Positions 1 to 57,354 of a stretch of DNA of 57,354 nucleotides are shown piece after piece. How positions within the stretch are numbered: the first letter of the stretch is position 1; every line of letters begins with the position of its first letter. Origin of the DNA: Lachnospiraceae bacterium (GTDB lineage: Bacteria > Bacillota > Clostridia > Lachnospirales > Lachnospiraceae). The translations under genes were made by a program, and so were the position numbers. The notes under the pieces are model-generated. The model ran no database searches and had not been told where the DNA came from. It saw only the letters and a program-made list of their open reading frames with translations. The stretch is from NCBI GenBank assembly GCA_017448245.1, contig JAFSLV010000016.1, forward strand, positions 1-57,354, in the 5' to 3' direction.

Positions 1-101
1 AGGAAAAACAGCATGGACCGTCTGCGTCTTCCCCTGAGGCAGAGGATGGACACGATCAGCGGCGCGGCAATGCAGATGTAGATGTTTTCGATATAATTCA
101 T
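1..101 (-). CDS. PrsW-like intramembrane protease, N-terminal fragment
   Basis: Only the first 33 codons lie in the window, running off its left edge. The peptide begins MNYIENIYICIAAPL and continues with a hydrophobic stretch ending in an Arg cluster, which is a first membrane helix followed by a positive cytoplasmic loop. This start resembles PrsW-family glutamic intramembrane proteases of Clostridia, which cleave anti-sigma factors; the catalytic region is outside the window, so the family call is tentative. Its ATG overlaps the stop codon of the upstream gene (ATGA at 98-101), so translation is probably coupled. The place at the end of a sigma-factor operon fits a role in regulated proteolysis. 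It could also be an unrelated membrane protein. Confidence 0.5.
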   Translation of the reverse strand, partial: MNYIENIYICIAAPLIVSILCLRGRRRRSMLFF

Positions 102-712
102 TCCCGCACCGCCTTTCCAAGCGCCGGAAAGATGAGCGCAATACAAACGGTGTAGAGGGCGTCAAACCATAAGTACGGATTGGCGAGGGTATCGCCGTCA
201 AAGAAACAGGAGAGCGTCCACATGATATATTCAATCAGACAGTAAGCAACCACGGCGATAGAAAAGCACCTTTTTGCGCCGCCGTTTTCTTTCGTAAAGC
301 ATCCCGGCAGGGCGCGCCATAGCAAAAGCGTCATGAAAACGGCGGAGATCAGATTGCTCGCATAATCGCCCCAGCGCATGTAAAAGACGCACATGCCCCC
401 GGTAAAGACCGGGATAAGCCAAAGCATGGGGTGCCTGCCAAGGGGTCTTTCCCCCTGCATCTGCCGCAAAAGCAGCAGCAGGAACAGCCAGGCGGCATAC
501 CATGCCACCTCCGAGATATAGGAATACTGCGGCGTGGTATGATAAAAACCCAGATACAAAAGCCAGTACAGATCGCCCAGCGCAATGGCGGCATAGAAAA
601 GCGCAAGGGTGCCGTAGGCTTTGCTTTTTCTCCGCCAGGTTATGCCCAGAGAAGCAATGGCGAGGATCAGCGCCACGCCAAGCTGTACGGCGTTTTCAAT
701 CGTTTCGATCAT
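98..712 (-). CDS. conserved multi-pass membrane protein of the sigma-factor operon
   Basis: The protein has about 204 residues and some six or seven hydrophobic helices and no recognisable catalytic motif. I do not recognise a named family. The start at 712 (MIETIEN) has a GAGG nine bases upstream; an in-frame ATG at 721 is possible but has GAGG directly against it. The gene overlaps the end of the preceding two-helix protein and shares an ATGA overlap with the PrsW-like gene that follows. It lies between a small possible anti-sigma factor and a protease, so a role as sensor or accessory membrane component of the ECF sigma pathway is a reasonable guess from context only. Confidence 0.75.
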   Translation of the reverse strand: MIETIENAVQLGVALILAIASLGITWRRKSKAYGTLALFYAAIALGDLYWLLYLGFYHTTPQYSYISEVAWYAAWLFLLLLLRQMQGERPLGRHPMLWLIPVFTGGMCVFYMRWGDYASNLISAVFMTLLLWRALPGCFTKENGGAKRCFSIAVVAYCLIEYIMWTLSCFFDGDTLANPYLWFDALYTVCIALIFPALGKAVRE

Positions 713-1046
713 AGGCGTCATCCTCGTTTTCTTTATTCTTCTGCCATTTTCTCAAGCGGAAGCAGAATACCGTTACCGCGCATCCCAGCAAAAACGCCAC
801 AATGCCGATGACGATATAGCTAAGATAGCCGCTGCCGGAAAATATGCTGGCGCTCATGCTGCCCGTGTCGCCAGACAGGGGCGCTCCTTCTGTTACGGGC
901 ATCCAAAGAGCAAGCCCGATCACGAGCAAAAAGCAGGCAGCGCAGCTTGCAAACTGAATCAGCCGTACCCGGCGGTTTCTGTTTTCCTTTTCGATTTCAC
1001 CGGCTCTTTTATGCAGTGCGGCAAGCCGTTCATCATTCGTGCGCAT
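696..1046 (-). CDS. small two-helix membrane protein, possible anti-sigma factor
   Basis: The protein has 116 residues. The N-terminal 30 or so are highly charged and probably cytoplasmic, followed by two membrane segments (about 31-50 and 75-95) joined by a short Ser/Gly-rich extracytoplasmic loop, then a charged tail. It overlaps the 3' end of the ECF sigma gene by 14 bp and the next gene at its own 3' end, so the three are translationally linked. Small membrane proteins encoded directly after an ECF sigma gene are often its anti-sigma factor. No zinc-binding ZAS motif (HxxxCxxC) is visible, so this role is inferred from position alone. Confidence 0.7.
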   Translation of the reverse strand: MRTNDERLAALHKRAGEIEKENRNRRVRLIQFASCAACFLLVIGLALWMPVTEGAPLSGDTGSMSASIFSGSGYLSYIVIGIVAFLLGCAVTVFCFRLRKWQKNKENEDDAYDRND

Positions 1047-1587
1047 GACTTATCCCTTCTTTCAACAGTTCTTCCCGGAGCTTATTCTTTGCCCTTGTCA
1101 GGAGATGGTCTATTTTCTTTGTATTGACCTTCATAATCTCTGCTGCTTCGGCGTAGCTCATGTCTTCAAAATAGATCAGCCACAGCGCTTCTTTCAGCAG
1201 CGGATCGATCCGGTCAAGACATAGGTGCAAAATCCTCTTTTGTTCTTCTGCCGCCAGGTGTTCCTCTATGTATTCGCTTGCGGCAGGCTCATAGGCCAAA
1301 TCGTCCAGACTGAAAACGTCCGCACGCCTCCCCGAAAGAAAACGGAGGGCCAGATTGCGCGCGGTTTTGAACAGATAGGCTTTGAAGGCTCCTTCTTTTA
1401 TCCGCGGTTTCTTGACCATGATGCGGGCGAACGCCTCAACCATCATATCCTCGGCGTCCTGTCCGTCGTGGAGGATTGCTTGCAGATAAATCGTCAGGCT
1501 GTCTCCGTAACGCAACATGAGCGCATCGTAAGAAGCGGTGTCACCGTCAAGGAAGCGGCTGTATAGAATTTCGTCTTTTTCCGTCAT
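1033..1587 (-). CDS. ECF-type RNA polymerase sigma factor
   Basis: The protein has 184 residues from the start MTEKDEILYSRFLDGD. Region 2 is seen at about 10-75 (DALMLRYGDSLTIYLQ, then QDAEDMMVEAFARI), and region 4 at about 125-175 with the helix-turn-helix SYAEAAEIMKVNTKKIDHLL. This architecture belongs to sigma-70 family ECF factors, which redirect RNA polymerase to a small regulon in response to envelope or other stress. An upstream extension to 1695 is open, but the start at 1587 has an AGGAAG ribosome site and conserved family spacing. It overlaps the upstream helix-turn-helix gene by about 40 bp and the downstream membrane gene by 14 bp. Which stress it serves cannot be read from the sequence. 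Confidence 0.9.
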   Translation of the reverse strand: MTEKDEILYSRFLDGDTASYDALMLRYGDSLTIYLQAILHDGQDAEDMMVEAFARIMVKKPRIKEGAFKAYLFKTARNLALRFLSGRRADVFSLDDLAYEPAASEYIEEHLAAEEQKRILHLCLDRIDPLLKEALWLIYFEDMSYAEAAEIMKVNTKKIDHLLTRAKNKLREELLKEGISHAHE

Positions 1588-1765
1588 GCTTGCTTCCTCG
1601 CTTTTTTCTGGGATCGTCCGGCTTCCTGGCGCTCTCCGGAATCGCCCATGAACGGCCGAACCGCTCCACGCCGGGGATGCGCCCCTCAGTAACATACTGA
1701 TTGACGCGGCGCTCGGAGACGCCCCATTTATATGAAGTTTCCCGGATGGAAAGATAGCCCTTCAT
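1547..1765 (-). CDS. small helix-turn-helix DNA-binding protein
   Basis: The product has 72 residues and is the first gene of the sigma operon. Residues 1-45 form a MerR/excisionase-like winged helix: YLSIRETSYKWGVSERRVNQ is the helix-turn-helix, followed by a wing ending in GRSWAIPE. The Lys/Arg-rich tail after residue 48 overlaps the start of the ECF sigma gene in another frame. The start has GAGG eight bases upstream and is preceded by a good promoter at 1808-1836. It probably binds DNA as an operon regulator or, less likely, acts as an excisionase left over from a mobile element; proteins of this form are common beside ECF sigma genes in Clostridia. Confidence 0.8.
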   Translation of the reverse strand: MKGYLSIRETSYKWGVSERRVNQYVTEGRIPGVERFGRSWAIPESARKPDDPRKKRGSKHDGKRRNSIQPLP

Positions 1766-1807
1766 GGTTTTACCTCGCTGACAGGTTCATACAAAAATAC
1801 AGTTTAC

Positions 1808-1836
1808 ATTATATACGAATATCCGAAGGTTTTCAA
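1808..1836 (-). promoter_or_regulatory. sigma-A-type promoter of the sigma-factor operon
   Basis: On the minus strand the hexamers TTGAAA (1831-1836) and TATAAT (1808-1813) are separated by exactly 17 bp. Transcription would start near 1801, about 36 bases before the ATG at 1765. This is the best promoter match in the left end of the window. Confidence 0.75.
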
Positions 1837-1916
1837 GAGGGAGAGCGGAAGTTTCTGTGGTTTCCTGTCGAAAAGACGCTTAAAATCATAAGTTTTACAA
1901 GGTGGCAAGCAATGCA

Positions 1917-2030
1917 AACTTGTACAAGTTTGCGAATTTTGCGAGGCGGCCCGTAGGCCTAACCTCGCAAAAATGCTTGTTGGTGACATTTCCCCAAACC
2001 CCTGAGATCGTGAGTTTCACTCACGGCTGC
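1917..2030. other. oriT-like hairpin region, probable mobile-element remnant
   Basis: TTTTGCGAGG at 1937-1946 is perfectly complementary to CCTCGCAAAA at 1963-1972, with a second small stem (GGCC at 1948-1951 and 1956-1959) in the loop. It is followed by the motif TTGGTGACATTTCCCC (1980-1995) and a further hairpin, CGTGAG/CTCACG at 2009-2025. A strong hairpin followed closely by a short single-stranded nick-like motif is the usual form of a transfer origin, and the text resembles regions before mobilisation genes in Firmicute conjugative elements. No relaxase gene is present, so this would be a remnant. The remainder of the 1766-2131 gap holds the sigma-operon promoter and a terminator. Confidence 0.4.
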
Positions 2031-2090
2031 GCGTTCAAAGAACGCTGAATACCGCAAGCGGAGAAAAGCTACTGCCGCGCTTTTTCTATT

Positions 2091-2117
2091 GAAAAGAGCT
2101 GCCCCGAAGGACAGCCC
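2091..2117 (-). terminator. probable terminator of the abiE pair
   Basis: Read on the minus strand, GCTGTCC (complement of 2109-2115), loop TTCG and GGGCAGC (complement of 2098-2104) form a seven-base stem with one mismatch, followed by TCTTTTC. It lies about 15 bp after the abiEii stop codon. Confidence 0.5.
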
Positions 2118-2131
2118 TTGCTATGCAGTCG

Positions 2132-3109
2132 TTATATTTCCGGTGTTTCCTTTTGGACTGCGCCGCGTCCCCCGCATTTCCATAGCGCCATCGGATGATG
2201 AGCAATCCGCGCAAGAATGTCGGCGTCCTCAAAAAGCAATTCAGATTGATATTTCCCGTCGGCAAAGAACCGCCAGAAGGCAAGCTCCGCATCCTCCGGT
2301 TTGAGTATATCGGACAGATAGGTTTTTACCTGCTTCTGTGCATCGGCAAGGTCAAAATGTTCTCCGCGGCGAAGCACAGGCGTAAGGTCGGTCTTTATTC
2401 TTTGTGCCGCTATGTTACCGATCCCGTCGAGTTCGAAACACTCCGGCGTATTTTCAGAAGCAATCGCCGAATAGAACATGACGCACTTTTTGAAAAGCCG
2501 CTCCTGTGTTTCGTCGAACAATCCGTACTTCTGCATGTTGAACATATCGAAAAGATCACGCGGGGCGGCACGGTTCAAAAGCGCAACAGTCTTTGCAGCA
2601 AAGATTTCCATCGGATCAACACTTAATACCGTAAGCTTTTTATCGTTCCACGGCAAGTGAACCAACCTGCGGGAAACAGGCAGCACATGGCAGCGGAGCA
2701 TGTAGTTGATCTCTATTTTGAGATTGTCTTTCATTCCACCGGCATTGATATACTCATACACAAGGGAATCCAGCGCGTGGTATTGCTTTGACTTTAGGCT
2801 GAGTGAATATCCCGCAGCCTCCATATACTTTTGGATATGTGCATTGATCTGCTTTCTCTCCGCAAGCATAGGTTCCCGCGAGACATCTTTTGAAAAGTCG
2901 AGATCAATATCCACAGAAAGGCGGGGCAGATTGAAAATCGTCAGGTTGATTGCCGTGCCTCCTTTTAAGGCAAGGCTGTCCGCCAGCAGCGGATCGCTCT
3001 CCATATAGGCAAGGACGTCCGCGAGGCGGCAGACCTTTTCAAAAGTATCACGGACAAAGCCAAGCTCTTTGGCCTGCCTGTTTAGTTCCGCTTTGCTAAA
3101 TTCCAGCAT
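2132..3109 (-). CDS. abiEii: AbiEii-type nucleotidyltransferase toxin
   Basis: The protein has 325 residues. Residues 48-72 hold the AbiEii/DUF1814 nucleotidyltransferase signature: KGGTAINL, then the metal-binding SVDIDLDF with Asp67 and Asp69. AbiEii proteins are toxins of type IV toxin-antitoxin pairs that protect populations against phage; homologues add nucleotides to tRNA acceptor stems. It overlaps the last 14 bp of the antitoxin gene, the usual order for AbiE. The region is AT-richer than its surroundings and lies next to an oriT-like hairpin, which points to horizontal acquisition. The length is normal for the family and both key motifs are intact, so it is probably functional. Confidence 0.88.
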   Translation of the reverse strand: MLEFSKAELNRQAKELGFVRDTFEKVCRLADVLAYMESDPLLADSLALKGGTAINLTIFNLPRLSVDIDLDFSKDVSREPMLAERKQINAHIQKYMEAAGYSLSLKSKQYHALDSLVYEYINAGGMKDNLKIEINYMLRCHVLPVSRRLVHLPWNDKKLTVLSVDPMEIFAAKTVALLNRAAPRDLFDMFNMQKYGLFDETQERLFKKCVMFYSAIASENTPECFELDGIGNIAAQRIKTDLTPVLRRGEHFDLADAQKQVKTYLSDILKPEDAELAFWRFFADGKYQSELLFEDADILARIAHHPMALWKCGGRGAVQKETPEI

Positions 3110-3860
3110 GATAATTCACTCCTTTATCTACGATCTTGTTTGTATCTTTTGGACCTATCAACCGCCATTTCGGATGATATACAAAGCCTGCATGTTCTTT
3201 TGTCAGATAACGGTCAGATTTTGATATGCAACCCTCACAGGTCTCAAAGAAAGCATCCGTCAAATTAAGCTCTGCGCGAAACTGCTCCAGTAAGAAGCCT
3301 GTTTTCTGATAGAGAAAACCATTTTTATATTCCGCAAGAGCAAGAAGCAGCTTTTCTTCATTCAGGGAAGGTATAAGGGACAGGCAGCGCAGCAATTCTT
3401 CCAGTCCGCCTATTTTATCGACGGCATTGATACTGTCAATAACAGTCTGTTCTATTCCGGTCACCCGGACGCCACGCGCAGTTTCCTTTTGAACATTTCC
3501 CTTCGGGGCCACGCGACGATAAGTTATTCCGTCATATTCAAAGTCTTTGAAGCGGCTGTTTGTCGTAACATATACTTCGTAGAACACCTGATTTGCATAC
3601 CCATATACCTCAAAGGCGCTATGATGTGAAACACAGGCATCGGAAAATATCCTGCCTCCTATCTCATAGCGGGATAAGACAGGCTGCTTGTTTTCTATAC
3701 TTATCACGACATACAGGTCATGCCGCACCCGTTCGATATAGCCTTTTTTCTGATATTGTTGCAAGAGAGTAGCGACCGTGGCGTCACCCAAATGCAGGGC
3801 TTCGCCAAGCTCGGAGCGGGAAAAGCACCCCATATTTGCCATGCGCTCATAGTATTTCAT
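3096..3860 (-). CDS. abiEi: AbiEi-type antitoxin and autoregulator
   Basis: The protein has 254 residues from MKYYERM. The N-terminal 60 or so residues form a winged helix-turn-helix (SRSELGEALHLGDATVATLL), and the rest is the AbiEi C-terminal antitoxin domain with the typical HHSAFEVYGYANQVFYEVYV segment. In characterised AbiE systems this protein neutralises AbiEii and represses the operon by binding inverted repeats upstream. The start at 3860 is chosen because GGAGG lies at the right distance; a longer form from 3896 lacks a ribosome site and would run into the inverted repeat at 3881-3897. The promoter region holds three copies of an AT-rich motif that are good operator candidates. It overlaps abiEii by 14 bp. 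Confidence 0.87.
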   Translation of the reverse strand: MKYYERMANMGCFSRSELGEALHLGDATVATLLQQYQKKGYIERVRHDLYVVISIENKQPVLSRYEIGGRIFSDACVSHHSAFEVYGYANQVFYEVYVTTNSRFKDFEYDGITYRRVAPKGNVQKETARGVRVTGIEQTVIDSINAVDKIGGLEELLRCLSLIPSLNEEKLLLALAEYKNGFLYQKTGFLLEQFRAELNLTDAFFETCEGCISKSDRYLTKEHAGFVYHPKWRLIGPKDTNKIVDKGVNYHAGI

Positions 3861-3880
3861 CAGATACTCGCCTCCAGTTG

Positions 3881-4042
3881 TTTTTAATTTTAGCACAGAA
3901 AAACCTAAAAAGCAATACTATTGTGCGAAAATTAAAAATTCCGTTTGAAAAACCATTTGGATGGAGGATTTGGATCAAAGGGCTGTATAATCTTCTTTTT
4001 TAATTTTTGCACGATAATCGCTAAAAATAAGTATTATTGCGT
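3881..4042. promoter_or_regulatory. candidate AbiEi operator array
   Basis: TTTTTAATTTTAGCACA (3881-3897) is mirrored by TGTGCGAAAATTAAAAA (3922-3938), an inverted repeat with one odd base per arm. A third copy, TTTTTAATTTTTGCAC, lies at 3997-4012 in the same orientation as the first. The similarity between the first and third copies extends about 45 bases, each ending in an AATA(C/T)TATTG-like box, so the region contains a degenerate direct repeat spaced about 116 bp. AbiEi proteins are known to bind inverted repeats upstream of their operon. This is part of the gene-free stretch 3861-4395. Confidence 0.5.
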
Positions 4043-4058
4043 AAATACAAAAAAACAG

Positions 4059-4099
4059 AAAACGCTATGCAAATGAATCAATCATCTGCATAGCGTTTT
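4059..4099. terminator. bidirectional hairpin terminator
   Basis: AAAACGCTATGCA (4059-4071) is the perfect complement of TGCATAGCGTTTT (4087-4099), giving a 13-bp stem with A and T tracts on the two sides. It would stop transcription from either direction between the AbiE island and the gene at 4396-5130. Confidence 0.6.
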
Positions 4100-4237
4100 T
4101 CATTTTCCCGTCTACCCGGCAGAAGCCATTTTTGTTGATACTTCCCTATGGCTCTCTGCCTAACGACGGGGCGCTTGCGTAACCGGCAGGGGGGAACGTC
4201 TGTTTTATTTTACAATCAATTTAGGTTTTGCACAAAT

Positions 4238-4288
4238 AAAAAACACACTTTTCGTTTATTATAAAAATGAACGCGAAGTGTGTTTTTT
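4238..4288. terminator. large symmetrical hairpin, terminator-like
   Basis: AAAAAACACACTT (4238-4250) pairs perfectly with AAGTGTGTTTTTT (4276-4288); inside, CGTT and AACG pair again around an AT-rich loop. The stem has A/T tracts on both sides and can act in both directions. Together with the 4059-4099 hairpin it brackets about 140 bp (4100-4237) in which I see no gene. This could mark the edge of the acquired segment. Confidence 0.5.
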
Positions 4289-4330
4289 ACTTTGTGTTCG
4301 TGTCCCCTCAATTTATACTTTTTTCATACC

Positions 4331-4402
4331 GGGCCAACCGGCGCCCCCCGTCGGTTGGCCCCTCCTCCCAAAACCGGGACGCCTGCGGCGTCTTTTTATT
4401 TT
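4331..4402. terminator. paired hairpins after the hypothetical gene
   Basis: GGGCCAACCG (4331-4340) pairs with CGGTTGGCCC (4352-4361), a perfect 10-bp stem. GACGCC (4378-4383) pairs with GGCGTC (4387-4392), followed on the plus strand by TTTTTATTTT. The second hairpin has its T tract on the plus strand although the adjacent gene is on the minus strand, so it may block transcription entering from the left. Confidence 0.45.
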
Positions 4403-5130
4403 GCCTCTTCCAGCTCATCCTCCTGTTCCTTTGCAAAAAGCATCCTGAACAGGCTCTGTGCGGAATCCGCACGCACGGTTTCTCCGTTCAGCATGGCAAA
4501 GAAGCGTCCGGTCCCGTCCGCCTTCGTGTCGATGCCGAAATCAAAGGTCTTTTCTTCTTCCGCCAGACCCTTCTCGGCCTCTTCGATCGCCTTCATGGAC
4601 TCTTCGATCTGTTTGAACAACGCTTCTTTTTCCTCTTTGGTGCCGTACGCAAGCGTATGCATCTCTTCCTTTGTGAGCGTCACGGAATACTCGGAAGGCG
4701 TTTCCCCTTCCTTTTTTTCCGCTCCCTCGATACCAAAGGACGCATTGGCAAAGCGGGCCTTCAGTTCATCCAGTGCCTTGCCCTGCCGCGTAAAGCGGCG
4801 TTCCATTCCGGGATCCCTGACGGCCTTGTCCTCGAGCCAGCCAAGCATAAAACGCATCGACTCGGTGGGATTCCCCGTGGAGCCGGTGGTTTTCTTGATC
4901 TGCTTGTACTCGCGGTACGCCTTCGGATCCGTCACGCGCATCATCTCTTCGAAATGAGAGGCGCGGGCCGTGTCGTACGTCCTGAGTGTTGCGTCCGCCG
5001 CCTTTTCTTCAAACCCCTGCACCTTGTGTGCGGGCTTTGCCTCCCCGGCGGGCGGATCCTTACTGTACGGGAAACGGTAAGGTTCGACGTACGTACGGTT
5101 CACGTAGTTGTTGGTGATTTCCGTACTCAT
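4396..5130 (-). CDS. hypothetical soluble protein, Lys/Glu-rich C-terminal half
   Basis: The protein has 244 residues, no signal peptide and no membrane helix. The N-terminal part is Pro/Tyr-rich (VEPYRFPYSKDPP); residues 130-210 are strongly charged and likely helical; the end is acidic. I do not recognise the family. The start has an ideal AAGGAGGT site before ATG, so the gene is very likely translated well. It stands alone between terminators, with hairpins at 4331-4392 downstream and the permease gene upstream. The periodic charged sequence suggests a structural or cytoplasmic coiled-coil protein, but no function should be assigned. Confidence 0.75.
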   Translation of the reverse strand: MSTEITNNYVNRTYVEPYRFPYSKDPPAGEAKPAHKVQGFEEKAADATLRTYDTARASHFEEMMRVTDPKAYREYKQIKKTTGSTGNPTESMRFMLGWLEDKAVRDPGMERRFTRQGKALDELKARFANASFGIEGAEKKEGETPSEYSVTLTKEEMHTLAYGTKEEKEALFKQIEESMKAIEEAEKGLAEEEKTFDFGIDTKADGTGRFFAMLNGETVRADSAQSLFRMLFAKEQEDELEEAK

Positions 5131-5195
5131 TTTGATACCTCCTTGTAACAGATTCCGGAAAATCCTTTTTCCGGTCGGGTCTGCACGCTGCCGGA

Positions 5196-5222
5196 CAAAA
5201 AAACCGGAGAAGCCCCCCGGTG
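5196..5222 (-). terminator. rho-independent terminator of the AI-2E-type permease gene
   Basis: Read on the minus strand, ACCGG and CCGGT flank a G-rich loop and are followed by seven T residues. It lies about 85 bp after the permease stop codon at 5306. Confidence 0.7.
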
Positions 5223-5305
5223 TTTACCCCAAACAAATGTGCAGACAGATACAGATACTTTTACGCATCATATATCGGCGGATTTTCGTATTTTCGTAAC
5301 CTTTT

Positions 5306-6475
5306 TTACGAAGACGGGGGTGTGTCTTCCGTCAGACGCTCACGCTTCTTCTTTTCGAGAAACGGGAGCAGATAGTCGCGGTAGGAAAAATCGACGATGG
5401 CCGCCATCGGGATGGACAAAAGCACCCCGTAGATGCCGAAGACCCGGCCACCCACGATGAGAAAAACAAGAATCAGAACGCTGGATACGCCGAGCTGCCC
5501 GCCGAAGAGCCTGGGCTTGATGATGTAGCCGTCGACGGTCTGCAGGATGAGCGTGAATACGACAAACATCAGCGCGTACCAGGGATTGATCAGCAGCAGG
5601 ATAAAGCCGCCGATCACACCGCCCACGATCGGACCGAACGTCGGCGCGAGGTTGGTGACACCGACCACGACGGAGATCAGTACGGCATACGGAATCCTGA
5701 ACACCAGCATAAAGATCCAGTTGAGGATCCCCACGATCAGCGCATCGACCAGATCACAGAGGATATAGCGGATCAGGATTTCGTTGCAGTGCTTGACAAA
5801 ATCATGGAATTTCCCGTACTGCTCATCCGTAAGCGCCGCCTGAAAGAGACGCTTGATATTATCGATGATCCCCTTTTTGCCGAGCAGGAAATAGATCGAG
5901 AGGATAAACGCCAGCGTGCCGTTCATCAGTCGGATCATCAGATCCACACTGAAATTCATGATGCCGCGCCCGAAATCGAGCGTCGAGCCGGACAGCGAGC
6001 CGATGTTTTCCATGATCCAGCGGATCAGTCCCTCGACGGTCGTATCGAGCGAGCCGAAGAGATGGTTGATGTTTTCGGGATTGACGGGGAGCACGCCCGG
6101 TGTGTGAGACAACTGCACGCTCACTTCATTGAGCCATTCCTGAAAGGAGATAAAATAGATCTGCAGGTTGTTGATCAGCAAATTGACGGAATCAATGAGC
6201 TGCGGGATCAGAAAGAGCAATAAAAGGATCACAAAAAAGACAATCAGAAGGAGCGACAGCACCACGGCCAGCACACGCTTCCATTTGTCGGAAGATATTT
6301 TCTTTAATACGCGCCGTTCCAGAAGTCTTGCGATCGGATCGACCATATAGGCAATCGCCGCGCCGGCCGTCACCGGATAAAAGAAATTGAGAATCAGTCG
6401 CAGCCACCCGTGTTCGAGCGCAACATACAGCAGCACGCCCGCGCAGACCGCGAGTGCGTTGCCGAACCATCTCAT
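5306..6475 (-). CDS. AI-2E family transporter (UPF0118 permease)
   Basis: The protein has about 389 residues and the pattern of the AI-2E/PerM family: two N-terminal helices, a long periplasmic-type middle segment rich in amphipathic helix (about 70-150), then a cluster of C-terminal helices containing the conserved FGPIVGGVIGG and QTVDGYIIKP motifs. Members export or exchange small solutes such as autoinducer-2 or Na+/H+; the substrate here is unknown. The start is ambiguous: ATG at 6475 (MRWFGN) or at 6502; neither has a perfect ribosome site, and the shorter form matches the usual family start better. It is divergent from the phosphohexomutase gene. Confidence 0.88.
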   Translation of the reverse strand: MRWFGNALAVCAGVLLYVALEHGWLRLILNFFYPVTAGAAIAYMVDPIARLLERRVLKKISSDKWKRVLAVVLSLLLIVFFVILLLLFLIPQLIDSVNLLINNLQIYFISFQEWLNEVSVQLSHTPGVLPVNPENINHLFGSLDTTVEGLIRWIMENIGSLSGSTLDFGRGIMNFSVDLMIRLMNGTLAFILSIYFLLGKKGIIDNIKRLFQAALTDEQYGKFHDFVKHCNEILIRYILCDLVDALIVGILNWIFMLVFRIPYAVLISVVVGVTNLAPTFGPIVGGVIGGFILLLINPWYALMFVVFTLILQTVDGYIIKPRLFGGQLGVSSVLILVFLIVGGRVFGIYGVLLSIPMAAIVDFSYRDYLLPFLEKKKRERLTEDTPPSS

Positions 6476-6548
6476 TTTTCTTGAACCGCCGTTTCCCCTC
6501 ATACGGTTTTATCATATCACATTGCGGGGAGATTTGCATGGATTCGTG

Positions 6549-6577
6549 TTATAATCCGGACAAATTCATGCTATACT
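6549..6577 (+). promoter_or_regulatory. possible promoter of the phosphohexomutase gene
   Basis: A clear TATACT (6572-6577) is preceded, at 17 bp, by a weak TTATAA (6549-6554). Transcription would begin about 35 bp before the ribosome site of the gene starting at 6618. Confidence 0.4.
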
Positions 6578-6617
6578 GTTAGTAACGGAACATCGACAGT
6601 CGTTGGGAGGTTGTGCC

Positions 6618-8129
6618 ATGAAAAAGAAATCGCTTCTGAAACTGCAAAACGGTTCGGATATCCGGGGCGTCGCAATGAGCGGTGTCAAGGGGGAGGATGT
6701 CACGCTCACGGGGGATGTTGCGCAGCGGATCGGCGTGGTCTTTGCTTCCATGATTGCGGAGCGCACCGGAATGAAAGCCTCCGATCTGAAGATCGCCGTC
6801 GGAAGAGATTCAAGGCTGTCCGGCGAACAGCTCCTGATCTCCTTTTCCTCGGGTGTTGCGACAACCGGCGCGAAAGTCATCGACTGCGGACTGACCTCGA
6901 CACCCGCGATGTTCATGGCAACGGTCTATGACAAGACGGCCTGTGACGCGTCCTGCATGGTGACCGCCTCTCATCTGCCCTTCAACCGGAACGGATTTAA
7001 ATTCTTTACCAAAGAAGGCGGCTTTGAAAAAGCGGATATCACGGAGCTTCTGACCCGTGTGCAGGATATGCCCGCGGCGACCAGCGCACGCTTTGATCTG
7101 ACGTCTCTTTATGCGGCGCATCTGTCGGAGATCATCAAGGCGGGCGTCGGTGCGGAAGTGTATGAGCATCCGCTTGAAGGACTCAAGATTCTGGTCGATG
7201 CCGGAAACGGCAACGGCGGCTTTTTTGCCTACAAGGTACTTGCTCCCCTGGGCGCCGATATCACCGGCTCCCAGTTCCTCGATCCGGACGGATCGTTTCC
7301 GAATCACGTTCCCAATCCCGAAGACAATAAGGCAATGCGTGCGGTCTGCGACGCGACGCTCGCCCACGAGGCGGATCTGGGGCTTATCTTTGACACGGAT
7401 GTGGACCGGATGAGCGCCGTTTTTGCGGACGGAACGCCCGTGAGCCGCGATGCCTGTATCGCGCTGGTCGCGGCGATTCTGGCTCCCGACCATCCGGGCG
7501 CCACGATCGTGACGGACTCCGTGACGAGCGATCGTCTGACGGCATTTCTCGAGGATTCGCTCAGGCTCAAACACGACTGCTTCAAGCGCGGCTACAAAAA
7601 CGTCATCAACCGCTGTATCGAGCTCAATGAACAGGGCATCGACTGCCCGCTCGCGATGGAGACCTCGGGACACGGATGCTTAAAAGAAAACCATTACCTC
7701 GACGACGGCGCCTATCTCGCGGTAAAGATCGTCATCGCCCTGGCTCTGGCCAAAAGAGAAGGCAAGGATCTCGCCGATCTGATTAAGGATTTTTCGATGC
7801 GCTTTTCCGCACGCGAGGTGCGTCTGCACATCCTCGAAAAAAATGATTTTGCCTCTTACGGAGAAGAGGTCCTTGGTGCCTTCCGTGAACAGGCCAAAGC
7901 AAACGGATATGATTTGCAGGATTCCCATGAAGGGATCCGCGTGCGCTTTGCAAAGGGCTCGCTTTCCGACAGCTTCGAGGGCGGCTGGCTCATCCTGCGC
8001 TCCTCTTTGCACGATCCGGTGATGGTGCTCAATATGGAGGGGCATACCGACGCCGACCTCTTCCAGATCACGCTCGCAGCCAAAAAGATGCTCACGAGCT
8101 TCTGGAAGCTCGACATCTCGTCACTGTAA
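6618..8129 (+). CDS. alpha-D-phosphohexomutase (phosphomannomutase/phosphoglucomutase type)
   Basis: The enzyme has 503 residues and all four phosphohexomutase domains. The phosphoserine loop TASHLPFNRNGFKF has Ser118 as the residue that carries phosphate; the metal loop FDTDVDRM has Asp259, Asp261 and Asp263; the sugar loop is seen in LAMETSGHG and the phosphate-binding loop near the C-terminus. It would interconvert hexose 1- and 6-phosphates in the cytoplasm to supply sugar nucleotides. Substrate preference cannot be settled from sequence. The start ATG at 6618 follows GGGAGG by seven bases. The stop codon TAA is also the first part of a REP-type repeat. Confidence 0.92.
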   Translation: MKKKSLLKLQNGSDIRGVAMSGVKGEDVTLTGDVAQRIGVVFASMIAERTGMKASDLKIAVGRDSRLSGEQLLISFSSGVATTGAKVIDCGLTSTPAMFMATVYDKTACDASCMVTASHLPFNRNGFKFFTKEGGFEKADITELLTRVQDMPAATSARFDLTSLYAAHLSEIIKAGVGAEVYEHPLEGLKILVDAGNGNGGFFAYKVLAPLGADITGSQFLDPDGSFPNHVPNPEDNKAMRAVCDATLAHEADLGLIFDTDVDRMSAVFADGTPVSRDACIALVAAILAPDHPGATIVTDSVTSDRLTAFLEDSLRLKHDCFKRGYKNVINRCIELNEQGIDCPLAMETSGHGCLKENHYLDDGAYLAVKIVIALALAKREGKDLADLIKDFSMRFSAREVRLHILEKNDFASYGEEVLGAFREQAKANGYDLQDSHEGIRVRFAKGSLSDSFEGGWLILRSSLHDPVMVLNMEGHTDADLFQITLAAKKMLTSFWKLDISSL

Positions 8130-8191
8130 GCCAAAAGGGACGGTTCTCAGTGGCTTGTTTTCGGTCAAAAGGGACGGTTCTCAGTGGCTTA
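8127..8191. repeat. REP-type repeat, copy A (tandem dimer between two stop codons)
   Basis: Two tandem units of the sequence AAAGGGACGGTTCTCAGTGG lie here, separated by CTTGTTTTCGGTC. The left end coincides with the TAA stop of the phosphohexomutase (8127-8129). The right end, read on the minus strand, is again TAAGCCA and forms the TAA stop (8189-8191) of an open 29-codon tail behind the DUF4405 gene. AAGCCA and TGGCTT ends allow each unit to fold. It is related to copies B to E. Confidence 0.85.
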
Positions 8192-8281
8192 CTTTATTCC
8201 GTTTTCTTCAAGCCACGCCGCCACGTCCTCCGGAAGCTCGGCCCCGCCCGAATAATGCACGGATGTGTTTCCGGATACATT
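8189..8281 (-). pseudogene. open C-terminal tail in frame behind the DUF4405 stop
   Basis: After the TAG codon at 8282-8284 the same frame stays open for 29 codons and ends with TAA at 8189-8191. The peptide, with parts NTSVHYSGGAELP and EDVAAWLEENGIK, looks like a genuine protein C-terminus, similar in form to the last helix of flavodoxin-like proteins. There is no start codon or ribosome site for it. Either a nonsense mutation split one gene, or a deletion left the end of a downstream gene, or the amber codon is read through. I cannot choose from sequence alone. Confidence 0.45.
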
Positions 8282-9010
8282 CTACACAAGCGCCAGTCTC
8301 AGAGCGGTTCCCGTTAAGATGGCGGTCATCAGAAAAACGGCCGGAAGCAGGGGATTGTTTTTCGCTTCCTTCTTTTGCGCGGCATATCTGAAAAGAAGCG
8401 CCGCCTGGGCACCCGCAAATACCCAGAAAAAGAGCATCAGCAGGTTTTCAAGAAGTACCAGCCAGCCTGCCTTTTCATAATCCAGAAAAGCAAACACCGC
8501 GCGGAAAAACAGATAATCCGGCATGCCGTTTTTCAGGAACAGGAATAAACCGGTTCCCGCAATGATACCGAGGATTACGCAGAGCACCGTTTTTACCTTG
8601 TCCCTGATGTTAAGGCTTGCCGTCATCGCCGGGACATGCATCCCCAGATGCAGTCCCATCAGCACAAAGGACCAGTGCGACATGGACAGATGCATTCTTC
8701 TCACAAAAGATACCGGTGCCATCCCGTATAAAAAAGGAACCGCGTGGGCACTCATGGACATGCCGCAAAATGCCGTCAGCACAAAGGACGCAAGAAGAAG
8801 GATATTCAGGATGGTCGTGACGGTACGATACAGGTTGTATTTCCCTTTAAACAGCGCGCCGTACCATCTGCGATTCAGGATCTGATGTACGATCACCAGA
8901 CCCGTCATCGCGATACCGCCCCATTCGTGCAACGCCTCTCCCGTGACCTGATAGGCCATCAGAAACAACAGCAGCACGCACATGATCGTATCAACCGTAC
9001 GCCGGATCAT
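8282..9010 (-). CDS. DUF4405 membrane protein, cytochrome b-like
   Basis: The protein has 242 residues and five or six membrane helices. Histidines occur at helix positions typical of DUF4405 and cytochrome b561-like proteins: EALHEWGG, VIVHQILN, and the cluster MSHWSFVLMGLHLGMH. Such proteins may carry heme and pass electrons across the membrane. The start ATG at 9010 overlaps the TGA of the upstream aldo/keto reductase (ATGA), so the two are co-translated. The gene ends in TAG just after the last helix, and the same frame continues open for 29 codons, so the C-terminus may be truncated. A redox role together with the reductase is inference. Confidence 0.8.
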   Translation of the reverse strand: MIRRTVDTIMCVLLLFLMAYQVTGEALHEWGGIAMTGLVIVHQILNRRWYGALFKGKYNLYRTVTTILNILLLASFVLTAFCGMSMSAHAVPFLYGMAPVSFVRRMHLSMSHWSFVLMGLHLGMHVPAMTASLNIRDKVKTVLCVILGIIAGTGLFLFLKNGMPDYLFFRAVFAFLDYEKAGWLVLLENLLMLFFWVFAGAQAALLFRYAAQKKEAKNNPLLPAVFLMTAILTGTALRLALV

Positions 9011-10062
9011 TTTTGGCCCCCGATCTTCTGGTCTCCCGTTGACCATACATGTTTTTCGTTTGCCGCATCGGGTTTGTTTTGTGCCATGACACCCGCAAGC
9101 GGATGAGGGACATACGGTTCTTCAAGATATGCGATTTCCTCCTCCGTAAGCCTCATCTCCACGGCTTTGGCCGCGCCTTCGATATGATGACGCTTTGTGG
9201 CGCCGACCACGGGGCTCGTCACCTTCGTCAGCAGCCACGCAAGCGAAACTTCCGTCATACTGACCTCGTGCTTTTCGGAAAGTTCTGTCACACGGTCAAT
9301 GATCAGCCTGTCCTGCCGGGCAGTTGCGTCATATTTAAACTTTGCGTAGCTGTCCTCTGCCGCCCGTTTCGTATCATTTTCTCCCGGCCTTCTGGACAGT
9401 CTGCCGCTGGCAAGGGCGCTGTACGGTGTCAGGGCGATATTCTCCTCCCGGCAATAGGGCACTATCTCCCGCTCCTCCTCCCGGAAGATCAGATTATAAT
9501 GTCCCTGGACGGATACGAATCTGGCAAAGCCCTCTTTCTCCGCCAGCGCGTTTGCTTTTGCGATCTGCCAGGCAAAGCAGTTGGAGATGCCGATGTATCT
9601 CGCTTTTCCCGCTCTGACGACACGGTTTAATCCGTCCATGATGTCAAATATGTCCGTCTGCCAGTCCCACATGTGATAAATATAGAGATCCACATAATCC
9701 GTACCCAGATTTTTCAGGCTCGTGTTGATCATGTTTTCTATATGCATCTGACCGGAGACGCCGTTTTCGATCTCTTCCGCGGTACGGGGCAAAAACTTCG
9801 TGGCGATGACCACTTCATCGCGTTTTGCAAACTCCCTGATCGCTCTGCCTACATACTGCTCGCTGGTGCCGCTCTGATAGGCGATTGCGGTATCGAAAAA
9901 ATTGACGCCAAGGTCCAGCCCGCGCCGGATGATTTCCGCGGAATGCGCTTCGTCAATCGTCCAGCTGTGTTGTCCTCTGTCGGCATCGCCGAATCCCATA
10001 CAGCCCATGCAGATACGGGATACCCTGAGGTCTGTTTCGCCGAGTTTTTCGTATGTCATCAT
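9007..10062 (-). CDS. aldo/keto reductase
   Basis: The enzyme has 351 residues and the complete AKR barrel. The catalytic tetrad is visible: Asp57 and Tyr62 in NFFDTAIAYQSG, Lys89 in VIATKF, and His130 in LYIYHMWD. The C-terminal NADP-binding segment includes VVGATKRHHIEGAAKAVE. It would reduce an aldehyde or ketone with NAD(P)H in the cytoplasm; the substrate is unknown. GGGAG lies eight bases before the start. The stop overlaps the start of the DUF4405 gene. A decayed second AKR lies just upstream, so the locus once held two such genes. A LysR regulator is divergently encoded 1.8 kb away. Confidence 0.92.
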   Translation of the reverse strand: MMTYEKLGETDLRVSRICMGCMGFGDADRGQHSWTIDEAHSAEIIRRGLDLGVNFFDTAIAYQSGTSEQYVGRAIREFAKRDEVVIATKFLPRTAEEIENGVSGQMHIENMINTSLKNLGTDYVDLYIYHMWDWQTDIFDIMDGLNRVVRAGKARYIGISNCFAWQIAKANALAEKEGFARFVSVQGHYNLIFREEEREIVPYCREENIALTPYSALASGRLSRRPGENDTKRAAEDSYAKFKYDATARQDRLIIDRVTELSEKHEVSMTEVSLAWLLTKVTSPVVGATKRHHIEGAAKAVEMRLTEEEIAYLEEPYVPHPLAGVMAQNKPDAANEKHVWSTGDQKIGGQK

Positions 10063-10096
10063 TTTGTATTCTCCCGCCGCTTTTCTTTCCTGCAGC

Positions 10097-10340
10097 TTAC
10101 TTCATTTCCTTTTCCCAGAACCGGATCACGTTGAGTCCCAGGCTGTCGGCCGTGGCTTCGAGCCCAGCGATTTCTTCTTCCGTCAGCGTAACATCACATG
10201 CCCTGACCGCATCCAGCACCTGGCTTTCCCCGGTCACGCCGATAATCGGCAGCGTTCCTTTTGCGATCGCCCATGCGACCGGGATCTGCGCGGGCCCCGT
10301 ACCATATTTATCCGCGTGATGTTCTCCTTTGCATTGATTT
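10097..10340 (-). pseudogene. aldo/keto reductase C-terminal remnant
   Basis: The translated segment beginning near KYGTGPAQIPVAWAIAKGT and containing LPIIGVTGESQVLDAVRA is the last third of an aldo/keto reductase: the cofactor-binding end of the barrel and the C-terminal helix. No barrel core, catalytic Tyr or start codon precedes it. Upstream on the same strand (10373-10440) is an unrelated open piece ending LTRACLCGLLGV before a stop. The remnant is a different paralogue from the intact gene at 9007. Most of the gene has been deleted. Confidence 0.75.
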
Positions 10341-10465
10341 TGATTGCCGCACCGCCCGTCTTTCAGACACCCAGCAGGCCGCAAAGACAGGCACGTGTGA
10401 GCTCATAAACGGACTGGTACGCATAGTTTACTTTTGCTTCCTTCATCGCGGTTTTCTGTTTTTGG

Positions 10466-10530
10466 GTCACCGTCGACTTCTGACACTTAGTCAACCATTC
10501 TTATGCCAAAGGGGACATCTCGCGGTGACT
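10466..10530. repeat. REP-type repeat, copy B (diverged)
   Basis: GTCACCG (10466-10472) and CGGTGAC (10523-10529) are complementary and enclose TGCCAAAGGGGACATCTCG. The core CCAAAGGGGAC is shared with the other REP copies, but the outer arms differ, so it belongs to a related subfamily. Its right end abuts the stop codon of the hydrolase gene (TAA at 10531-10533 on the minus strand). Confidence 0.6.
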
Positions 10531-11529
10531 TTACTTCAGGTATTGCTTAAAAAAGCCGTCCATTTTGTCATACGGGATAATATTTTTTTCACCGCCGTCA
10601 TACAAATCGGTATGTACCGCATCAGGGATGATCATCAGCTCTTTGTTGCCCGCATATTTGCTGCCATCAGTCATGGCCTTATACGCATCCCTGGAAAAAT
10701 AGCAGGAATGCGCTTTTTCCCCGTGGATCAGCAAAACGGCACTGCGGATCTCGTTGCTGTACTTTAAAATCGGCTGGTTGATAAAAGACTCGCAGCCGAT
10801 CACGTTCCAGCCGCCGTTGGAATTGAGCGATCTTTTGTGATATCCGCGATCGGTTTTGTAATAACTGTGATAATCCTTCACGAAGAACGGCGCGTCTTCC
10901 GGAAGTGGATCGACGACACCGCCGCCAGGTGTATAATCCCCGGCCTTTAAGTCCGCAAGACGCTGTGCGCACATCGCCTTCTTTTTCTCAAAACGTGCCT
11001 CTTCACTGTCTTCACTGTCAAAGTACCCGTTAGCATTGACTCTTGTCATGTCGTACATCGTGGAGGATACGGTCGCTTTGACCCTTGTATCAAGTGCCGC
11101 AGTATTGATGGCCATACCGCCCCACCCGCAGATCCCGATGATGCCGATTCGGTCCGGATCGGCCTTTTCATGCAGGGAAAGATAATCCACGGCAGCCATA
11201 AAATCCTCGGTGTTGATGTCCGGAGACGCCATATACCGGACATTCCCGCCGCTCTCACCGGTGAAGGAAGGATCAAACGCAAGCGTGAGATACCCTCTCT
11301 CCGCCATCGTCTGTGCATAGAGCCCCGCGCACTGTTCTTTTACGGCTCCAAACGGACCACAGACGGCGATCGCGGGAAGCTTTCCTTGCGCGTTCTTCGG
11401 AACATACAGATCGGCCGCCAGCGTAATGCCGTAACGGTTGATAAAGGTGACCTTGCTGTGGTCGACCTTTTCACTCTTCGGAAATGTTTTGTCCCACTCG
11501 TTGACCAGTTGTAATGTCTCTGCTTTCAT
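10531..11529 (-). CDS. alpha/beta hydrolase with cysteine nucleophile
   Basis: The protein has 332 residues and an alpha/beta-hydrolase fold. The nucleophile elbow reads IGICGWGG, placing Cys134 where most family members have Ser, as in dienelactone hydrolase. The likely catalytic His306 is in IPDAVHTDLYD near the C-terminus, and the oxyanion region is VCGPFG. Members of this branch hydrolyse small esters, lactones or amides; no substrate is evident. The gene lies downstream of a 71-residue protein, 16 bp away, and both are divergent from a LysR regulator that probably controls them. A REP-like repeat begins directly after the stop codon. Confidence 0.85.
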   Translation of the reverse strand: MKAETLQLVNEWDKTFPKSEKVDHSKVTFINRYGITLAADLYVPKNAQGKLPAIAVCGPFGAVKEQCAGLYAQTMAERGYLTLAFDPSFTGESGGNVRYMASPDINTEDFMAAVDYLSLHEKADPDRIGIIGICGWGGMAINTAALDTRVKATVSSTMYDMTRVNANGYFDSEDSEEARFEKKKAMCAQRLADLKAGDYTPGGGVVDPLPEDAPFFVKDYHSYYKTDRGYHKRSLNSNGGWNVIGCESFINQPILKYSNEIRSAVLLIHGEKAHSCYFSRDAYKAMTDGSKYAGNKELMIIPDAVHTDLYDGGEKNIIPYDKMDGFFKQYLK

Positions 11530-11545
11530 AGTGGCCGTCCTTTCT

Positions 11546-11761
11546 TTATTGAGTCATTGTTTGTTCGCGTATCAGATAATCGATTCTGTCTATACATTTC
11601 TGATTCTCATGCAGTACCTCCATGAGTTCGCACCGGTATTTTCTGAGTGCGTGCAGCAATTCTCTTTCACTTCCATCTTCGTAGATTCTCAAAATGCGGT
11701 CTGTGCGTTTACTGTCGCATCCTGCATCGGCAAGCGCCTGTTTTATTCTCTCTTTGGTCAT
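11546..11761 (-). CDS. small conserved hypothetical protein
   Basis: The protein has 71 residues and is predicted entirely helical and charged, with no membrane segment. The form ALADAGCDSKRTDRILRIYE followed by a Cys-containing helix is one I have seen in small Clostridial proteins of unknown function that accompany LysR or hydrolase genes, but I cannot name the family. It is the first gene of the minus-strand transcript that continues into the alpha/beta hydrolase, and it starts about 120 bp from the divergent lysR gene. Regulation by the adjacent LysR protein is likely from position. Confidence 0.7.
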   Translation of the reverse strand: MTKERIKQALADAGCDSKRTDRILRIYEDGSERELLHALRKYRCELMEVLHENQKCIDRIDYLIREQTMTQ

Positions 11762-11789
11762 GACATGCCTCCCGCAATATCATATGTGC

Positions 11790-11818
11790 TTGCTCTCCTC
11801 CCCGCTAATGGTTATAAT
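11790..11818 (+). promoter_or_regulatory. promoter of the lysR gene
   Basis: TTGCTC (11790-11795) and TATAAT (11813-11818) are separated by 17 bp. Transcription would start near 11825, inside or at the edge of the perfect inverted repeat at 11826-11850. Confidence 0.65.
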
Positions 11819-11825
11819 TTATATC

Positions 11826-11850
11826 ATGATATGCATATAATGCATATCAT
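11826..11850. promoter_or_regulatory. perfect 11-bp inverted repeat, candidate LysR operator
   Basis: ATGATATGCAT (11826-11836) and ATGCATATCAT (11840-11850) are perfect complements around ATA. The site contains T-N11-A spacings as in LysR boxes and overlaps the transcription start of lysR, so the regulator could repress itself here and act on the divergent gene. Confidence 0.6.
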
Positions 11851-11881
11851 CGCAGGCATAACAAACAAGGGAGGAACGTTC

Positions 11882-12763
11882 ATGGAAATCCGTACCCTGC
11901 GCTATTTTCTTGCCGTTGCAAGAGAAGAAAACATGTCACGCGCCGCTGAAACACTGCATGTGACGCAGCCGACACTGTCCAAGGCGCTTAAATCCCTGGA
12001 GGAAGAGCTCGGAAAAAAGCTCTTTACACGCAGGAGCTTTTCCATCCGTCTGACGGAAGAAGGGGTGCTTTTGCGTGACCGTGCGGAAAACCTCGTGGAC
12101 ATGACGGACAAAATTGAAAAAGAGTTTGTTTCCCTGGATGATATCACGGGAGGCGAACTGTATCTCGGGCTTGCAGAGTCATACCAGATACGCTTTCTGG
12201 CGAGACAAATCAGACAGTTGAAGGAGCGCTACCCCAACCTGCATTATCACATCACAAGCGGTGACACGGAGCAGGTCGCGGACAAGCTGGATCGCGGACT
12301 TCTGGACTTTGCGGTTCTTGCCGAGATACCGGACAACAGAAAATACCACTCCCTGGCATTTCCCGTTCCCGATGTCTGGGGACTGGTCATGCGTGCGGAC
12401 GATCCGCTTGCAAAGAAAAAGTTCGTCCGGGTAAATGACCTGAAAGGCCTGCCGCTCTTTTGCTCCGGGCAGGGATGGGTACACGATATCGCCGCGTGGG
12501 CCGGCGATCACATGAATGACCTTACCCTGGAGGGTTCTTTCCGTCTGTCCTATAACGGCTCTGTATTTACCAGAGAAGGACTCGGATACCTTCTGACCTT
12601 TCGCGATCTGGTGGATACTTCAAAAGAAAGCGGGCTTGTCTTTCGCCCGCTTAGTCCCGCCCTTACCACTACTCTTTATCTTGTCCGGAACAAATATCAG
12701 ACACTCACCCCCATCGCCGAGCGGTTTCTTTCCGGGTTGACAAAAGATTTTCAAGTCGAATAA
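11882..12763 (+). CDS. LysR-family transcriptional regulator
   Basis: The protein has 293 residues. The N-terminal winged helix (residues 1-60, MEIRTLRYFLAVAREENMSR then AAETLHVTQPTLSKALKSLE) is a canonical LysR helix-turn-helix, followed by a linker helix and an effector-binding domain from about 90 to the end. An upstream open extension to 11438 exists, but the ATG at 11882 follows GGGAGG and matches the family start exactly. It is divergent from the hydrolase operon and a perfect inverted repeat lies between them. LysR proteins respond to a small molecule; the ligand is unknown. Its TAA stop forms the left end of REP copy C. Confidence 0.92.
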   Translation: MEIRTLRYFLAVAREENMSRAAETLHVTQPTLSKALKSLEEELGKKLFTRRSFSIRLTEEGVLLRDRAENLVDMTDKIEKEFVSLDDITGGELYLGLAESYQIRFLARQIRQLKERYPNLHYHITSGDTEQVADKLDRGLLDFAVLAEIPDNRKYHSLAFPVPDVWGLVMRADDPLAKKKFVRVNDLKGLPLFCSGQGWVHDIAAWAGDHMNDLTLEGSFRLSYNGSVFTREGLGYLLTFRDLVDTSKESGLVFRPLSPALTTTLYLVRNKYQTLTPIAERFLSGLTKDFQVE

Positions 12764-12819
12764 GCCAAAGGGGACGGTTCTCACTGGCTTGTTTTCGGTC
12801 ATTCGGGACGGATCTCAAC
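12762..12819. repeat. REP-type repeat, copy C (left end of RAYT element)
   Basis: The repeat starts with AAGCCAAAGGGGACGGTTCT, in which the TAA stop of lysR is embedded, continues with the conserved CTTGTTTTCGGTCA and ends with a diverged half-unit GGGACGGATCTCA. It is inverted relative to copies D and E. Confidence 0.85.
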
Positions 12820-13036
12820 GACCTTGTTAATATTTACTAAACATCAGGGCGTATTTTTGTTTATATATTCTTTATTATTTTTATTGACAGTTCATCTTCC
12901 GGATGTTATATTCTTTTTGTTACTAAAAGGCAGACTTCTGGATCATCTGTTTCATCTGGTTCATCTTACGATGCTTCCCCAGGGCCCGGGGACGTATCTC
13001 ATCTGCCTCAGATTCTACTGCCATGGAGGTATAATA

Positions 13037-13774
13037 ATGCCAAGAACAGCAAGGCAAATCAGCACTACCGATATTTATCATGTGATTACAAGAGGCGCAG
13101 GCCGTCAGATTCTTTTTGAAACACCGCAAGACTATCGAAAATACCTTTCTACGCTGTCCCGGTTTAAGGACGAAAACAACATCTGTCTGCTCGCATATTG
13201 TCTGATGGATAACCATGTTCATCTTCTGATCAAAGCAACGCTTCCCGGTTTGTCCACGTATATGAAAAAAGTCGGTATCAGTTATGCTGCCTACTACAAC
13301 CTGCATTATCAGCATTCCGGTCACATCTTTCAGGATCGTTTTAAGAGTCAAAGAATTGAAGATGATTCCTATCTATACGGTGTCTTTCGATATATTCTTT
13401 GCAACCCGGAAAAAGCCGGAATCGCCGATGCCGCGCATTATCCCTGGAGCAGCTACAATGAATACGTTTCCGGTGATAAGCTTACAACCAACAGTCTGTT
13501 CAGAGAAAAAATCGGTGACGAATGTGCCCTGCGCGCCTTTTTGGGCGAGATGGATGATGCCGACTATTATGAATTTGAATACGGGAAATCCAGCGACGAA
13601 CGTGCGCAGTATCTGATATATATCCTCACCGGATTTGAAAACGGACGTCTTGTGAAGTCCATGAAAAAGGATGCGCGGAACGAAGTGCTTTGTCGGTTGA
13701 AATCAGAAGGACTCACGCATCGTCAACTCGAGCGCCTGACAGGCGTTTCCAGATCTGTCATACAAATGATATAA
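13037..13774 (+). CDS. REP-associated tyrosine transposase (Y1/IS200-like, RAYT)
   Basis: The protein has 245 residues. Motifs of the HUH single-strand transposases are intact: YHVITRG near the N-terminus, the metal-binding HxH in CLMDNHVHLLIK, and a catalytic-type tyrosine region in YMKKVGISYAAYYN, followed by GHIFQDRFKS and the RYILCNPEKAGI segment typical of RAYTs rather than IS200 proteins. The C-terminal end (THRQLERLTGVSRSVIQ) adds a helix-turn-helix. RAYTs cut and join REP hairpins in single-stranded DNA and are usually single-copy domesticated enzymes. The start at 13037 follows GGAGG; an upstream open frame to 12824 overlaps the REP and is not needed. Inverted REP copies flank it. 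Confidence 0.92.
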   Translation: MPRTARQISTTDIYHVITRGAGRQILFETPQDYRKYLSTLSRFKDENNICLLAYCLMDNHVHLLIKATLPGLSTYMKKVGISYAAYYNLHYQHSGHIFQDRFKSQRIEDDSYLYGVFRYILCNPEKAGIADAAHYPWSSYNEYVSGDKLTTNSLFREKIGDECALRAFLGEMDDADYYEFEYGKSSDERAQYLIYILTGFENGRLVKSMKKDARNEVLCRLKSEGLTHRQLERLTGVSRSVIQMI

Positions 13775-14102
13775 AGCAGTAAAACCATTCAAACAGTTTC
13801 CCGCCCTGCGTGTGAAAACTATCTGGATACGTCATGAAGAGTTTTTAAAAGAGCATCTTTCTAATCATCCCTATGATGTGAAAACAATTGATTTATTGCC
13901 CATCTGTATCATCACCGGATGATGGCGGATGCTGCAAGGGTTCGCAATCTTGCGCATCAATCGATCCGACTTGCACCCGATGTAAAAAAAGCCAGTGGCT
14001 TCTGACTCTTGCGCAGGGACAGGTCGCATGGGACTGGAACGAGGCGAATCATGCGGATGTGATTGACTTTTACAAAAGCATCATTGAAACGCGTTTTCGT
14101 CA
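13775..14102 (+). other. decayed coding remnants after the RAYT gene
   Basis: This stretch has no intact gene. Short open pieces in different frames look protein-like: one near 13836-13905 with WIRHEEFLKEHL, one near 13920-14005 with VRNLAHQSIRLAPDVKKA, and one near 13990-14121 with LTLAQGQVAWDWNEANHADV. Together they suggest a frameshifted gene within the mobile element. I do not recognise the original product. Confidence 0.35.
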
Positions 14103-14166
14103 TGAGATCTGTCCCAAATGACCGAAAACAAGCCAATGAGAACCGTCCCCTTTGACCGAAAACAAG
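14103..14166. repeat. REP-type repeat, copy D (right end of RAYT element)
   Basis: It begins with TGAGATCTGTCCC, continues through TGACCGAAAACAAGCCAATG and ends with AGAACCGTCCCCTTT followed by a second start of the TGACCGAAAACAAG unit. It is the reverse complement of copy C with three differences over 51 bases. Confidence 0.85.
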
Positions 14167-14195
14167 TGCCACCGCCACGGAAGGGGCGATGGCAC
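14166..14195 (-). terminator. terminator of the desulfoferrodoxin gene
   Basis: GTGCCACCGCC (14166-14176) and GGCGATGGCAC (14185-14195) form an 11-base stem with one mismatch. Read on the minus strand it is followed by TTGTTTTC, which belongs to REP copy D, so the mobile repeat supplies the T-rich tract. Confidence 0.65.
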
Positions 14196-14233
14196 TGTCA
14201 GTTGGCATTTTACAATTACAGCCGACAAGCGGA

Positions 14234-14608
14234 TTACAGATCCGTCTTCCAGAGGCCGTGCAGGTTGCAGTATTCGTAGACACTGACCGGCTGATCATCC
14301 GCCGTCAGGGCGAAGGTTGCCTTGGGGGCGTCGCCCGCGTTCAGTACCTTGCGCTGCATGCCCTGTTTGGTCTCAAGGGCGATCCACTGAATCCAGTGCT
14401 CCTCCTGCATCGGATGCGCGACGGAGCCGACATCGACGGTTACGGTCTGTCCGTCCACCTGCGCTACCGGGACATGTTTTTCCGCGGCACCGTCGGAGGT
14501 GCCGGGCACCATCTCGACCATCTCATCGCCGCAGCACATCGTGGGACATGCCGAGGGCTGTATCATGCCGATGATCTTCTTGCACTTCTTGCACTGATAA
14601 AATTTCAT
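14234..14608 (-). CDS. dfx: desulfoferrodoxin (superoxide reductase)
   Basis: The protein has 124 residues, the usual length of 2Fe superoxide reductases. Cys6, Cys9, Cys25 and Cys26 form the desulforedoxin-type iron centre. The active centre is complete: Glu43-Lys44-His45 in AEKHVPV, His65, His71 in HPMQEEHWIQW, Cys114 and His117 in YEYCNLHGLWK. The enzyme reduces superoxide to hydrogen peroxide in the cytoplasm without releasing oxygen, taking electrons from rubredoxin. It lies next to a flavodiiron protein and a rubredoxin-containing fusion, which makes an oxygen-defence group. It has its own promoter (14673-14701) and terminator. Confidence 0.96.
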   Translation of the reverse strand: MKFYQCKKCKKIIGMIQPSACPTMCCGDEMVEMVPGTSDGAAEKHVPVAQVDGQTVTVDVGSVAHPMQEEHWIQWIALETKQGMQRKVLNAGDAPKATFALTADDQPVSVYEYCNLHGLWKTDL

Positions 14609-14644
14609 ACGATTTCACCTGTTCCTTTCTCGTGATAATGACAT

Positions 14645-14664
14645 GCGGGTATGCTTCATACCGC
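14645..14664 (-). other. hairpin in the dfx leader
   Basis: GCGGGTATG and CATACCGC (14645-14664) can pair around CTT with a single bulge. In the dfx transcript this forms a short stem 5 to 10 bases after the predicted start site. It may stabilise the message; no riboswitch is recognisable. The rest of the 14609-14923 gap holds the dfx promoter, the fprA terminator and REP copy E. Confidence 0.35.
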
Positions 14665-14672
14665 AGACTTTT

Positions 14673-14701
14673 ATTATATGTTTTTTCGCATCATCTGACA
14701 A
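14673..14701 (-). promoter_or_regulatory. promoter of the desulfoferrodoxin gene
   Basis: On the minus strand TTGTCA (14696-14701) and TATAAT (14673-14678) are separated by 17 bp, a near-consensus sigma-A promoter. The leader would be about 60 bases long. Confidence 0.75.
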
Positions 14702-14829
14702 GTCAGGTCAGCCTGTCGCCCCCGCATGTCAGAATTTGTCGGCAGAATCATTTGCATGAATATAATCTTACCAGATGATGCGCAGGCAAACAAGAACATG
14801 TGACCGGAAAGCTCTTTGCGCTTCTAAAA

Positions 14830-14855
14830 GAGAGGCAGGCCTTGCGGCCTGCCTC
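14830..14855 (-). terminator. terminator of fprA, displaced by a REP repeat
   Basis: GAGGCAGGCC (14832-14841) and GGCCTGCCTC (14846-14855) form a perfect 10-bp stem with loop TTGC, followed on the minus strand by TTTTAG. REP copy E lies between this hairpin and the fprA stop codon. Confidence 0.75.
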
Positions 14856-14869
14856 CCTGCATTTCCCAC

Positions 14870-14926
14870 AGAGATCTGTCCCAACTGACCGAAAACAAGC
14901 CATTGAGAACCGTCCCCTTTGGCTCA
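14870..14926. repeat. REP-type repeat, copy E at the fprA stop codon
   Basis: Same orientation as copy D. On the minus strand it starts with the fprA stop itself, TGAGCCAAAGGGGACGG, then CTTGTTTTCGGTCA and the diverged half-unit GGGACAGATCTC. It separates the coding end from the native terminator at 14830-14855. Confidence 0.85.
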
Positions 14927-16168
14927 GGCGCCGGGTTTCTTGACGTCGGTGGAGACCTCCGCCATGGAGTCGACGATCGCCTGGGCGAGGGCGTCGAGCT
15001 CGGCGGCCTTTTCGCGGTGAAGCGTGGAGGCCAGGGAGAGTCTCTCGTTGAGGATCGTCATGTCTCTCATCTCCTCCTCGAGGAACTTCTGGATGAGGTC
15101 ACCGGACTTGCAGGCCCATGTGCCGTTTTCGACGATGGCGCAGATCCTGTTCTGCATGTTGAGCAGTCTCATCTCCTCTAAGAAGTTGAGCATGACAGGG
15201 TAGATATTGAGGTTGTACGTCACGGACGCAAACACGATGTGGCTGAGTTTGAACGCATGCGCGATCAGATAGGACACGTGCGTGTTGGACACGTCGCAGA
15301 CGGTGACATTGGTCATGCCCTTTTCGCAGATCTTGCTGGCCAGGCACTGTGCCGCGTTTTCCGTGCCGCCGTACATGGAGGCATAGACGATCAGGACACC
15401 CTTCTCCTCGGGCGTATAGGTAGACCAGTGATTGTACTTGTCGATCAGAAGCATGTGATCGCTTCTCCAGATCAGACCGTGCAGCGGGCAGATGTATTTG
15501 ATCTTGTCAAGCACGCCGGCGGCCTTGCCTAAGATCAGCTGCACGTGAGGGCCGTACTTACCGACGATGTTGCAGAAATACCTGCGGGCTTCATCGAGCC
15601 AGTCACGGCGATAGTCGACATCGTCGTTCCAGAGCTTGCCGTCGAGGGCGATGAAGGAACCGAACGCGTCCGCCGAGAACAGCACGCCGTTATTGAGATC
15701 GAGCGTGACCATAACCTCCGGCCAGTGCACCATCGGGGCCTCGACAAAGGTCATCGTGTGGGAGCCGATCTTTAAGGTATCGCCTTCCTTGACCTTGATC
15801 TGCTCATGGCCGTCGATCTTGTAGCCGAACTGGTGCATCATCATGAAGGCCTTTTCGGTCGCGACGACCTTGCACTCCGGATAACGCACGAACAGCTCAA
15901 ACATGGACGAGCAGTGGTCGGGCTCCAGGTGGTTGCAGATGAAGTAGTCGAGTTTTCTGCCGTTTAAGCAGTACTCGATGTTTTCCAGATAATCTCTGGT
16001 GATGGACCAGTCGACGGCGTCAAAGACGCAGGTCTCGTCGTCCAGAAGGATGTAGCTGTTATAGGATACCCCGTAAGGGATCGGATGAATGTTTTCGAAC
16101 AGGTGCGTCCTGTGGTCGTTACCACCGATCCAGTACAGGTTTTCAACGACTTCTCTTACGCAGTACAT
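14924..16168 (-). CDS. fprA: flavodiiron protein (FprA, A-type flavoprotein)
   Basis: The protein has 414 residues. The N-terminal beta-lactamase-like domain has the diiron ligands His80, Glu82, Asp84, His85 (CNHLEPDHCSS), His148 (MVHWPEVM), Asp167 (FSADAFG) and His230 (CPLHG). A flavodoxin domain from about 255 binds FMN (IVYASMYGGTENAA). Such enzymes reduce oxygen to water, some also nitric oxide, with electrons usually from rubredoxin. A rubredoxin domain is encoded in the next gene upstream, which suggests a direct electron partner. The start is supported by GAGAGGAG. A REP repeat begins exactly at the stop codon. Confidence 0.95.
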   Translation of the reverse strand: MYCVREVVENLYWIGGNDHRTHLFENIHPIPYGVSYNSYILLDDETCVFDAVDWSITRDYLENIEYCLNGRKLDYFICNHLEPDHCSSMFELFVRYPECKVVATEKAFMMMHQFGYKIDGHEQIKVKEGDTLKIGSHTMTFVEAPMVHWPEVMVTLDLNNGVLFSADAFGSFIALDGKLWNDDVDYRRDWLDEARRYFCNIVGKYGPHVQLILGKAAGVLDKIKYICPLHGLIWRSDHMLLIDKYNHWSTYTPEEKGVLIVYASMYGGTENAAQCLASKICEKGMTNVTVCDVSNTHVSYLIAHAFKLSHIVFASVTYNLNIYPVMLNFLEEMRLLNMQNRICAIVENGTWACKSGDLIQKFLEEEMRDMTILNERLSLASTLHREKAAELDALAQAIVDSMAEVSTDVKKPGA

Positions 16169-16252
16169 AGATATCTCCTCTCTGTCAAATGATGTACTTT
16201 CCTACAGCACATATTAACACAACGTATATGTCATCGATAGCCCATGTGCATC

Positions 16253-16323
16253 GGATTTGCCTCCGGCAAATCCGCCGCCGCCGGCTGCACTGACGCGTCA
16301 GCGTCATTTTCCCTGGTGCAGCC
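16253..16323. other. two hairpins between the fusion gene and fprA
   Basis: GGATTTGCC (16253-16261) and GGCAAATCC (16265-16273) pair around TCC. GGCTGCAC (16283-16290) and GTGCAGCC (16316-16323) pair around a loop that includes the palindrome TGACGCGTCA. No T tract follows on the minus strand, so they may be weak terminators or RNA-stability elements. Confidence 0.45.
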
Positions 16324-16343
16324 GTGCGATCCTGCATGCGCAT

Positions 16344-16363
16344 GAGGTCTGTTTACAGACCTC
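16344..16363 (-). other. hairpin holding the stop codon of the fusion gene in its loop
   Basis: GAGGTCTG (16344-16351) and CAGACCTC (16356-16363) are perfect complements; the four-base loop contains the TAA stop (16353-16355). The stem therefore spans the last codons and the first untranslated bases. Confidence 0.55.
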
Positions 16364-18539
16364 TATGCGCCTGTGCAACGAAGTTGGCCTTCGGCTCCGC
16401 GCACTCCGGGCACACCCAGTCTTCCGGCAGATCCTTGAACTGCGTGCCGGGAGCGATGTCGGCTTCTTCGTCGCCGAGATCCGGGAAATACTCGTACGCG
16501 CATCCGTTACATACAAAGCTCGGGCCGATCGGTTCGGGCTTGGGCGGTAAGGGCCTCTTCATCTTGACCATCTTGGGCGCCGGCTTCTTCTCGCCCTTGC
16601 CGAGAGCCTCGGCCAGAAGCGGAAGGATCACATTGACGTCGCCGACGATACCGTAGTCGCAGTTCTTGAAGATCGGCGCATTACCGTTCTTGTTGATCGC
16701 GACGATCGTGGAAGCGTCCTTGATGCCCTTTAAGTGCTGTTTGGCACCGGAGATACCGCAGGCGATGTAGAGGTTGCCGCGGAACTTCTGTCCGGACATA
16801 CCGACGTAACGCACGAGCGGCACATACTGGAGGGTCTCCGCCACGGGTCTCGAGGATCCGATCGCGGCACCGGCCGCCTGTGCAAGATCTTCGATGAGCT
16901 TCATGTTGGCCTTGTCGCCGATACCCTTACCTGCGGATACCACGCGCTCTGCCTCCGCGATCGGCGTATCCTTCGGGATACCGACGCTGAAGTCATAGCC
17001 GTCCGCCTTGAGAGCCGCCACGAGCTCGGCAACCTTGTCCTTGGGCTCGCCTTCGCGGAAGATCTTATTCTTGCGGATACCGGTGACCGGTGCGGGCTTC
17101 TTGGCCACGCTGCGTGCGCCGCCACCGCCGCCGCCGGAAGCGGCCTTGCCGATCTTGCCGAGCAGATGCGAGGCGATAACGACTCTCTGGATCTCGTTGG
17201 TGCCTTCGTAGATCGTCGTGATCTTGGCATCGCGGTACGCTCTCTCGACGTCCATGCCCTTGATGTAGCCGGAGCCGCCGAAAATCTGCAGCGCATCGTT
17301 GACGATTTCAAGCGCTCTGTCGGAGGCATACATCTTGGCCATCGCGGCCTCCATGCCGTAGGACTCGTGCGCTTCCTTTAACTCGGCTGCGGAATAGACG
17401 AGATAGCGCGCCGCGCGCAGCTTGGTCGCCATATCCGCCAGCTTGAAGGACACGCCCTGATTGACGCCGATCGGATCGCCGAACTGCACGCGTTCCTTGG
17501 CCTCTTCGAGTGCCTTCTCATAGGCGCCCTGCGCGATACCCAGTGCCTGTGCGGCGATACCGATACGTCCGCCGTCCAGGGTCGACATCGCGATCTTGAA
17601 GCCCTGTCCTTCCTTGCCGAGGAGATTCTCCTTGGGGATCTTTACATCGTTGAAGATCAGTTCCGCCGTCGTCGAGGAACGGATACCGAGCTTGTCATAA
17701 TGATCACCGAACTCAAAGCCCTTCATGCCCTTCTCGACGATGAACGCGCTGATGCCGCGCGTGCCGATATCCGGCGTCGTGACGGCAAATACCACGTAGA
17801 TATCCGCTTTCGGCGCATTGGTGATAAAGATCTTGCCGCCGTTTAAGAGGTAGTGGTCGCCCTTGTCGACGGCCGTTGTTTCCGTGCCGCCGGCATCGGA
17901 TCCGGCATTTTCTTCGGTCAGACCGAAGGCGCCGATCTTCTCACCCTTTGCGAGCGGAACGAGATATTTCTTTTTCTGCTCTTCCGTGCCGAACGCGGCA
18001 ATCGGATAGGAGCCTAAGGATACGTGGGCCGACAGGATGACGCCCGCACCGCCGTCGACTCTCGCGAGTTCCTCGACCGCGATCGCATAGCTCAGGACAT
18101 CGAGTCCTGCTCCGCCGTACTCTTTCGGATAGGGCAGACCCATCCAGCCGTTTTCGCCGATCTTTTTGACCTGTTCGTCCGGGAACTCGTTCTTCTGATC
18201 ACAGACTGCCGCGATCGGAGCGATTTCCTTCTCGGCGAAGGCCCTGACTTTGGCGCGGAGTTCTTCATGCGCCGCTGTGGTTTGAAACAACATTTTGCCT
18301 ACCTCCTTCGTTTGATTGTTTTGCGTATTTGTCGCCGTAGTGGTTGCGGGAGCCGCGCTCTTTACCGGAGCACTCTTCTCCGCTGCGGGTGCCGGCACTG
18401 CCGCCTTCGGTGTGACGGCCTCCGGTGCCGCTTTGACTGCGGCCTCCGGTTGCGGTGCCCTGGCCGGAGCGGCCTGTGGCGCCCTGTTTGCAGGCGCAGC
18501 CTGCGGTTTTTCGGTCTTTTTCTTGCTAAACAAACCCAT
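16353..18539 (-). CDS. acyl-CoA dehydrogenase / EtfA FAD-domain / rubredoxin fusion protein
   Basis: The protein has 728 residues. Residues 1-82 are an Ala/Pro/Lys-rich low-complexity linker (MGLFSKKKTEKPQ start). About 83-465 is a full acyl-CoA dehydrogenase with the FAD/substrate motif GLTEENAGSDAGG and the catalytic-type glutamate in TTIYEGTNEIQR. After a poly-Gly linker, residues 530-646 are the C-terminal FAD-binding domain of ETF alpha (SAGKGIG, GMSGQKFRGNLYIACGISGA). The last 55 residues are a rubredoxin with Cys677, Cys680, Cys710 and Cys713. It could move electrons from an acyl-CoA through flavins to rubredoxin and on to the neighbouring flavodiiron protein. A second in-frame start at 18293, right at the dehydrogenase domain, has an ideal ribosome site. 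Confidence 0.9.
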   Translation of the reverse strand: MGLFSKKKTEKPQAAPANRAPQAAPARAPQPEAAVKAAPEAVTPKAAVPAPAAEKSAPVKSAAPATTTATNTQNNQTKEVGKMLFQTTAAHEELRAKVRAFAEKEIAPIAAVCDQKNEFPDEQVKKIGENGWMGLPYPKEYGGAGLDVLSYAIAVEELARVDGGAGVILSAHVSLGSYPIAAFGTEEQKKKYLVPLAKGEKIGAFGLTEENAGSDAGGTETTAVDKGDHYLLNGGKIFITNAPKADIYVVFAVTTPDIGTRGISAFIVEKGMKGFEFGDHYDKLGIRSSTTAELIFNDVKIPKENLLGKEGQGFKIAMSTLDGGRIGIAAQALGIAQGAYEKALEEAKERVQFGDPIGVNQGVSFKLADMATKLRAARYLVYSAAELKEAHESYGMEAAMAKMYASDRALEIVNDALQIFGGSGYIKGMDVERAYRDAKITTIYEGTNEIQRVVIASHLLGKIGKAASGGGGGGARSVAKKPAPVTGIRKNKIFREGEPKDKVAELVAALKADGYDFSVGIPKDTPIAEAERVVSAGKGIGDKANMKLIEDLAQAAGAAIGSSRPVAETLQYVPLVRYVGMSGQKFRGNLYIACGISGAKQHLKGIKDASTIVAINKNGNAPIFKNCDYGIVGDVNVILPLLAEALGKGEKKPAPKMVKMKRPLPPKPEPIGPSFVCNGCAYEYFPDLGDEEADIAPGTQFKDLPEDWVCPECAEPKANFVAQAHRGL
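18291..18314 (-). promoter_or_regulatory. strong internal ribosome binding site within the fusion gene
   Basis: On the minus strand AAGGAGGT stands seven bases before the in-frame ATG at 18293 (MLFQTTAAHEE). This is the best Shine-Dalgarno sequence of the locus and lies exactly at the usual N-terminus of acyl-CoA dehydrogenases, so a 646-residue form lacking the Ala/Pro-rich extension is likely made. Confidence 0.6.
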
Positions 18540-18625
18540 CTGCTTGCGCACCCCCTTTTCTGTAAAATGATACCGACCGACTGTAACGGAATTATACGTT
18601 GCGGAAAGAAAAGAAAGTTGTGACT

Positions 18626-18692
18626 TTTGCCACAGTTTGTGGTAAACTGATAAAAATATCTGTTTTGCATAAAAGTACTTGTCAAATTTGAC
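18626..18692. promoter_or_regulatory. two palindromes in the divergent crp/fusion-gene region
   Basis: CCACAGTTTGTGG (18630-18642) is an inverted repeat extended by TTT and AAA on its sides, and GTCAAATTTGAC (18681-18692) is a perfect 12-bp palindrome. Crp/Fnr proteins bind palindromes of about this size, so both are candidate sites for the regulator encoded immediately to the right. A TATAAT box for the fusion gene lies at 18591-18596 on the minus strand. Confidence 0.55.
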
Positions 18693-18715
18693 GAATTGTA
18701 TGACGGGGCACTCGT

Positions 18716-19369
18716 ATGAAACGCAGAGAACTGCTCGACAATATCAGCATGGACGCACTCGAAAAGATGATTCCCTGTTTCCGGCCGATCGTGCGCAGGT
18801 ATAAAAAGGACGAGGAGATCATCACCTACTCCGGCGAGGAGGAAAAGCAGCACATCGCCATCCTGCAGCAGGGGCGGGCCAAGCTCGAGGTGCTCAATAT
18901 CGACGGTGAGGTCTTCCGTCTCGAATCCTACCAGAACGGCGACGTCTTCGGCGAACTCTTCACGCTGCCGATCAATTCCAACGAATACATCGTCACGGCG
19001 GAGGAAGACTGCCGCGTGATCTATCTCGACTACACACACGTGATTACGCCCTGTGAGCACATCTGCCCCTTCCATACGCAGCTCATCAGTAATCTCTTCA
19101 TCATGACCGCACAAAAAACACAGGAGCTCTCCTTCCATCTCTCGGTGCTGCACCAGCACTCGATCCGGGAAAAACTCCTGTGTTATCTGCGTTATGTCCG
19201 TGTCGCCTCGGAAAAATCGATCGGCGAATACTTTGAGATTCCGATGACGCTCAGTAAGCTCGCCGACTATCTGTGTGTCGACCGCAGCGCCATGATGCGC
19301 GAAATGAAGTCCATGAAAAACGACAAGCTCCTCAACAGCAGCCAGCGTACCTTCTGTCTCTACGCATAA
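18716..19369 (+). CDS. Crp/Fnr-family transcriptional regulator
   Basis: The protein has 217 residues: a cyclic-nucleotide-type beta-roll domain (about 15-115, with YQNGDVFGELFTLP), a dimerisation helix, and a C-terminal winged helix-turn-helix in which MTLSKLADYLCVDRSAMMRE is the recognition unit. Four cysteines, Cys21, Cys99, Cys113 and Cys117 (PCEHICPFH), could hold a metal or iron-sulfur cluster, which would suit sensing of oxygen or redox state, but the spacing is not that of classical Fnr. It is divergent from the rubredoxin fusion gene and probably controls it through the palindromes between them. It ends 22 bp before the convergent metY stop. Confidence 0.9.
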   Translation: MKRRELLDNISMDALEKMIPCFRPIVRRYKKDEEIITYSGEEEKQHIAILQQGRAKLEVLNIDGEVFRLESYQNGDVFGELFTLPINSNEYIVTAEEDCRVIYLDYTHVITPCEHICPFHTQLISNLFIMTAQKTQELSFHLSVLHQHSIREKLLCYLRYVRVASEKSIGEYFEIPMTLSKLADYLCVDRSAMMREMKSMKNDKLLNSSQRTFCLYA

Positions 19370-19391
19370 CAGGTCTTACACCTTTGGTCTC

Positions 19392-20675
19392 TCAGGCAAA
19401 CGCCTTTTTCAGCGCCTGATCCAAATCGTCTGTCAGATCCTCCCTGTCCTCGAGTCCCAGAGAGATCCGCACCATCGCGGGCGAAATCCCGGCTTCCGCA
19501 AGCTGCGCGTCACTCAGCTGTCTGTGTGTCGTGCTTGCCGGATGCAGACAGCATGTCCTTGCATCCGCCACATGCGTGGCGATCGCCGCAAGGGAAAGCG
19601 CGTCCAGGAAACGCTGTGCCTCCTTCCTGCCGCCGTCGAGTGTCACGCTCACCACGCCGCATCCGCCGTTTCCCATATACTTCATCGCGCGTGCATGATA
19701 CGGATCATTGGCAAGGCCGGGATACCGCACCTCCTTCACCCTTTCATGCCGTGCAAGGAATTCCGCGACCGCCTGCGCGTTTTCGACATGGCGTGCCATG
19801 CGCACATGCAGTGACTCCAGTCCCAGATTGAGATAAAACGCATTCTGAGGCGACTGGATACTGCCGAGATCCCGCATGAGCTGTGCCGTACATTTGGTGA
19901 TAAAGGCGCCTTCCTTTCCGAACCGCTCCGCGTAGACAATGCCGTGATACGAGTCGTCGGGCGTCGTAAGAGAGGGGAAACGCGCGGCATGCGCCATCCA
20001 GTCAAAAACACCGTGATCGACAATCGCGCCGCCGACCCCCGCACCGTGTCCGTCCATGTACTTGGTCGTCGAATGTGTCACGATATCGGCTCCCCATTCA
20101 AACGGGCGCAGAAAAACCGGCGTGGGAAAGGTGTTGTCGATGATGAGCGGCACGCCGTGCGCGTGTGCGCAGTCCGCAAACTTTTCGATGTCGAGTACCG
20201 TCAGCGCGGGATTGGCAATCGACTCTCCGAACAGCGCCTTTGTATTGTCCCTGAACGCCGCATCCAGTTCCTCTCTTGTACAGTCGGGATCGACAAAGGT
20301 CACGTCGATGCCCATTTTTTTCATCGTCACGGCGATCAGATTGAAGGTGCCGCCGTAGATCGCCGTGCTTGCCACCAGATGCGATCCCGCCTCGCACAGA
20401 TTAAAAAGCGCAAAGAAATTGGCGGCCTGACCGGAGCTCGTGAGCATCGCGGCGCTGCCTCCCTCGAGGGCGGCGATTTTTCCGGCGACCGTATCGTTGG
20501 TCGGATTCTGCAGTCTGGTATAAAAATATCCGCTGGCCTCAAGGTCAAAGAGACGTCCCATCTCCCCGCTCGAATCATAACGGAACGTCGTCGACTGGAT
20601 GATCGGGATCTGTCTGGGCTCACCGTTCTTCGGCGTATATCCTGCCTGCACGCATTTGGTATCTGTCTTCATCAT
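19392..20675 (-). CDS. metY: O-acetylhomoserine sulfhydrylase (PLP-dependent)
   Basis: The enzyme has 427 residues and belongs to the Cys/Met metabolism PLP family. The pyridoxal lysine is in THSTTKYMDGHG; the substrate and phosphate-binding motifs YTRLQNPTNDT, TSSGQAANF and the C-terminal ARTCCLHPASTTHRQL are typical for O-acetylhomoserine aminocarboxypropyltransferases. It makes homocysteine from O-acetylhomoserine and sulfide in the cytoplasm. The start at 20675 has AGGAGG six bases upstream. It follows yvcK by 16 bp and is the last gene of the fliB-like/yvcK/metY transcript. No S-box or other riboswitch is seen before it, as it sits inside an operon. Confidence 0.93.
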   Translation of the reverse strand: MMKTDTKCVQAGYTPKNGEPRQIPIIQSTTFRYDSSGEMGRLFDLEASGYFYTRLQNPTNDTVAGKIAALEGGSAAMLTSSGQAANFFALFNLCEAGSHLVASTAIYGGTFNLIAVTMKKMGIDVTFVDPDCTREELDAAFRDNTKALFGESIANPALTVLDIEKFADCAHAHGVPLIIDNTFPTPVFLRPFEWGADIVTHSTTKYMDGHGAGVGGAIVDHGVFDWMAHAARFPSLTTPDDSYHGIVYAERFGKEGAFITKCTAQLMRDLGSIQSPQNAFYLNLGLESLHVRMARHVENAQAVAEFLARHERVKEVRYPGLANDPYHARAMKYMGNGGCGVVSVTLDGGRKEAQRFLDALSLAAIATHVADARTCCLHPASTTHRQLSDAQLAEAGISPAMVRISLGLEDREDLTDDLDQALKKAFA

Positions 20676-20691
20676 TTCAGCCTCCTGTTTT

Positions 20692-21648
20692 TCATGCCTC
20701 TTCATCCATCAGATAAGAGAAAATCAGATATGCCGTCTTCATGGCATTGTGACGGATCGTTTCGTCCTCGATCGAAAAGATCCCGCCCTCGATAATACGT
20801 GCCCCCTGTGCGCTCACCTTGTCCCGGTCGAGTCCGACGATCTTTTTATTTTCGGTTTTCAGATACTTTTCCGCAATGCGCGGATCGATCGTCGCGTTGT
20901 TGGCAACGACCAGCTCGATCCTGCGGTCGTACTGGTAGAGGTACCGGTTGAGCACGCGGATATGGCCGCTCAGATTATAGCCGTCCGTCTCCCCCGGCTG
21001 CGTCACCAGATTGGACACGTACATGAGCGGCGCCTTCGTCTTGTGCAGCTCCTCCCCGATCTGCGGTGCGATCAGATGCGGAATAATACTCGTATACAAA
21101 GACCCCGGCGAAAACACCACCAGATCGGCCGTCAGAATGCGCTGTTTGACCTCCTCCGTCACGGTGATGTCCCGGTCATACGTGAGCCTGCGGATATGTC
21201 GGATGTTTTTGGACACCTCCTCTTCTCCGACATAGGCCCTGTTTCCCGCTTCCCCCACGAGCTCGACACGGTCTTCCGTCAGCGGCAGCACCGTGCCGCG
21301 GATATTGAGAATCGAACACATATAGCGCGATGCCTCGGTCAGAGAGCCCTTGAGATCGATCAGTGCGGACAAAATGATGTTGCGCACGGGATGATTGTGG
21401 AGCGTGCCGCTCTTGGAAAAGCGATAGCTCAGAAGCCTGAGAAAATCATCGTCCACGTTGGCCATCGCGATCAGCACCTTGCCGAGATCACCGACCGCCG
21501 GAATATCGAGTTCTTCCTTGAGTACGCCCGTACTCGATCCGTTATCGGCAACGGAGATCACCGCCGTCACGTCCACCGGAAAGAGCTTGAGACCGCTCAA
21601 AAGGCACGACAGCCCGGTCCCTCCGCCAAATACCACGATTTTTTTCAT
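20692..21648 (-). CDS. yvcK: YvcK-family gluconeogenesis/morphogenesis factor
   Basis: The protein has 318 residues and the UDP-sugar-binding CofD/YvcK fold. The N-terminus KKIVVFGGGTGLSCLLSGLK is the nucleotide loop, followed by VISVADNGSSTG, PVGDLGK-like AVGDLGKVL, and VVFSPGSLYTSIIPHL. YvcK proteins localise at the membrane and link carbon flux to cell-wall synthesis; in most Firmicutes the gene lies between rapZ and whiA, which are not here. The start at 21648 follows GGAGG; the longer open frame to 21699 overlaps the gene before it. It is two bases from the stop of the FliB-like gene, so the two are probably co-translated. Confidence 0.93.
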   Translation of the reverse strand: MKKIVVFGGGTGLSCLLSGLKLFPVDVTAVISVADNGSSTGVLKEELDIPAVGDLGKVLIAMANVDDDFLRLLSYRFSKSGTLHNHPVRNIILSALIDLKGSLTEASRYMCSILNIRGTVLPLTEDRVELVGEAGNRAYVGEEEVSKNIRHIRRLTYDRDITVTEEVKQRILTADLVVFSPGSLYTSIIPHLIAPQIGEELHKTKAPLMYVSNLVTQPGETDGYNLSGHIRVLNRYLYQYDRRIELVVANNATIDPRIAEKYLKTENKKIVGLDRDKVSAQGARIIEGGIFSIEDETIRHNAMKTAYLIFSYLMDEEA

Positions 21649-21650
21649 GG

Positions 21651-22772
21651 TTATCCTCCGTATGTCACGCCGTCCGCGGGAAACAGACGGCCTTCCCATT
21701 TTGCGTGCATGTCCTTTTGCACCCCGGCGTTGTGCAGCACGCGTTTTTCGTATACCGCAATGATATGTGCCTGTTCGGGCAAAGAAAGCGTGCCCTTTTC
21801 TTCCGCATACAACGCATCAAACAGATAGATCAGATTGACATGCATCACACAGTCCGTCAGGCGGCGCACAAAGCTGTAATCCTCCTGCGTTTCGGTATAC
21901 GTGCGCATCAGCATATACGCGGCATACTTCTTGTATTTGGAAGAATCCGCAAGGCCGGACGCCTCAAACGAGGCATACAGACCGGACAGATGTCTTTTTC
22001 CCTGTGTCACGTTCAGTCCGTCAAAATGCCTGAAATACATCCGGAAGAGCCGGTACAAAAACGGCAGCCTGCGACGGATGTCCTCCGTATAGAGGCATCC
22101 GTTGACCCATTCGTTGAGCAGTGCAATATCCAGCGGAAAAAGCGTCTGGTCAAAGATCCGGTCCCCGTCCTCCCCCGCAAAGGGATCCTTCCCGTGTACC
22201 GCGCGGCTCTGAAAGGATACCGCCAGTGCCAGGGCTCTCCTGAGCGCTTCGTCAACCCCCGTCTCCTCTTCCTGGAGCAGCCGTGTGAGGCGGTCGAGGG
22301 AAGAAACCAGTCCCTCGAGAAACGTCTTGTCCCGGTTGGTGCCCCTTCTTCCGTACGAAACGCTGCCTTTCGTTTCCGTCATGACCAGCGGCATCGAAGA
22401 CGCAAGGAAGAGTCTTGCCGCCGCGATACAGCTCAGGTCCAGCGTCTCTTCCGCAACATCGAGCCTCCGCACGTGCCGTCTGGGATACACGCGGCAGGTA
22501 TAGGGCACATACGACGCTCCTTTTTTGCATTGAAGATCACACAGTCCGTCCCTGCGGAAAAAAATGCATCTCCCCCGCGCGGGATTGAGAATCTTTTCTT
22601 CCCTGCCTCGTACCGCAAGAAAGAGCCTGAGCCTGAGCAGACCCCTTTCCTTACGGAAACGCGCCAGTGCTTCGTCATCCACCGGAATGCTCCATGCCCT
22701 GCAACAGCTCTCCTCACATGCGCCCTTCTCACAGTCAAATGCGTCATAAAAGGATATGCGCCTGATCCTCAT
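21651..22772 (-). CDS. FliB-like protein (flagellin lysine-N-methylase / YkgJ cysteine cluster family)
   Basis: The protein has 373 residues. The N-terminus carries the cysteine cluster of the FliB/YkgJ families: Cys14, Cys19, Cys23, Cys24 (CEESCCRAW), then CIFFRRDGLCDLQ and PYTCRVYPR. The rest is helical with many aromatic residues, including LFRMYFRHF. FliB methylates lysines of flagellin in some bacteria, and related proteins bind a metal or iron-sulfur centre. No flagellin gene is in the window, although a CheC-like gene is found 9 kb away. The ribosome site is weak. It is the first gene of a transcript with yvcK and metY. Confidence 0.8.
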   Translation of the reverse strand: MRIRRISFYDAFDCEKGACEESCCRAWSIPVDDEALARFRKERGLLRLRLFLAVRGREEKILNPARGRCIFFRRDGLCDLQCKKGASYVPYTCRVYPRRHVRRLDVAEETLDLSCIAAARLFLASSMPLVMTETKGSVSYGRRGTNRDKTFLEGLVSSLDRLTRLLQEEETGVDEALRRALALAVSFQSRAVHGKDPFAGEDGDRIFDQTLFPLDIALLNEWVNGCLYTEDIRRRLPFLYRLFRMYFRHFDGLNVTQGKRHLSGLYASFEASGLADSSKYKKYAAYMLMRTYTETQEDYSFVRRLTDCVMHVNLIYLFDALYAEEKGTLSLPEQAHIIAVYEKRVLHNAGVQKDMHAKWEGRLFPADGVTYGG

Positions 22773-22833
22773 CCGCTTTTTCGTCCGTCCGTTTCGTTTC
22801 GTTTTGCCTCTTAAAGTATACCATAAAACGTGT

Positions 22834-22839
22834 TATACT
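22834..22839 (+). promoter_or_regulatory. -10 box immediately before the transglutaminase-like gene
   Basis: TATACT ends 10 bases before the ATG at 22850, so transcription would start within a few bases of the start codon. No convincing -35 box and no ribosome site are seen, which would fit a leaderless message. Confidence 0.35.
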
Positions 22840-22849
22840 AAGTATACAT

Positions 22850-23788
22850 ATGAATATATTTCGTAAAAACAGGATGCCTGCCGTACTCGCATTCGTCCTG
22901 CTGATTGGTGCGGGATGCGCGGGACAACAAACCACCCTCGAGCCGTGGGAGCTGCCGGACAAAACGGGCACGCGGGACAATACTCCTGTGTGTCTTGTTC
23001 CGGAAATGAGCGGTACGGACGTGCGTGAAAACGAGCTTGCCCGGATCGACTGCTCCAATGCCCCGGAGGGATATGTGTTTGTGCAGTATCTCGGGGAAAA
23101 TGAAAAGGTCAAGCTGCAGATCACCGGAAGCGACACCGTGACCTACACCTATACCATCCATGCGGGCGATGCGCCCGACGTGTTTCCTTTGTCCTCCGGG
23201 GACGGCACCTATCAGATCGGTGTCTACGAGAATATACAACTCAATCAATACGCGCTTGCCTTTGCCACGGAGCTCGATGTCCGGTTACATGATGCGTTTT
23301 TACCGTTTCTCTATCCCAACCAGTATGTGAAATTCGAAGCGGGGGACGAAGCGATCGCGCTCGGGCGCACGCTGGCCGCACCCGCGGATGACGACCTCGA
23401 GGTCGTCTCCAATGTCTACAACTACATCATCCGCAATATCAGCTACGACACGCAGGAAGCGGAAACGGTGACGAGCGGCTATCTGCCGGACATCGACGAG
23501 GTGCTTGAGACCAAAAAGGGGATCTGTCTGGATTATGCGGCGCTGATGACCGCCATCCTGCGTTCGCAGAAAATCCCGACCCGGATGGAGGTCGGCTACG
23601 CAGGCATTGCCTATCATGCCTGGATCAGCGTGCATATCGACGGCGTGGGATGGGTCAACGGTCTCATCGAATTTGACGGCACGAGCTGGAGTCTGATGGA
23701 TCCGACCTTTGCCGCCTCCACCGCCGCCGACGAGCTCAAGACCTATATCGGAGAGGGCGACAATTACGAAACCAAATACGTCTACTGA
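22850..23788 (+). CDS. exported transglutaminase-like protein
   Basis: The protein has 312 residues. An N-terminal membrane segment (about 9-22) ends in GAGC with Cys23, which is a poor lipobox but may still be lipidated. The C-terminal half is a transglutaminase/protease-like domain with the triad in GICLDYAAL (Cys), AYHAWISV (His) and WSLMDPTF (Asp). Such domains cleave or cross-link proteins or peptides outside the cell. It precedes the GspF and pseudopilin genes in the same direction by 21 bp, so it probably belongs to the same operon. Its start has no clear Shine-Dalgarno sequence. Confidence 0.85.
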   Translation: MNIFRKNRMPAVLAFVLLIGAGCAGQQTTLEPWELPDKTGTRDNTPVCLVPEMSGTDVRENELARIDCSNAPEGYVFVQYLGENEKVKLQITGSDTVTYTYTIHAGDAPDVFPLSSGDGTYQIGVYENIQLNQYALAFATELDVRLHDAFLPFLYPNQYVKFEAGDEAIALGRTLAAPADDDLEVVSNVYNYIIRNISYDTQEAETVTSGYLPDIDEVLETKKGICLDYAALMTAILRSQKIPTRMEVGYAGIAYHAWISVHIDGVGWVNGLIEFDGTSWSLMDPTFAASTAADELKTYIGEGDNYETKYVY

Positions 23789-23809
23789 TCCCGGAAACGG
23801 AGAAACCGC

Positions 23810-24871
23810 ATGGAAACCCTGAACCGTCCGTTAAAAAAACTCAACGATCACGAGGTGGCTGTCTTTTGCTCCCAGCTGTCCATGCTCATCAAAGGCGGCG
23901 TCGCCCCCTTTGAGGCCGTCAGCATCCTGTTGTCCGATACCAAAGACAAGGAAGGGCAGCGAATCTTAAATGACATGATGATGGTCATCAATACGGGAGA
24001 AAAGCTCCACACCGCGATGGAGGAGACGCAGGTGTTTCCGGACTACTGCGTGCATATGGTGACGATCGGCGAGGAGTCGGGCACGCTTGACACCGTTCTC
24101 GACGCGCTGGCTGCCTTTTATGACCGGGAGGATGCCCTCCGTGAGATGATCCGCAATGCCCTGCGTTATCCGCTCGTCATGATCGGCATCATGATCCTCG
24201 TGATGTTTGTACTGATCACACGTGTGATGCCGGTATTTGCGCAGGTCTTTGCGCAGCTTGGCACCGGAATGAACGCGTTTTCCGAATCCCTCCTTGAGCT
24301 CGGTACCCGTCTCAACCGCTCCTCCCTCCTGATCGTCGGTGTGCTGTGCGTCTTTGCCTTACTTGCGCTCTTTATGATCTTTGCGCCCGCCGGCAAACGG
24401 ATGATTGCCCGTTTTGCCGCATGGTTCCCGCCGACGAGAAAGCTGCACGAGGAGGTTGCCGCGGGACGTTTTGCCAGCGGCATGGCGCTGACGCTTAAGA
24501 GCGGCATGGATACCTACCAGAGCCTCGATCTCGTCGGCAATCTCGTCGACGACAGGGTCGTATCCGAAAAGATCCTTTCGGCCAAAGCCCTCATCCGCGA
24601 GAAGGGCCTCACCTTCCCCGAGGCGCTCGAGAAGACGGCGATTTTTACGCAGCTCTATACGCGCATGGTGCTGGTCGGTTTTAAGTCGGGCTCGATGGAC
24701 CAGTCCATGCAGCAGATCGCCCTGCATTACGAAAAAGAAACCGACCGCAAAATCGCCAATATCATCGCCGTTATCGAACCGACGCTCATCATCCTGCTCT
24801 CCCTCATCGTCGGAATGATCCTGCTGTCGGTGATTCTGCCGCTCATGGGCGTCATGAGCAGCATCGGATAA
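23810..24871 (+). CDS. type II secretion / type IV pilus inner-membrane protein (GspF/PilC family)
   Basis: The protein has 353 residues with two GspF domains (about 15-140 and 215-340) and three membrane helices, the usual layout of the platform protein. Typical motifs are VFCSQLSMLIKGGVAP, IGEESGTLD and the C-terminal IIAVIEPTLIILLSLIVG. In pilus and secretion systems it forms the membrane platform on which an ATPase drives pseudopilin assembly. It is followed directly by a small pilin-like gene and three further pseudopilin-type genes. No GspE-type ATPase or prepilin peptidase is in the window, so those must be elsewhere if the system works. Confidence 0.9.
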   Translation: METLNRPLKKLNDHEVAVFCSQLSMLIKGGVAPFEAVSILLSDTKDKEGQRILNDMMMVINTGEKLHTAMEETQVFPDYCVHMVTIGEESGTLDTVLDALAAFYDREDALREMIRNALRYPLVMIGIMILVMFVLITRVMPVFAQVFAQLGTGMNAFSESLLELGTRLNRSSLLIVGVLCVFALLALFMIFAPAGKRMIARFAAWFPPTRKLHEEVAAGRFASGMALTLKSGMDTYQSLDLVGNLVDDRVVSEKILSAKALIREKGLTFPEALEKTAIFTQLYTRMVLVGFKSGSMDQSMQQIALHYEKETDRKIANIIAVIEPTLIILLSLIVGMILLSVILPLMGVMSSIG

Positions 24872-24883
24872 AGGAGGTCTGTC

Positions 24884-25225
24884 CTGTCCCGCTTTTCGTA
24901 CACAGGAAGTAAAGAACGCAGAATCCCGCGCGCCGTATCGGTTACGATAAGCGCCCTCATTTTTGCCGCAATCCTTTTGCTGTTTCTCCACGGGGTTCGT
25001 CAGCTTTCCGCCTATACGTATGTCAAGCAGAAGGAATCGCTTAGCCATGCGCTGAACCGCGGGATTACCGAATGCTATGCGCTCGAGGGGATCTATCCGC
25101 CCGATCTTGACTATCTGCGCGATCATTACGGACTGACCTATGACCCGGATCTCTTCCATGTCGATTACCGTCCGCTCGGATCCAATCTCTATCCGGACGT
25201 GACGATCATTGAAAGGACGAGGTGA
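24884..25225 (+). CDS. small single-helix pilin-operon protein, apparent CTG start
   Basis: The protein has about 113 residues: a positively charged start, a membrane helix (VSVTISALIFAAILLLFL), then a soluble domain with the segments YALEGIYPPDLDYLRDHYG and VDYRPLGSNLYPD, as in small pilin-operon proteins of Clostridia. The frame has no ATG, GTG or early TTG. A strong GGAGG at 24873-24877 stands six bases before an in-frame CTG (24884), which I take as the start. The alternative is a TTG within the membrane helix, which would destroy it. It overlaps the next gene region closely. Confidence 0.7.
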   Translation: MSRFSYTGSKERRIPRAVSVTISALIFAAILLLFLHGVRQLSAYTYVKQKESLSHALNRGITECYALEGIYPPDLDYLRDHYGLTYDPDLFHVDYRPLGSNLYPDVTIIERTR

Positions 25226-25227
25226 GT

Positions 25228-25740
25228 ATGCAGACGAAACAGGGACACCGCCATATCGTGGATCTGCTCTTTGTGCTGGCGCTCTTTGCGCTCTTTGCGC
25301 TTTCCGGTATACTGCTGATTCTTCTGGGCGCGGGTGTCTACCGCAAAAACGTGGAGCAGTCCGCCGACAATTACGCGCTCCGGACAACGGGTGCCTATCT
25401 GACCGAGAAAATCCGCCGGACGGATATGGCGGGCAGCATAGAGACGGGGACGTTCGACGGACGGGATGCTCTGATATTGCGTGAAGATGTTAACGGTATT
25501 TCGTATTCTACCTATCTCTATCTGAGGGACGGTTATCTGACGGAGCTGTTTGCGCGCAGCGATCTTTCCCTGCCTTCCTCCGCGGGACGTAAGATCCTGC
25601 GCGTGGAAGAACTCTCCTTTGATTTCGAAGACGATCATCTGCTAAGGATCCGCATCACCGAGGAAAACGGTTTTGACCATACGGTGGTTGTCGCTCTGCG
25701 TGCGGATCCCGCAGGCACTTCTTCCGCGGAGGTACCGTGA
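25228..25740 (+). CDS. DUF4860-like pseudopilin-operon membrane protein
   Basis: The protein has 170 residues with one N-terminal membrane helix (about 12-38) and a soluble extracytoplasmic domain of beta character. It resembles the DUF4860 family, found beside GspF and pilin-like genes in Clostridia. No prepilin peptidase site (Gly followed by Phe-Thr-Leu-Ile-Glu type) is obvious, so it may stay anchored. The start ATG at 25228 has GAGG five bases before it; a GTG two codons earlier is possible. The stop overlaps the start of the next gene. A role as minor pseudopilin is inferred from its shape and place. Confidence 0.7.
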   Translation: MQTKQGHRHIVDLLFVLALFALFALSGILLILLGAGVYRKNVEQSADNYALRTTGAYLTEKIRRTDMAGSIETGTFDGRDALILREDVNGISYSTYLYLRDGYLTELFARSDLSLPSSAGRKILRVEELSFDFEDDHLLRIRITEENGFDHTVVVALRADPAGTSSAEVP

Positions 25741-26135
25741 TGCGTGATCAGACTTCCGGAAGTGCACTGTTTTTGCTGGAAATGATCTTTGTGATCTTTT
25801 TCTTCACGCTGACTGCCGCCATCTGCCTGAGGCTCTTTGTCTCCGCTCATCTGACCGGCAAAGAAAGCACCCGTCTTGCGGAAGCGACGGAGATTGCACA
25901 GAACCTGGCGGAAGAGTTCCGTGCCCTGCGGATCGACGAAACCTCTTCCTTTTACTATGATGAAGACCTGGTGCTCCTTGCGGATCCAGAGGCGGAAGGG
26001 GCGGCCTATACGGCCGTGATCGAAACAGGCAGGGAAGACGGACTGTTGTCCGCACGGATCCGCGTGTCGGATGCCGGGGGAGAGATTTATTCACTTTCGC
26101 TTTTGCGCGCCGTAAGGAAGGAGGACGACAGATGA
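25740..26135 (+). CDS. prepilin-like protein (minor pseudopilin)
   Basis: The protein has 131 residues. A short N-terminal segment with SGSALFLLEMIFVIFFF resembles a type IV prepilin helix, with Glu a few residues into the hydrophobic part as in class III pilins. A soluble beta-rich domain follows (YTAVIETGREDGLLSARIRV). The start ATG at 25740 is served by GGAGG seven bases upstream and overlaps the TGA of the gene before. The next gene overlaps its end by 4 bp. It is probably one of the minor subunits assembled by the GspF platform, but the cleavage site is not canonical. Confidence 0.7.
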   Translation: MRDQTSGSALFLLEMIFVIFFFTLTAAICLRLFVSAHLTGKESTRLAEATEIAQNLAEEFRALRIDETSSFYYDEDLVLLADPEAEGAAYTAVIETGREDGLLSARIRVSDAGGEIYSLSLLRAVRKEDDR

Positions 26136-26536
26136 CGAAGCGTCTGCGTTACCGCCTCCATGCGGGCACCGCCTCCATCCTGCTGGTATTCATGGTCTTA
26201 AGTCTGGTTTCCTTTGCGGTGCTGACCCTGGCCGACGCGCGATCGGATCTTGCGCTCAGTGAAAAAAAGGCCGCGCGGACGAAAGCGTTTTATCAGGCCG
26301 TTTCCGGGGCGGAGACCTTTCTCGCAACGCTTCCTCCCCTGGAAGCGGGCACCGTACTCACGAAAGAATTTCCGGTCGATGAAAGGCAGACCCTCGTTGT
26401 GAGCGTCGAACTCCTTGCCCCGGAAAACGAAACGGACGCAGAGGATGCGCCCGCCTACCGTATTCTTACCTATCGTGTCGAAACCGACGAATCGGATCTG
26501 TCCTATGAGGAGACACCGCTCCTTCTGCCACGCTGA
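26132..26536 (+). CDS. small pseudopilin-like membrane protein
   Basis: The protein has 134 residues: a membrane helix at about 13-33 (TASILLVFMVLSLVSFAVLT) followed by an alpha-helical stalk (AARTKAFYQAVSGAETFLA) and a small beta-rich end, the pattern of PilX/GspK-type minor pilins. The stalk with AFYQAVSGAE is typical of proteins annotated as PilX N-terminal domain. It is the last gene of the operon, overlapping its predecessor by 4 bp, and ends directly against the convergent stop of an ABC transporter gene, leaving no room for a separate terminator. Confidence 0.7.
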   Translation: MTKRLRYRLHAGTASILLVFMVLSLVSFAVLTLADARSDLALSEKKAARTKAFYQAVSGAETFLATLPPLEAGTVLTKEFPVDERQTLVVSVELLAPENETDAEDAPAYRILTYRVETDESDLSYEETPLLLPR

Positions 26537-28435
26537 TCAGGCGCTCTTTGCCGTCCCGCCCGTATACAGCTGATAATACTTTTTGCCGAGCGCGATGAGT
26601 TCTTCGTGTGTGCCGCGCTCGATGATCCTGCCCTGTTCCATGACAAGGATCTGGTCGGAATTGCGCACGGTCGAAAGACGGTGCGCAATGACAAAGGTCG
26701 TACGCCCCTTCATCAGATGATCCATCCCCTCCTGCACGATCTTTTCCGTACGTGTATCGATGGAGCTCGTCGCCTCGTCCAGAATCAGCACCGGCGGATC
26801 CGCGATCGCGGCCCTGGCGATCGCAAGAAGCTGACGCTGTCCCTGTGACAGATTGGCGCCGTCCCCCTTGAGCATGGTGTCATAGCCCTGCGGAAGACGC
26901 CTGATAAACCCGTCGGCATTGGCGAGTCTCGCGGCGGCGATGACTTCCTCGTCCGTCGCGTCGAGCTTGCCGTAGCGGATATTCTCCATGACCGTGCCGG
27001 TAAAGAGATGCGTATCCTGCAAAACCATGCCCAGCGACCTTCTCAGGTCCTGCTGTCGGATCTTATTGACGTTGATATTGTCATAACGGATCTTGCCGTC
27101 CTGGATCGTATAGAAACGATTGATCAGATTGGTGATCGTCGTTTTTCCGGCACCGGTTGATCCGACCAGCGCAATCTTTTGTCCGGGCTTTGCATGCAGC
27201 ACGATGTCATGCAGCACGATCTTTTCGTCCGTATAACCAAAGTCCACGCCGTGGAAGGTGACGTCACCCTCGAGCGGTACATAGGTCGTGGTATCCGAGT
27301 CCTTGTGATAATGCTTCCAGGCCCAGCGTCCGGTACGCGTTTCGGATTCGGTGAGTTCCCCGTTTTCCTCCTTTGCATGGACGAGCATCACATATCCCTC
27401 GTCCTCTTCCGCCTTTTCATCCAGCAGCGCAAAGATCCTCTGCGCCCCCGCAAGTGCCATAAAGATCATATTGAACTGCATCGTGACCTGATTGATCGGC
27501 ATGTTAAAGTTGCGGTTAAACGTCAGAAAGCTCGCGAGCGCTCCCACCGTAAAGCCGGCGGACTGATTGATTGCGAGAAGACCTCCGACCAGCGCGCAGA
27601 CCACATAGGAGATATTGCCCAGCTGCATCGAAATCGGTCCGATCATGTTACCGAAGGCGGACGCCTTAAAGGCGCTGCGGTAGAGTTCTTCGTTGAGACG
27701 GTCAAATTCCCCGATTGCCTGTTTTTCATGGCAAAATACCTTGACGACCTTCTGCCCCGTCATCGTCTCCTCGATATAGCCGTTGAGCGCGCCCAGATTC
27801 TTTTGCTGCGCGACAAAGCCGGATGCGGAATATCTGGATACCAGCGCCGAAACGGCGACCATCACCACCACCATGCCGAGGGAAACAAGGGTGAGTCTCA
27901 CGCTCAAAACCAGCATCATGGAGATGATCGTCACGATCGTTACCACCGAGTTGACGAGCTGCGGGATACTCTGTGATACCATCTGGCGCATCGTATCGAT
28001 ATCGTTGGTGTAGATGCTCATGATGTCGCCGTGTGCATGCGTATCAAAATACCTGACGGGCAGACGCTGCATATGCTCAAACAGCTCTCCGCGCATCCGT
28101 TTCATCGTGCCCTGGGTCACGTAGACCATGATTCTTGCCTGCGCAAATTGTGCAACAATCCCGATCAGATAGATGGCGGCCACCCGAAAGATCGCATGGG
28201 CAAGCGGTACAAAATCCGGCTGCTGCGCGTTCTTCAGCGGATCGATATAGCGGTCGATCAGCGTGCGGGTAAAGAGCGTCCCCTGCGTATTGGCAAAAAT
28301 ACTCAGGCCGATGCACAAAAAGACGATCCCCATCTGTATCCCGTAATGGCGGAATACATAGATGAGCAGCCTCTTAAGGAGCTTTCCCGGCTGATCGATT
28401 TTGGGTCTTGGTCTTCCCCGTCCTGCCTGTGCCAT
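26537..28435 (-). CDS. ABC exporter half-transporter, canonical ATP site
   Basis: The protein has 632 residues: a six-helix exporter membrane domain (about 25-330) followed by an ATPase domain. Walker A is GSTGAGKTTI, the signature is LSQGQRQ and Walker B is VLILDEATSSID with the catalytic glutamate present. It probably pairs with the product of the gene upstream, six bp away, to form a heterodimeric multidrug or peptide exporter of the LmrCD/TmrAB type. The membrane domain has a long acidic insertion before the ATPase (about 350-390) not seen in the partner. The start MAQAGRGRPRPK is Arg-rich and cytoplasmic. Substrate unknown. Confidence 0.93.
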   Translation of the reverse strand: MAQAGRGRPRPKIDQPGKLLKRLLIYVFRHYGIQMGIVFLCIGLSIFANTQGTLFTRTLIDRYIDPLKNAQQPDFVPLAHAIFRVAAIYLIGIVAQFAQARIMVYVTQGTMKRMRGELFEHMQRLPVRYFDTHAHGDIMSIYTNDIDTMRQMVSQSIPQLVNSVVTIVTIISMMLVLSVRLTLVSLGMVVVMVAVSALVSRYSASGFVAQQKNLGALNGYIEETMTGQKVVKVFCHEKQAIGEFDRLNEELYRSAFKASAFGNMIGPISMQLGNISYVVCALVGGLLAINQSAGFTVGALASFLTFNRNFNMPINQVTMQFNMIFMALAGAQRIFALLDEKAEEDEGYVMLVHAKEENGELTESETRTGRWAWKHYHKDSDTTTYVPLEGDVTFHGVDFGYTDEKIVLHDIVLHAKPGQKIALVGSTGAGKTTITNLINRFYTIQDGKIRYDNINVNKIRQQDLRRSLGMVLQDTHLFTGTVMENIRYGKLDATDEEVIAAARLANADGFIRRLPQGYDTMLKGDGANLSQGQRQLLAIARAAIADPPVLILDEATSSIDTRTEKIVQEGMDHLMKGRTTFVIAHRLSTVRNSDQILVMEQGRIIERGTHEELIALGKKYYQLYTGGTAKSA

Positions 28436-28441
28436 TTTCTG

Positions 28442-30184
28442 TCAGTCTCCTTCGTCGAAGTCCCCGCCGCCCGCGGTCTGCGATTCAAACACCTCGCGGT
28501 AGATGGCATTATTATCCATCAATTCCTCATGTGTGCCAAAGCCGTCGACCCTGCCGTTCTCCATCACAATGATCCGGTCAAGGTCTTTGACGCTTGCGAT
28601 TCTCTGCGCAATGATGAGCTTGGTCGTGTCGGGAATCTCTTCCGCAAAGGCTTTGCGGATCCGTGCGTCCGTCGCGGTATCGACCGCACTCGTCGAGTCG
28701 TCGAGAATGAGGATCTTCGGTTTTTTGAGAAGCGCCCTTGCGATACACAGACGCTGCTTCTGTCCGCCGGATACATTGGTGCCGCCCTGCTCGATATGCG
28801 TATGATAGCCGTCCGGCATCTGTGTGATAAACTCATCCGCACACGCAAGACGCGCCGCATGCGCGCACTCCTCTTCCGTCGCATCCGCGTCGCCCCAGCG
28901 GAGATTGTCCAGAATCGTTCCGGAGAACAGGACGTTGTTTTGCAGCACCACGGAAACGGCGTTGCGCAGCACCTCGAGATCATAGAGTCTGACATCGACG
29001 CCGCCGACACACACCCTTCCCGCCGTCACGTCGTAGAGCCTGCTGATCAGATTGACGAGCGACGATTTGGCGCTTCCGGTGGCACCGATGATGCCGATCG
29101 ATTCACCGGATTTGATCTCCAGATGGATATCGGAGAGCACCAGCTCCCCGGAATCCTCCCTGTAGGAAAAATCCACATGCTCAAAACGGATGCTGCCGTC
29201 TTCGACCTTTGTGACCGGCAGTTTCGGATTGGTCAGAAGGGTCTTTTCTTCGAGTACCTCCGCAATGCGCCTTCCGGAAGCCTGCGACATCGTGATCATG
29301 ACAAAGACCATCGAAACCATCATCAGGCTCATCAGGATGCTCATGCAGTACGTCAGAAGACTCATCATGTCGCCGACAAGCAGCTCGTCGGAAACGATCA
29401 GATGCGCACCGAACCAGCTGATCAGGAGGATACAGGAATAGACGGTGACGCTCATGACGGGACCCACCAGCGTCATGTTCATCTCCGCCTTCACAAACAT
29501 GTGATAGATGTTTTCCGCCGCTTTCGAAAAACGGGAGATCTCGTAATCCTCCCTGACATAGGCCTTGACGACACGGATCCCGCGGACGTTTTCCTGTACG
29601 CTCTCGTTGAGGTCATCATACCGTTCAAAGACCTGTTTGAAATAAACGGTCACGCGGCGGATCAGAAAAACCGCAACCAGCGCAAGGAAGATCACGGCCA
29701 CCAGATAGATACTTGCCAGGCGCGGACTGATCATAAAGCTCATGACCATCGCGACGATCATCGAGGACGGCGCGCGCATCGCCATCCGGAGAATCATCTG
29801 GTACGCGTTCTGCACGTTGGTCACGTCGGTGGTCAGCCGGGTGACGAGTCCCGACGTCGAAAAGTGATCGATATTGGCAAAGGAAAAGGTCTGGATATTG
29901 TCAAACATTGCCTTACGCAGATTTTTCGCAAAGCCGGCCGCCGCCTTTGCGCCGAAAAAACCGCCGCCGACGCCGCACAAAAGCCCGGCCACCGCGACGA
30001 CGATCATCCATCCTCCCGTTCTCAAAATCACCTGCATGTCACCCCCGTAGATCCCGTCATCCACGATCACGGCCATCAGCCGGGGAATCAGCATCTCACA
30101 AATGACTTCGCCGATCATGCAGACCGGCGTCAGAAAAGACGGTGTCTTATATTCTTTGACTTGTGCGAGTAAAGTTTTTAACAT
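28442..30184 (-). CDS. ABC exporter half-transporter, degenerate ATP site
   Basis: The protein has 580 residues with an exporter membrane domain and a C-terminal ATPase. Walker A is GATGSAKSS, with Ala in place of the usual Gly before the lysine, and Walker B is ILILDDSTSAVD, with Asp in place of the catalytic Glu; the signature VSGGQKQR is intact. This asymmetry is typical of heterodimeric exporters in which one ATP site is non-catalytic. The start at 30184 (MLKTLLAQVKEYK) is two bases after the stop of the DUF4317 gene; the longer open frame to 30259 overlaps that gene. It is the fourth gene of the gdhA-cheC-like-DUF4317-ABC transcript. Confidence 0.93.
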   Translation of the reverse strand: MLKTLLAQVKEYKTPSFLTPVCMIGEVICEMLIPRLMAVIVDDGIYGGDMQVILRTGGWMIVVAVAGLLCGVGGGFFGAKAAAGFAKNLRKAMFDNIQTFSFANIDHFSTSGLVTRLTTDVTNVQNAYQMILRMAMRAPSSMIVAMVMSFMISPRLASIYLVAVIFLALVAVFLIRRVTVYFKQVFERYDDLNESVQENVRGIRVVKAYVREDYEISRFSKAAENIYHMFVKAEMNMTLVGPVMSVTVYSCILLISWFGAHLIVSDELLVGDMMSLLTYCMSILMSLMMVSMVFVMITMSQASGRRIAEVLEEKTLLTNPKLPVTKVEDGSIRFEHVDFSYREDSGELVLSDIHLEIKSGESIGIIGATGSAKSSLVNLISRLYDVTAGRVCVGGVDVRLYDLEVLRNAVSVVLQNNVLFSGTILDNLRWGDADATEEECAHAARLACADEFITQMPDGYHTHIEQGGTNVSGGQKQRLCIARALLKKPKILILDDSTSAVDTATDARIRKAFAEEIPDTTKLIIAQRIASVKDLDRIIVMENGRVDGFGTHEELMDNNAIYREVFESQTAGGGDFDEGD

Positions 30185-30186
30185 GA

Positions 30187-31323
30187 TTACGGCTTCTTCA
30201 GCGTGCGGACGCTGATTCCGTTGACCTCCACATGATCGTCGATCTGAATCACCAGACACTGTTTGCCGTCGATGACGCGTGTCGTCACGAGATCGGCACG
30301 ATCCGGATTGACGATCACCTTTATGTCGGGGCCCTTCATCTCAAAGCGCTTTTCGGATGCGATGTTTTCTGCCAGCAGCGGATAATCCTCGCGGTGGAAC
30401 GATTCCTCGAAATGCTTGTCAAAGGAGCGGAGCCTGTGGCTGTCGATCCCGCTTTCGTTTAAGAGCTTTTTGAGGCCCTTTTTATCGATCGTGAGCGCGC
30501 CTTCCTCCTCCGGATGCTCTTCGATCATGCGGTGTAAGTTTTCGTGGAGATTCTGCATGGTTTCAAAATCCCCGTGATCCGCAAGCGTCTTTTGCAGCGT
30601 GTTGCGGAAGCCGTCGAGCTGTTCGGGTGCGGACAGCACCTCCTGTGCGCCGAATAACAGATCGATCAGAGCGGGCTGCATGTCATCGGCCCGCCTGGTA
30701 TAATAGAGCATCTCATGGATATCCGCCGTCCGGTCCGAAAAAGCCGGAAACAGAAATCCCTTCGACGGCATGTCCACGATCCAGTCACGGAAACGGTCGA
30801 CGATCAGGTTTTTGTGTTCGTCATATCCCAGGGCCGCCTTGGAGAGCACCACGGGACAGATCGCGCACAGAATATATTCATAGACATTTTCGGAGGCATC
30901 CGTGAGCAGCTGACGGTCCGACGTGACAGTCGGCACGTCATAGATAGCATGCACCAGAACGATGTAATAGTTTTCCCCGAAATCATACGCCTCGATCACC
31001 GCATCATAGAAGGTATCGAGCAGCACCTCGTCCGAAAGCGCGCTTTCCCTTAAGCGCATCAGCAGATCATGCGGCGATCCCTTCTTTTCCGACTCCGCGG
31101 AAAAAGCGAGCGATATCAGATTTTTGCCCGTGATTCCCGACAGCGTATGGCGGAATACATCCAGATACTTGTACATCTCCTCGTCCGGCACCATGCCGAA
31201 GGGCAGTGTACTCGTAAAGATCTTTTTCTTTTCATGATTGACATAACAGCCGCAGATCCGGTCAATGGTACACCGATCCGGTGTCAGCTGCTTTTTGATT
31301 TCTTTGATATCTGCTCTGATCAT
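30187..31323 (-). CDS. DUF4317 family protein
   Basis: The protein has 378 residues and no membrane helix. The start MIRADIKEIKKQLTPDRCTI, the RICGCYV motif and the LSGITGKNLIS segment are characteristic of DUF4317, a cytoplasmic family of unknown function common in Lachnospiraceae. The C-terminal part (about 290-370) includes IKVIVNPDRADLV and looks like a small alpha/beta domain. It lies between a CheC-like gene, three bases upstream, and the ABC exporter genes. No activity can be inferred from the visible residues; the order is compatible with a simple metabolic operon and need not mean common function. Confidence 0.85.
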   Translation of the reverse strand: MIRADIKEIKKQLTPDRCTIDRICGCYVNHEKKKIFTSTLPFGMVPDEEMYKYLDVFRHTLSGITGKNLISLAFSAESEKKGSPHDLLMRLRESALSDEVLLDTFYDAVIEAYDFGENYYIVLVHAIYDVPTVTSDRQLLTDASENVYEYILCAICPVVLSKAALGYDEHKNLIVDRFRDWIVDMPSKGFLFPAFSDRTADIHEMLYYTRRADDMQPALIDLLFGAQEVLSAPEQLDGFRNTLQKTLADHGDFETMQNLHENLHRMIEEHPEEEGALTIDKKGLKKLLNESGIDSHRLRSFDKHFEESFHREDYPLLAENIASEKRFEMKGPDIKVIVNPDRADLVTTRVIDGKQCLVIQIDDHVEVNGISVRTLKKP

Positions 31324-31326
31324 GAC

Positions 31327-32048
31327 TCACAACCCTGCGTGGGGATTGGTTTCCTTTTTGTCCAGACGCTTTTTGCGGAACAGCTTGCACATGTCGACCG
31401 CAAACTGGATCGGATACAGCTGGATCATCGTGGAATCGATGCGCTCGTCAATGACGAGATGAAAGGTGATGCGCACGAAATAATCCAGCGGCGAGTGGAA
31501 CATCCTGTCAAAGGTCTTGACGGAATCCACGTCAATCCTCGAAAGCGAAGGCGTCGAGATATCGACGGTCGTCGCAAGCATCGAGGACATGCTCGTCGCG
31601 CTCGTGCCCATCATCTGGTTCATCGCCTCGGACGCCGCGGACATATGCATCTCGTTGAGCTCCGCCCCCGACACGTCCTTGCCTTCTCCTCCCATCATCA
31701 TATCGGTGATGCAGAGCATGTCGGTGTCCTTTAAGACAAAGACGTTGGAGCCCGACAGTCCCTTGATATAATGAATCTGCACAAAGGTACAGATACCGTC
31801 ATATCCCTCGAGCGCATCGGAGCGGTGGATGACCTCCACGCACGGCGCCGTGATGTTGACCGGATGGTTGAGCATCATGGAAAGCGTCGTAGCGGAGTTA
31901 CCCATGCTGATATTGGCCACCTCGCCCAGCACGTCCGTCTGCAGCTTGGTCAGATGGTCATACAGGCGGATATAGCGGACCTGGCTCTTGCGCTTTGTAC
32001 TGCTTTTTTTCTTCGGTTTTTTCTCCGTGATTCCCGTAATCTCAGGCA

Positions 32049-32049
<1 letters not shown>
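31327..32049 (-). CDS. CheC/FliY-like CheY-P phosphatase domain protein
   Basis: The protein has 240 residues. Two copies of the CheC active-site helix are visible: DVLGEVANISMGNSA at about 39-53 and AASEAMNQMMGTSAT at about 138-152, each with the Glu-x-x-Asn pair that dephosphorylates CheY-P. The N-terminal 25 residues are Lys-rich. It resembles the N-terminal part of FliY but lacks the SpoA/FliN domain, so it is either a stand-alone phosphatase or a cyclic-di-nucleotide-pathway relative. The start overlaps the gdhA stop (TAATG). No other chemotaxis gene is in the window. Confidence 0.85.
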
Positions 32050-33395
<1,346 letters not shown>

Positions 33396-33414
33396 TCATC
33401 ACATCCGGACGTTT

Positions 33415-34635
33415 TTATTCTCCGATAAACTCGGTCATCACAAAGCCTTCGACCTGACCGTAGCGGATACGGCTCCAGCCGTTATCCAGCACCTCGAGCA
33501 CCTCCACCTCGTGTCCCTCGTCCGCAAAACCGACGATCTCGCTGTCCGTCGTCGAATCCTCTCGGATGTTGCAGGACGTATTCATCACATGGGTACCCGT
33601 GTCGATCGCGCTCGCCATCGACTCACGCGCTTCTGCCTCCGTGATCTCGTCAAAGTACTCCGTAAAAACATAGGCCTGTCCGCCGTTGTATTCGATACAG
33701 GACCATTCGCCGTCCTGTGACAGCACCCTGTACGCGGTACCGGTGACGGTCGTGCCGATAGCTTCCGACTCGGTCGAGGCCTCCGCACGGATATTGATCA
33801 CCTCGCGTGCGCGCAGATAGATGTCACCCTCCGGCTTTTCCTCTTCGGTACTGTTTTCTCCGGCCAGCGCATTCTGCTCCGCGGCCAGTGCCTCCGCAAC
33901 GGTATCGTTGACGCTCTTGTGGACGGCGCTGATCAGCTCGTCGAGCGTCACGTCCGCCAGCATCATCTCGTTGTATTCGGCATTGATCTTGTTGTTTAAG
34001 TCCACGACATCGTCGGACAACGAGCTCATCCGGATATAGCGGTTCGTCTCATCGTCGAGCTCGCCGTCGTAGATGTAATACGAGCCGTCTTCGCTCATCC
34101 GGATATAGAGCGATTCCATCGACGGCACCGTCTGCGGATGATCGTAAAACTTGTACTGCTCCACAATGTAGGCGATGTAGGAATTTTCGACAGGTCCCTG
34201 CTTTAAGTAGATCTCCTCCACGGTAAAGGACTCGACATACCGGGACAATTCCTGATGATAGAGCCTGCGGGACTGCGTCAGACCGTCAATGATCGACTCG
34301 AGCGTCTCGAGGTCGCCCGCCGCGCGGGCCGCATAATAGCGGTTGATCAGCTCGTTGATCGCGGGATCCTGACTGACCGTCATGGAGGTCTCCGAGATCT
34401 CCGTTCCCTGTGCGCCCTCTCCCTGTGCGGTCTGTTCCGGATCCGCCGGTCTGCTCAAAAGCAGTGCGACCGCGACTGTCAGCGCCACGCTCACGATCAG
34501 AACCACGGGCACCAGCACCTTGCGGTGCGCCATGATCGTCTCGAGAAATGCGTTGAAGGGCGACCCTTCCCGCGAGCGTTCGCGCATCACGTGATCCGCC
34601 GCCTTCTCCACATCGCTTTTTTTCTTTCTTGCCAT
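33415..34635 (-). CDS. membrane-anchored SH3-domain protein
   Basis: The protein has 406 residues. A cytoplasmic Lys/Arg-rich start is followed by one membrane helix (about 38-60, VLVPVVLIVSVALTVAVALL), a helical extracytoplasmic region (about 90-260), and two bacterial SH3 domains at about 275-335 and 345-406 (VINIRAEASTESEAIG and NIREDSTTDSEIVG). Such domains often bind peptidoglycan peptides, so a role at the cell wall is likely, as sensor or scaffold. The start at 34635 has AGGG upstream; the longer frame to 34695 reads into the tRNA region. It is the gene nearest to tRNA-Arg and shares direction with it. Confidence 0.85.
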   Translation of the reverse strand: MARKKKSDVEKAADHVMRERSREGSPFNAFLETIMAHRKVLVPVVLIVSVALTVAVALLLSRPADPEQTAQGEGAQGTEISETSMTVSQDPAINELINRYYAARAAGDLETLESIIDGLTQSRRLYHQELSRYVESFTVEEIYLKQGPVENSYIAYIVEQYKFYDHPQTVPSMESLYIRMSEDGSYYIYDGELDDETNRYIRMSSLSDDVVDLNNKINAEYNEMMLADVTLDELISAVHKSVNDTVAEALAAEQNALAGENSTEEEKPEGDIYLRAREVINIRAEASTESEAIGTTVTGTAYRVLSQDGEWSCIEYNGGQAYVFTEYFDEITEAEARESMASAIDTGTHVMNTSCNIREDSTTDSEIVGFADEGHEVEVLEVLDNGWSRIRYGQVEGFVMTEFIGE

Positions 34636-34668
34636 AAGCCCTGAAAAACCTTTCCTACACCAGATACG

Positions 34669-34740
34669 TACACCCGACAGGAATCGAACCTGCATTAAAG
34701 GCGTCGGAGGCCTTCGTTCTATCCATTAGACTACGGGTGC
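34669..34740 (-). tRNA. tRNA-Arg (anticodon CCG)
   Basis: Read on the minus strand, the 72-nt molecule starts GCACCCGTAGTCTAATGG and ends with the T arm GGTTCGATTCC and acceptor CGGGTGT plus discriminator A. The anticodon stem AAGGC/GCCTT encloses the loop CTCCGAC, giving anticodon CCG for codon CGG. The CCA end is not encoded. A good promoter lies 48 bp upstream. Confidence 0.93.
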
Positions 34741-34787
34741 ATGGACGCGCCTAAACGGGCGCGGCGTTGCGTAAAGCGCAACAATTC

Positions 34788-34817
34788 ATATTACCATAAA
34801 AGGAGGGTCTGTGTCCA
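34788..34817 (-). promoter_or_regulatory. promoter of tRNA-Arg
   Basis: On the minus strand TGGACA (34812-34817) and TAATAT (34788-34793) are separated by 18 bp. The start site would be near 34781; a small GTTGCG/CGCAAC hairpin (34766-34782) lies in the leader. Confidence 0.6.
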
Positions 34818-34856
34818 CTTTTTCACAACCGGCGCGAACGCGCGTTTGGTTTTGTG

Positions 34857-35621
34857 CTACCGGGGAACCCCGTAAGATACGCCGGCCTCTTTCAGCTCCT
34901 CTTCGGCCTGCTCCTGCGTGCGGTAGACAATGCCGTGCCAGCCGCGCGCTTTTGCCGCACGGACATTTTCTTCCATGTCATCGACAAAGATCACGCGCGA
35001 AGGGTCGAGGCCGTATTTTTTTTCGAGCAGCCCGTAGTACGCACTGTCGGGCTTGCATACATGCTCCGTATAAGACAAAAGTCCGCCGTCCACGATATCC
35101 AGAAATGCCATCGCCTCCCTGCAGTCCTCAAGCGCCATCTCGGAATAATTGGACAACAGCAGCACCCGGTATCCCGCCTTTTGCATTTCCCTGATCCACG
35201 GGATCGCCCTCTCCCTTTTTGTAATCAGACCCTTGAGCCTGCCGGGCGTACAAAAGACTTCGCGAATCTCTTTTTCGATCTCTTGATCCTGCGCGACAAA
35301 TCCGTCGATGATCTGCTCATAGGTGAGGTTGCCCAGGTCAAATTCCTTCCAGGCGTCGTTACGGACGGTGGCGTCGGCGATCCTCTCAAAGATCTCATCG
35401 GAAAAATGATGTCTGCCGATAAAATCGCGCCACGCAAAATTGACCAGCACGTCTCCGATATCGAGTACCACCGTATCGATGGCGCCCTCCGGCAGGATCC
35501 TGTTCTCTTCGCTGATTTCTTTCGCGCGCCGGAAAATGGTCCTTGCACTCCAGAGCATCAGCCACGCAAAGACCGGAATCAGGATAAAGCCGGCATACAT
35601 GTAATAGAGTCCCGTATTCAT
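34857..35621 (-). CDS. membrane-anchored HAD-superfamily phosphatase
   Basis: The protein has 254 residues. Residues 8-28 form a membrane helix, followed by an HAD hydrolase: motif I is VVLDIGDVLVNF with the nucleophile Asp (D-x-G form as in YihX-like HAD-IA enzymes), motif II is VLLLSNYSE, and motif III/IV is CKPDSAYYGLL and VIFVDDMEENVRAAKA. It would hydrolyse a phosphate from a small substrate. An N-terminal anchor is unusual for this family, which is normally soluble. It is the last gene of a long transcript and follows purA by three bases, so a role in nucleotide or sugar phosphate turnover is possible but unproved. Confidence 0.85.
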   Translation of the reverse strand: MNTGLYYMYAGFILIPVFAWLMLWSARTIFRRAKEISEENRILPEGAIDTVVLDIGDVLVNFAWRDFIGRHHFSDEIFERIADATVRNDAWKEFDLGNLTYEQIIDGFVAQDQEIEKEIREVFCTPGRLKGLITKRERAIPWIREMQKAGYRVLLLSNYSEMALEDCREAMAFLDIVDGGLLSYTEHVCKPDSAYYGLLEKKYGLDPSRVIFVDDMEENVRAAKARGWHGIVYRTQEQAEEELKEAGVSYGVPR

Positions 35622-35624
35622 CGC

Positions 35625-36905
35625 CTAATTCTTTCTGTAAATGATATCCGTATGGGAAGGGCCGTTGGAGATCATCGTCACCGGGAACCCGAGTCTCTCC
35701 TCGATGAACTCGATATAGCGCCTGCAATTGGCCGGAAGATGCTCGTACTCCCTGATGCCCCGGATGTCGCACTTCCATCCGGGCAGCACCTCCAGCACGG
35801 GCTTTGCCTTTTCCAGGAGCCTCGTCACCGGAAATTCCGTCGTCCTTTTTCCGTCGATCTCATAGGCCGTGCACACCGCGATCTCATCCAGATATCCGAG
35901 CGCGTCCACCACCGTAAAGGCGACCTCCGTCGCTCCCTGCAGTCGGCAGCCGTAACGCGAGGCCACCAGATCATACCAGCCGACCCTGCGGGGACGTCCC
36001 GTCGTCGCCCCGTACTCACCGCCGTCTCCGCCGTGTTCCCGCAGTTCCTCCGCTTCCTTGCCAAAGATCTCGGACACAAAGGCACCCGCGCCGACCGCGG
36101 AGCTGTAGGCCTTGGTGACCGCTATGATCCTGCGGATCTCATACGGCGCGATTCCCGCGCCGACCGCCGCATACGAGGCCAGGGTCGACGATGAGGTCAC
36201 CATCGGAAAGATGCCGTGATCGGGATCCTTCATGGTGCCGAGCTGCCCTTCCAGAAGGATCCGCTTTCCGTCCGCGACCGCCTGCCGCAAAAAGGCGGCG
36301 GTGTCCGTGACATACGGAGCGATCATCCGGCGGTAGTCCTTAAGGATCTGCAGCAGCGGTTCCTTTTGCAGTTCGGGCTTGTGATAGAGTGCGCGAAGCA
36401 GCGCGTTCTTTTGCGGAAGCACCAGGTCCAGACGCTCCGAGAGCCTCTCCTCATCAAACAGATCGGCAACCTGAAAGCCGGTCTTGGCATATTTGTCCGC
36501 ATAAAACGGCGCGATACCGGACTTTGTCGAACCAAAGCTCTTTCCGCCGAGCCGCTCCTCCTCGTAGGTATCAAAATTGATGTGGTAGGGCATGATAAAC
36601 TGGCAGCGGTCGCTGACCATGAGCTTCGGTGCGGGCACACCCTTGCTGGTAATCTCCTCGATCTCCTTCATCAGCACCGGAATATTGAGCGCCACGCCGT
36701 TTCCGATCACATTGACGACGTCCCTGTGCAGGGCGCCCGAAGGCAGCGTGTGCAGGGCAAATTTCCCGTAATCGTTGACGATGGTATGTCCCGCATTGGC
36801 ACCGCCCTGAAAGCGCACCACAATGTCCGCTTCCGCGGACAGCATATCCGTGATTTTTCCTTTTCCCTCGTCGCCCCAGTTGGCGCCGACAATCGCTGTG
36901 ACCAT
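35625..36905 (-). CDS. purA: adenylosuccinate synthetase
   Basis: The enzyme has 426 residues. The GTP loop WGDEGKGK is at residues 10-17, the IMP-binding FQGGANAGHTI follows, and the base-recognition and Arg loops include TTGRPRRVGWYD. It joins IMP and aspartate with GTP to form adenylosuccinate, the first committed step to AMP. It follows purB by 15 bp, and the two together make AMP from IMP. The length and motifs are normal. The genes share a transcript with proteins of unknown function upstream, an unusual context for purine genes, which in many Firmicutes are elsewhere. Confidence 0.96.
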   Translation of the reverse strand: MVTAIVGANWGDEGKGKITDMLSAEADIVVRFQGGANAGHTIVNDYGKFALHTLPSGALHRDVVNVIGNGVALNIPVLMKEIEEITSKGVPAPKLMVSDRCQFIMPYHINFDTYEEERLGGKSFGSTKSGIAPFYADKYAKTGFQVADLFDEERLSERLDLVLPQKNALLRALYHKPELQKEPLLQILKDYRRMIAPYVTDTAAFLRQAVADGKRILLEGQLGTMKDPDHGIFPMVTSSSTLASYAAVGAGIAPYEIRRIIAVTKAYSSAVGAGAFVSEIFGKEAEELREHGGDGGEYGATTGRPRRVGWYDLVASRYGCRLQGATEVAFTVVDALGYLDEIAVCTAYEIDGKRTTEFPVTRLLEKAKPVLEVLPGWKCDIRGIREYEHLPANCRRYIEFIEERLGFPVTMISNGPSHTDIIYRKN

Positions 36906-36920
36906 CTGCTCCTCCTCTTC

Positions 36921-38348
36921 CTAAACGGTGATCTCGTCCGCAGGCAGAATCTCGTCTTTGTATGCCTCTGTCAGGGGATATACCACATCCTCCAGAAAGC
37001 GTGTGGTCTGAAGGGCGCTCATCCCCGTGAAGCGTGCGGGATCGATGGCCTCCTTCAGATCCGTTTCCGACAGCGGAAAGGCATCATCCCGTGCAATCAG
37101 CTCCAGAAGATTGTTTTCGAGACCCTCCTCCTTGACGCGCTTTGCGGCCTGCATCGACAGCTGTCTGATCTTCTCATGCAGCTGCTGACGGTCGCCGCCG
37201 TTCCTGACGGCATCCATCAGGATATTTTCGGTTGCCATGAACGGCAGCTCCTCGCGCAGGTGCTTTTCGATCACCTTCGGATAGACGACAAGGCCGTCGG
37301 TGACGTTGACGCACAGATTGAGAATGCCGTCGGTGGCAAGAAATGCCTCCGGCACGCTGATGCGTTTGTTGGCGGAATCGTCCAGCGTCCGCTCAAACCA
37401 CTGTGCGGCGGCCGTAAGCGCCGGATTGAGCGCATCCGTAATCACGTAACGCGCCAGCGCACAGATCCTTTCGGCGCGCATGGGATTGCGCTTATAGGCC
37501 ATGGCGCTCGAACCGATCTGGTCCTTTTCAAAGGGCTCCTCGATCTCCTTTAAATGCTGTAAAAGACGCAGATCGGTCGCCATCTTGGTGGCGGACACGG
37601 CAATCCCCGACAGTACCTGCAGCACGCGCATATCCTGCTTGCGCTGGTATGTCTGCCCGGACACGGGGATGCATCCCTTCAATCCCATCTTTTTTGCAAT
37701 CATCGGATCGATCTGCGCGACCTTTCCGGTATCTCCTTCAAAGAGTTCAAGGAACGAGGCCTGCGTGCCGGTCGTTCCCTTCGATCCCAGCAGAAGGAGG
37801 CTGTCCCTGACATAATTGAGATCCTCCAAATCAGTGACAAAATCCTGGATCCAGAGCGTCGCGCGCTTGCCGACCGTCACGGTCTGCGCCGGCTGGAAAT
37901 GGGTAAAGCCGAGTGTCGGCAGATCCTTCCACCGGTCCGCAAAGGAGGACAGTGTGCGGATCAGCTGCACAAGCCTGCCCCGGACGAGTCCCAGTGCCTC
38001 ATGCATCAGGAGAATGTCGGTATTGTCGCCGACAAAGCAGCTGGTCGCCCCGAGATGAATGATGCCCTTTGCTTTTTCGCACTGCACGCCGTAGGCGTGG
38101 ACATGTGCCATGACATCGTGCCGCACCTTCTTTTCTCTTTCCCTTGCCACGTCGAGATTGAGATCGTCGGCATGCGCCTTCATCTCCGCGATCTGCTCAT
38201 CGGTAATCGGAAGCCCGAGCTCCTGCTCGACCTCCGCCAGCGCAATCCAGAGCTTCCTCCAGGTCCGGAACTTTTTTTCTTCGGAAAAGAGCTGCTGCAT
38301 CCGTGTGCCGGCATAACGACTTCCCAGCGGGGAAACATACTTGTCCAT
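36921..38348 (-). CDS. purB: adenylosuccinate lyase
   Basis: The enzyme has 475 residues of the fumarase/aspartase superfamily. The signature GSSAMAYKRNP is intact, and the catalytic regions GATSCFVGDNTD and TLGFTHFQPAQ are visible. It cleaves adenylosuccinate to AMP and fumarate, and the SAICAR step of purine synthesis. The start MDKYVSPLGSRYAG has normal spacing. It is three bases from the stop of the upstream coiled-coil membrane protein gene. Together with purA it forms the AMP branch of purine synthesis within a long operon. Confidence 0.96.
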   Translation of the reverse strand: MDKYVSPLGSRYAGTRMQQLFSEEKKFRTWRKLWIALAEVEQELGLPITDEQIAEMKAHADDLNLDVAREREKKVRHDVMAHVHAYGVQCEKAKGIIHLGATSCFVGDNTDILLMHEALGLVRGRLVQLIRTLSSFADRWKDLPTLGFTHFQPAQTVTVGKRATLWIQDFVTDLEDLNYVRDSLLLLGSKGTTGTQASFLELFEGDTGKVAQIDPMIAKKMGLKGCIPVSGQTYQRKQDMRVLQVLSGIAVSATKMATDLRLLQHLKEIEEPFEKDQIGSSAMAYKRNPMRAERICALARYVITDALNPALTAAAQWFERTLDDSANKRISVPEAFLATDGILNLCVNVTDGLVVYPKVIEKHLREELPFMATENILMDAVRNGGDRQQLHEKIRQLSMQAAKRVKEEGLENNLLELIARDDAFPLSETDLKEAIDPARFTGMSALQTTRFLEDVVYPLTEAYKDEILPADEITV

Positions 38349-38351
38349 ACG

Positions 38352-39473
38352 TCAGACCGTGATTCCTTTCTCTTTGATGAATGTATCCACCTGTGCGGAG
38401 ATCTCATCCGCATAGCGCGGATATTTCCTTGCCAGGCGCTTGATCTCGTCCTTGGCCTTGGCGATGACCTTGTCCTGGTTGTAATCCATGCGCGCACGCA
38501 GCTGCTTGCGTCTGGACAGCAGCTCGTGGCGGAATGCGTCCTCTTCCTTTTCGGAGAGAATCACATCCGGCATGTGCAGCCATTTGGAGGGATAACGGAT
38601 TCCCGCCGCCTTGAGCTGCCTGCCGAGATTGATGCGCGATTTTCTCAGCGACTGCTGCGACTCGGACAGTCGCTTTCTCTCCCGCCGCTCCTTTTCGTAC
38701 TGCGCCGCCATTTTTTTGAGCTCCGATGACTTGGTGACACCGTACTTGAGACAATAATAGTCCAGCAGATTGCGGTTGTTGACATATCTGATCTTAACGG
38801 TATTTTGTAATAATATCAAACGGTTTATCGAACTCTGCACGGTTTTGAGTTCCTTTGCCGCGTTGGAGTTGCGCAGATACAGCATGACAATGGCCACCGC
38901 CGCCAGCAACGTCGCCGCCATGTAGCCGTAGACCACGTTCAGGTGCATGACCCTCTGTAAGATAAAGAGTACCACGAGGATGGCGATCAGCGCGACCATA
39001 CACACGATCGAGATGTCATGCGTGCCGGCGAGCGTCTTTTCGAGCTCCTCTTCGCGGATATAAAACGCCTCGCGCTCGCTGTCGAGTTTTTTCAGATCGC
39101 CCTTGATCTTACGGTGATAGTCCTCGGTCTCCTGAAATTTTTTGACGGCCTCCTCGTATTCGTCCTCGAGACGTTCCATCTTGCTGTAGTTCTTTTCGCT
39201 CATCCGTCCCTTGCGGTTGAGCGCCTTGTCCTGTGTCCGTTCACAGTCATAGATGCGCTTGGCGGAATTGATGACCCTGGTATAGGTATCATCCGGCAGC
39301 TCGTTGATCGTGTCCATGTCGTGAATGAGGCCCGTGACCTCGGCGTATTCCGCCTTGAGATTCTCGATCTCCTTTGCCCCTTCGTACATGCGTAACAGAC
39401 AGCTGTCGATATATTCCCTCCGCTGTGTCTCGTCGCTGATATGCAGTTGTCCGACCGCCGATTGCTGCGCCAT
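38352..39473 (-). CDS. coiled-coil membrane protein of the DUF5717/DUF5716 cluster
   Basis: The protein has 373 residues. Residues 30-145 are strongly heptad-like coiled coil; two membrane helices follow (about 153-172 and 180-200, VYGYMAATLLAAVAIVMLYL), then another coiled coil (about 202-290) and a C-terminal charged helix pair. Both long coiled coils are predicted on the cytoplasmic side, like a scaffold held at the membrane by a hairpin. I do not recognise a named family. It sits directly after the TPR protein gene (8 bp) and before purB (3 bp). It probably anchors the complex encoded upstream. Confidence 0.8.
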   Translation of the reverse strand: MAQQSAVGQLHISDETQRREYIDSCLLRMYEGAKEIENLKAEYAEVTGLIHDMDTINELPDDTYTRVINSAKRIYDCERTQDKALNRKGRMSEKNYSKMERLEDEYEEAVKKFQETEDYHRKIKGDLKKLDSEREAFYIREEELEKTLAGTHDISIVCMVALIAILVVLFILQRVMHLNVVYGYMAATLLAAVAIVMLYLRNSNAAKELKTVQSSINRLILLQNTVKIRYVNNRNLLDYYCLKYGVTKSSELKKMAAQYEKERRERKRLSESQQSLRKSRINLGRQLKAAGIRYPSKWLHMPDVILSEKEEDAFRHELLSRRKQLRARMDYNQDKVIAKAKDEIKRLARKYPRYADEISAQVDTFIKEKGITV

Positions 39474-39481
39474 CCGTTTAC

Positions 39482-40327
39482 TTACCTTCTTGCCGCCACA
39501 TCACCGGCCCCGCGGTAGGCGTCCTTGAGTTCCGTGATCATCTGCTGTGCCATTTCATAATACTCGTTCATCCTGCCCTGGCTCTTGAGCTGCATCAGCG
39601 CCCTTACCTTTTCATAGCCCGCGCTCTTTCCGAAGCCTTCCTCCGCCTCGGAGATCAGGGCCTCGAGGCGCATGGACAGCTGGTAGGCCGCCTGGTCCTG
39701 CGCGATATAATCGAGATATTCCTTTTCCGACATCTTCATCCTGAGTGCCGCAAGATATTTGAGATAGGCATCCGGGTCGCCGGTCAGCTCATAGGCTTCG
39801 AGATACAGCATGGCGGCCTCCGAAAAAGAAAACATGCGCGCGTTCATCGCACCCTTCCCCTTGAGTACCCTGGCCTGCCGGTCCTTATCGTTTTCCCCCG
39901 TCATCCGGCGCAGTCCCTCATACACGTCGAGCGCCTGATGGAAATGCTCCGACTCGATCAGAAAATCCGCCCGGGCCAGATGCTTTTCATAGATGTCCAT
40001 CTCCGTATTGTCCTTGAGGACCCTCTTTGTCTCTTCGATTTCCTCCTTCGGATTGTAGCGGACATAATCCAGGATCATGACGGCAAATTCCGCCACCGGA
40101 CTCCCCGCCTCGAGTCTCCTGCGGACGGCAAGCGCAAGCTCCGGCAGCGCAAGCTCCTTTTCGATCCAGTCGGCAAGCGCGGGCGTAAAAGCGTCCGCTC
40201 CCAGCAGGTAGCGGTTACGCACGATATAAAAGCACATCTCCTCGATACTCGAGATCCTGACACCGAGGGCTTCCCATTCATAGGGATGCGCCGCACGCGC
40301 ACCCAGACATAACATCACGTTGGTCAT
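39482..40327 (-). CDS. helical-repeat (TPR-like) protein of the DUF5717/DUF5716 cluster
   Basis: The protein has 281 residues, is soluble and almost entirely helical. Pairs of antiparallel helices such as ARADFLIESEHFHQALDVYE and EAAMLYLEAYELTGD have the spacing of tetratricopeptide repeats in the middle third. No catalytic motif is present. It overlaps the DUF5716 gene by 4 bp and is followed 8 bp later by the coiled-coil membrane protein gene. TPR-like proteins usually hold together larger complexes, so it may bridge the actin/Hsp70-like ATPase and the membrane scaffold. The family is unnamed to me. Confidence 0.8.
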   Translation of the reverse strand: MTNVMLCLGARAAHPYEWEALGVRISSIEEMCFYIVRNRYLLGADAFTPALADWIEKELALPELALAVRRRLEAGSPVAEFAVMILDYVRYNPKEEIEETKRVLKDNTEMDIYEKHLARADFLIESEHFHQALDVYEGLRRMTGENDKDRQARVLKGKGAMNARMFSFSEAAMLYLEAYELTGDPDAYLKYLAALRMKMSEKEYLDYIAQDQAAYQLSMRLEALISEAEEGFGKSAGYEKVRALMQLKSQGRMNEYYEMAQQMITELKDAYRGAGDVAARR

Positions 40328-41625
40328 AGCTGGTATTCTCCGGTAAACACCGCATCCGTTGCGTCGTTATAATCCCCGAACCCCAGATCCTTTACCTTGA
40401 CGGCCAATCTGTCGGCAGAGAGCATTTTGGCACGGATGAGGAGTCGGGTCGTTCTCGGCTCCCTTTCGGGCAAAGGAGAAACGGACAGCTTCAGCTCCCT
40501 TGCCACACCGCCGGTCAAGGGCGTTACCTGGAAGGTCAGCTCCTCTCCCGTCTCCAGGATGACCTCGCAGCGGGCGGATGCCTCAAACCAGTTGATGCCG
40601 CCGTTCAGGAGGCCGAAATACACTTCCTTTCCGCGCTCGTGCACCGTCATGCCGATGTTGAACTTCAGCTTCTCCTCATCGAGCAGCAAAAAGGCATCCG
40701 CCTCCACCTTCTTCTTGAGCCGCATCGCGGCGGCATGGGTCGCCCCCTTGCTGAAGAGATTCGATCCCTGGAAGACCTTGCGCGTCCGGCACATGTATTC
40801 GAGCGAACGGTTCATCCAGCCTTCCTTGAAGCCGTTGCCGAGCAGATACACGGTCGAGACGACACGCCCCTTGGTCAGATGCTCCGCGATCTTGAGAAAC
40901 TGCTCGTCGAGCATGTTCAGCGCCTTTTCCCGGTGGGCCGGATCCTGCGGCAGTCCCTCGATGTTGTACTCCATCTCCGGAAACGCCTGCTCCTCCACAC
41001 TCGCCACCACCGGTGTCGTATGCAGATTAAAGGAGAGTGCGTAGACGCGCATCGTACCGAAATGATAGTCGCAGGCGAGCGACGTATGGGACCTCAGCTC
41101 CTTTGACTGCGCAATCATATACTGGTAAAAGCTCTCCGCATAGCTCTGAAAATACACGTGCTTCATCGGCAGCTGCAATGCTTTGACGACATTGCGCAGC
41201 ACCTCCACCATGCCCGCGTCGAGATGTGCGCAGGTAAACATCACGGCACGGACTCTCGCCGCGTCCACCTCCATGGACAAAAGGGAAAGCGAGCGTTTGA
41301 CAAAGAGCGCAAGCAGGCTCACCGGATCATATTCCGTATCGCCGACCGTGACGGGTATGCCCTTCAGCGCCATCCCGATCAGATTGTCCACACGGATCGC
41401 TCCCTGTTCCGCAATCTGCTTGGCGGCCTCCCTGCCAAAGAACCACTGGTTGACATCCTCGCGTCTGGCAAGCAGCGTCGGAATATCATAGACCTCCTCG
41501 CCGGTCTTGACGGAGAGCGTGCGGGGAGATGCGCTGTCGAGCTCCATGAAGCTGATCTGCGAAACATCATTGCCGAGGTCATAGCCCAGCACATATCCTT
41601 TTGCCCCTGTCCTGCCGGTGATCAT
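40324..41625 (-). CDS. DUF5716 protein, actin/Hsp70-like fold
   Basis: The protein has 433 residues. The N-terminus has an actin-like phosphate-1 loop, GYDLGNDVSQISFMEL; a second glycine-rich loop (STVYLLGNGFKEGWM) and the segment FQGSNLFSKGATHAA resemble the phosphate-2 and adenosine regions of Hsp70-type ATPases. The last third is a beta-rich domain (about 330-430). These features match DUF5716. It overlaps the DUF5717 gene by 4 bp and the TPR gene by 4 bp, so the three are translated together. I infer a nucleotide-driven chaperone or scaffold function; no experimental role is known to me. Confidence 0.82.
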   Translation of the reverse strand: MITGRTGAKGYVLGYDLGNDVSQISFMELDSASPRTLSVKTGEEVYDIPTLLARREDVNQWFFGREAAKQIAEQGAIRVDNLIGMALKGIPVTVGDTEYDPVSLLALFVKRSLSLLSMEVDAARVRAVMFTCAHLDAGMVEVLRNVVKALQLPMKHVYFQSYAESFYQYMIAQSKELRSHTSLACDYHFGTMRVYALSFNLHTTPVVASVEEQAFPEMEYNIEGLPQDPAHREKALNMLDEQFLKIAEHLTKGRVVSTVYLLGNGFKEGWMNRSLEYMCRTRKVFQGSNLFSKGATHAAAMRLKKKVEADAFLLLDEEKLKFNIGMTVHERGKEVYFGLLNGGINWFEASARCEVILETGEELTFQVTPLTGGVARELKLSVSPLPEREPRTTRLLIRAKMLSADRLAVKVKDLGFGDYNDATDAVFTGEYQL

Positions 41626-44600
41626 GTGTCTCTTTCCTGCTGTTTAAAAAGCTGTTCCGCCAGATACTGTGTATGGTAGTACTCCTGAATGAGACGGTCA
41701 AAGGTCTCGTAATCCTTTAAGGTCTCCGCCACGCACAGGTCGTTGATCATCGCAAAGCGGCCGGCCAGCGACTGTGTCCGCGAGATATCGTTGCGCGAGA
41801 GCATGCCGCTCTCCGTGAGCTGTGCCGCGGCCTCCGATTCATCCTCATCCGCACTCTCCGTGATGTAATACTGCAACTCCTCCCCGAAGAAGAGCACAAA
41901 GCTGATCACATAGATCGAATCATACATCTCCCGCATCCTGCGGGTGGTATAGGCCGCCTCTTCGCCTGCGCCTTCCCCCTGCATGTAATGGACGATGACG
42001 CGCCGGCCCGGCGACGTGCGGTACTGCAGGATGATGCGTTCCGTAAAGCGCGTTGTCTGCGGCAGGATATCCGTATATTCGGTAAAGAACGGATAATAGA
42101 CATCCTGCTCGATCAGATCACCGATGATCTTTTCCGCAAGTGCCTTGTCAAATTCACCGGAGCGGTGTCCGGCAAAGTATTTGAGATAATCCATCCCGCA
42201 GACCGGAGGGAGTTTGACACCCGCGACCAGCATGCGTCCGATCCTGCGGTAGATGAATTCGCTGCTGACACTCTCCCGCACAAAATGATCGTAGGCGCAT
42301 TGCGCAAGGAAGGCCCTCTCCAGTTCCGCATTCGGCCCCTGCTGCACATAGGTGCGGAAGATATCCATTCTGTCCCCGACGTAAGCCCCGGAATAGAGCA
42401 TCTGGTACAGCATCCTCTCCGCAAGCGCATAATTGTCAATGCCGAACGACACGGTCGCCTTCCAGATGTCTCGCATTTCCCGGATCGTCCCGGAAAAGTG
42501 ACCGGCCAGGAATTCCAGAACCGTATTGTCAAAGCGTCCCTTGACGAAGGCATAGAAAACGATTTCGTGTACCGCCCGGTCGTCCCGGTATTCCTCATAA
42601 TCATTCAGGCGCGCGCACATCCGCATGACGACCTTCGGGTCGATCCCGTAGGTGCCGAAACGCCGCATCCAGGACAGGGCGCGTTCGGCCGAGCCGAACA
42701 GCACCATGAGCTCGAGGATCTCGTTTCGTCTTGTGCTGTCGAGCTCCGAAGGATCCTCCTCCTGCAGGGCCTCCGCCAGCTGTCTCGTAAAATCATTGTC
42801 ATGATAAAAACGGATCAGCTGCTGTCGGATCTCCATGCGGCAGGACATATCGAGGAGGCCGGATACGGAGAGCGCCCGGTAATTGGCCGCGTTTTCCACA
42901 TTGATCGCATAGACCCCGCTGCCCTGCTCGCACAAAAAGAGATTGATGTATTCGTCCCCCTCTCCGATATAAGGTGCGACCATCTGTGTCAGCCGTCCGG
43001 GAATCATGAGCTTGTCATGTTCGAAGGGGATCCCTTCCGCATAGCGGTTATGCGCCTTGTCCGACAGCAGGATCTGGTAATCGTTGCCAAAGAGCGGCAC
43101 GTAGGCTTCTCCCTGTGACACCGGATAGTGCTGCGGATGCAGGAGCTTGTCATAGATCACGATCACTTCCGTGATGTGGCGGTTTTCGATGCGCAGGCGG
43201 TTCATGTGCAACACATTGAGGATCGTCACCGCGTTTTCCGCGTTGACCATGTCCACCTCCAGAAACCGCTTATACAGTCCCGCCAGCGTCTCGTCGATCC
43301 TTCCCTCCCGGATCTGCCTTGCCACAAAACTGCGGATCCTCGGTTCGTAGGATTCGTAAAAATCGCTGAGCGCGTGCCGTCTGTCATAGACATACCGGTA
43401 GAGTACCGAATTGGTCCGGTAATCGAGATCGCTTCCGTGCAAAAAATACATCAGCACGGACCGCGGAATCTCCTGTGATACACCGCCCTGCTCGTTGACG
43501 GGCACCGACATCATGTAGTATTCATAGAGCCTTGTCAGCCTGAGACTCTGCGTGATGCCCTTTTCATACCAGGCATGCGCCTCGGCATCGCACCTTGCCC
43601 CTTTGATGAGGAGCGCGCAGATCTCCGCAAGCGTCTCCTCCTCCTCGCGGATGGCATAACAGGCCCTGAGTGCACGATACAGTGTCTCGTCATACTGTTT
43701 TTTATGTCTGGCCAGATAGACGATCCGGTCGATCAGCTGCACGGGCAGTATCTCTTCCCTGACCGCATGCGCGAGCATCGCCGTTTCAAACGCATCGAGC
43801 TTCATGAGCGTCGCGGGATGCGCACCCGCCGTCAGCAGCGCTTCGACATAGATGACGGGACTTCTTGCGCCTCTTTCAAACTGTTCCCTGAAGAGCTCCC
43901 ATTTTTTTGAGGGACTCGACGCGTATTCGTCCGAAACAAATTGCAAAAGCCACGCGATGCGCCAGTCGGCAGGATTGCCGAAATACGCGTTCCGGATCTG
44001 TCTGGCAACGGCATTGACCTCCTGCTCGTCCTCGCTCATCAGCGTCGTCAGGTACAGGTAATAGCATCGGACGGCATCCTCGGTATCCGTGCGCATGATG
44101 CGCCCCTTCCACTCTTCGAGCAGGCGCATTCCCTCTTCCGCACGGGAGGCCGTGATCAGATAATGCGCCTGATACAGCGCAAAGACCATATCCTCCGGAA
44201 AAATCGTACGCATCCTGCCGGTGAGCTCCGCTGCCTCCTTCAGCCAGATGCCCGAGGACATCTTGCGCATCCGGAATGCCTCGTAGAGACGGACAAGACG
44301 CATGGTCAGCTGCTTCTTCTGCAGATAACTCTCTCTGGCCGGGATCCCCTTCCTGTGAATGACGAAGGGCACCTTCAGAGAAGTGTAGATATTGGAAAAG
44401 GTCAGTGATCCGAGATTGTATCCCGCATGGAGCTTGTTATGATCGATGCGGTAACGGAAACGGCAGGTATTGCCGATAAAGTCCCCGGTCCGTAGCGTGT
44501 CCTTTTCGATCCGCAGAAAGTCCCCGTCCGCCCGGACGGACAGTTCCGTATATCCCCAGCCGTTTCTTGTGACTAAGAGCACCTCCTCCGTAAGACTCAG

Positions 44601-45221
44601 CGGATCCTCGATCCGGATCTCCCTGCGGTCGCTCAGATAGGTCGACGGCTGTTTTTTGTGAATTGCGATCAGAAACTCTTCAAGCGCGAGGTCCCTGTTC
44701 TCCTGATCCTTCAGACCCCTGTAGATGCTTTTGAAGATGGCGTCATGCCCGGTGAGAATCATCTCGAAATCATCGGTATAGAACAGCGCAACCGCCTCGT
44801 TCCAGTCGGTCTTTGCGAGATTGGCAAAATGAAAGAGGTTGCGGATCTCACCCATCGTGGATTCGACATGCTCCATCACGACATTGACCACAAAGGGGAG
44901 CAGGTATTCTCCGCGGTTGGAAATCACGCGGAAATCGCCCTTCAGCACATCGCCGGAGCTGAGCCCCTCCGCACGAAAACGATAGGCGATCTCGTCCTGT
45001 GTGCCGGAAAACTCCGGTGTCAGCACCTCCATGCGGATCTCGGTCGAGGAGACATGTCCCTCGAGCGCCCGCTCGTCCGGTCCGTATACGCGAAAAGAGC
45101 CCTCGACCATGTCGCCGGGGCGCAGGGTGATCTCGACCCGCTGCTCGGAAAATTCGAGCATCCCTCTGTCGTATTCAAATTGACCGTCTGTCAGACGTTC
45201 GATGAACTTCTCCAAAAACAA
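41622..45221 (-). CDS. DUF5717 protein, giant helical-repeat protein
   Basis: The protein has 1199 residues. The first 110 or so form a beta-sandwich-like domain (EITLRPGDMVEGSFRVYG and VLTPEFSGTQDEIAYRFRAE), followed by a second beta module and then about 800 residues of helical repeats of solenoid type, ending with a helical C-terminus. No signal peptide and no membrane helix are visible, so it is cytoplasmic. This architecture matches DUF5717, known to me only from Clostridia and mainly Lachnospiraceae, and always hypothetical. It is the first gene of the cluster DUF5717-DUF5716-TPR-coiled-coil and follows a methyltransferase gene by 15 bp. Confidence 0.85.
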   Translation of the reverse strand: MFLEKFIERLTDGQFEYDRGMLEFSEQRVEITLRPGDMVEGSFRVYGPDERALEGHVSSTEIRMEVLTPEFSGTQDEIAYRFRAEGLSSGDVLKGDFRVISNRGEYLLPFVVNVVMEHVESTMGEIRNLFHFANLAKTDWNEAVALFYTDDFEMILTGHDAIFKSIYRGLKDQENRDLALEEFLIAIHKKQPSTYLSDRREIRIEDPLSLTEEVLLVTRNGWGYTELSVRADGDFLRIEKDTLRTGDFIGNTCRFRYRIDHNKLHAGYNLGSLTFSNIYTSLKVPFVIHRKGIPARESYLQKKQLTMRLVRLYEAFRMRKMSSGIWLKEAAELTGRMRTIFPEDMVFALYQAHYLITASRAEEGMRLLEEWKGRIMRTDTEDAVRCYYLYLTTLMSEDEQEVNAVARQIRNAYFGNPADWRIAWLLQFVSDEYASSPSKKWELFREQFERGARSPVIYVEALLTAGAHPATLMKLDAFETAMLAHAVREEILPVQLIDRIVYLARHKKQYDETLYRALRACYAIREEEETLAEICALLIKGARCDAEAHAWYEKGITQSLRLTRLYEYYMMSVPVNEQGGVSQEIPRSVLMYFLHGSDLDYRTNSVLYRYVYDRRHALSDFYESYEPRIRSFVARQIREGRIDETLAGLYKRFLEVDMVNAENAVTILNVLHMNRLRIENRHITEVIVIYDKLLHPQHYPVSQGEAYVPLFGNDYQILLSDKAHNRYAEGIPFEHDKLMIPGRLTQMVAPYIGEGDEYINLFLCEQGSGVYAINVENAANYRALSVSGLLDMSCRMEIRQQLIRFYHDNDFTRQLAEALQEEDPSELDSTRRNEILELMVLFGSAERALSWMRRFGTYGIDPKVVMRMCARLNDYEEYRDDRAVHEIVFYAFVKGRFDNTVLEFLAGHFSGTIREMRDIWKATVSFGIDNYALAERMLYQMLYSGAYVGDRMDIFRTYVQQGPNAELERAFLAQCAYDHFVRESVSSEFIYRRIGRMLVAGVKLPPVCGMDYLKYFAGHRSGEFDKALAEKIIGDLIEQDVYYPFFTEYTDILPQTTRFTERIILQYRTSPGRRVIVHYMQGEGAGEEAAYTTRRMREMYDSIYVISFVLFFGEELQYYITESADEDESEAAAQLTESGMLSRNDISRTQSLAGRFAMINDLCVAETLKDYETFDRLIQEYYHTQYLAEQLFKQQERDT

Positions 45222-45236
45222 TCCTTTCCCGTTGGT

Positions 45237-46043
45237 TTATGTGCCTGCCTTATGTATGACGAGACTGCCGCCCTGGTCGGGCAAAGGCAGCTTTGCGAGA
45301 GGCCCCAGCGTCTTCTCGGCCTCCTTTACCGCATCCTTGATTCCCTTAAACTCCCTGTGGTTATAATCATGGATCATGATGTAGCCGCCCGGTGCCAGCC
45401 GCGGATAAAAAAACAGGATACCGTTCAGGATCGGCTGGTACAGATCCATGTCGAGCGACGCAAAAGCAAAGGTATTGCCCTCCTCTCCAACGGCCGTTTC
45501 AGGGAAATACCCCTGCCGGAAAACCGCCTTTTCCGGATACTTCAGTCTTCCCCGGACGTATGCCATCTGGTCCTCGGCGGTTTGGAAGGATTCGCGCAAA
45601 AAATAATTGGCGCTCTCGTAGAAATGCTCGGAGGTATATTCGTGCTCCGATTCATAGGCCACATCGCGCGCGTCAAATCCGCGGAACGTGTCATAGAGAT
45701 AGAGCGTCCTGTCCGGAAAGAGCTCGTTGAGGATCCAGGTACAGTCACCGTAATCGACACCGGCCTCCGCAATATCCCCCGCTACCCCGTGTGCGGCGAT
45801 TTCCTGCGCAACCAGTTCAAAGGTCCTGTAGCGCACATAGTCGGCCTGGTTGTCATACGCCGCGCTCAGATTGTGCGCATCCGCCGTATCATAGGCCATC
45901 CTTTGCGTCACGACTTTATGATCTCCCAGATATCCGTCGGGGATAAAGCGTACGCTTCCTTTAAAACGCTTTGCCAGCAGCTGGTGCAGGGCAAGCGATC
46001 CGTAAAACAGTCTGTGCCTGAGTGACGGCTTCTCTTCATTCAT
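45237..46043 (-). CDS. TylF/MycF-family methyltransferase
   Basis: The protein has 268 residues. The SAM-binding region reads GDIAEAGVDYGDCTWILNEL, followed by LYLYDTFRGFDARD and the metal/substrate motif ASLDMDLYQPILNGI and GGYIMIHDYNHREFKG. This matches the TylF family of O-methyltransferases, which act on sugars in natural-product and glycan pathways. No other sugar gene is nearby, so the acceptor is unknown. The start is taken at 46043 (MNEEKPSL); a TTG two codons earlier is nearer to the GGGAG site and remains possible. It lies between htpG (16 bp) and DUF5717 (15 bp). Confidence 0.87.
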   Translation of the reverse strand: MNEEKPSLRHRLFYGSLALHQLLAKRFKGSVRFIPDGYLGDHKVVTQRMAYDTADAHNLSAAYDNQADYVRYRTFELVAQEIAAHGVAGDIAEAGVDYGDCTWILNELFPDRTLYLYDTFRGFDARDVAYESEHEYTSEHFYESANYFLRESFQTAEDQMAYVRGRLKYPEKAVFRQGYFPETAVGEEGNTFAFASLDMDLYQPILNGILFFYPRLAPGGYIMIHDYNHREFKGIKDAVKEAEKTLGPLAKLPLPDQGGSLVIHKAGT

Positions 46044-46059
46044 CCGCAAAAATCTCCCG

Positions 46060-48219
46060 TCATGATAATTGGAGCATCAGCTCGTTGGAGCGTGCCACAA
46101 ATGCCGTCATTTCCTCTGCCGTGAGCGGTGCGTTCTGGATCTTGGCCAGATCATAGAGCTGTTCGCAGATGAGATCCGTCCTCTCTCCGTTGCCCTCCAT
46201 GACTCTTTGTACAAGAGGATGCGAGGCATTCAACACAAGCGTCTGGCCCTCTGCGCCGAGACCACCCATATCGAGACCGTTCATCGCATACATCCGCATC
46301 ATCTCCTGCATCCTGCGGCTGTCCTCCGATACCGTGAGGATCGAGGCGACCTTTTTGTCTTTGAGCTTTTGCAGCTTGATGTTGATCTTGTCGTTTTTCA
46401 GCGCCTTGCGCATCTTCTTTTCGAGCTCCGTTGCCTTTGCATCAAGCTCCTCCTGCGCTTTTTTGGAGGTTCTCGACCGGAAGGCGTCCGTTAAGTCCGC
46501 ATCGATCCGTTGGAATCTGACACCTTCGTTTTTGCTCTCGAGCTGCTGCATGAAGGGCACGTCGATATTGTGCTTCATGACAAAGGCTTCCATCTTGCGC
46601 GCACGGAACATGTTGATATATTGCGACTGCTGCTGCTCGTCGGTCACATAGTAGATCGTGCGCTCTTTGGGTTCCTCTTCTTTCTTTTCTTCCTCTCCGC
46701 CGTTCAGGGGATTGCCCGCCGCATCGACGATCTCCTGTGCGGCTTCATCGGATGCTTCCGGGGTTTCTTTTTCCGTATCCTCCTCTTCCGCCTCCCGTTC
46801 CATCTTCCTGAGCGCCTCGTCATTGATCTTTAAGGCATCGGGAAGCGTGATGTATTTGCCGTCCAGATTGCGGAACAGAATATAGGGTGTGATCTTCGTA
46901 CAGAACTTGTCGTCCCTTAAGCATCCGTACTTGATAAAGGGCGAGATGTCATCCCAGTATTTGTCATAATTGTCCTTATCCGTCTTGCACAGTCCCGCGA
47001 GCTTTTCCGCGACCTTTTTGGAGATGTATTCGCTGATCTTCGTGACAAATCCGTCGTTTTGCAGCGCACTCCGGGAGACATTGAGCGGCAGGTCCGGGCA
47101 GTCGATCACCCCCTTTAAGAGCATGAGATATTCGGGTATGACCTCCTTGATGTTGTCCGCGATAAAGACCTGGTTGTTATAGAGCTTGATCGTGCCTTCG
47201 ATCGACTCAAACTCCATGTTGATCTTCGGAAAGTACAGGATCCCCTTGAGATTGAACGGATAATCCATGTTGAGATGGATCCAGAACAACGGCTCCTTGT
47301 AATCGTTAAACGTCTTGCGGAAAAACTCCTTGTATTCGTCATCCGTACAATCCCCCGGCGTCCTGGTCCATAACGGATGGATGTCATTGAGCAGCTCCGG
47401 ACGGCGTTTGATCTTATATTTCTTTTCTTCTTCCTTTTTGTCCTTGTCGTCTTCCTTCTTTTCGGGAACGATCTCCTCGATGACGGTATCGGTATCCAGT
47501 TTTTCAGATTCCCGTACCGTCTCTGTCCTGTCATCGTTTTCTTTGGACAAAAAGATCTCGTAAGGCATGAAGTTACAGTACTTTTTGATGACCTCCCTTG
47601 CCTTGTACTCATTGCAGAATTCCAGACAGTCGTCCGCGATATGGAGCGTGATGACCGTGCCAAAGTCATGCCCCTTTGCATATGTGCCGAGCAGCCCCCT
47701 GACGATCTCCTCATGGGAGGAGGCGTCCTTTCTGGTCATTTCAAATTCGCTCGAGCCGTCGCAGGTCCAGTGTACGGCCTGCTCGCCTTCCTTATAGGAA
47801 AGCGTGTCGATATCCACGCGGTCGCTGACCATAAAGGTCGAATAAAACCCCAGACCGAAGTGTCCGATGATCTGGTCGTTGGCATCCTTGTCCTTGTATT
47901 TTTCGAGGAAATCGGACGCACCGGAAAACGCGACCTGGTTAATATACTGCTCCACCTCGTCCGCGGTCATGCCGATGCCGTTATCGACGATCTTTACGGT
48001 CTTATCCTTATCGTTGAGGATGATGTCCACCCGCGGCTTCCACGCATCATCCAGTGCAACATCCCCCATACCGCTCATCTTTTTGATCTTGGTGATCGCG
48101 TCGCACGCGTTGGAGATCACCTCGCGGTAAAAGATGTCGTGGTCGGAATACAGCCACTTTTTGATGATCGGAAACATGTTTTCCGAATTGATGGAAAGAT
48201 TTCCTTTTTTGTCCGGCAT
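46060..48219 (-). CDS. htpG: Hsp90-family chaperone HtpG
   Basis: The protein has 719 residues, nearly 100 more than E. coli HtpG. The N-terminal ATPase is complete: EVISNACDAI, VDNGIGMTADE and GHFGLGFYSTFMVSDRV. A Lys/Glu-rich linker occupies about 225-272, and a second acidic insertion lies at about 472-520 before the C-terminal domain; both are longer than in most bacterial homologues and recall the eukaryotic charged linker. The chaperone remodels client proteins with ATP in the cytoplasm. GGAGGAG precedes the start. It is transcribed with a PPIase-like lipoprotein upstream and a methyltransferase and DUF5717 downstream. Confidence 0.96.
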   Translation of the reverse strand: MPDKKGNLSINSENMFPIIKKWLYSDHDIFYREVISNACDAITKIKKMSGMGDVALDDAWKPRVDIILNDKDKTVKIVDNGIGMTADEVEQYINQVAFSGASDFLEKYKDKDANDQIIGHFGLGFYSTFMVSDRVDIDTLSYKEGEQAVHWTCDGSSEFEMTRKDASSHEEIVRGLLGTYAKGHDFGTVITLHIADDCLEFCNEYKAREVIKKYCNFMPYEIFLSKENDDRTETVRESEKLDTDTVIEEIVPEKKEDDKDKKEEEKKYKIKRRPELLNDIHPLWTRTPGDCTDDEYKEFFRKTFNDYKEPLFWIHLNMDYPFNLKGILYFPKINMEFESIEGTIKLYNNQVFIADNIKEVIPEYLMLLKGVIDCPDLPLNVSRSALQNDGFVTKISEYISKKVAEKLAGLCKTDKDNYDKYWDDISPFIKYGCLRDDKFCTKITPYILFRNLDGKYITLPDALKINDEALRKMEREAEEEDTEKETPEASDEAAQEIVDAAGNPLNGGEEEKKEEEPKERTIYYVTDEQQQSQYINMFRARKMEAFVMKHNIDVPFMQQLESKNEGVRFQRIDADLTDAFRSRTSKKAQEELDAKATELEKKMRKALKNDKINIKLQKLKDKKVASILTVSEDSRRMQEMMRMYAMNGLDMGGLGAEGQTLVLNASHPLVQRVMEGNGERTDLICEQLYDLAKIQNAPLTAEEMTAFVARSNELMLQLS

Positions 48220-48248
48220 TGCTTTGCTCCTCCGTTTGAAATATTTTC

Positions 48249-49331
48249 TTATGAGTCCTCTCCGAAAAACAGCTCATAGGTATCCCAGAAGCCGGAGGTC
48301 AGATCCTCCCCGTCCGGGATCTCGAGCGCTTCCCACGCGCCCGTATTGAGCTGCACCGGCAGCCCTTCCACAAAGGCATCGTAGAGTTCCCCGAATGCCT
48401 CGTTCCTGCGCATTCTGACGATCCGCTCCTTGTTGGCTCTCGTGGCCTGCCTGTCAAAAGCGGATACGCAACGCAATATGTAATAGGACGATTCCGTCTC
48501 CAGAATCCCGCTGACTTCCCCGGTTTCCAGGGAAAAGGCCTCCTCCTCCGGGAAATCTTCGGTTTCTCCCGTCCCGAAGGTCAGCCGCTCCGTTTCGCTT
48601 TCGTTATACAGCGGCTGCACGGCGGCAAAATCCTCTCCGTCTTCGAGCATCTTTTGCGCTTCCTGTGCCAGCGCAAGGGCGGATGCGGGATTGTCCCTTT
48701 TACCGATCCGCAGCACCTCGACCGTAATCGTGCGCGCCTCATCGTCAGAGATCTCCGGATTGACATCGCGCACGGCATATTCGTACACGCGCGTCGCGAC
48801 CAGAATCTCCTCATACATGGCGCGGATCGTTTCCTGGGAAACATGATCGAGTGCGATAAGATCCGCTTCCGTCAGTGTGGCGTAATAGGCGGCGGCACAG
48901 GCCGCACATTTTTCGAGTTCCTCCGCTTCCGGCAAAATGCCGGTCTCTTCCGCAAGGAGCTGCATCGCCTTGATCTGTCCGGCGAGCGCCAGCGTGCTTT
49001 CCCTTATCGTCTCCGTCAGACCGCCCGTTTCGTCAAAAGCAAACGCTTCCGGGTCCGTTCCCTGAAAAATCGCATCATAGCGTTTTGCCGCATTGACGAG
49101 ATATACCAGCATCTCCTGTCTGGTACAGGTAAGCCTTCCGACACGGAAGATCTCATTGCGCGAAAAGCCCGTCGTCAGGATATACCGGTTTTGCGTTCCC
49201 GCGCATGCCTGCAGCAAAAGGCAGGCGATACACGCTAACAGCAGGAATAATCGCCTATTTCGCGCCGGTCCTGTACTGGATCGGCGTGCATCCGTATTTC
49301 TTTTTAAACAGCCGGTTAAAATGCTCCACAT
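48249..49331 (-). CDS. lipoprotein with parvulin-type PPIase-like domain (PrsA/SurA-like)
   Basis: The protein has 360 residues. A signal peptide with a long N-terminal part ends in LLLQAC, a proper lipobox with Cys43. The mature part begins with a SurA/PrsA-like helical domain and contains a parvulin-like segment near 210-310 (AQKMLEDGEDFAAV, FSLETGEVSGILETESSYYI) as in extracytoplasmic folding factors. Several catalytic residues of parvulins are not evident, so it may be a chaperone without isomerase activity. The only in-frame ATG, at 49331, lies 77 bp inside the leuA gene with AGGA before it. It precedes htpG by 29 bp. Confidence 0.8.
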   Translation of the reverse strand: MWSILTGCLKRNTDARRSSTGPARNRRLFLLLACIACLLLQACAGTQNRYILTTGFSRNEIFRVGRLTCTRQEMLVYLVNAAKRYDAIFQGTDPEAFAFDETGGLTETIRESTLALAGQIKAMQLLAEETGILPEAEELEKCAACAAAYYATLTEADLIALDHVSQETIRAMYEEILVATRVYEYAVRDVNPEISDDEARTITVEVLRIGKRDNPASALALAQEAQKMLEDGEDFAAVQPLYNESETERLTFGTGETEDFPEEEAFSLETGEVSGILETESSYYILRCVSAFDRQATRANKERIVRMRRNEAFGELYDAFVEGLPVQLNTGAWEALEIPDGEDLTSGFWDTYELFFGEDS

Positions 49332-51246
49332 TCTGGTATCCTGCCGCCTCCGCGACCCGCTCGACCTTCATGTTGCCGTCGCGCAGAAGCGCGCCCGCCT
49401 TTTGCAGACGGATCTTCTTGACATTTTCCCCGAAGGTCATGCCGCTCTTTTCCCGGATGTACTTGGACAGATACGGCTTGGAGAGATAAAATTTGCCCGC
49501 CAGATCATCGAGCGTCACGGTGCGGTAATTCTTTTGTATATAATTCATGATCTTGCCGATCCTGTCATCGGGCCACTCTCCCTGTGCGCGCACGGTCAGC
49601 AGCCGGTTGACCGCAATGCACAGTGCGTCGATCGACGCGTGGATGATGTCCTCGTCGATCCCTACGCCCCAGAAGGACTTCTTGTCCGCCTCGAGTCCCA
49701 CATAACTGACCGCCCTGGCGTTGGAGCCTTCGCCGAGTGCGTGCTCCTCATAACAGACCAGATGATAGTCCGTGCCGAAATACTGCTTGAAGCAGTTGGA
49801 CACCGCGTTGAGGCGTCCGTTCCCGTTGGCTTCGATCAGATGGGACGCGCCCTCGTGCTCGATCGTCACCTGCGCGAGAATCCCGTTCTGTTGCCTGAAG
49901 TGGACGTCTGTCACGCGGAAGACCGTATGGGCATGAATGTAATGATCCTCGAAGATCTGCCAGATGCGTTCGGGGGTGAGCTCCTTGTGCTCCTTGTCGG
50001 AGATATCCTTGACCAGATACGATACGTCCTCCTGCATGTCCTTTGGCATGTCGATGCCAAAGTTGGTATGCAGGATATAATTGACGCCGCCCTTTCCGGA
50101 TTGCGAATTGATCCGTATCACGTCGCCGTCGTATTCCCTGCCGATGTCCTTGGGATCGAGCGGCAGATACGGCACCGTCCAGATGCCCTTGTCCTTTTTC
50201 TCCTTGCGCCACTGAAAGCCCTTGGCGATCGCATCCTGGTGCGATCCGGAAAAAGCCGTAAAGACCAGCTGTCCCGCATAGGGCTGCCGTTCAAAGACAT
50301 GCATCCTCGTCAGCCGTTCATAGGTCGCCGCGATCCTGTTGATGTCCGAAAAATCGAGCTTCGGATTGACACCGTGCGTATACAGATTGAGCGCCAGCGT
50401 CACGATATCGACGTTACCGGTACGCTCGCCGTTACCGAACAGCGTCCCCTCCACACGGTCCGCGCCCGCAAGCTGCGCAAGCTCCGCGGTGGCCACGCCG
50501 CAACCGCGGTCGTTGTGCGGATGCACGGACAGGGTGACCTTCTTGCGGTATTTCAGCGCATGGTCGATGTATTCGATCTGCTCCGCAAAGACATGCGGCA
50601 TCGCGCATTCCACGGTGGTCGGGATGTTGATGATCACATCGCGTCCCAGGTCCGGGCGCCACACATCAAGCACCGCGTTGCATACCTCCACCGCGTAGTC
50701 CGGTTCCGTCCCGTGAAAGGATTCCGGACTGTATTGAAAGGAGAGATTGTTTTTGCCCTCCGCCAGTTTGTTCAGGAGCTTTGCGCCGTTCACCGCAATC
50801 CGTTTGATCTGTGCCTTATCCTTTTGGAAGACCTGCTCGCGCTGTGCGATCGATGTGGAATTGTACAGATGCACGATCGCGCGCGGTGCACCCTCAATCG
50901 CTTCAAAGGTCTTGCGGATGATGTGCTCCCTCGCCTGTGTGAGCACCTGCACGGTGACGTCCTCGGGAATCATTTTCTGTTCGATCAGCATCCGCGCAAA
51001 CGCATACTCCGTTTCGGAGGCGGCGGGGAAGCCGATCTCGATCTCCTTGAAACCGATCTCCACAAGCATCCGGAAAAATTCCAGTTTTTCGTCGAGACTC
51101 ATCGGCTCGATCAGCGCCTGGTTGCCATCACGCAAATCCACGCTGCACCAGACCGGAGGCTTTGTGAGCGCATCCTTTTTGACCCATTCGTTGGTCACCG
51201 TGGGCGGCATGACATACAGTTTGCGGTATTTCTTTGCGTTCTTCAT
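49255..51246 (-). CDS. leuA: 2-isopropylmalate synthase fused to an AraC-type DNA-binding domain
   Basis: The protein has 663 residues. Residues 1-400 are a complete LeuA barrel: CSVDLRDGNQ at 34-43, metal-binding HPHND at 242-246 and GNGERTGNVD at 271-280. About 425-555 is the C-terminal LeuA regulatory/dimerisation domain that binds leucine. Residues 562-660 then form two helix-turn-helix units of AraC type (TLDDLAGKFYLSKPYLSKYI and KVERVAEAAGYQNVEHFNRL). The enzyme starts leucine synthesis from 2-oxoisovalerate and acetyl-CoA. The attached domain suggests that it also binds DNA, possibly with leucine as signal. No frameshift separates the parts. An inverted repeat at 51273-51289 lies upstream. 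Confidence 0.93.
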   Translation of the reverse strand: MKNAKKYRKLYVMPPTVTNEWVKKDALTKPPVWCSVDLRDGNQALIEPMSLDEKLEFFRMLVEIGFKEIEIGFPAASETEYAFARMLIEQKMIPEDVTVQVLTQAREHIIRKTFEAIEGAPRAIVHLYNSTSIAQREQVFQKDKAQIKRIAVNGAKLLNKLAEGKNNLSFQYSPESFHGTEPDYAVEVCNAVLDVWRPDLGRDVIINIPTTVECAMPHVFAEQIEYIDHALKYRKKVTLSVHPHNDRGCGVATAELAQLAGADRVEGTLFGNGERTGNVDIVTLALNLYTHGVNPKLDFSDINRIAATYERLTRMHVFERQPYAGQLVFTAFSGSHQDAIAKGFQWRKEKKDKGIWTVPYLPLDPKDIGREYDGDVIRINSQSGKGGVNYILHTNFGIDMPKDMQEDVSYLVKDISDKEHKELTPERIWQIFEDHYIHAHTVFRVTDVHFRQQNGILAQVTIEHEGASHLIEANGNGRLNAVSNCFKQYFGTDYHLVCYEEHALGEGSNARAVSYVGLEADKKSFWGVGIDEDIIHASIDALCIAVNRLLTVRAQGEWPDDRIGKIMNYIQKNYRTVTLDDLAGKFYLSKPYLSKYIREKSGMTFGENVKKIRLQKAGALLRDGNMKVERVAEAAGYQNVEHFNRLFKKKYGCTPIQYRTGAK

Positions 51247-51272
51247 CTCTTCCTTCTCGTCCTTTCGTCGGC

Positions 51273-51289
51273 GTGATAAATATGGTCAC
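51273..51289. promoter_or_regulatory. imperfect inverted repeat upstream of leuA
   Basis: GTGATAAATATGGTCAC has GTGA and TCAC ends 27 bp before the leuA start codon. It could be a binding site for the AraC-type domain encoded by leuA or for another regulator; this is a guess based on symmetry and place. Further up, GCGACGCGCGTCGC (51325-51338) is a perfect 14-bp palindrome and ATGAT/ATCAT (51340-51353) a small hairpin; they lie after the rpoD stop and may terminate or attenuate. Confidence 0.35.
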
Positions 51290-51371
51290 AAAACTTGATA
51301 AAATATATTCCATCCTATCACGGCGCGACGCGCGTCGCAATGATGCGAATCATCTTATTTCTTGATCTTTT

Positions 51372-53333
51372 TTAATCAAGGTAGTCCTTCAGCTTCCGGG
51401 AGCGCGAGGGATGTCTGAGCTTGCGCAGGGCCTTCGCCTCGATCTGCCGGATACGCTCTCTCGTGACGTTGAATTCCTTGCCGACCTCTTCGAGGGTTCT
51501 GGCTCTGCCGTCATCGAGACCGAACCGGAGCCTGAGCACCTTCTGCTCCCTCTCCGTCAGTGTCCCGAGCACCTCCACGAGCTGCTCCTTCAAGAGCGTA
51601 AATGCCGCGGCGTCCGCCGGCACCGGCACGTTTTCGTCCTGCAGAAAATCACCCAGATGCGAATCCTCTTCCTCGCCGATCGGTGTCTCGAGCGATACGG
51701 GCTCCTGCGAGATCTTTAAGATCTCGCGCACACGCTCGACCGGAATGTCCATCTCCTGTGCGATTTCCTCGGGCGTGGGCTCGCGGCCGAGTTCCTGTAA
51801 GAGCTGCCTCGAGATCCGGATCAGCTTGTTGATGGTCTCCACCATGTGCACGGGGATGCGGATCGTTCTGGCCTGGTCGGCGATGGCTCTCGTGATCGCC
51901 TGACGGATCCACCAGGTCGCATACGTCGAAAACTTAAAGCCCTTGCGGAAGTCAAATTTTTCGACCGCCTTGATGAGACCCAGATTTCCCTCCTGGATGA
52001 GATCCAGGAACAGCATGCCGCGGCCGACATACCGCTTGGCGATGGACACGACAAGACGCAGATTGGCTTCCGCGAGACGCTTTCTCGCATTTTCACCGAC
52101 CCTGGACATTTCCTTTAACTGTCTCGTGGTTTTTCCCTTGACGAGGGCTTTTTCCTCCCTGATGCGCTGCGGATCCTCGAGGTCGGTGGGTGTATTGTGG
52201 AGGACATGATCGGCCGCAGCCCCCGCCTCCATCTGCTGTGCGTACTCGACCTCCTGCTCCGCCGTCAGCAGCGGGACCTTCCCGATCTCCTTGAGATACA
52301 TGCGGACGGGGTCCTCGATGCTGATGCCGTCGGGAATCGTGATGTCGAGATTTTCGACATCGCCTTCGTCCTCCTCTCCCATCAGCAGATCATCGCTGTC
52401 CGGCAGATCATCGACATCGTCGGAGATCCGCAACACATCGATGCCGGACTGTTCGAGCGTCTCGAGCACGTGGTCGAGTTGCTCGTCGCCAAGTCCCAGG
52501 TCCGCAAAATAATCGCTGATCTCGTTGTATTCGAGTACGTTTTTCTTTTTCCTCGCATGCGAAAGAAGCGCATCGAGCTTTTGCTTGAAGAGTTTTTGTT
52601 TCTCCTCCGTCATGGCGGCATCTTCTTCTTCGCCGTCCCCGATCACGTCGTGCAAAAGATCGTCATCGTAGTGGCTGCGCGCCTTGCCCGTTGTCTTCCC
52701 GGACCGGGATCCCGCGGCGGCCGCCTTTTCCTTTTCCTTTTTTTGGCGCTCCTGCTCCTTCTTTTTGGCAAGTGCTGCCCTTTCCTTTTCCTTTCTGGCC
52801 TTTTCGCGTTCGCGCTCTTTTCTTGCCTTTTCGCGCTCGCGCTCCTTTTTGGCCCTTTCCTGCGCCTTCAGTCGCTCCGCCTTTGCCTTTTCAAGCGCCT
52901 TCTTTTTGGCAAGCGCTTCCTTCTCGCGGCGCGCCTTTTCCTGCGCCTTCAGACGCTCCGCCTTTGCCTTCTCCATCGCCTTCTTTTTGGCGAGCGCCTC
53001 CCTCTCGCGGCGCGCCTTCTCCTGCGCTTTCAGACGTTCCGCCTTTGCTTTTTCCTGCGCTTTCAGCCGGTCCGCTTTTGCCTTTTCGATCGCTTTCTTT
53101 TTGGCAAGCGCTTCCCTCTCACGGCGAGCCTTTTCCTGCGGCGTCAGTTTCCCGGACGCGGCTGTCTTCTTTGCGCCGCTTCCGGACGCAGGTGTCTTTT
53201 TGCCGGATGCCGCACTTCCGGCGCTTTTCTTTGCGGCAGAAGAAGGCGCGGTCTTTTTTTCGTTCTTCTTTTGCGCGCTCTTTGCCTGCGTCTTTGCTTT
53301 TGTTGCGGGCTTTGCTTTTGCTTTTGTCGCCAT
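51372..53333 (-). CDS. rpoD: primary sigma factor RpoD with long Lys/Ala-rich N-terminal extension
   Basis: The protein has 653 residues against about 370 in many Firmicutes. From about 241 onward it is a normal primary sigma: region 1.1, region 1.2/2 ([36 protein letters not shown]), region 3, and region 4 ([20 protein letters not shown]). Residues 1-60 are Ala/Lys/Ser-rich and 62-205 are a charged coiled coil built of repeats such as [15 protein letters not shown] and [11 protein letters not shown]. The start at 53333 has GGAG six bases upstream; a start at residue 241 is conceivable. It follows dnaG with its 5' end near the dnaG stop, forming the usual dnaG-rpoD pair. Confidence 0.95.
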
Positions 53334-53355
53334 GTTGTTCTCCGTTTCTTTTTTC

Positions 53356-55119
53356 TTATCTGTCAGACAGCACAAGTTCCGTTCGTTGAAACTGCTCGAG
53401 CCGCTTCTTTCCCTCGATCATGCCGGTAAGCCCCGATGCGTCCTGCGGGTCCGTCTCCTCGCACCTGCGCTCGTAGGCGTTCTTCATGACTTCATAGATC
53501 ATGTCCTTGAGCGCCCTTTCCCGCAGGGCGTCCGTCTCCGCCTCCGGAAAAGGAATCGCAAGGATCTGTGCCGCTTCGTCCTTTTCCTCATCCGCAAACC
53601 GGTCGAGGATCTCCGAGGGATGCGTCGTTTCGTCATAGAGGATCTTTGCGATTCTTTTGCATACTGGATCCGTAAAATCCGATGCCTCCACATATCCCTT
53701 CACGACCGTAAGAATCCCCGGGTCCTCGGTGATCGCACTTAAGAGCATCCGCTCCGCCTTGATCACTTCCTTTTTTTCCGCACGGACGCGCGGTGTGGTC
53801 GTGCGCTTTGACGCCATGCTCTGCGTATCACGCGAGACGCTGAGTGCCACCGCGTTTTTCATGTCCTGTGCGTCGATGCCGTAGCGTGCGCAGACCGTCT
53901 GCAGATAGTTTTCCCGCTCGAGCGCATCGGGAAAAGACTGCGCGAGCTTTTCCGCAAGCAGGTGCTGAAAGGCCGTCGCCTCGTCCGGATCGTCGAGGCG
54001 GTAATCTTTTTCCGCCAGCTGCATCTCGAACAGAAAGGGATTCTTTGCCTCCCTGATCCTGCGCTCGAGCGCATCCCGCCCCTCTTTTCCGATCAGCTCG
54101 TCCGGATCCTTGCAGGGGGACAGATCGATCACGCGGGCGCGGATCCCCGCCTCCTTCAGCAGAGAAAGCGCGCGGAGTGCCGCCTTCGTCCCCGCCTCGT
54201 CGGAATCATAGGCAAGGAAGGCTTCTTTGACATACCGTTTTAACACATTGGCCTGTCCCGCGGTAAAGGAGGTGCCGAGCGACGCACACGCCTCGCCGAA
54301 CTGCGCCTGGTGCATCGAGATCACATCCATATAGCCTTCGCACAAAATGACGCGCCCGCTTCTCGATAAGCGCGCATACATCAGCCCGTAGAGATTCCTG
54401 CTTTTATCAAAGATGAGCGTCTCGGGCGAGTTGAGATACTTGGGTTCTCCGTCTCCCATGACGCGCCCGCCAAAGCCGATCACGCGCTTATTGACATCCT
54501 GGATCGGAAACATCACGCGATTCCAGAATTTGTCGCGCATCCCCTTTTTCTCGTCATGCACCGCAAGCCCCGCTTCCAGGATCTCGGAATCGGAAAACCC
54601 TTTTGATCTCAGGTGGACGCTCAGGTCATCCCTGGACAGCGGCGCGTATCCCAGACCGAAACGGTGCATCGTCTCATCACTCAGGCCGCGGTTTCTCAGA
54701 TATTTGAGCGCCGCCTTTCCTTCCGGTGCGCGCAGCAGGTGATAATAATACACGGCCGCTTCTTTATTGATCTCGAGCAGTCGGTTTCTTAAGTCCTGTC
54801 TTTTTCTCGCCTTTTCGGGATCGCCCTTTTGCGGAAGCGCAACCTGCGCTCTTTCCGCCAGACGCTCTACCGCCTCCGGATACGTGAGATTGTCGTATTT
54901 TTGCACATAAGAAAACACATTACCCCCGACACCGCAGCCAAAGCAGTAAAACATCTGCTTGGCGGGCGATACCGAAAAAGAGGGTGTCTTTTCGTTATGA
55001 AAGGGACACAGTCCGAAATAATTGGTGCCGCGCTTCGTCAGCTGTACCGTCTGTGAAATCACATCGACGATATCATTGCGCATGCGCACTTCGTCGATCA
55101 CGCTGTCTTCGTAATACAT
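53356..55119 (-). CDS. dnaG: DNA primase
   Basis: The enzyme has 587 residues. The N-terminal zinc ribbon has Cys38, His41, Cys59 and Cys62 ([14 protein letters not shown] and YCFGCG). The central TOPRIM domain has [15 protein letters not shown] and [12 protein letters not shown]. The C-terminal helicase-binding domain ends [12 protein letters not shown]. It makes RNA primers at the replication fork. The start at 55119 ([11 protein letters not shown]) follows AGGGGA; the longer open frame to 55188 overlaps the dGTPase gene. It lies 13 bp after dGTPase and 22 bp before rpoD, which is the common arrangement in Clostridia. Confidence 0.96.
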
Positions 55120-55132
55120 GAAGTCCCCTGCT

Positions 55133-56140
55133 TCAATAGACCGACCAGCTCTTCGGAATAAACAACTCCGTGTATCTGGTGATGGCAAAATGATCCGTCA
55201 TGCCGCTGATGTAGTCGCAGACGATCCGCTCCTTCGGTTCGCCCTCGTCGATCATCGCCTTGAGATACGGAGGAAAGGCGTCGATATGCGAAAGGTAATA
55301 CGCATACAGGGTCTTGATCATCTCGATCGCCTTGCCCTCCTCGGATTTGGCAAGCGGATTGGTATATACGCGTTCAAACATAAAGGATCTCAGCCGCATG
55401 ATCGCGTCATATACCCCGTCATCCATCACGATATCGTTTTTGCCCGTGCTCTCACGGATGATATCGTTAAAGATCGTGTCAAACCAGTCATCCGAGGTCC
55501 TGCCGAGCACCTCGGTGATATCGGAAGGGATGTCCTCCATTGTCAGGATCCCTCCGCGGACCGCATCCTCCACGTCGTGATGGATATAGGCGATCTTGTC
55601 GGATAAGCGCACGACCTTGCCCTCCAGGGTGGCGGGCGTGAGATCCATCTCGTGATTGAGGATTCCGTCGCGCACTTCCTTTGTCAGATTCAGGCCCTTA
55701 CCGAGCTTTTCGAGCCGCTCCACGATGCGCAGGCTCTGCTCATGATGCGCAAAACCGAGCGGACATACGCTTCTCAGCGCCCGCTCCCCCGCATGTCCAA
55801 AGGGCGTATGCCCCAGGTCATGGCCGAGTGCGATGGCTTCCGCCAGGTCCTCGTTGAGCCTGAGCGCCCTCACGATCGTTCGCGCATTCTGCGCAACCTC
55901 CAGCGAATGCGTCATACGCGTGCGGTAATGGTCCCCGTGGGGTGTCAGAAAGACCTGGGTCTTGTCCTTGAGTCTGCGGAAGGATTTGGAATAGAGGATT
56001 CTGTCCCTGTCGCGCTGAAAGGCCGGCCGTATTTCACAGGGTGTTTCCTCCCTGTCACGGCCCTCCGTCTGATCGGAAAAGGCGGCATATTCCGACAAAA
56101 TCTCGTGTTCTCTTTTTTCCAGTATCTCGCGGATGAGCAT
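55133..56140 (-). CDS. dgt: deoxyguanosinetriphosphate triphosphohydrolase-like protein
   Basis: The protein has 335 residues of the HD superfamily. The metal ligands are in RMTHSLEVAQNA (His), IALGHDLGHTPFGHAGE (His-Asp and further His) and VRLSDKIAYIHHD (Asp). The family hydrolyses dNTPs to deoxynucleosides and triphosphate; this branch, next to dnaG, is widespread in Clostridia and its substrate range is poorly defined. The start at 56140 has GGGGGAG eight bases upstream, while an alternative TTG lies two codons earlier. It is the first gene of the dgt-dnaG-rpoD operon. Confidence 0.92.
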   Translation of the reverse strand: MLIREILEKREHEILSEYAAFSDQTEGRDREETPCEIRPAFQRDRDRILYSKSFRRLKDKTQVFLTPHGDHYRTRMTHSLEVAQNARTIVRALRLNEDLAEAIALGHDLGHTPFGHAGERALRSVCPLGFAHHEQSLRIVERLEKLGKGLNLTKEVRDGILNHEMDLTPATLEGKVVRLSDKIAYIHHDVEDAVRGGILTMEDIPSDITEVLGRTSDDWFDTIFNDIIRESTGKNDIVMDDGVYDAIMRLRSFMFERVYTNPLAKSEEGKAIEMIKTLYAYYLSHIDAFPPYLKAMIDEGEPKERIVCDYISGMTDHFAITRYTELFIPKSWSVY

Positions 56141-56191
56141 CGGCAAGTCTCCCCCTTGTTATCTTCCGTGCCGCGGGGCGGATTCCTTTTT

Positions 56192-56518
56192 TTATGAAAC
56201 GAGCGCTTCCCAGCGGTCTTTGGCGGACGCATAGCTTTCGTTGATCCACCGCACGGCCTCCTCCATCCCCTCCTCCGAAAAGGGGAACGTATGATCCGTA
56301 ATCTCCCCATTGTCTGTCGCCGCATAGGAATACGGCTCCGGCCATACACTCGCAAGGAGTGTGCCCGCAGCCTTCTCCTCCCCGGAGGCATAACGGACAT
56401 CCTTTAAAGGCTCCCTCGCAAGGCGGTAACGCATGCCCCGGAAGGAACCGAAATAGGCCTCTCCGCATTCATAATGGGAAAGGCCAAAGAAGGAGTCGCG
56501 CGTGACGTAAGGCGTCAC
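56192..56518 (-). CDS. small conserved hypothetical protein, GTG start
   Basis: The protein has 108 residues, is soluble and has no known motif. It contains GSFRGMRYRLAREPL, a basic patch with aromatic residues, and the end AVRWINESYASAKDRWEALV is helical. I have seen similar short proteins in Lachnospiraceae without a function. The start is GTG at 56518, which overlaps the TGA of the upstream DUF6465 gene, and AGGG lies six bases before it, so translation is coupled. The gap to the dGTPase gene is about 50 bp. Confidence 0.7.
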   Translation of the reverse strand: MTPYVTRDSFFGLSHYECGEAYFGSFRGMRYRLAREPLKDVRYASGEEKAAGTLLASVWPEPYSYAATDNGEITDHTFPFSEEGMEEAVRWINESYASAKDRWEALVS

Positions 56519-56958
56519 AGGCTCACCCTGCCGGTTTCGTTTGCATTGGCCACATAGTAGGCCGCATGATCCTCGGGCTTGATGTAGATGTGCAGTTTCT
56601 TGAGATCGCGTACGTTTTTGCCGTCGGAAAGATAGTCCTCACGGACCTTTTCGATCACATCGTCGATGCGTTTTTCATGATCGCCGAACTGTAAAAAGAC
56701 CTCGGTCTTCGTCGCGGCTTTTGCCGCCTTGCCGACGGCTTCCCTGACCACGGGTTGCGCCTTGCTTTTTGCCTTTTCGATCGTCGGCTCCATCTTGTCG
56801 ATGTAAGGCTGCGCCTTCTTTTTGGCCTTTTCGATCGTGGGCTCCATCTTCTCGATGTAAGGCTGTGCCTTTTCCTTGGCTTTTTTGATCTGCGGCTCGA
56901 CTTTTTCCCTGGCTTCCTGCACCATTTCCTTGATGGTTGCCTTGTTTTTATCCGCCAT
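56515..56958 (-). CDS. DUF6465-family protein with Lys/Glu/Pro repeats
   Basis: The protein has 147 residues. The first 80 are three tandem repeats of a charged helix unit ending in KAQPYIEKMEPTIEKAK-like text, and the rest is a small alpha/beta domain (EVFLQFGDHEKRIDDVIEKV and KKLHIYIKPEDHAAYYVANA) that matches DUF6465. The repeats may form a coiled coil or bind a surface. The start at 56958 has GGAGG nine bases upstream; the longer frame to 57156 covers the tandem DNA repeats and is not likely coding. A promoter lies at 57002-57029. Confidence 0.8.
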   Translation of the reverse strand: MADKNKATIKEMVQEAREKVEPQIKKAKEKAQPYIEKMEPTIEKAKKKAQPYIDKMEPTIEKAKSKAQPVVREAVGKAAKAATKTEVFLQFGDHEKRIDDVIEKVREDYLSDGKNVRDLKKLHIYIKPEDHAAYYVANANETGRVSL

Positions 56959-57001
56959 ATGACTGATCCTCCCTGTGTGGCGTTTTTTTGCTGCATATAA
57001 T

Positions 57002-57029
57002 AGTATAAACAGTTTTTTAAAAAAAACAA
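57002..57029 (-). promoter_or_regulatory. promoter of the DUF6465 gene
   Basis: On the minus strand TTGTTT (57024-57029) and TATACT (57002-57007) are separated by 16 bp. The leader would be about 40 bases, with GGAGG before the start codon at 56958. Confidence 0.6.
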
Positions 57030-57037
57030 GATACCCA

Positions 57038-57143
57038 GTCACGCAGGCTCGAAAATCACTTATGTGTTTCCTCGCTGTGGGACATAACATATCACACGTC
57101 GTCACGCAAGCTCGAAAATCACTTCGTGATTTCCTCGCTGTGG
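57038..57143. repeat. two tandem copies of a 43-bp repeat with internal hairpin
   Basis: Positions 57038-57080 and 57101-57143 start GTCACGCA(G/A)GCTCGAAA and end CCTCGCTGTGG, with five to seven differences in between and a 20-bp spacer. The second copy contains AAATCAC-TTC-GTGATTT, a perfect small hairpin. Just after it, TGTGGCG and CGCCACA (57140-57156) form another stem. The repeat is not related to the REP copies at 8-15 kb. Such intergenic palindromic repeats are often present in many genomic copies. Confidence 0.6.
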
Positions 57144-57164
57144 CGGCGCGCCACATACTGCCTC

Positions 57165-57202
57165 AAAAAAAGGCCCCGGCGGATGCAAGCATCCCCGGGG
57201 TC
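57165..57202 (-). terminator. minus-strand terminator near the right end
   Basis: CCCCGG (57174-57179) and CCGGGG (57195-57200), together with GGATGC and GCATCC inside, form a stem with one bulge. Read on the minus strand it is followed by seven T residues. The gene it serves must start beyond the window. I see no gene in 57203-57354. Confidence 0.65.
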
Positions 57203-57218
57203 AGACTGAAGCAAAAGC

Positions 57219-57243
57219 GGGTCTGGGGAGAATCCCCAGGCCC
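57219..57243. other. second strong hairpin near the right end
   Basis: GGGTCTGGGGA (57219-57229) pairs with TCCCCAGGCCC (57233-57243) around GAA with one G-U pair, and flanking GCAA/TTGC can extend the stem. It may be a tandem terminator with the hairpin at 57165-57202 or part of an RNA that ends there. Confidence 0.5.
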
Positions 57244-57354
57244 CTTGCTTTATCCTTAAATCAAAACGAGAAAGCGATCCGATATTGAAAGAATAAAATA
57301 GAACGAAAAAGGGAAGATTTCCCTATCCTCTGCATCATAATTGCCAGCTTCTTC

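Follow-up and report, generated by a model that had tools for sequence, protein, structure and literature searches.

Can an enzyme of leucine synthesis also be the transcription factor of its own gene? The question is raised by one gene in the 57,354-nucleotide stretch of Lachnospiraceae DNA that we analysed, hereafter the window. A first-pass annotation had read this gene as a complete 2-isopropylmalate synthase (LeuA) with its leucine-binding domain, followed in frame by an AraC-type unit, and the open reading frame and Pfam bore this out. The leuA-araC fusion gene (49255..51246, minus strand, from the ATG at 51246) encodes 663 amino acids in a single uninterrupted frame with no internal stop. 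The protein begins with an HMGL-like catalytic barrel at residues 32–307 (50326..51153, minus strand; 236.7 bits), followed by the IPMS_D2 subdomain at residues 327–393 (50068..50268, minus; 110.9 bits; H336 and Y360 are kept) and the leucine-binding allosteric domain LeuA_dimer at residues 422–550 (49597..49983, minus; 96.9 bits). After a linker of about 11 residues comes an AraC/XylS-type DNA-binding domain with seven predicted helices at residues 562–660 (49267..49563, minus), matched by HTH_18 at 582–660 (71.3 bits, cut-off 33.6) and HTH_AraC at 621–660 (54.3 bits, cut-off 26.6). The annotation had proposed a domain search, and in it the LeuA part and the AraC part both scored above the curated Pfam cut-offs, as did all five domain matches.

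As a whole, the protein passed the NCBIfam model NF002991 (2-isopropylmalate synthase, PRK03739 / LeuA) with 807.6 bits against a cut-off of 455, and it scored 667.8 bits with the equivalog TIGR00970, below the cut-off of 697.4. NCBIfam models of AraC-type regulators matched the tail with scores below their whole-protein cut-offs. Residues 1–550 are LeuA, and the dedicated non-enzymatic sensor domain typical of AraC/XylS regulators is absent from the window protein; what it shares with the AraC family, by Pfam and predicted helices, is a DNA-binding domain with two helix-turn-helix units. Among solved structures, M. tuberculosis LeuA comes nearest to residues 19–517 and AraC-type regulators come nearest to the tail. 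An AlphaFold2 model, built from 14 sequences consisting only of the window protein and related loci, had seven helices in residues 561–660 (block pLDDT 78–89), and its top Foldseek match was M. tuberculosis LeuA. The mean pLDDT was 74, falling to 60 in the linker block 551–560. Because residues 318–386 were unreliable and the pTM was 0.50, we make no claim about the arrangement of the domains.

A junction of this kind might be a frameshift or an error of assembly or annotation. The window offers nothing in favour of this explanation, but two relatives, L106 and L112, do encode an AraC domain in a different frame directly downstream of leuA, and they are the only ones among 34 unfused loci with such a domain nearby. 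Against it, the full-length fusion with the identical in-frame junction is present in 33 of 36 other genomes of the genus (in one of these, G017, with an in-frame TAG) and in at least 89 of 397 genomes from many genera of the family, the window's own included, where the alignment reaches residue 659 or beyond (two with an internal stop). This recurrence rules out a frameshift or assembly error, and we give an artefact of any kind next to no chance. In a further genome of the genus, G032, the fusion is present in pieces across two contigs, and in the incomplete genomes G002 and G015 no LeuA match was found. A survey for other LeuA-AraC fusions, which the annotation had also suggested, thus yielded many in the genus and the family, and three genomes beyond the family, the latter among 13 with the fusion in a class-wide sample of 391. 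LeuA stops near residue 550 in nearly all other genomes of the family, among the matches listed, and no listed match spanned the tail in 24 genomes from other families of the order. Where a fused protein belongs to a named record, the name is in most cases Lachnospiraceae or Roseburia, and one record is labelled Syntrophomonas.

In a LeuA tree built with the tail excluded, the fused state required five changes (at least four by well-supported branches), compared with a mean of 28.7 when the labels were shuffled. Four domain-less genes (L110, L111, L113 and L130, of which L111 and L130 are long branches) nest inside the fused ones and look like losses of the domain, the root of the tree being arbitrary. 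L040, which has frame breaks, was left out of the protein alignments and the tree; L045–L047 were also set aside.

The fused proteins have retained the signs of an enzyme. Residue roles in catalysis and leucine binding were taken from M. tuberculosis LeuA as given in the part of PMC2704214 drawn on here, with PMC10464499, likewise used in part, as background to the comparison. The window protein keeps D40, H242, H244, E266, 271–277 and N278 in the barrel, and 12/12 mapped catalytic positions overall; all 12 are kept in each of 67 fused rows as well, apart from one X in one row. In its leucine site G475, G477, L479, Y499, A503, A510 and A512 match or are identical, and two positions differ, with L496 in place of V and N480 in place of A. 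Of these residues, G475, G477, L479, Y499 and A512 are invariant across the 67 fused rows; position 480, where the leucine site of M. tuberculosis has an alanine, is occupied by D or N whether the protein is fused or not. Residues 590–600 and 638–649, which we take to be the two recognition helices, carry the commonest residue in 79–100% of fused rows. Mean pairwise identity within the genus was 0.92 for both the AraC and the catalytic part and 0.82 for the leucine-binding domain; over all 67 fused rows it was 0.84 for the catalytic part, 0.74 for AraC and 0.69 for LeuA_dimer, the least conserved folded domain. From these comparisons the fused protein is apparently still catalytic, and its enzymatic and DNA-binding roles both look to be under selection.

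If the tail binds DNA near its own gene, where might it bind? Reading the upstream regions of 72 leuA genes, over up to 400 nt each, brought out a common element close to ATAAATCAAGAAAAGTGATTAAATTTATCA, a site of about 30 bp that precedes, by about 50 bp, a promoter with an extended −10 and a poor −35. We trained a 30-bp matrix on 67 usable fused leuA genes, dropping L061, with 47 nt upstream, from the upstream counts. Within 400 nt the matrix exceeded the 99% level of shuffled upstream sequences in 63 of the 67 training genes. In 30 unfused genes the score was high for L106 (26.2), moderate for L112 (12.6) and, for the others, under the 99% level of the shuffled sequences. The distance from ATCAA to the −10 was 49–51 bp in 53/55 scored leuA genes, the −10 being the best match 36–69 bp downstream with ties given to the one nearest 50 bp, a procedure that somewhat favours constant spacing. 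The extended TG (TGnTAnnnT) was present in 54 of the 55, and in 52 the best −35 had no more than three of six matches.

This combined arrangement of site and −10 was found within 300 nt in 64/67 fused genes (1.2 expected from shuffling) and in 2/34 unfused ones (0.26 expected), namely L106 and L112; its gap was set from the spacing table and so depends on the training set, and an earlier pattern with a longer gap gave 48/67 and 2/34. A fairer test is provided by 30 further fused leuA genes outside the training set (27 from the family, 3 from other families), two of whose genomes, G404 and G164, already had a core-pattern match at leuA. The arrangement was present within 420 nt in 23 of these, two of which (L246 and L256) start with ATCAT and have matrix scores of 19.0 and 18.5.

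The site was then counted by score or arrangement, scanning 400 nt for L257–L277, 420 nt for 23 of the further fused genes and up to 1000 nt elsewhere. A score of at least 7.6 was reached by 65/67 training genes, 26/30 further fused genes, 3/3 genes whose domain is split off as a separate open reading frame or cut by a contig end (L106, L112 and L269), and 1/52 domain-less genes. With either this score or the arrangement accepted, the counts were 67/67, 29/30, 3/3 and 4/52, and under a strict score of at least 15 they were 58/67, 25/30, 2/3 and 0/52. The one further fused gene that failed, L280, scored 7.1 and had no arrangement. The four domain-less genes that passed the loose test were L041, L115 and L133, with the arrangement only and negative scores, and L277, which scored 14.3. 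Over these 152 leuA loci (67 + 30 + 52 + 3), the presence of the site follows that of the AraC domain. On the tree, independent changes of domain and site (within 300 nt) gave four supported pairs, three to four of them concordant and none opposed; the sign test was non-significant (p 0.125–0.25) because joint changes of domain and site were too few. An RNA leader was ruled out as the nature of the shared element by its position upstream of the −10, and the window locus gave no Rfam match, including none to the T-box at gathering score.

In the window itself, the annotation had named 51247–51371 as the DNA to which the protein might bind, and this region does contain a candidate site at the near-fixed distance from the promoter. 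Site 1 (51341..51370, minus strand) lies directly after an rpoD-like gene and is a divergent copy, its matrix score of 14.7 being well under that of most relatives and above the highest shuffled value of 9.4. The predicted extended −10, TGATAGGAT (51312..51320, minus), has its hexamer at 51317–51312, 49 bp after the ATCAA of site 1. A possible site 2 (51273..51299, minus), recognised by eye, lies 67 bp after site 1, and in relatives this spacing is mostly 63 or 74. The window's genome had no match to the core pattern with up to one mismatch, and no site at leuC.

A strong first site was present at 83 fused loci, and 33 of these had a second copy 40–109 bp further on across the promoter, compared with 28 of 1020 shuffled segments, the 83 loci being related and non-independent. 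The spacing was 63 bp in 14 and 74 bp in 9, equal to roughly six and seven turns of the helix.

The annotation had supposed that the protein could switch transcription of its own operon, and the site was also looked for at leuC. With the leuA-trained matrix, 20 of 31 leuC upstream regions of the genus (31 of 37 matches examined) scored at least 7.6; in three more the element was recognised by eye, slightly displaced, and eight, the window's own genome included, lack it. The distance from ATCAA to the −10 was 50–52 bp in 19/19 scored leuC genes. Among 30 fused genomes, where the leuC matches L163–L165 were just 45–48% identical to the query and L188, with no open reading frame, was dropped, the site was found at leuC only in the genus members G031 and G001; 29 unfused leuC genes gave one marginal score (8.3). 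Rfam gave no match at any of 20 fused leuC loci. Since the site precedes leuC in some members of the genus, the regulon can extend beyond leuA, and its confinement to them rules out leuC as a general second target. The supposed action of the protein on its own gene is strongly supported by comparison, in that the site tracks the domain.

Genome-wide, the 19-bp core with up to one mismatch had 27 matches in 13 fused genomes: 12 at leuA (all genomes but the window's own), two at leuC (G031 and G001) and 13 elsewhere, the last being comparable with the 15 matches of the reversed pattern.

T-box leaders are a known means of controlling leuA, in which the supply of leucine is very likely what is sensed; a T-box is an RNA leader read after transcription start, whereas the AraC-type site precedes the −10. 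With the Rfam gathering score as threshold, T-boxes were found at 12/20 unfused leuA loci (L106 and L112 were among the 20, both without one), at 7/13 further unfused loci, several of them cut at 400 nt, and at 2/20 fused loci (L072 and L074). These numbers fit an exchange of T-box leader and AraC-type control for each other within the family. The two are not mutually exclusive: seven further fused leuA genes picked for having no site near the ATG all had a T-box, and six of them had the site farther upstream by score or arrangement. In total, eight of nine fused leuA genes with a T-box (L072, L074 and L278–L284, with L280 weak) also carry the site ahead of the leader, and the idea of "T-box or AraC site, never both" was wrong.

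Taken as sequence evidence, these observations strongly support regulation by LeuA-AraC of its own leuA gene, which is very probable. We consider it quite probable that the protein is both a working synthase and an AraC-type transcription factor of that gene, switched by leucine away from activation. Leucine is a plausible signal because most residues of the leucine site are kept. In AraC-type regulators, a site that ends at the −35 position of a promoter whose −35 is poor favours activation, and site 1 is placed in this way; site 2, downstream of the −10, points to repression. Given the main site at the usual activator position, the weak −35 and the frequent downstream second copy, activation, repression or both are possible. 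In the simplest model, the apo-enzyme would activate and the leucine-bound enzyme would stop activating or repress. As a presumed dimer, the enzyme would carry two AraC domains, which under scarce leucine may occupy site 1 and switch on the weak promoter. Once leucine sits in LeuA_dimer, the enzyme would be inhibited, and the effect might also pass along the short linker to the AraC domain, ending activation or shifting binding to site 2, with lower transcription of leuA and, in some species, leuC as the outcome. A more elaborate version, which we hold only tentatively and think somewhat doubtful, is that the leucine-bound allosteric domain shuts the active site and moves the dimer from activation at site 1 to bridging of sites 1 and 2, in a system that alternates or coexists with the T-box.

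The AraC domain may instead regulate leuA without any leucine in LeuA_dimer, answering to a substrate or product or to the amount of enzyme. Candidate signals here are ketoisovalerate, acetyl-CoA and isopropylmalate; the amount of enzyme alone would make for simple autoregulation. The site evidence is silent on the ligand, and no folded domain is less conserved than LeuA_dimer, as would suit this explanation, but most leucine-site residues are kept and LeuA_dimer lies immediately before the AraC domain, and we think it unlikely. Less likely still, and in our view improbable, is that the upstream site serves another regulator of leucine genes and that the AraC tail is structural, localising or without a role. 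Such a regulator would be in keeping with the core pattern in eight genomes taken as unfused, which had 23 matches against 11 for the reversed control, although all of these genomes except G450 were called unfused from LeuA scores alone and only in G450 were the positions compared with leuA. It has to contend with a site found at 99/100 leuA genes with a whole, split or cut domain and at 4/52 (loose) or 0/52 (strict) without one, with its occurrence in the unfused L106 and L112, where the domain is encoded next door, and with presumed recognition helices that are nearly invariant. Regulation of leuA by the fused protein, with leucine as the plausible signal, remains the reading that we prefer.

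How does such a protein compare with known systems? It shares a DNA-binding domain of one family with the AraC/XylS regulators (AraC, MarA, Rns, YesN), and differs in that their small sensor domain is swapped for a whole enzyme with an allosteric domain. The candidate sites of leuA-araC, one beside a poor −35 and the other a few helical turns off, are placed much like those of AraC itself. PutA, a proline dehydrogenase with its own DNA-binding domain, is catabolic, has a ribbon-helix-helix domain and is controlled by its substrate, whereas LeuA-AraC is biosynthetic, predicted to be inhibited by its end product and equipped with an AraC-type domain. The two are probably alike in that a metabolic enzyme binds DNA and controls transcription, as described for E. 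coli proline dehydrogenase, a trigger enzyme that acts as a DNA-binding transcription factor, in the part of PMC3178575 used here. Trigger enzymes are an established idea (PMC3178575), and the sequence of LeuA-AraC is compatible with an active enzyme that would change transcription in response to a metabolite. In BzdR, a shikimate-kinase-like effector domain is joined to a DNA-binding domain, and the enzyme activity has been lost, a loss reported as essential in the portion of PMC3602430 consulted. BzdR and LeuA-AraC thus share an enzyme-like sensor fused to a DNA-binding domain, and they differ in that LeuA-AraC retains all mapped catalytic residues while BzdR has lost activity (PMC3602430). 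No report of a LeuA-AraC fusion was found among the titles and abstract openings searched, in a collection with few subscription papers and no bioRxiv preprints.

If this interpretation is correct, feedback inhibition and gene control would be joined in a single polypeptide where leucine synthesis begins, in a widespread bacterial group. The fused protein would be a natural example, apparently still catalytic, of how an enzyme recruits a DNA-binding domain, with BzdR representing the state after activity has been lost. It would also open two questions to direct test: how an allosteric domain gains control over a DNA-binding domain, and in what way T-box and transcription factor take each other's place, or serve as each other's backup, at one gene.

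In the window, the fused leuA, a 2-isopropylmalate synthase gene with an in-frame AraC-type DNA-binding domain, adjoins an rpoD-like sigma factor gene on the minus strand (51372-53375, identified by eye), and the N-terminal ~200 residues of this sigma factor are repetitive and rich in lysine, alanine and glutamate. The gene after leuA (48249-49331, minus strand) was judged by eye to encode a peptidyl-prolyl isomerase-like lipoprotein; the ATG listed for this gene overlaps the end of leuA, and therefore the actual start is probably later.

At two related leuA loci, L106 and L112, the AraC domain was found in a different frame, immediately after the leuA end or overlapping it, and a run of A's is present at the L112 junction. 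This out-of-frame arrangement may mean that the gene is truly split, that slippage occurs, or that the sequence contains an error. The fusion was also seen in a record labelled Syntrophomonas (L033), where the predicted AraC-type site before the gene has a high matrix score (39.2); either the gene was transferred from one family to another or the metagenome bin carries the wrong label.

Upstream of leuA in L048, L050, L051, L055 and their relatives, a hairpin followed by T's, recognized by eye, overlaps the AraC-type site and is perhaps the terminator of the preceding gene. At L107 and L123, a Clostridiales-1 RNA (Rfam RF01699) sits between the T-box leader, an RNA leader found before many leuA genes, and leuA itself. 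At some fused leuA (L072, L074, L278, L279 and L281-L284), the AraC-type site and promoter are followed by a T-box leader and then the gene, an order which suggests, as read from sequence, that two controls, the predicted AraC-type site and the T-box, would act in series.
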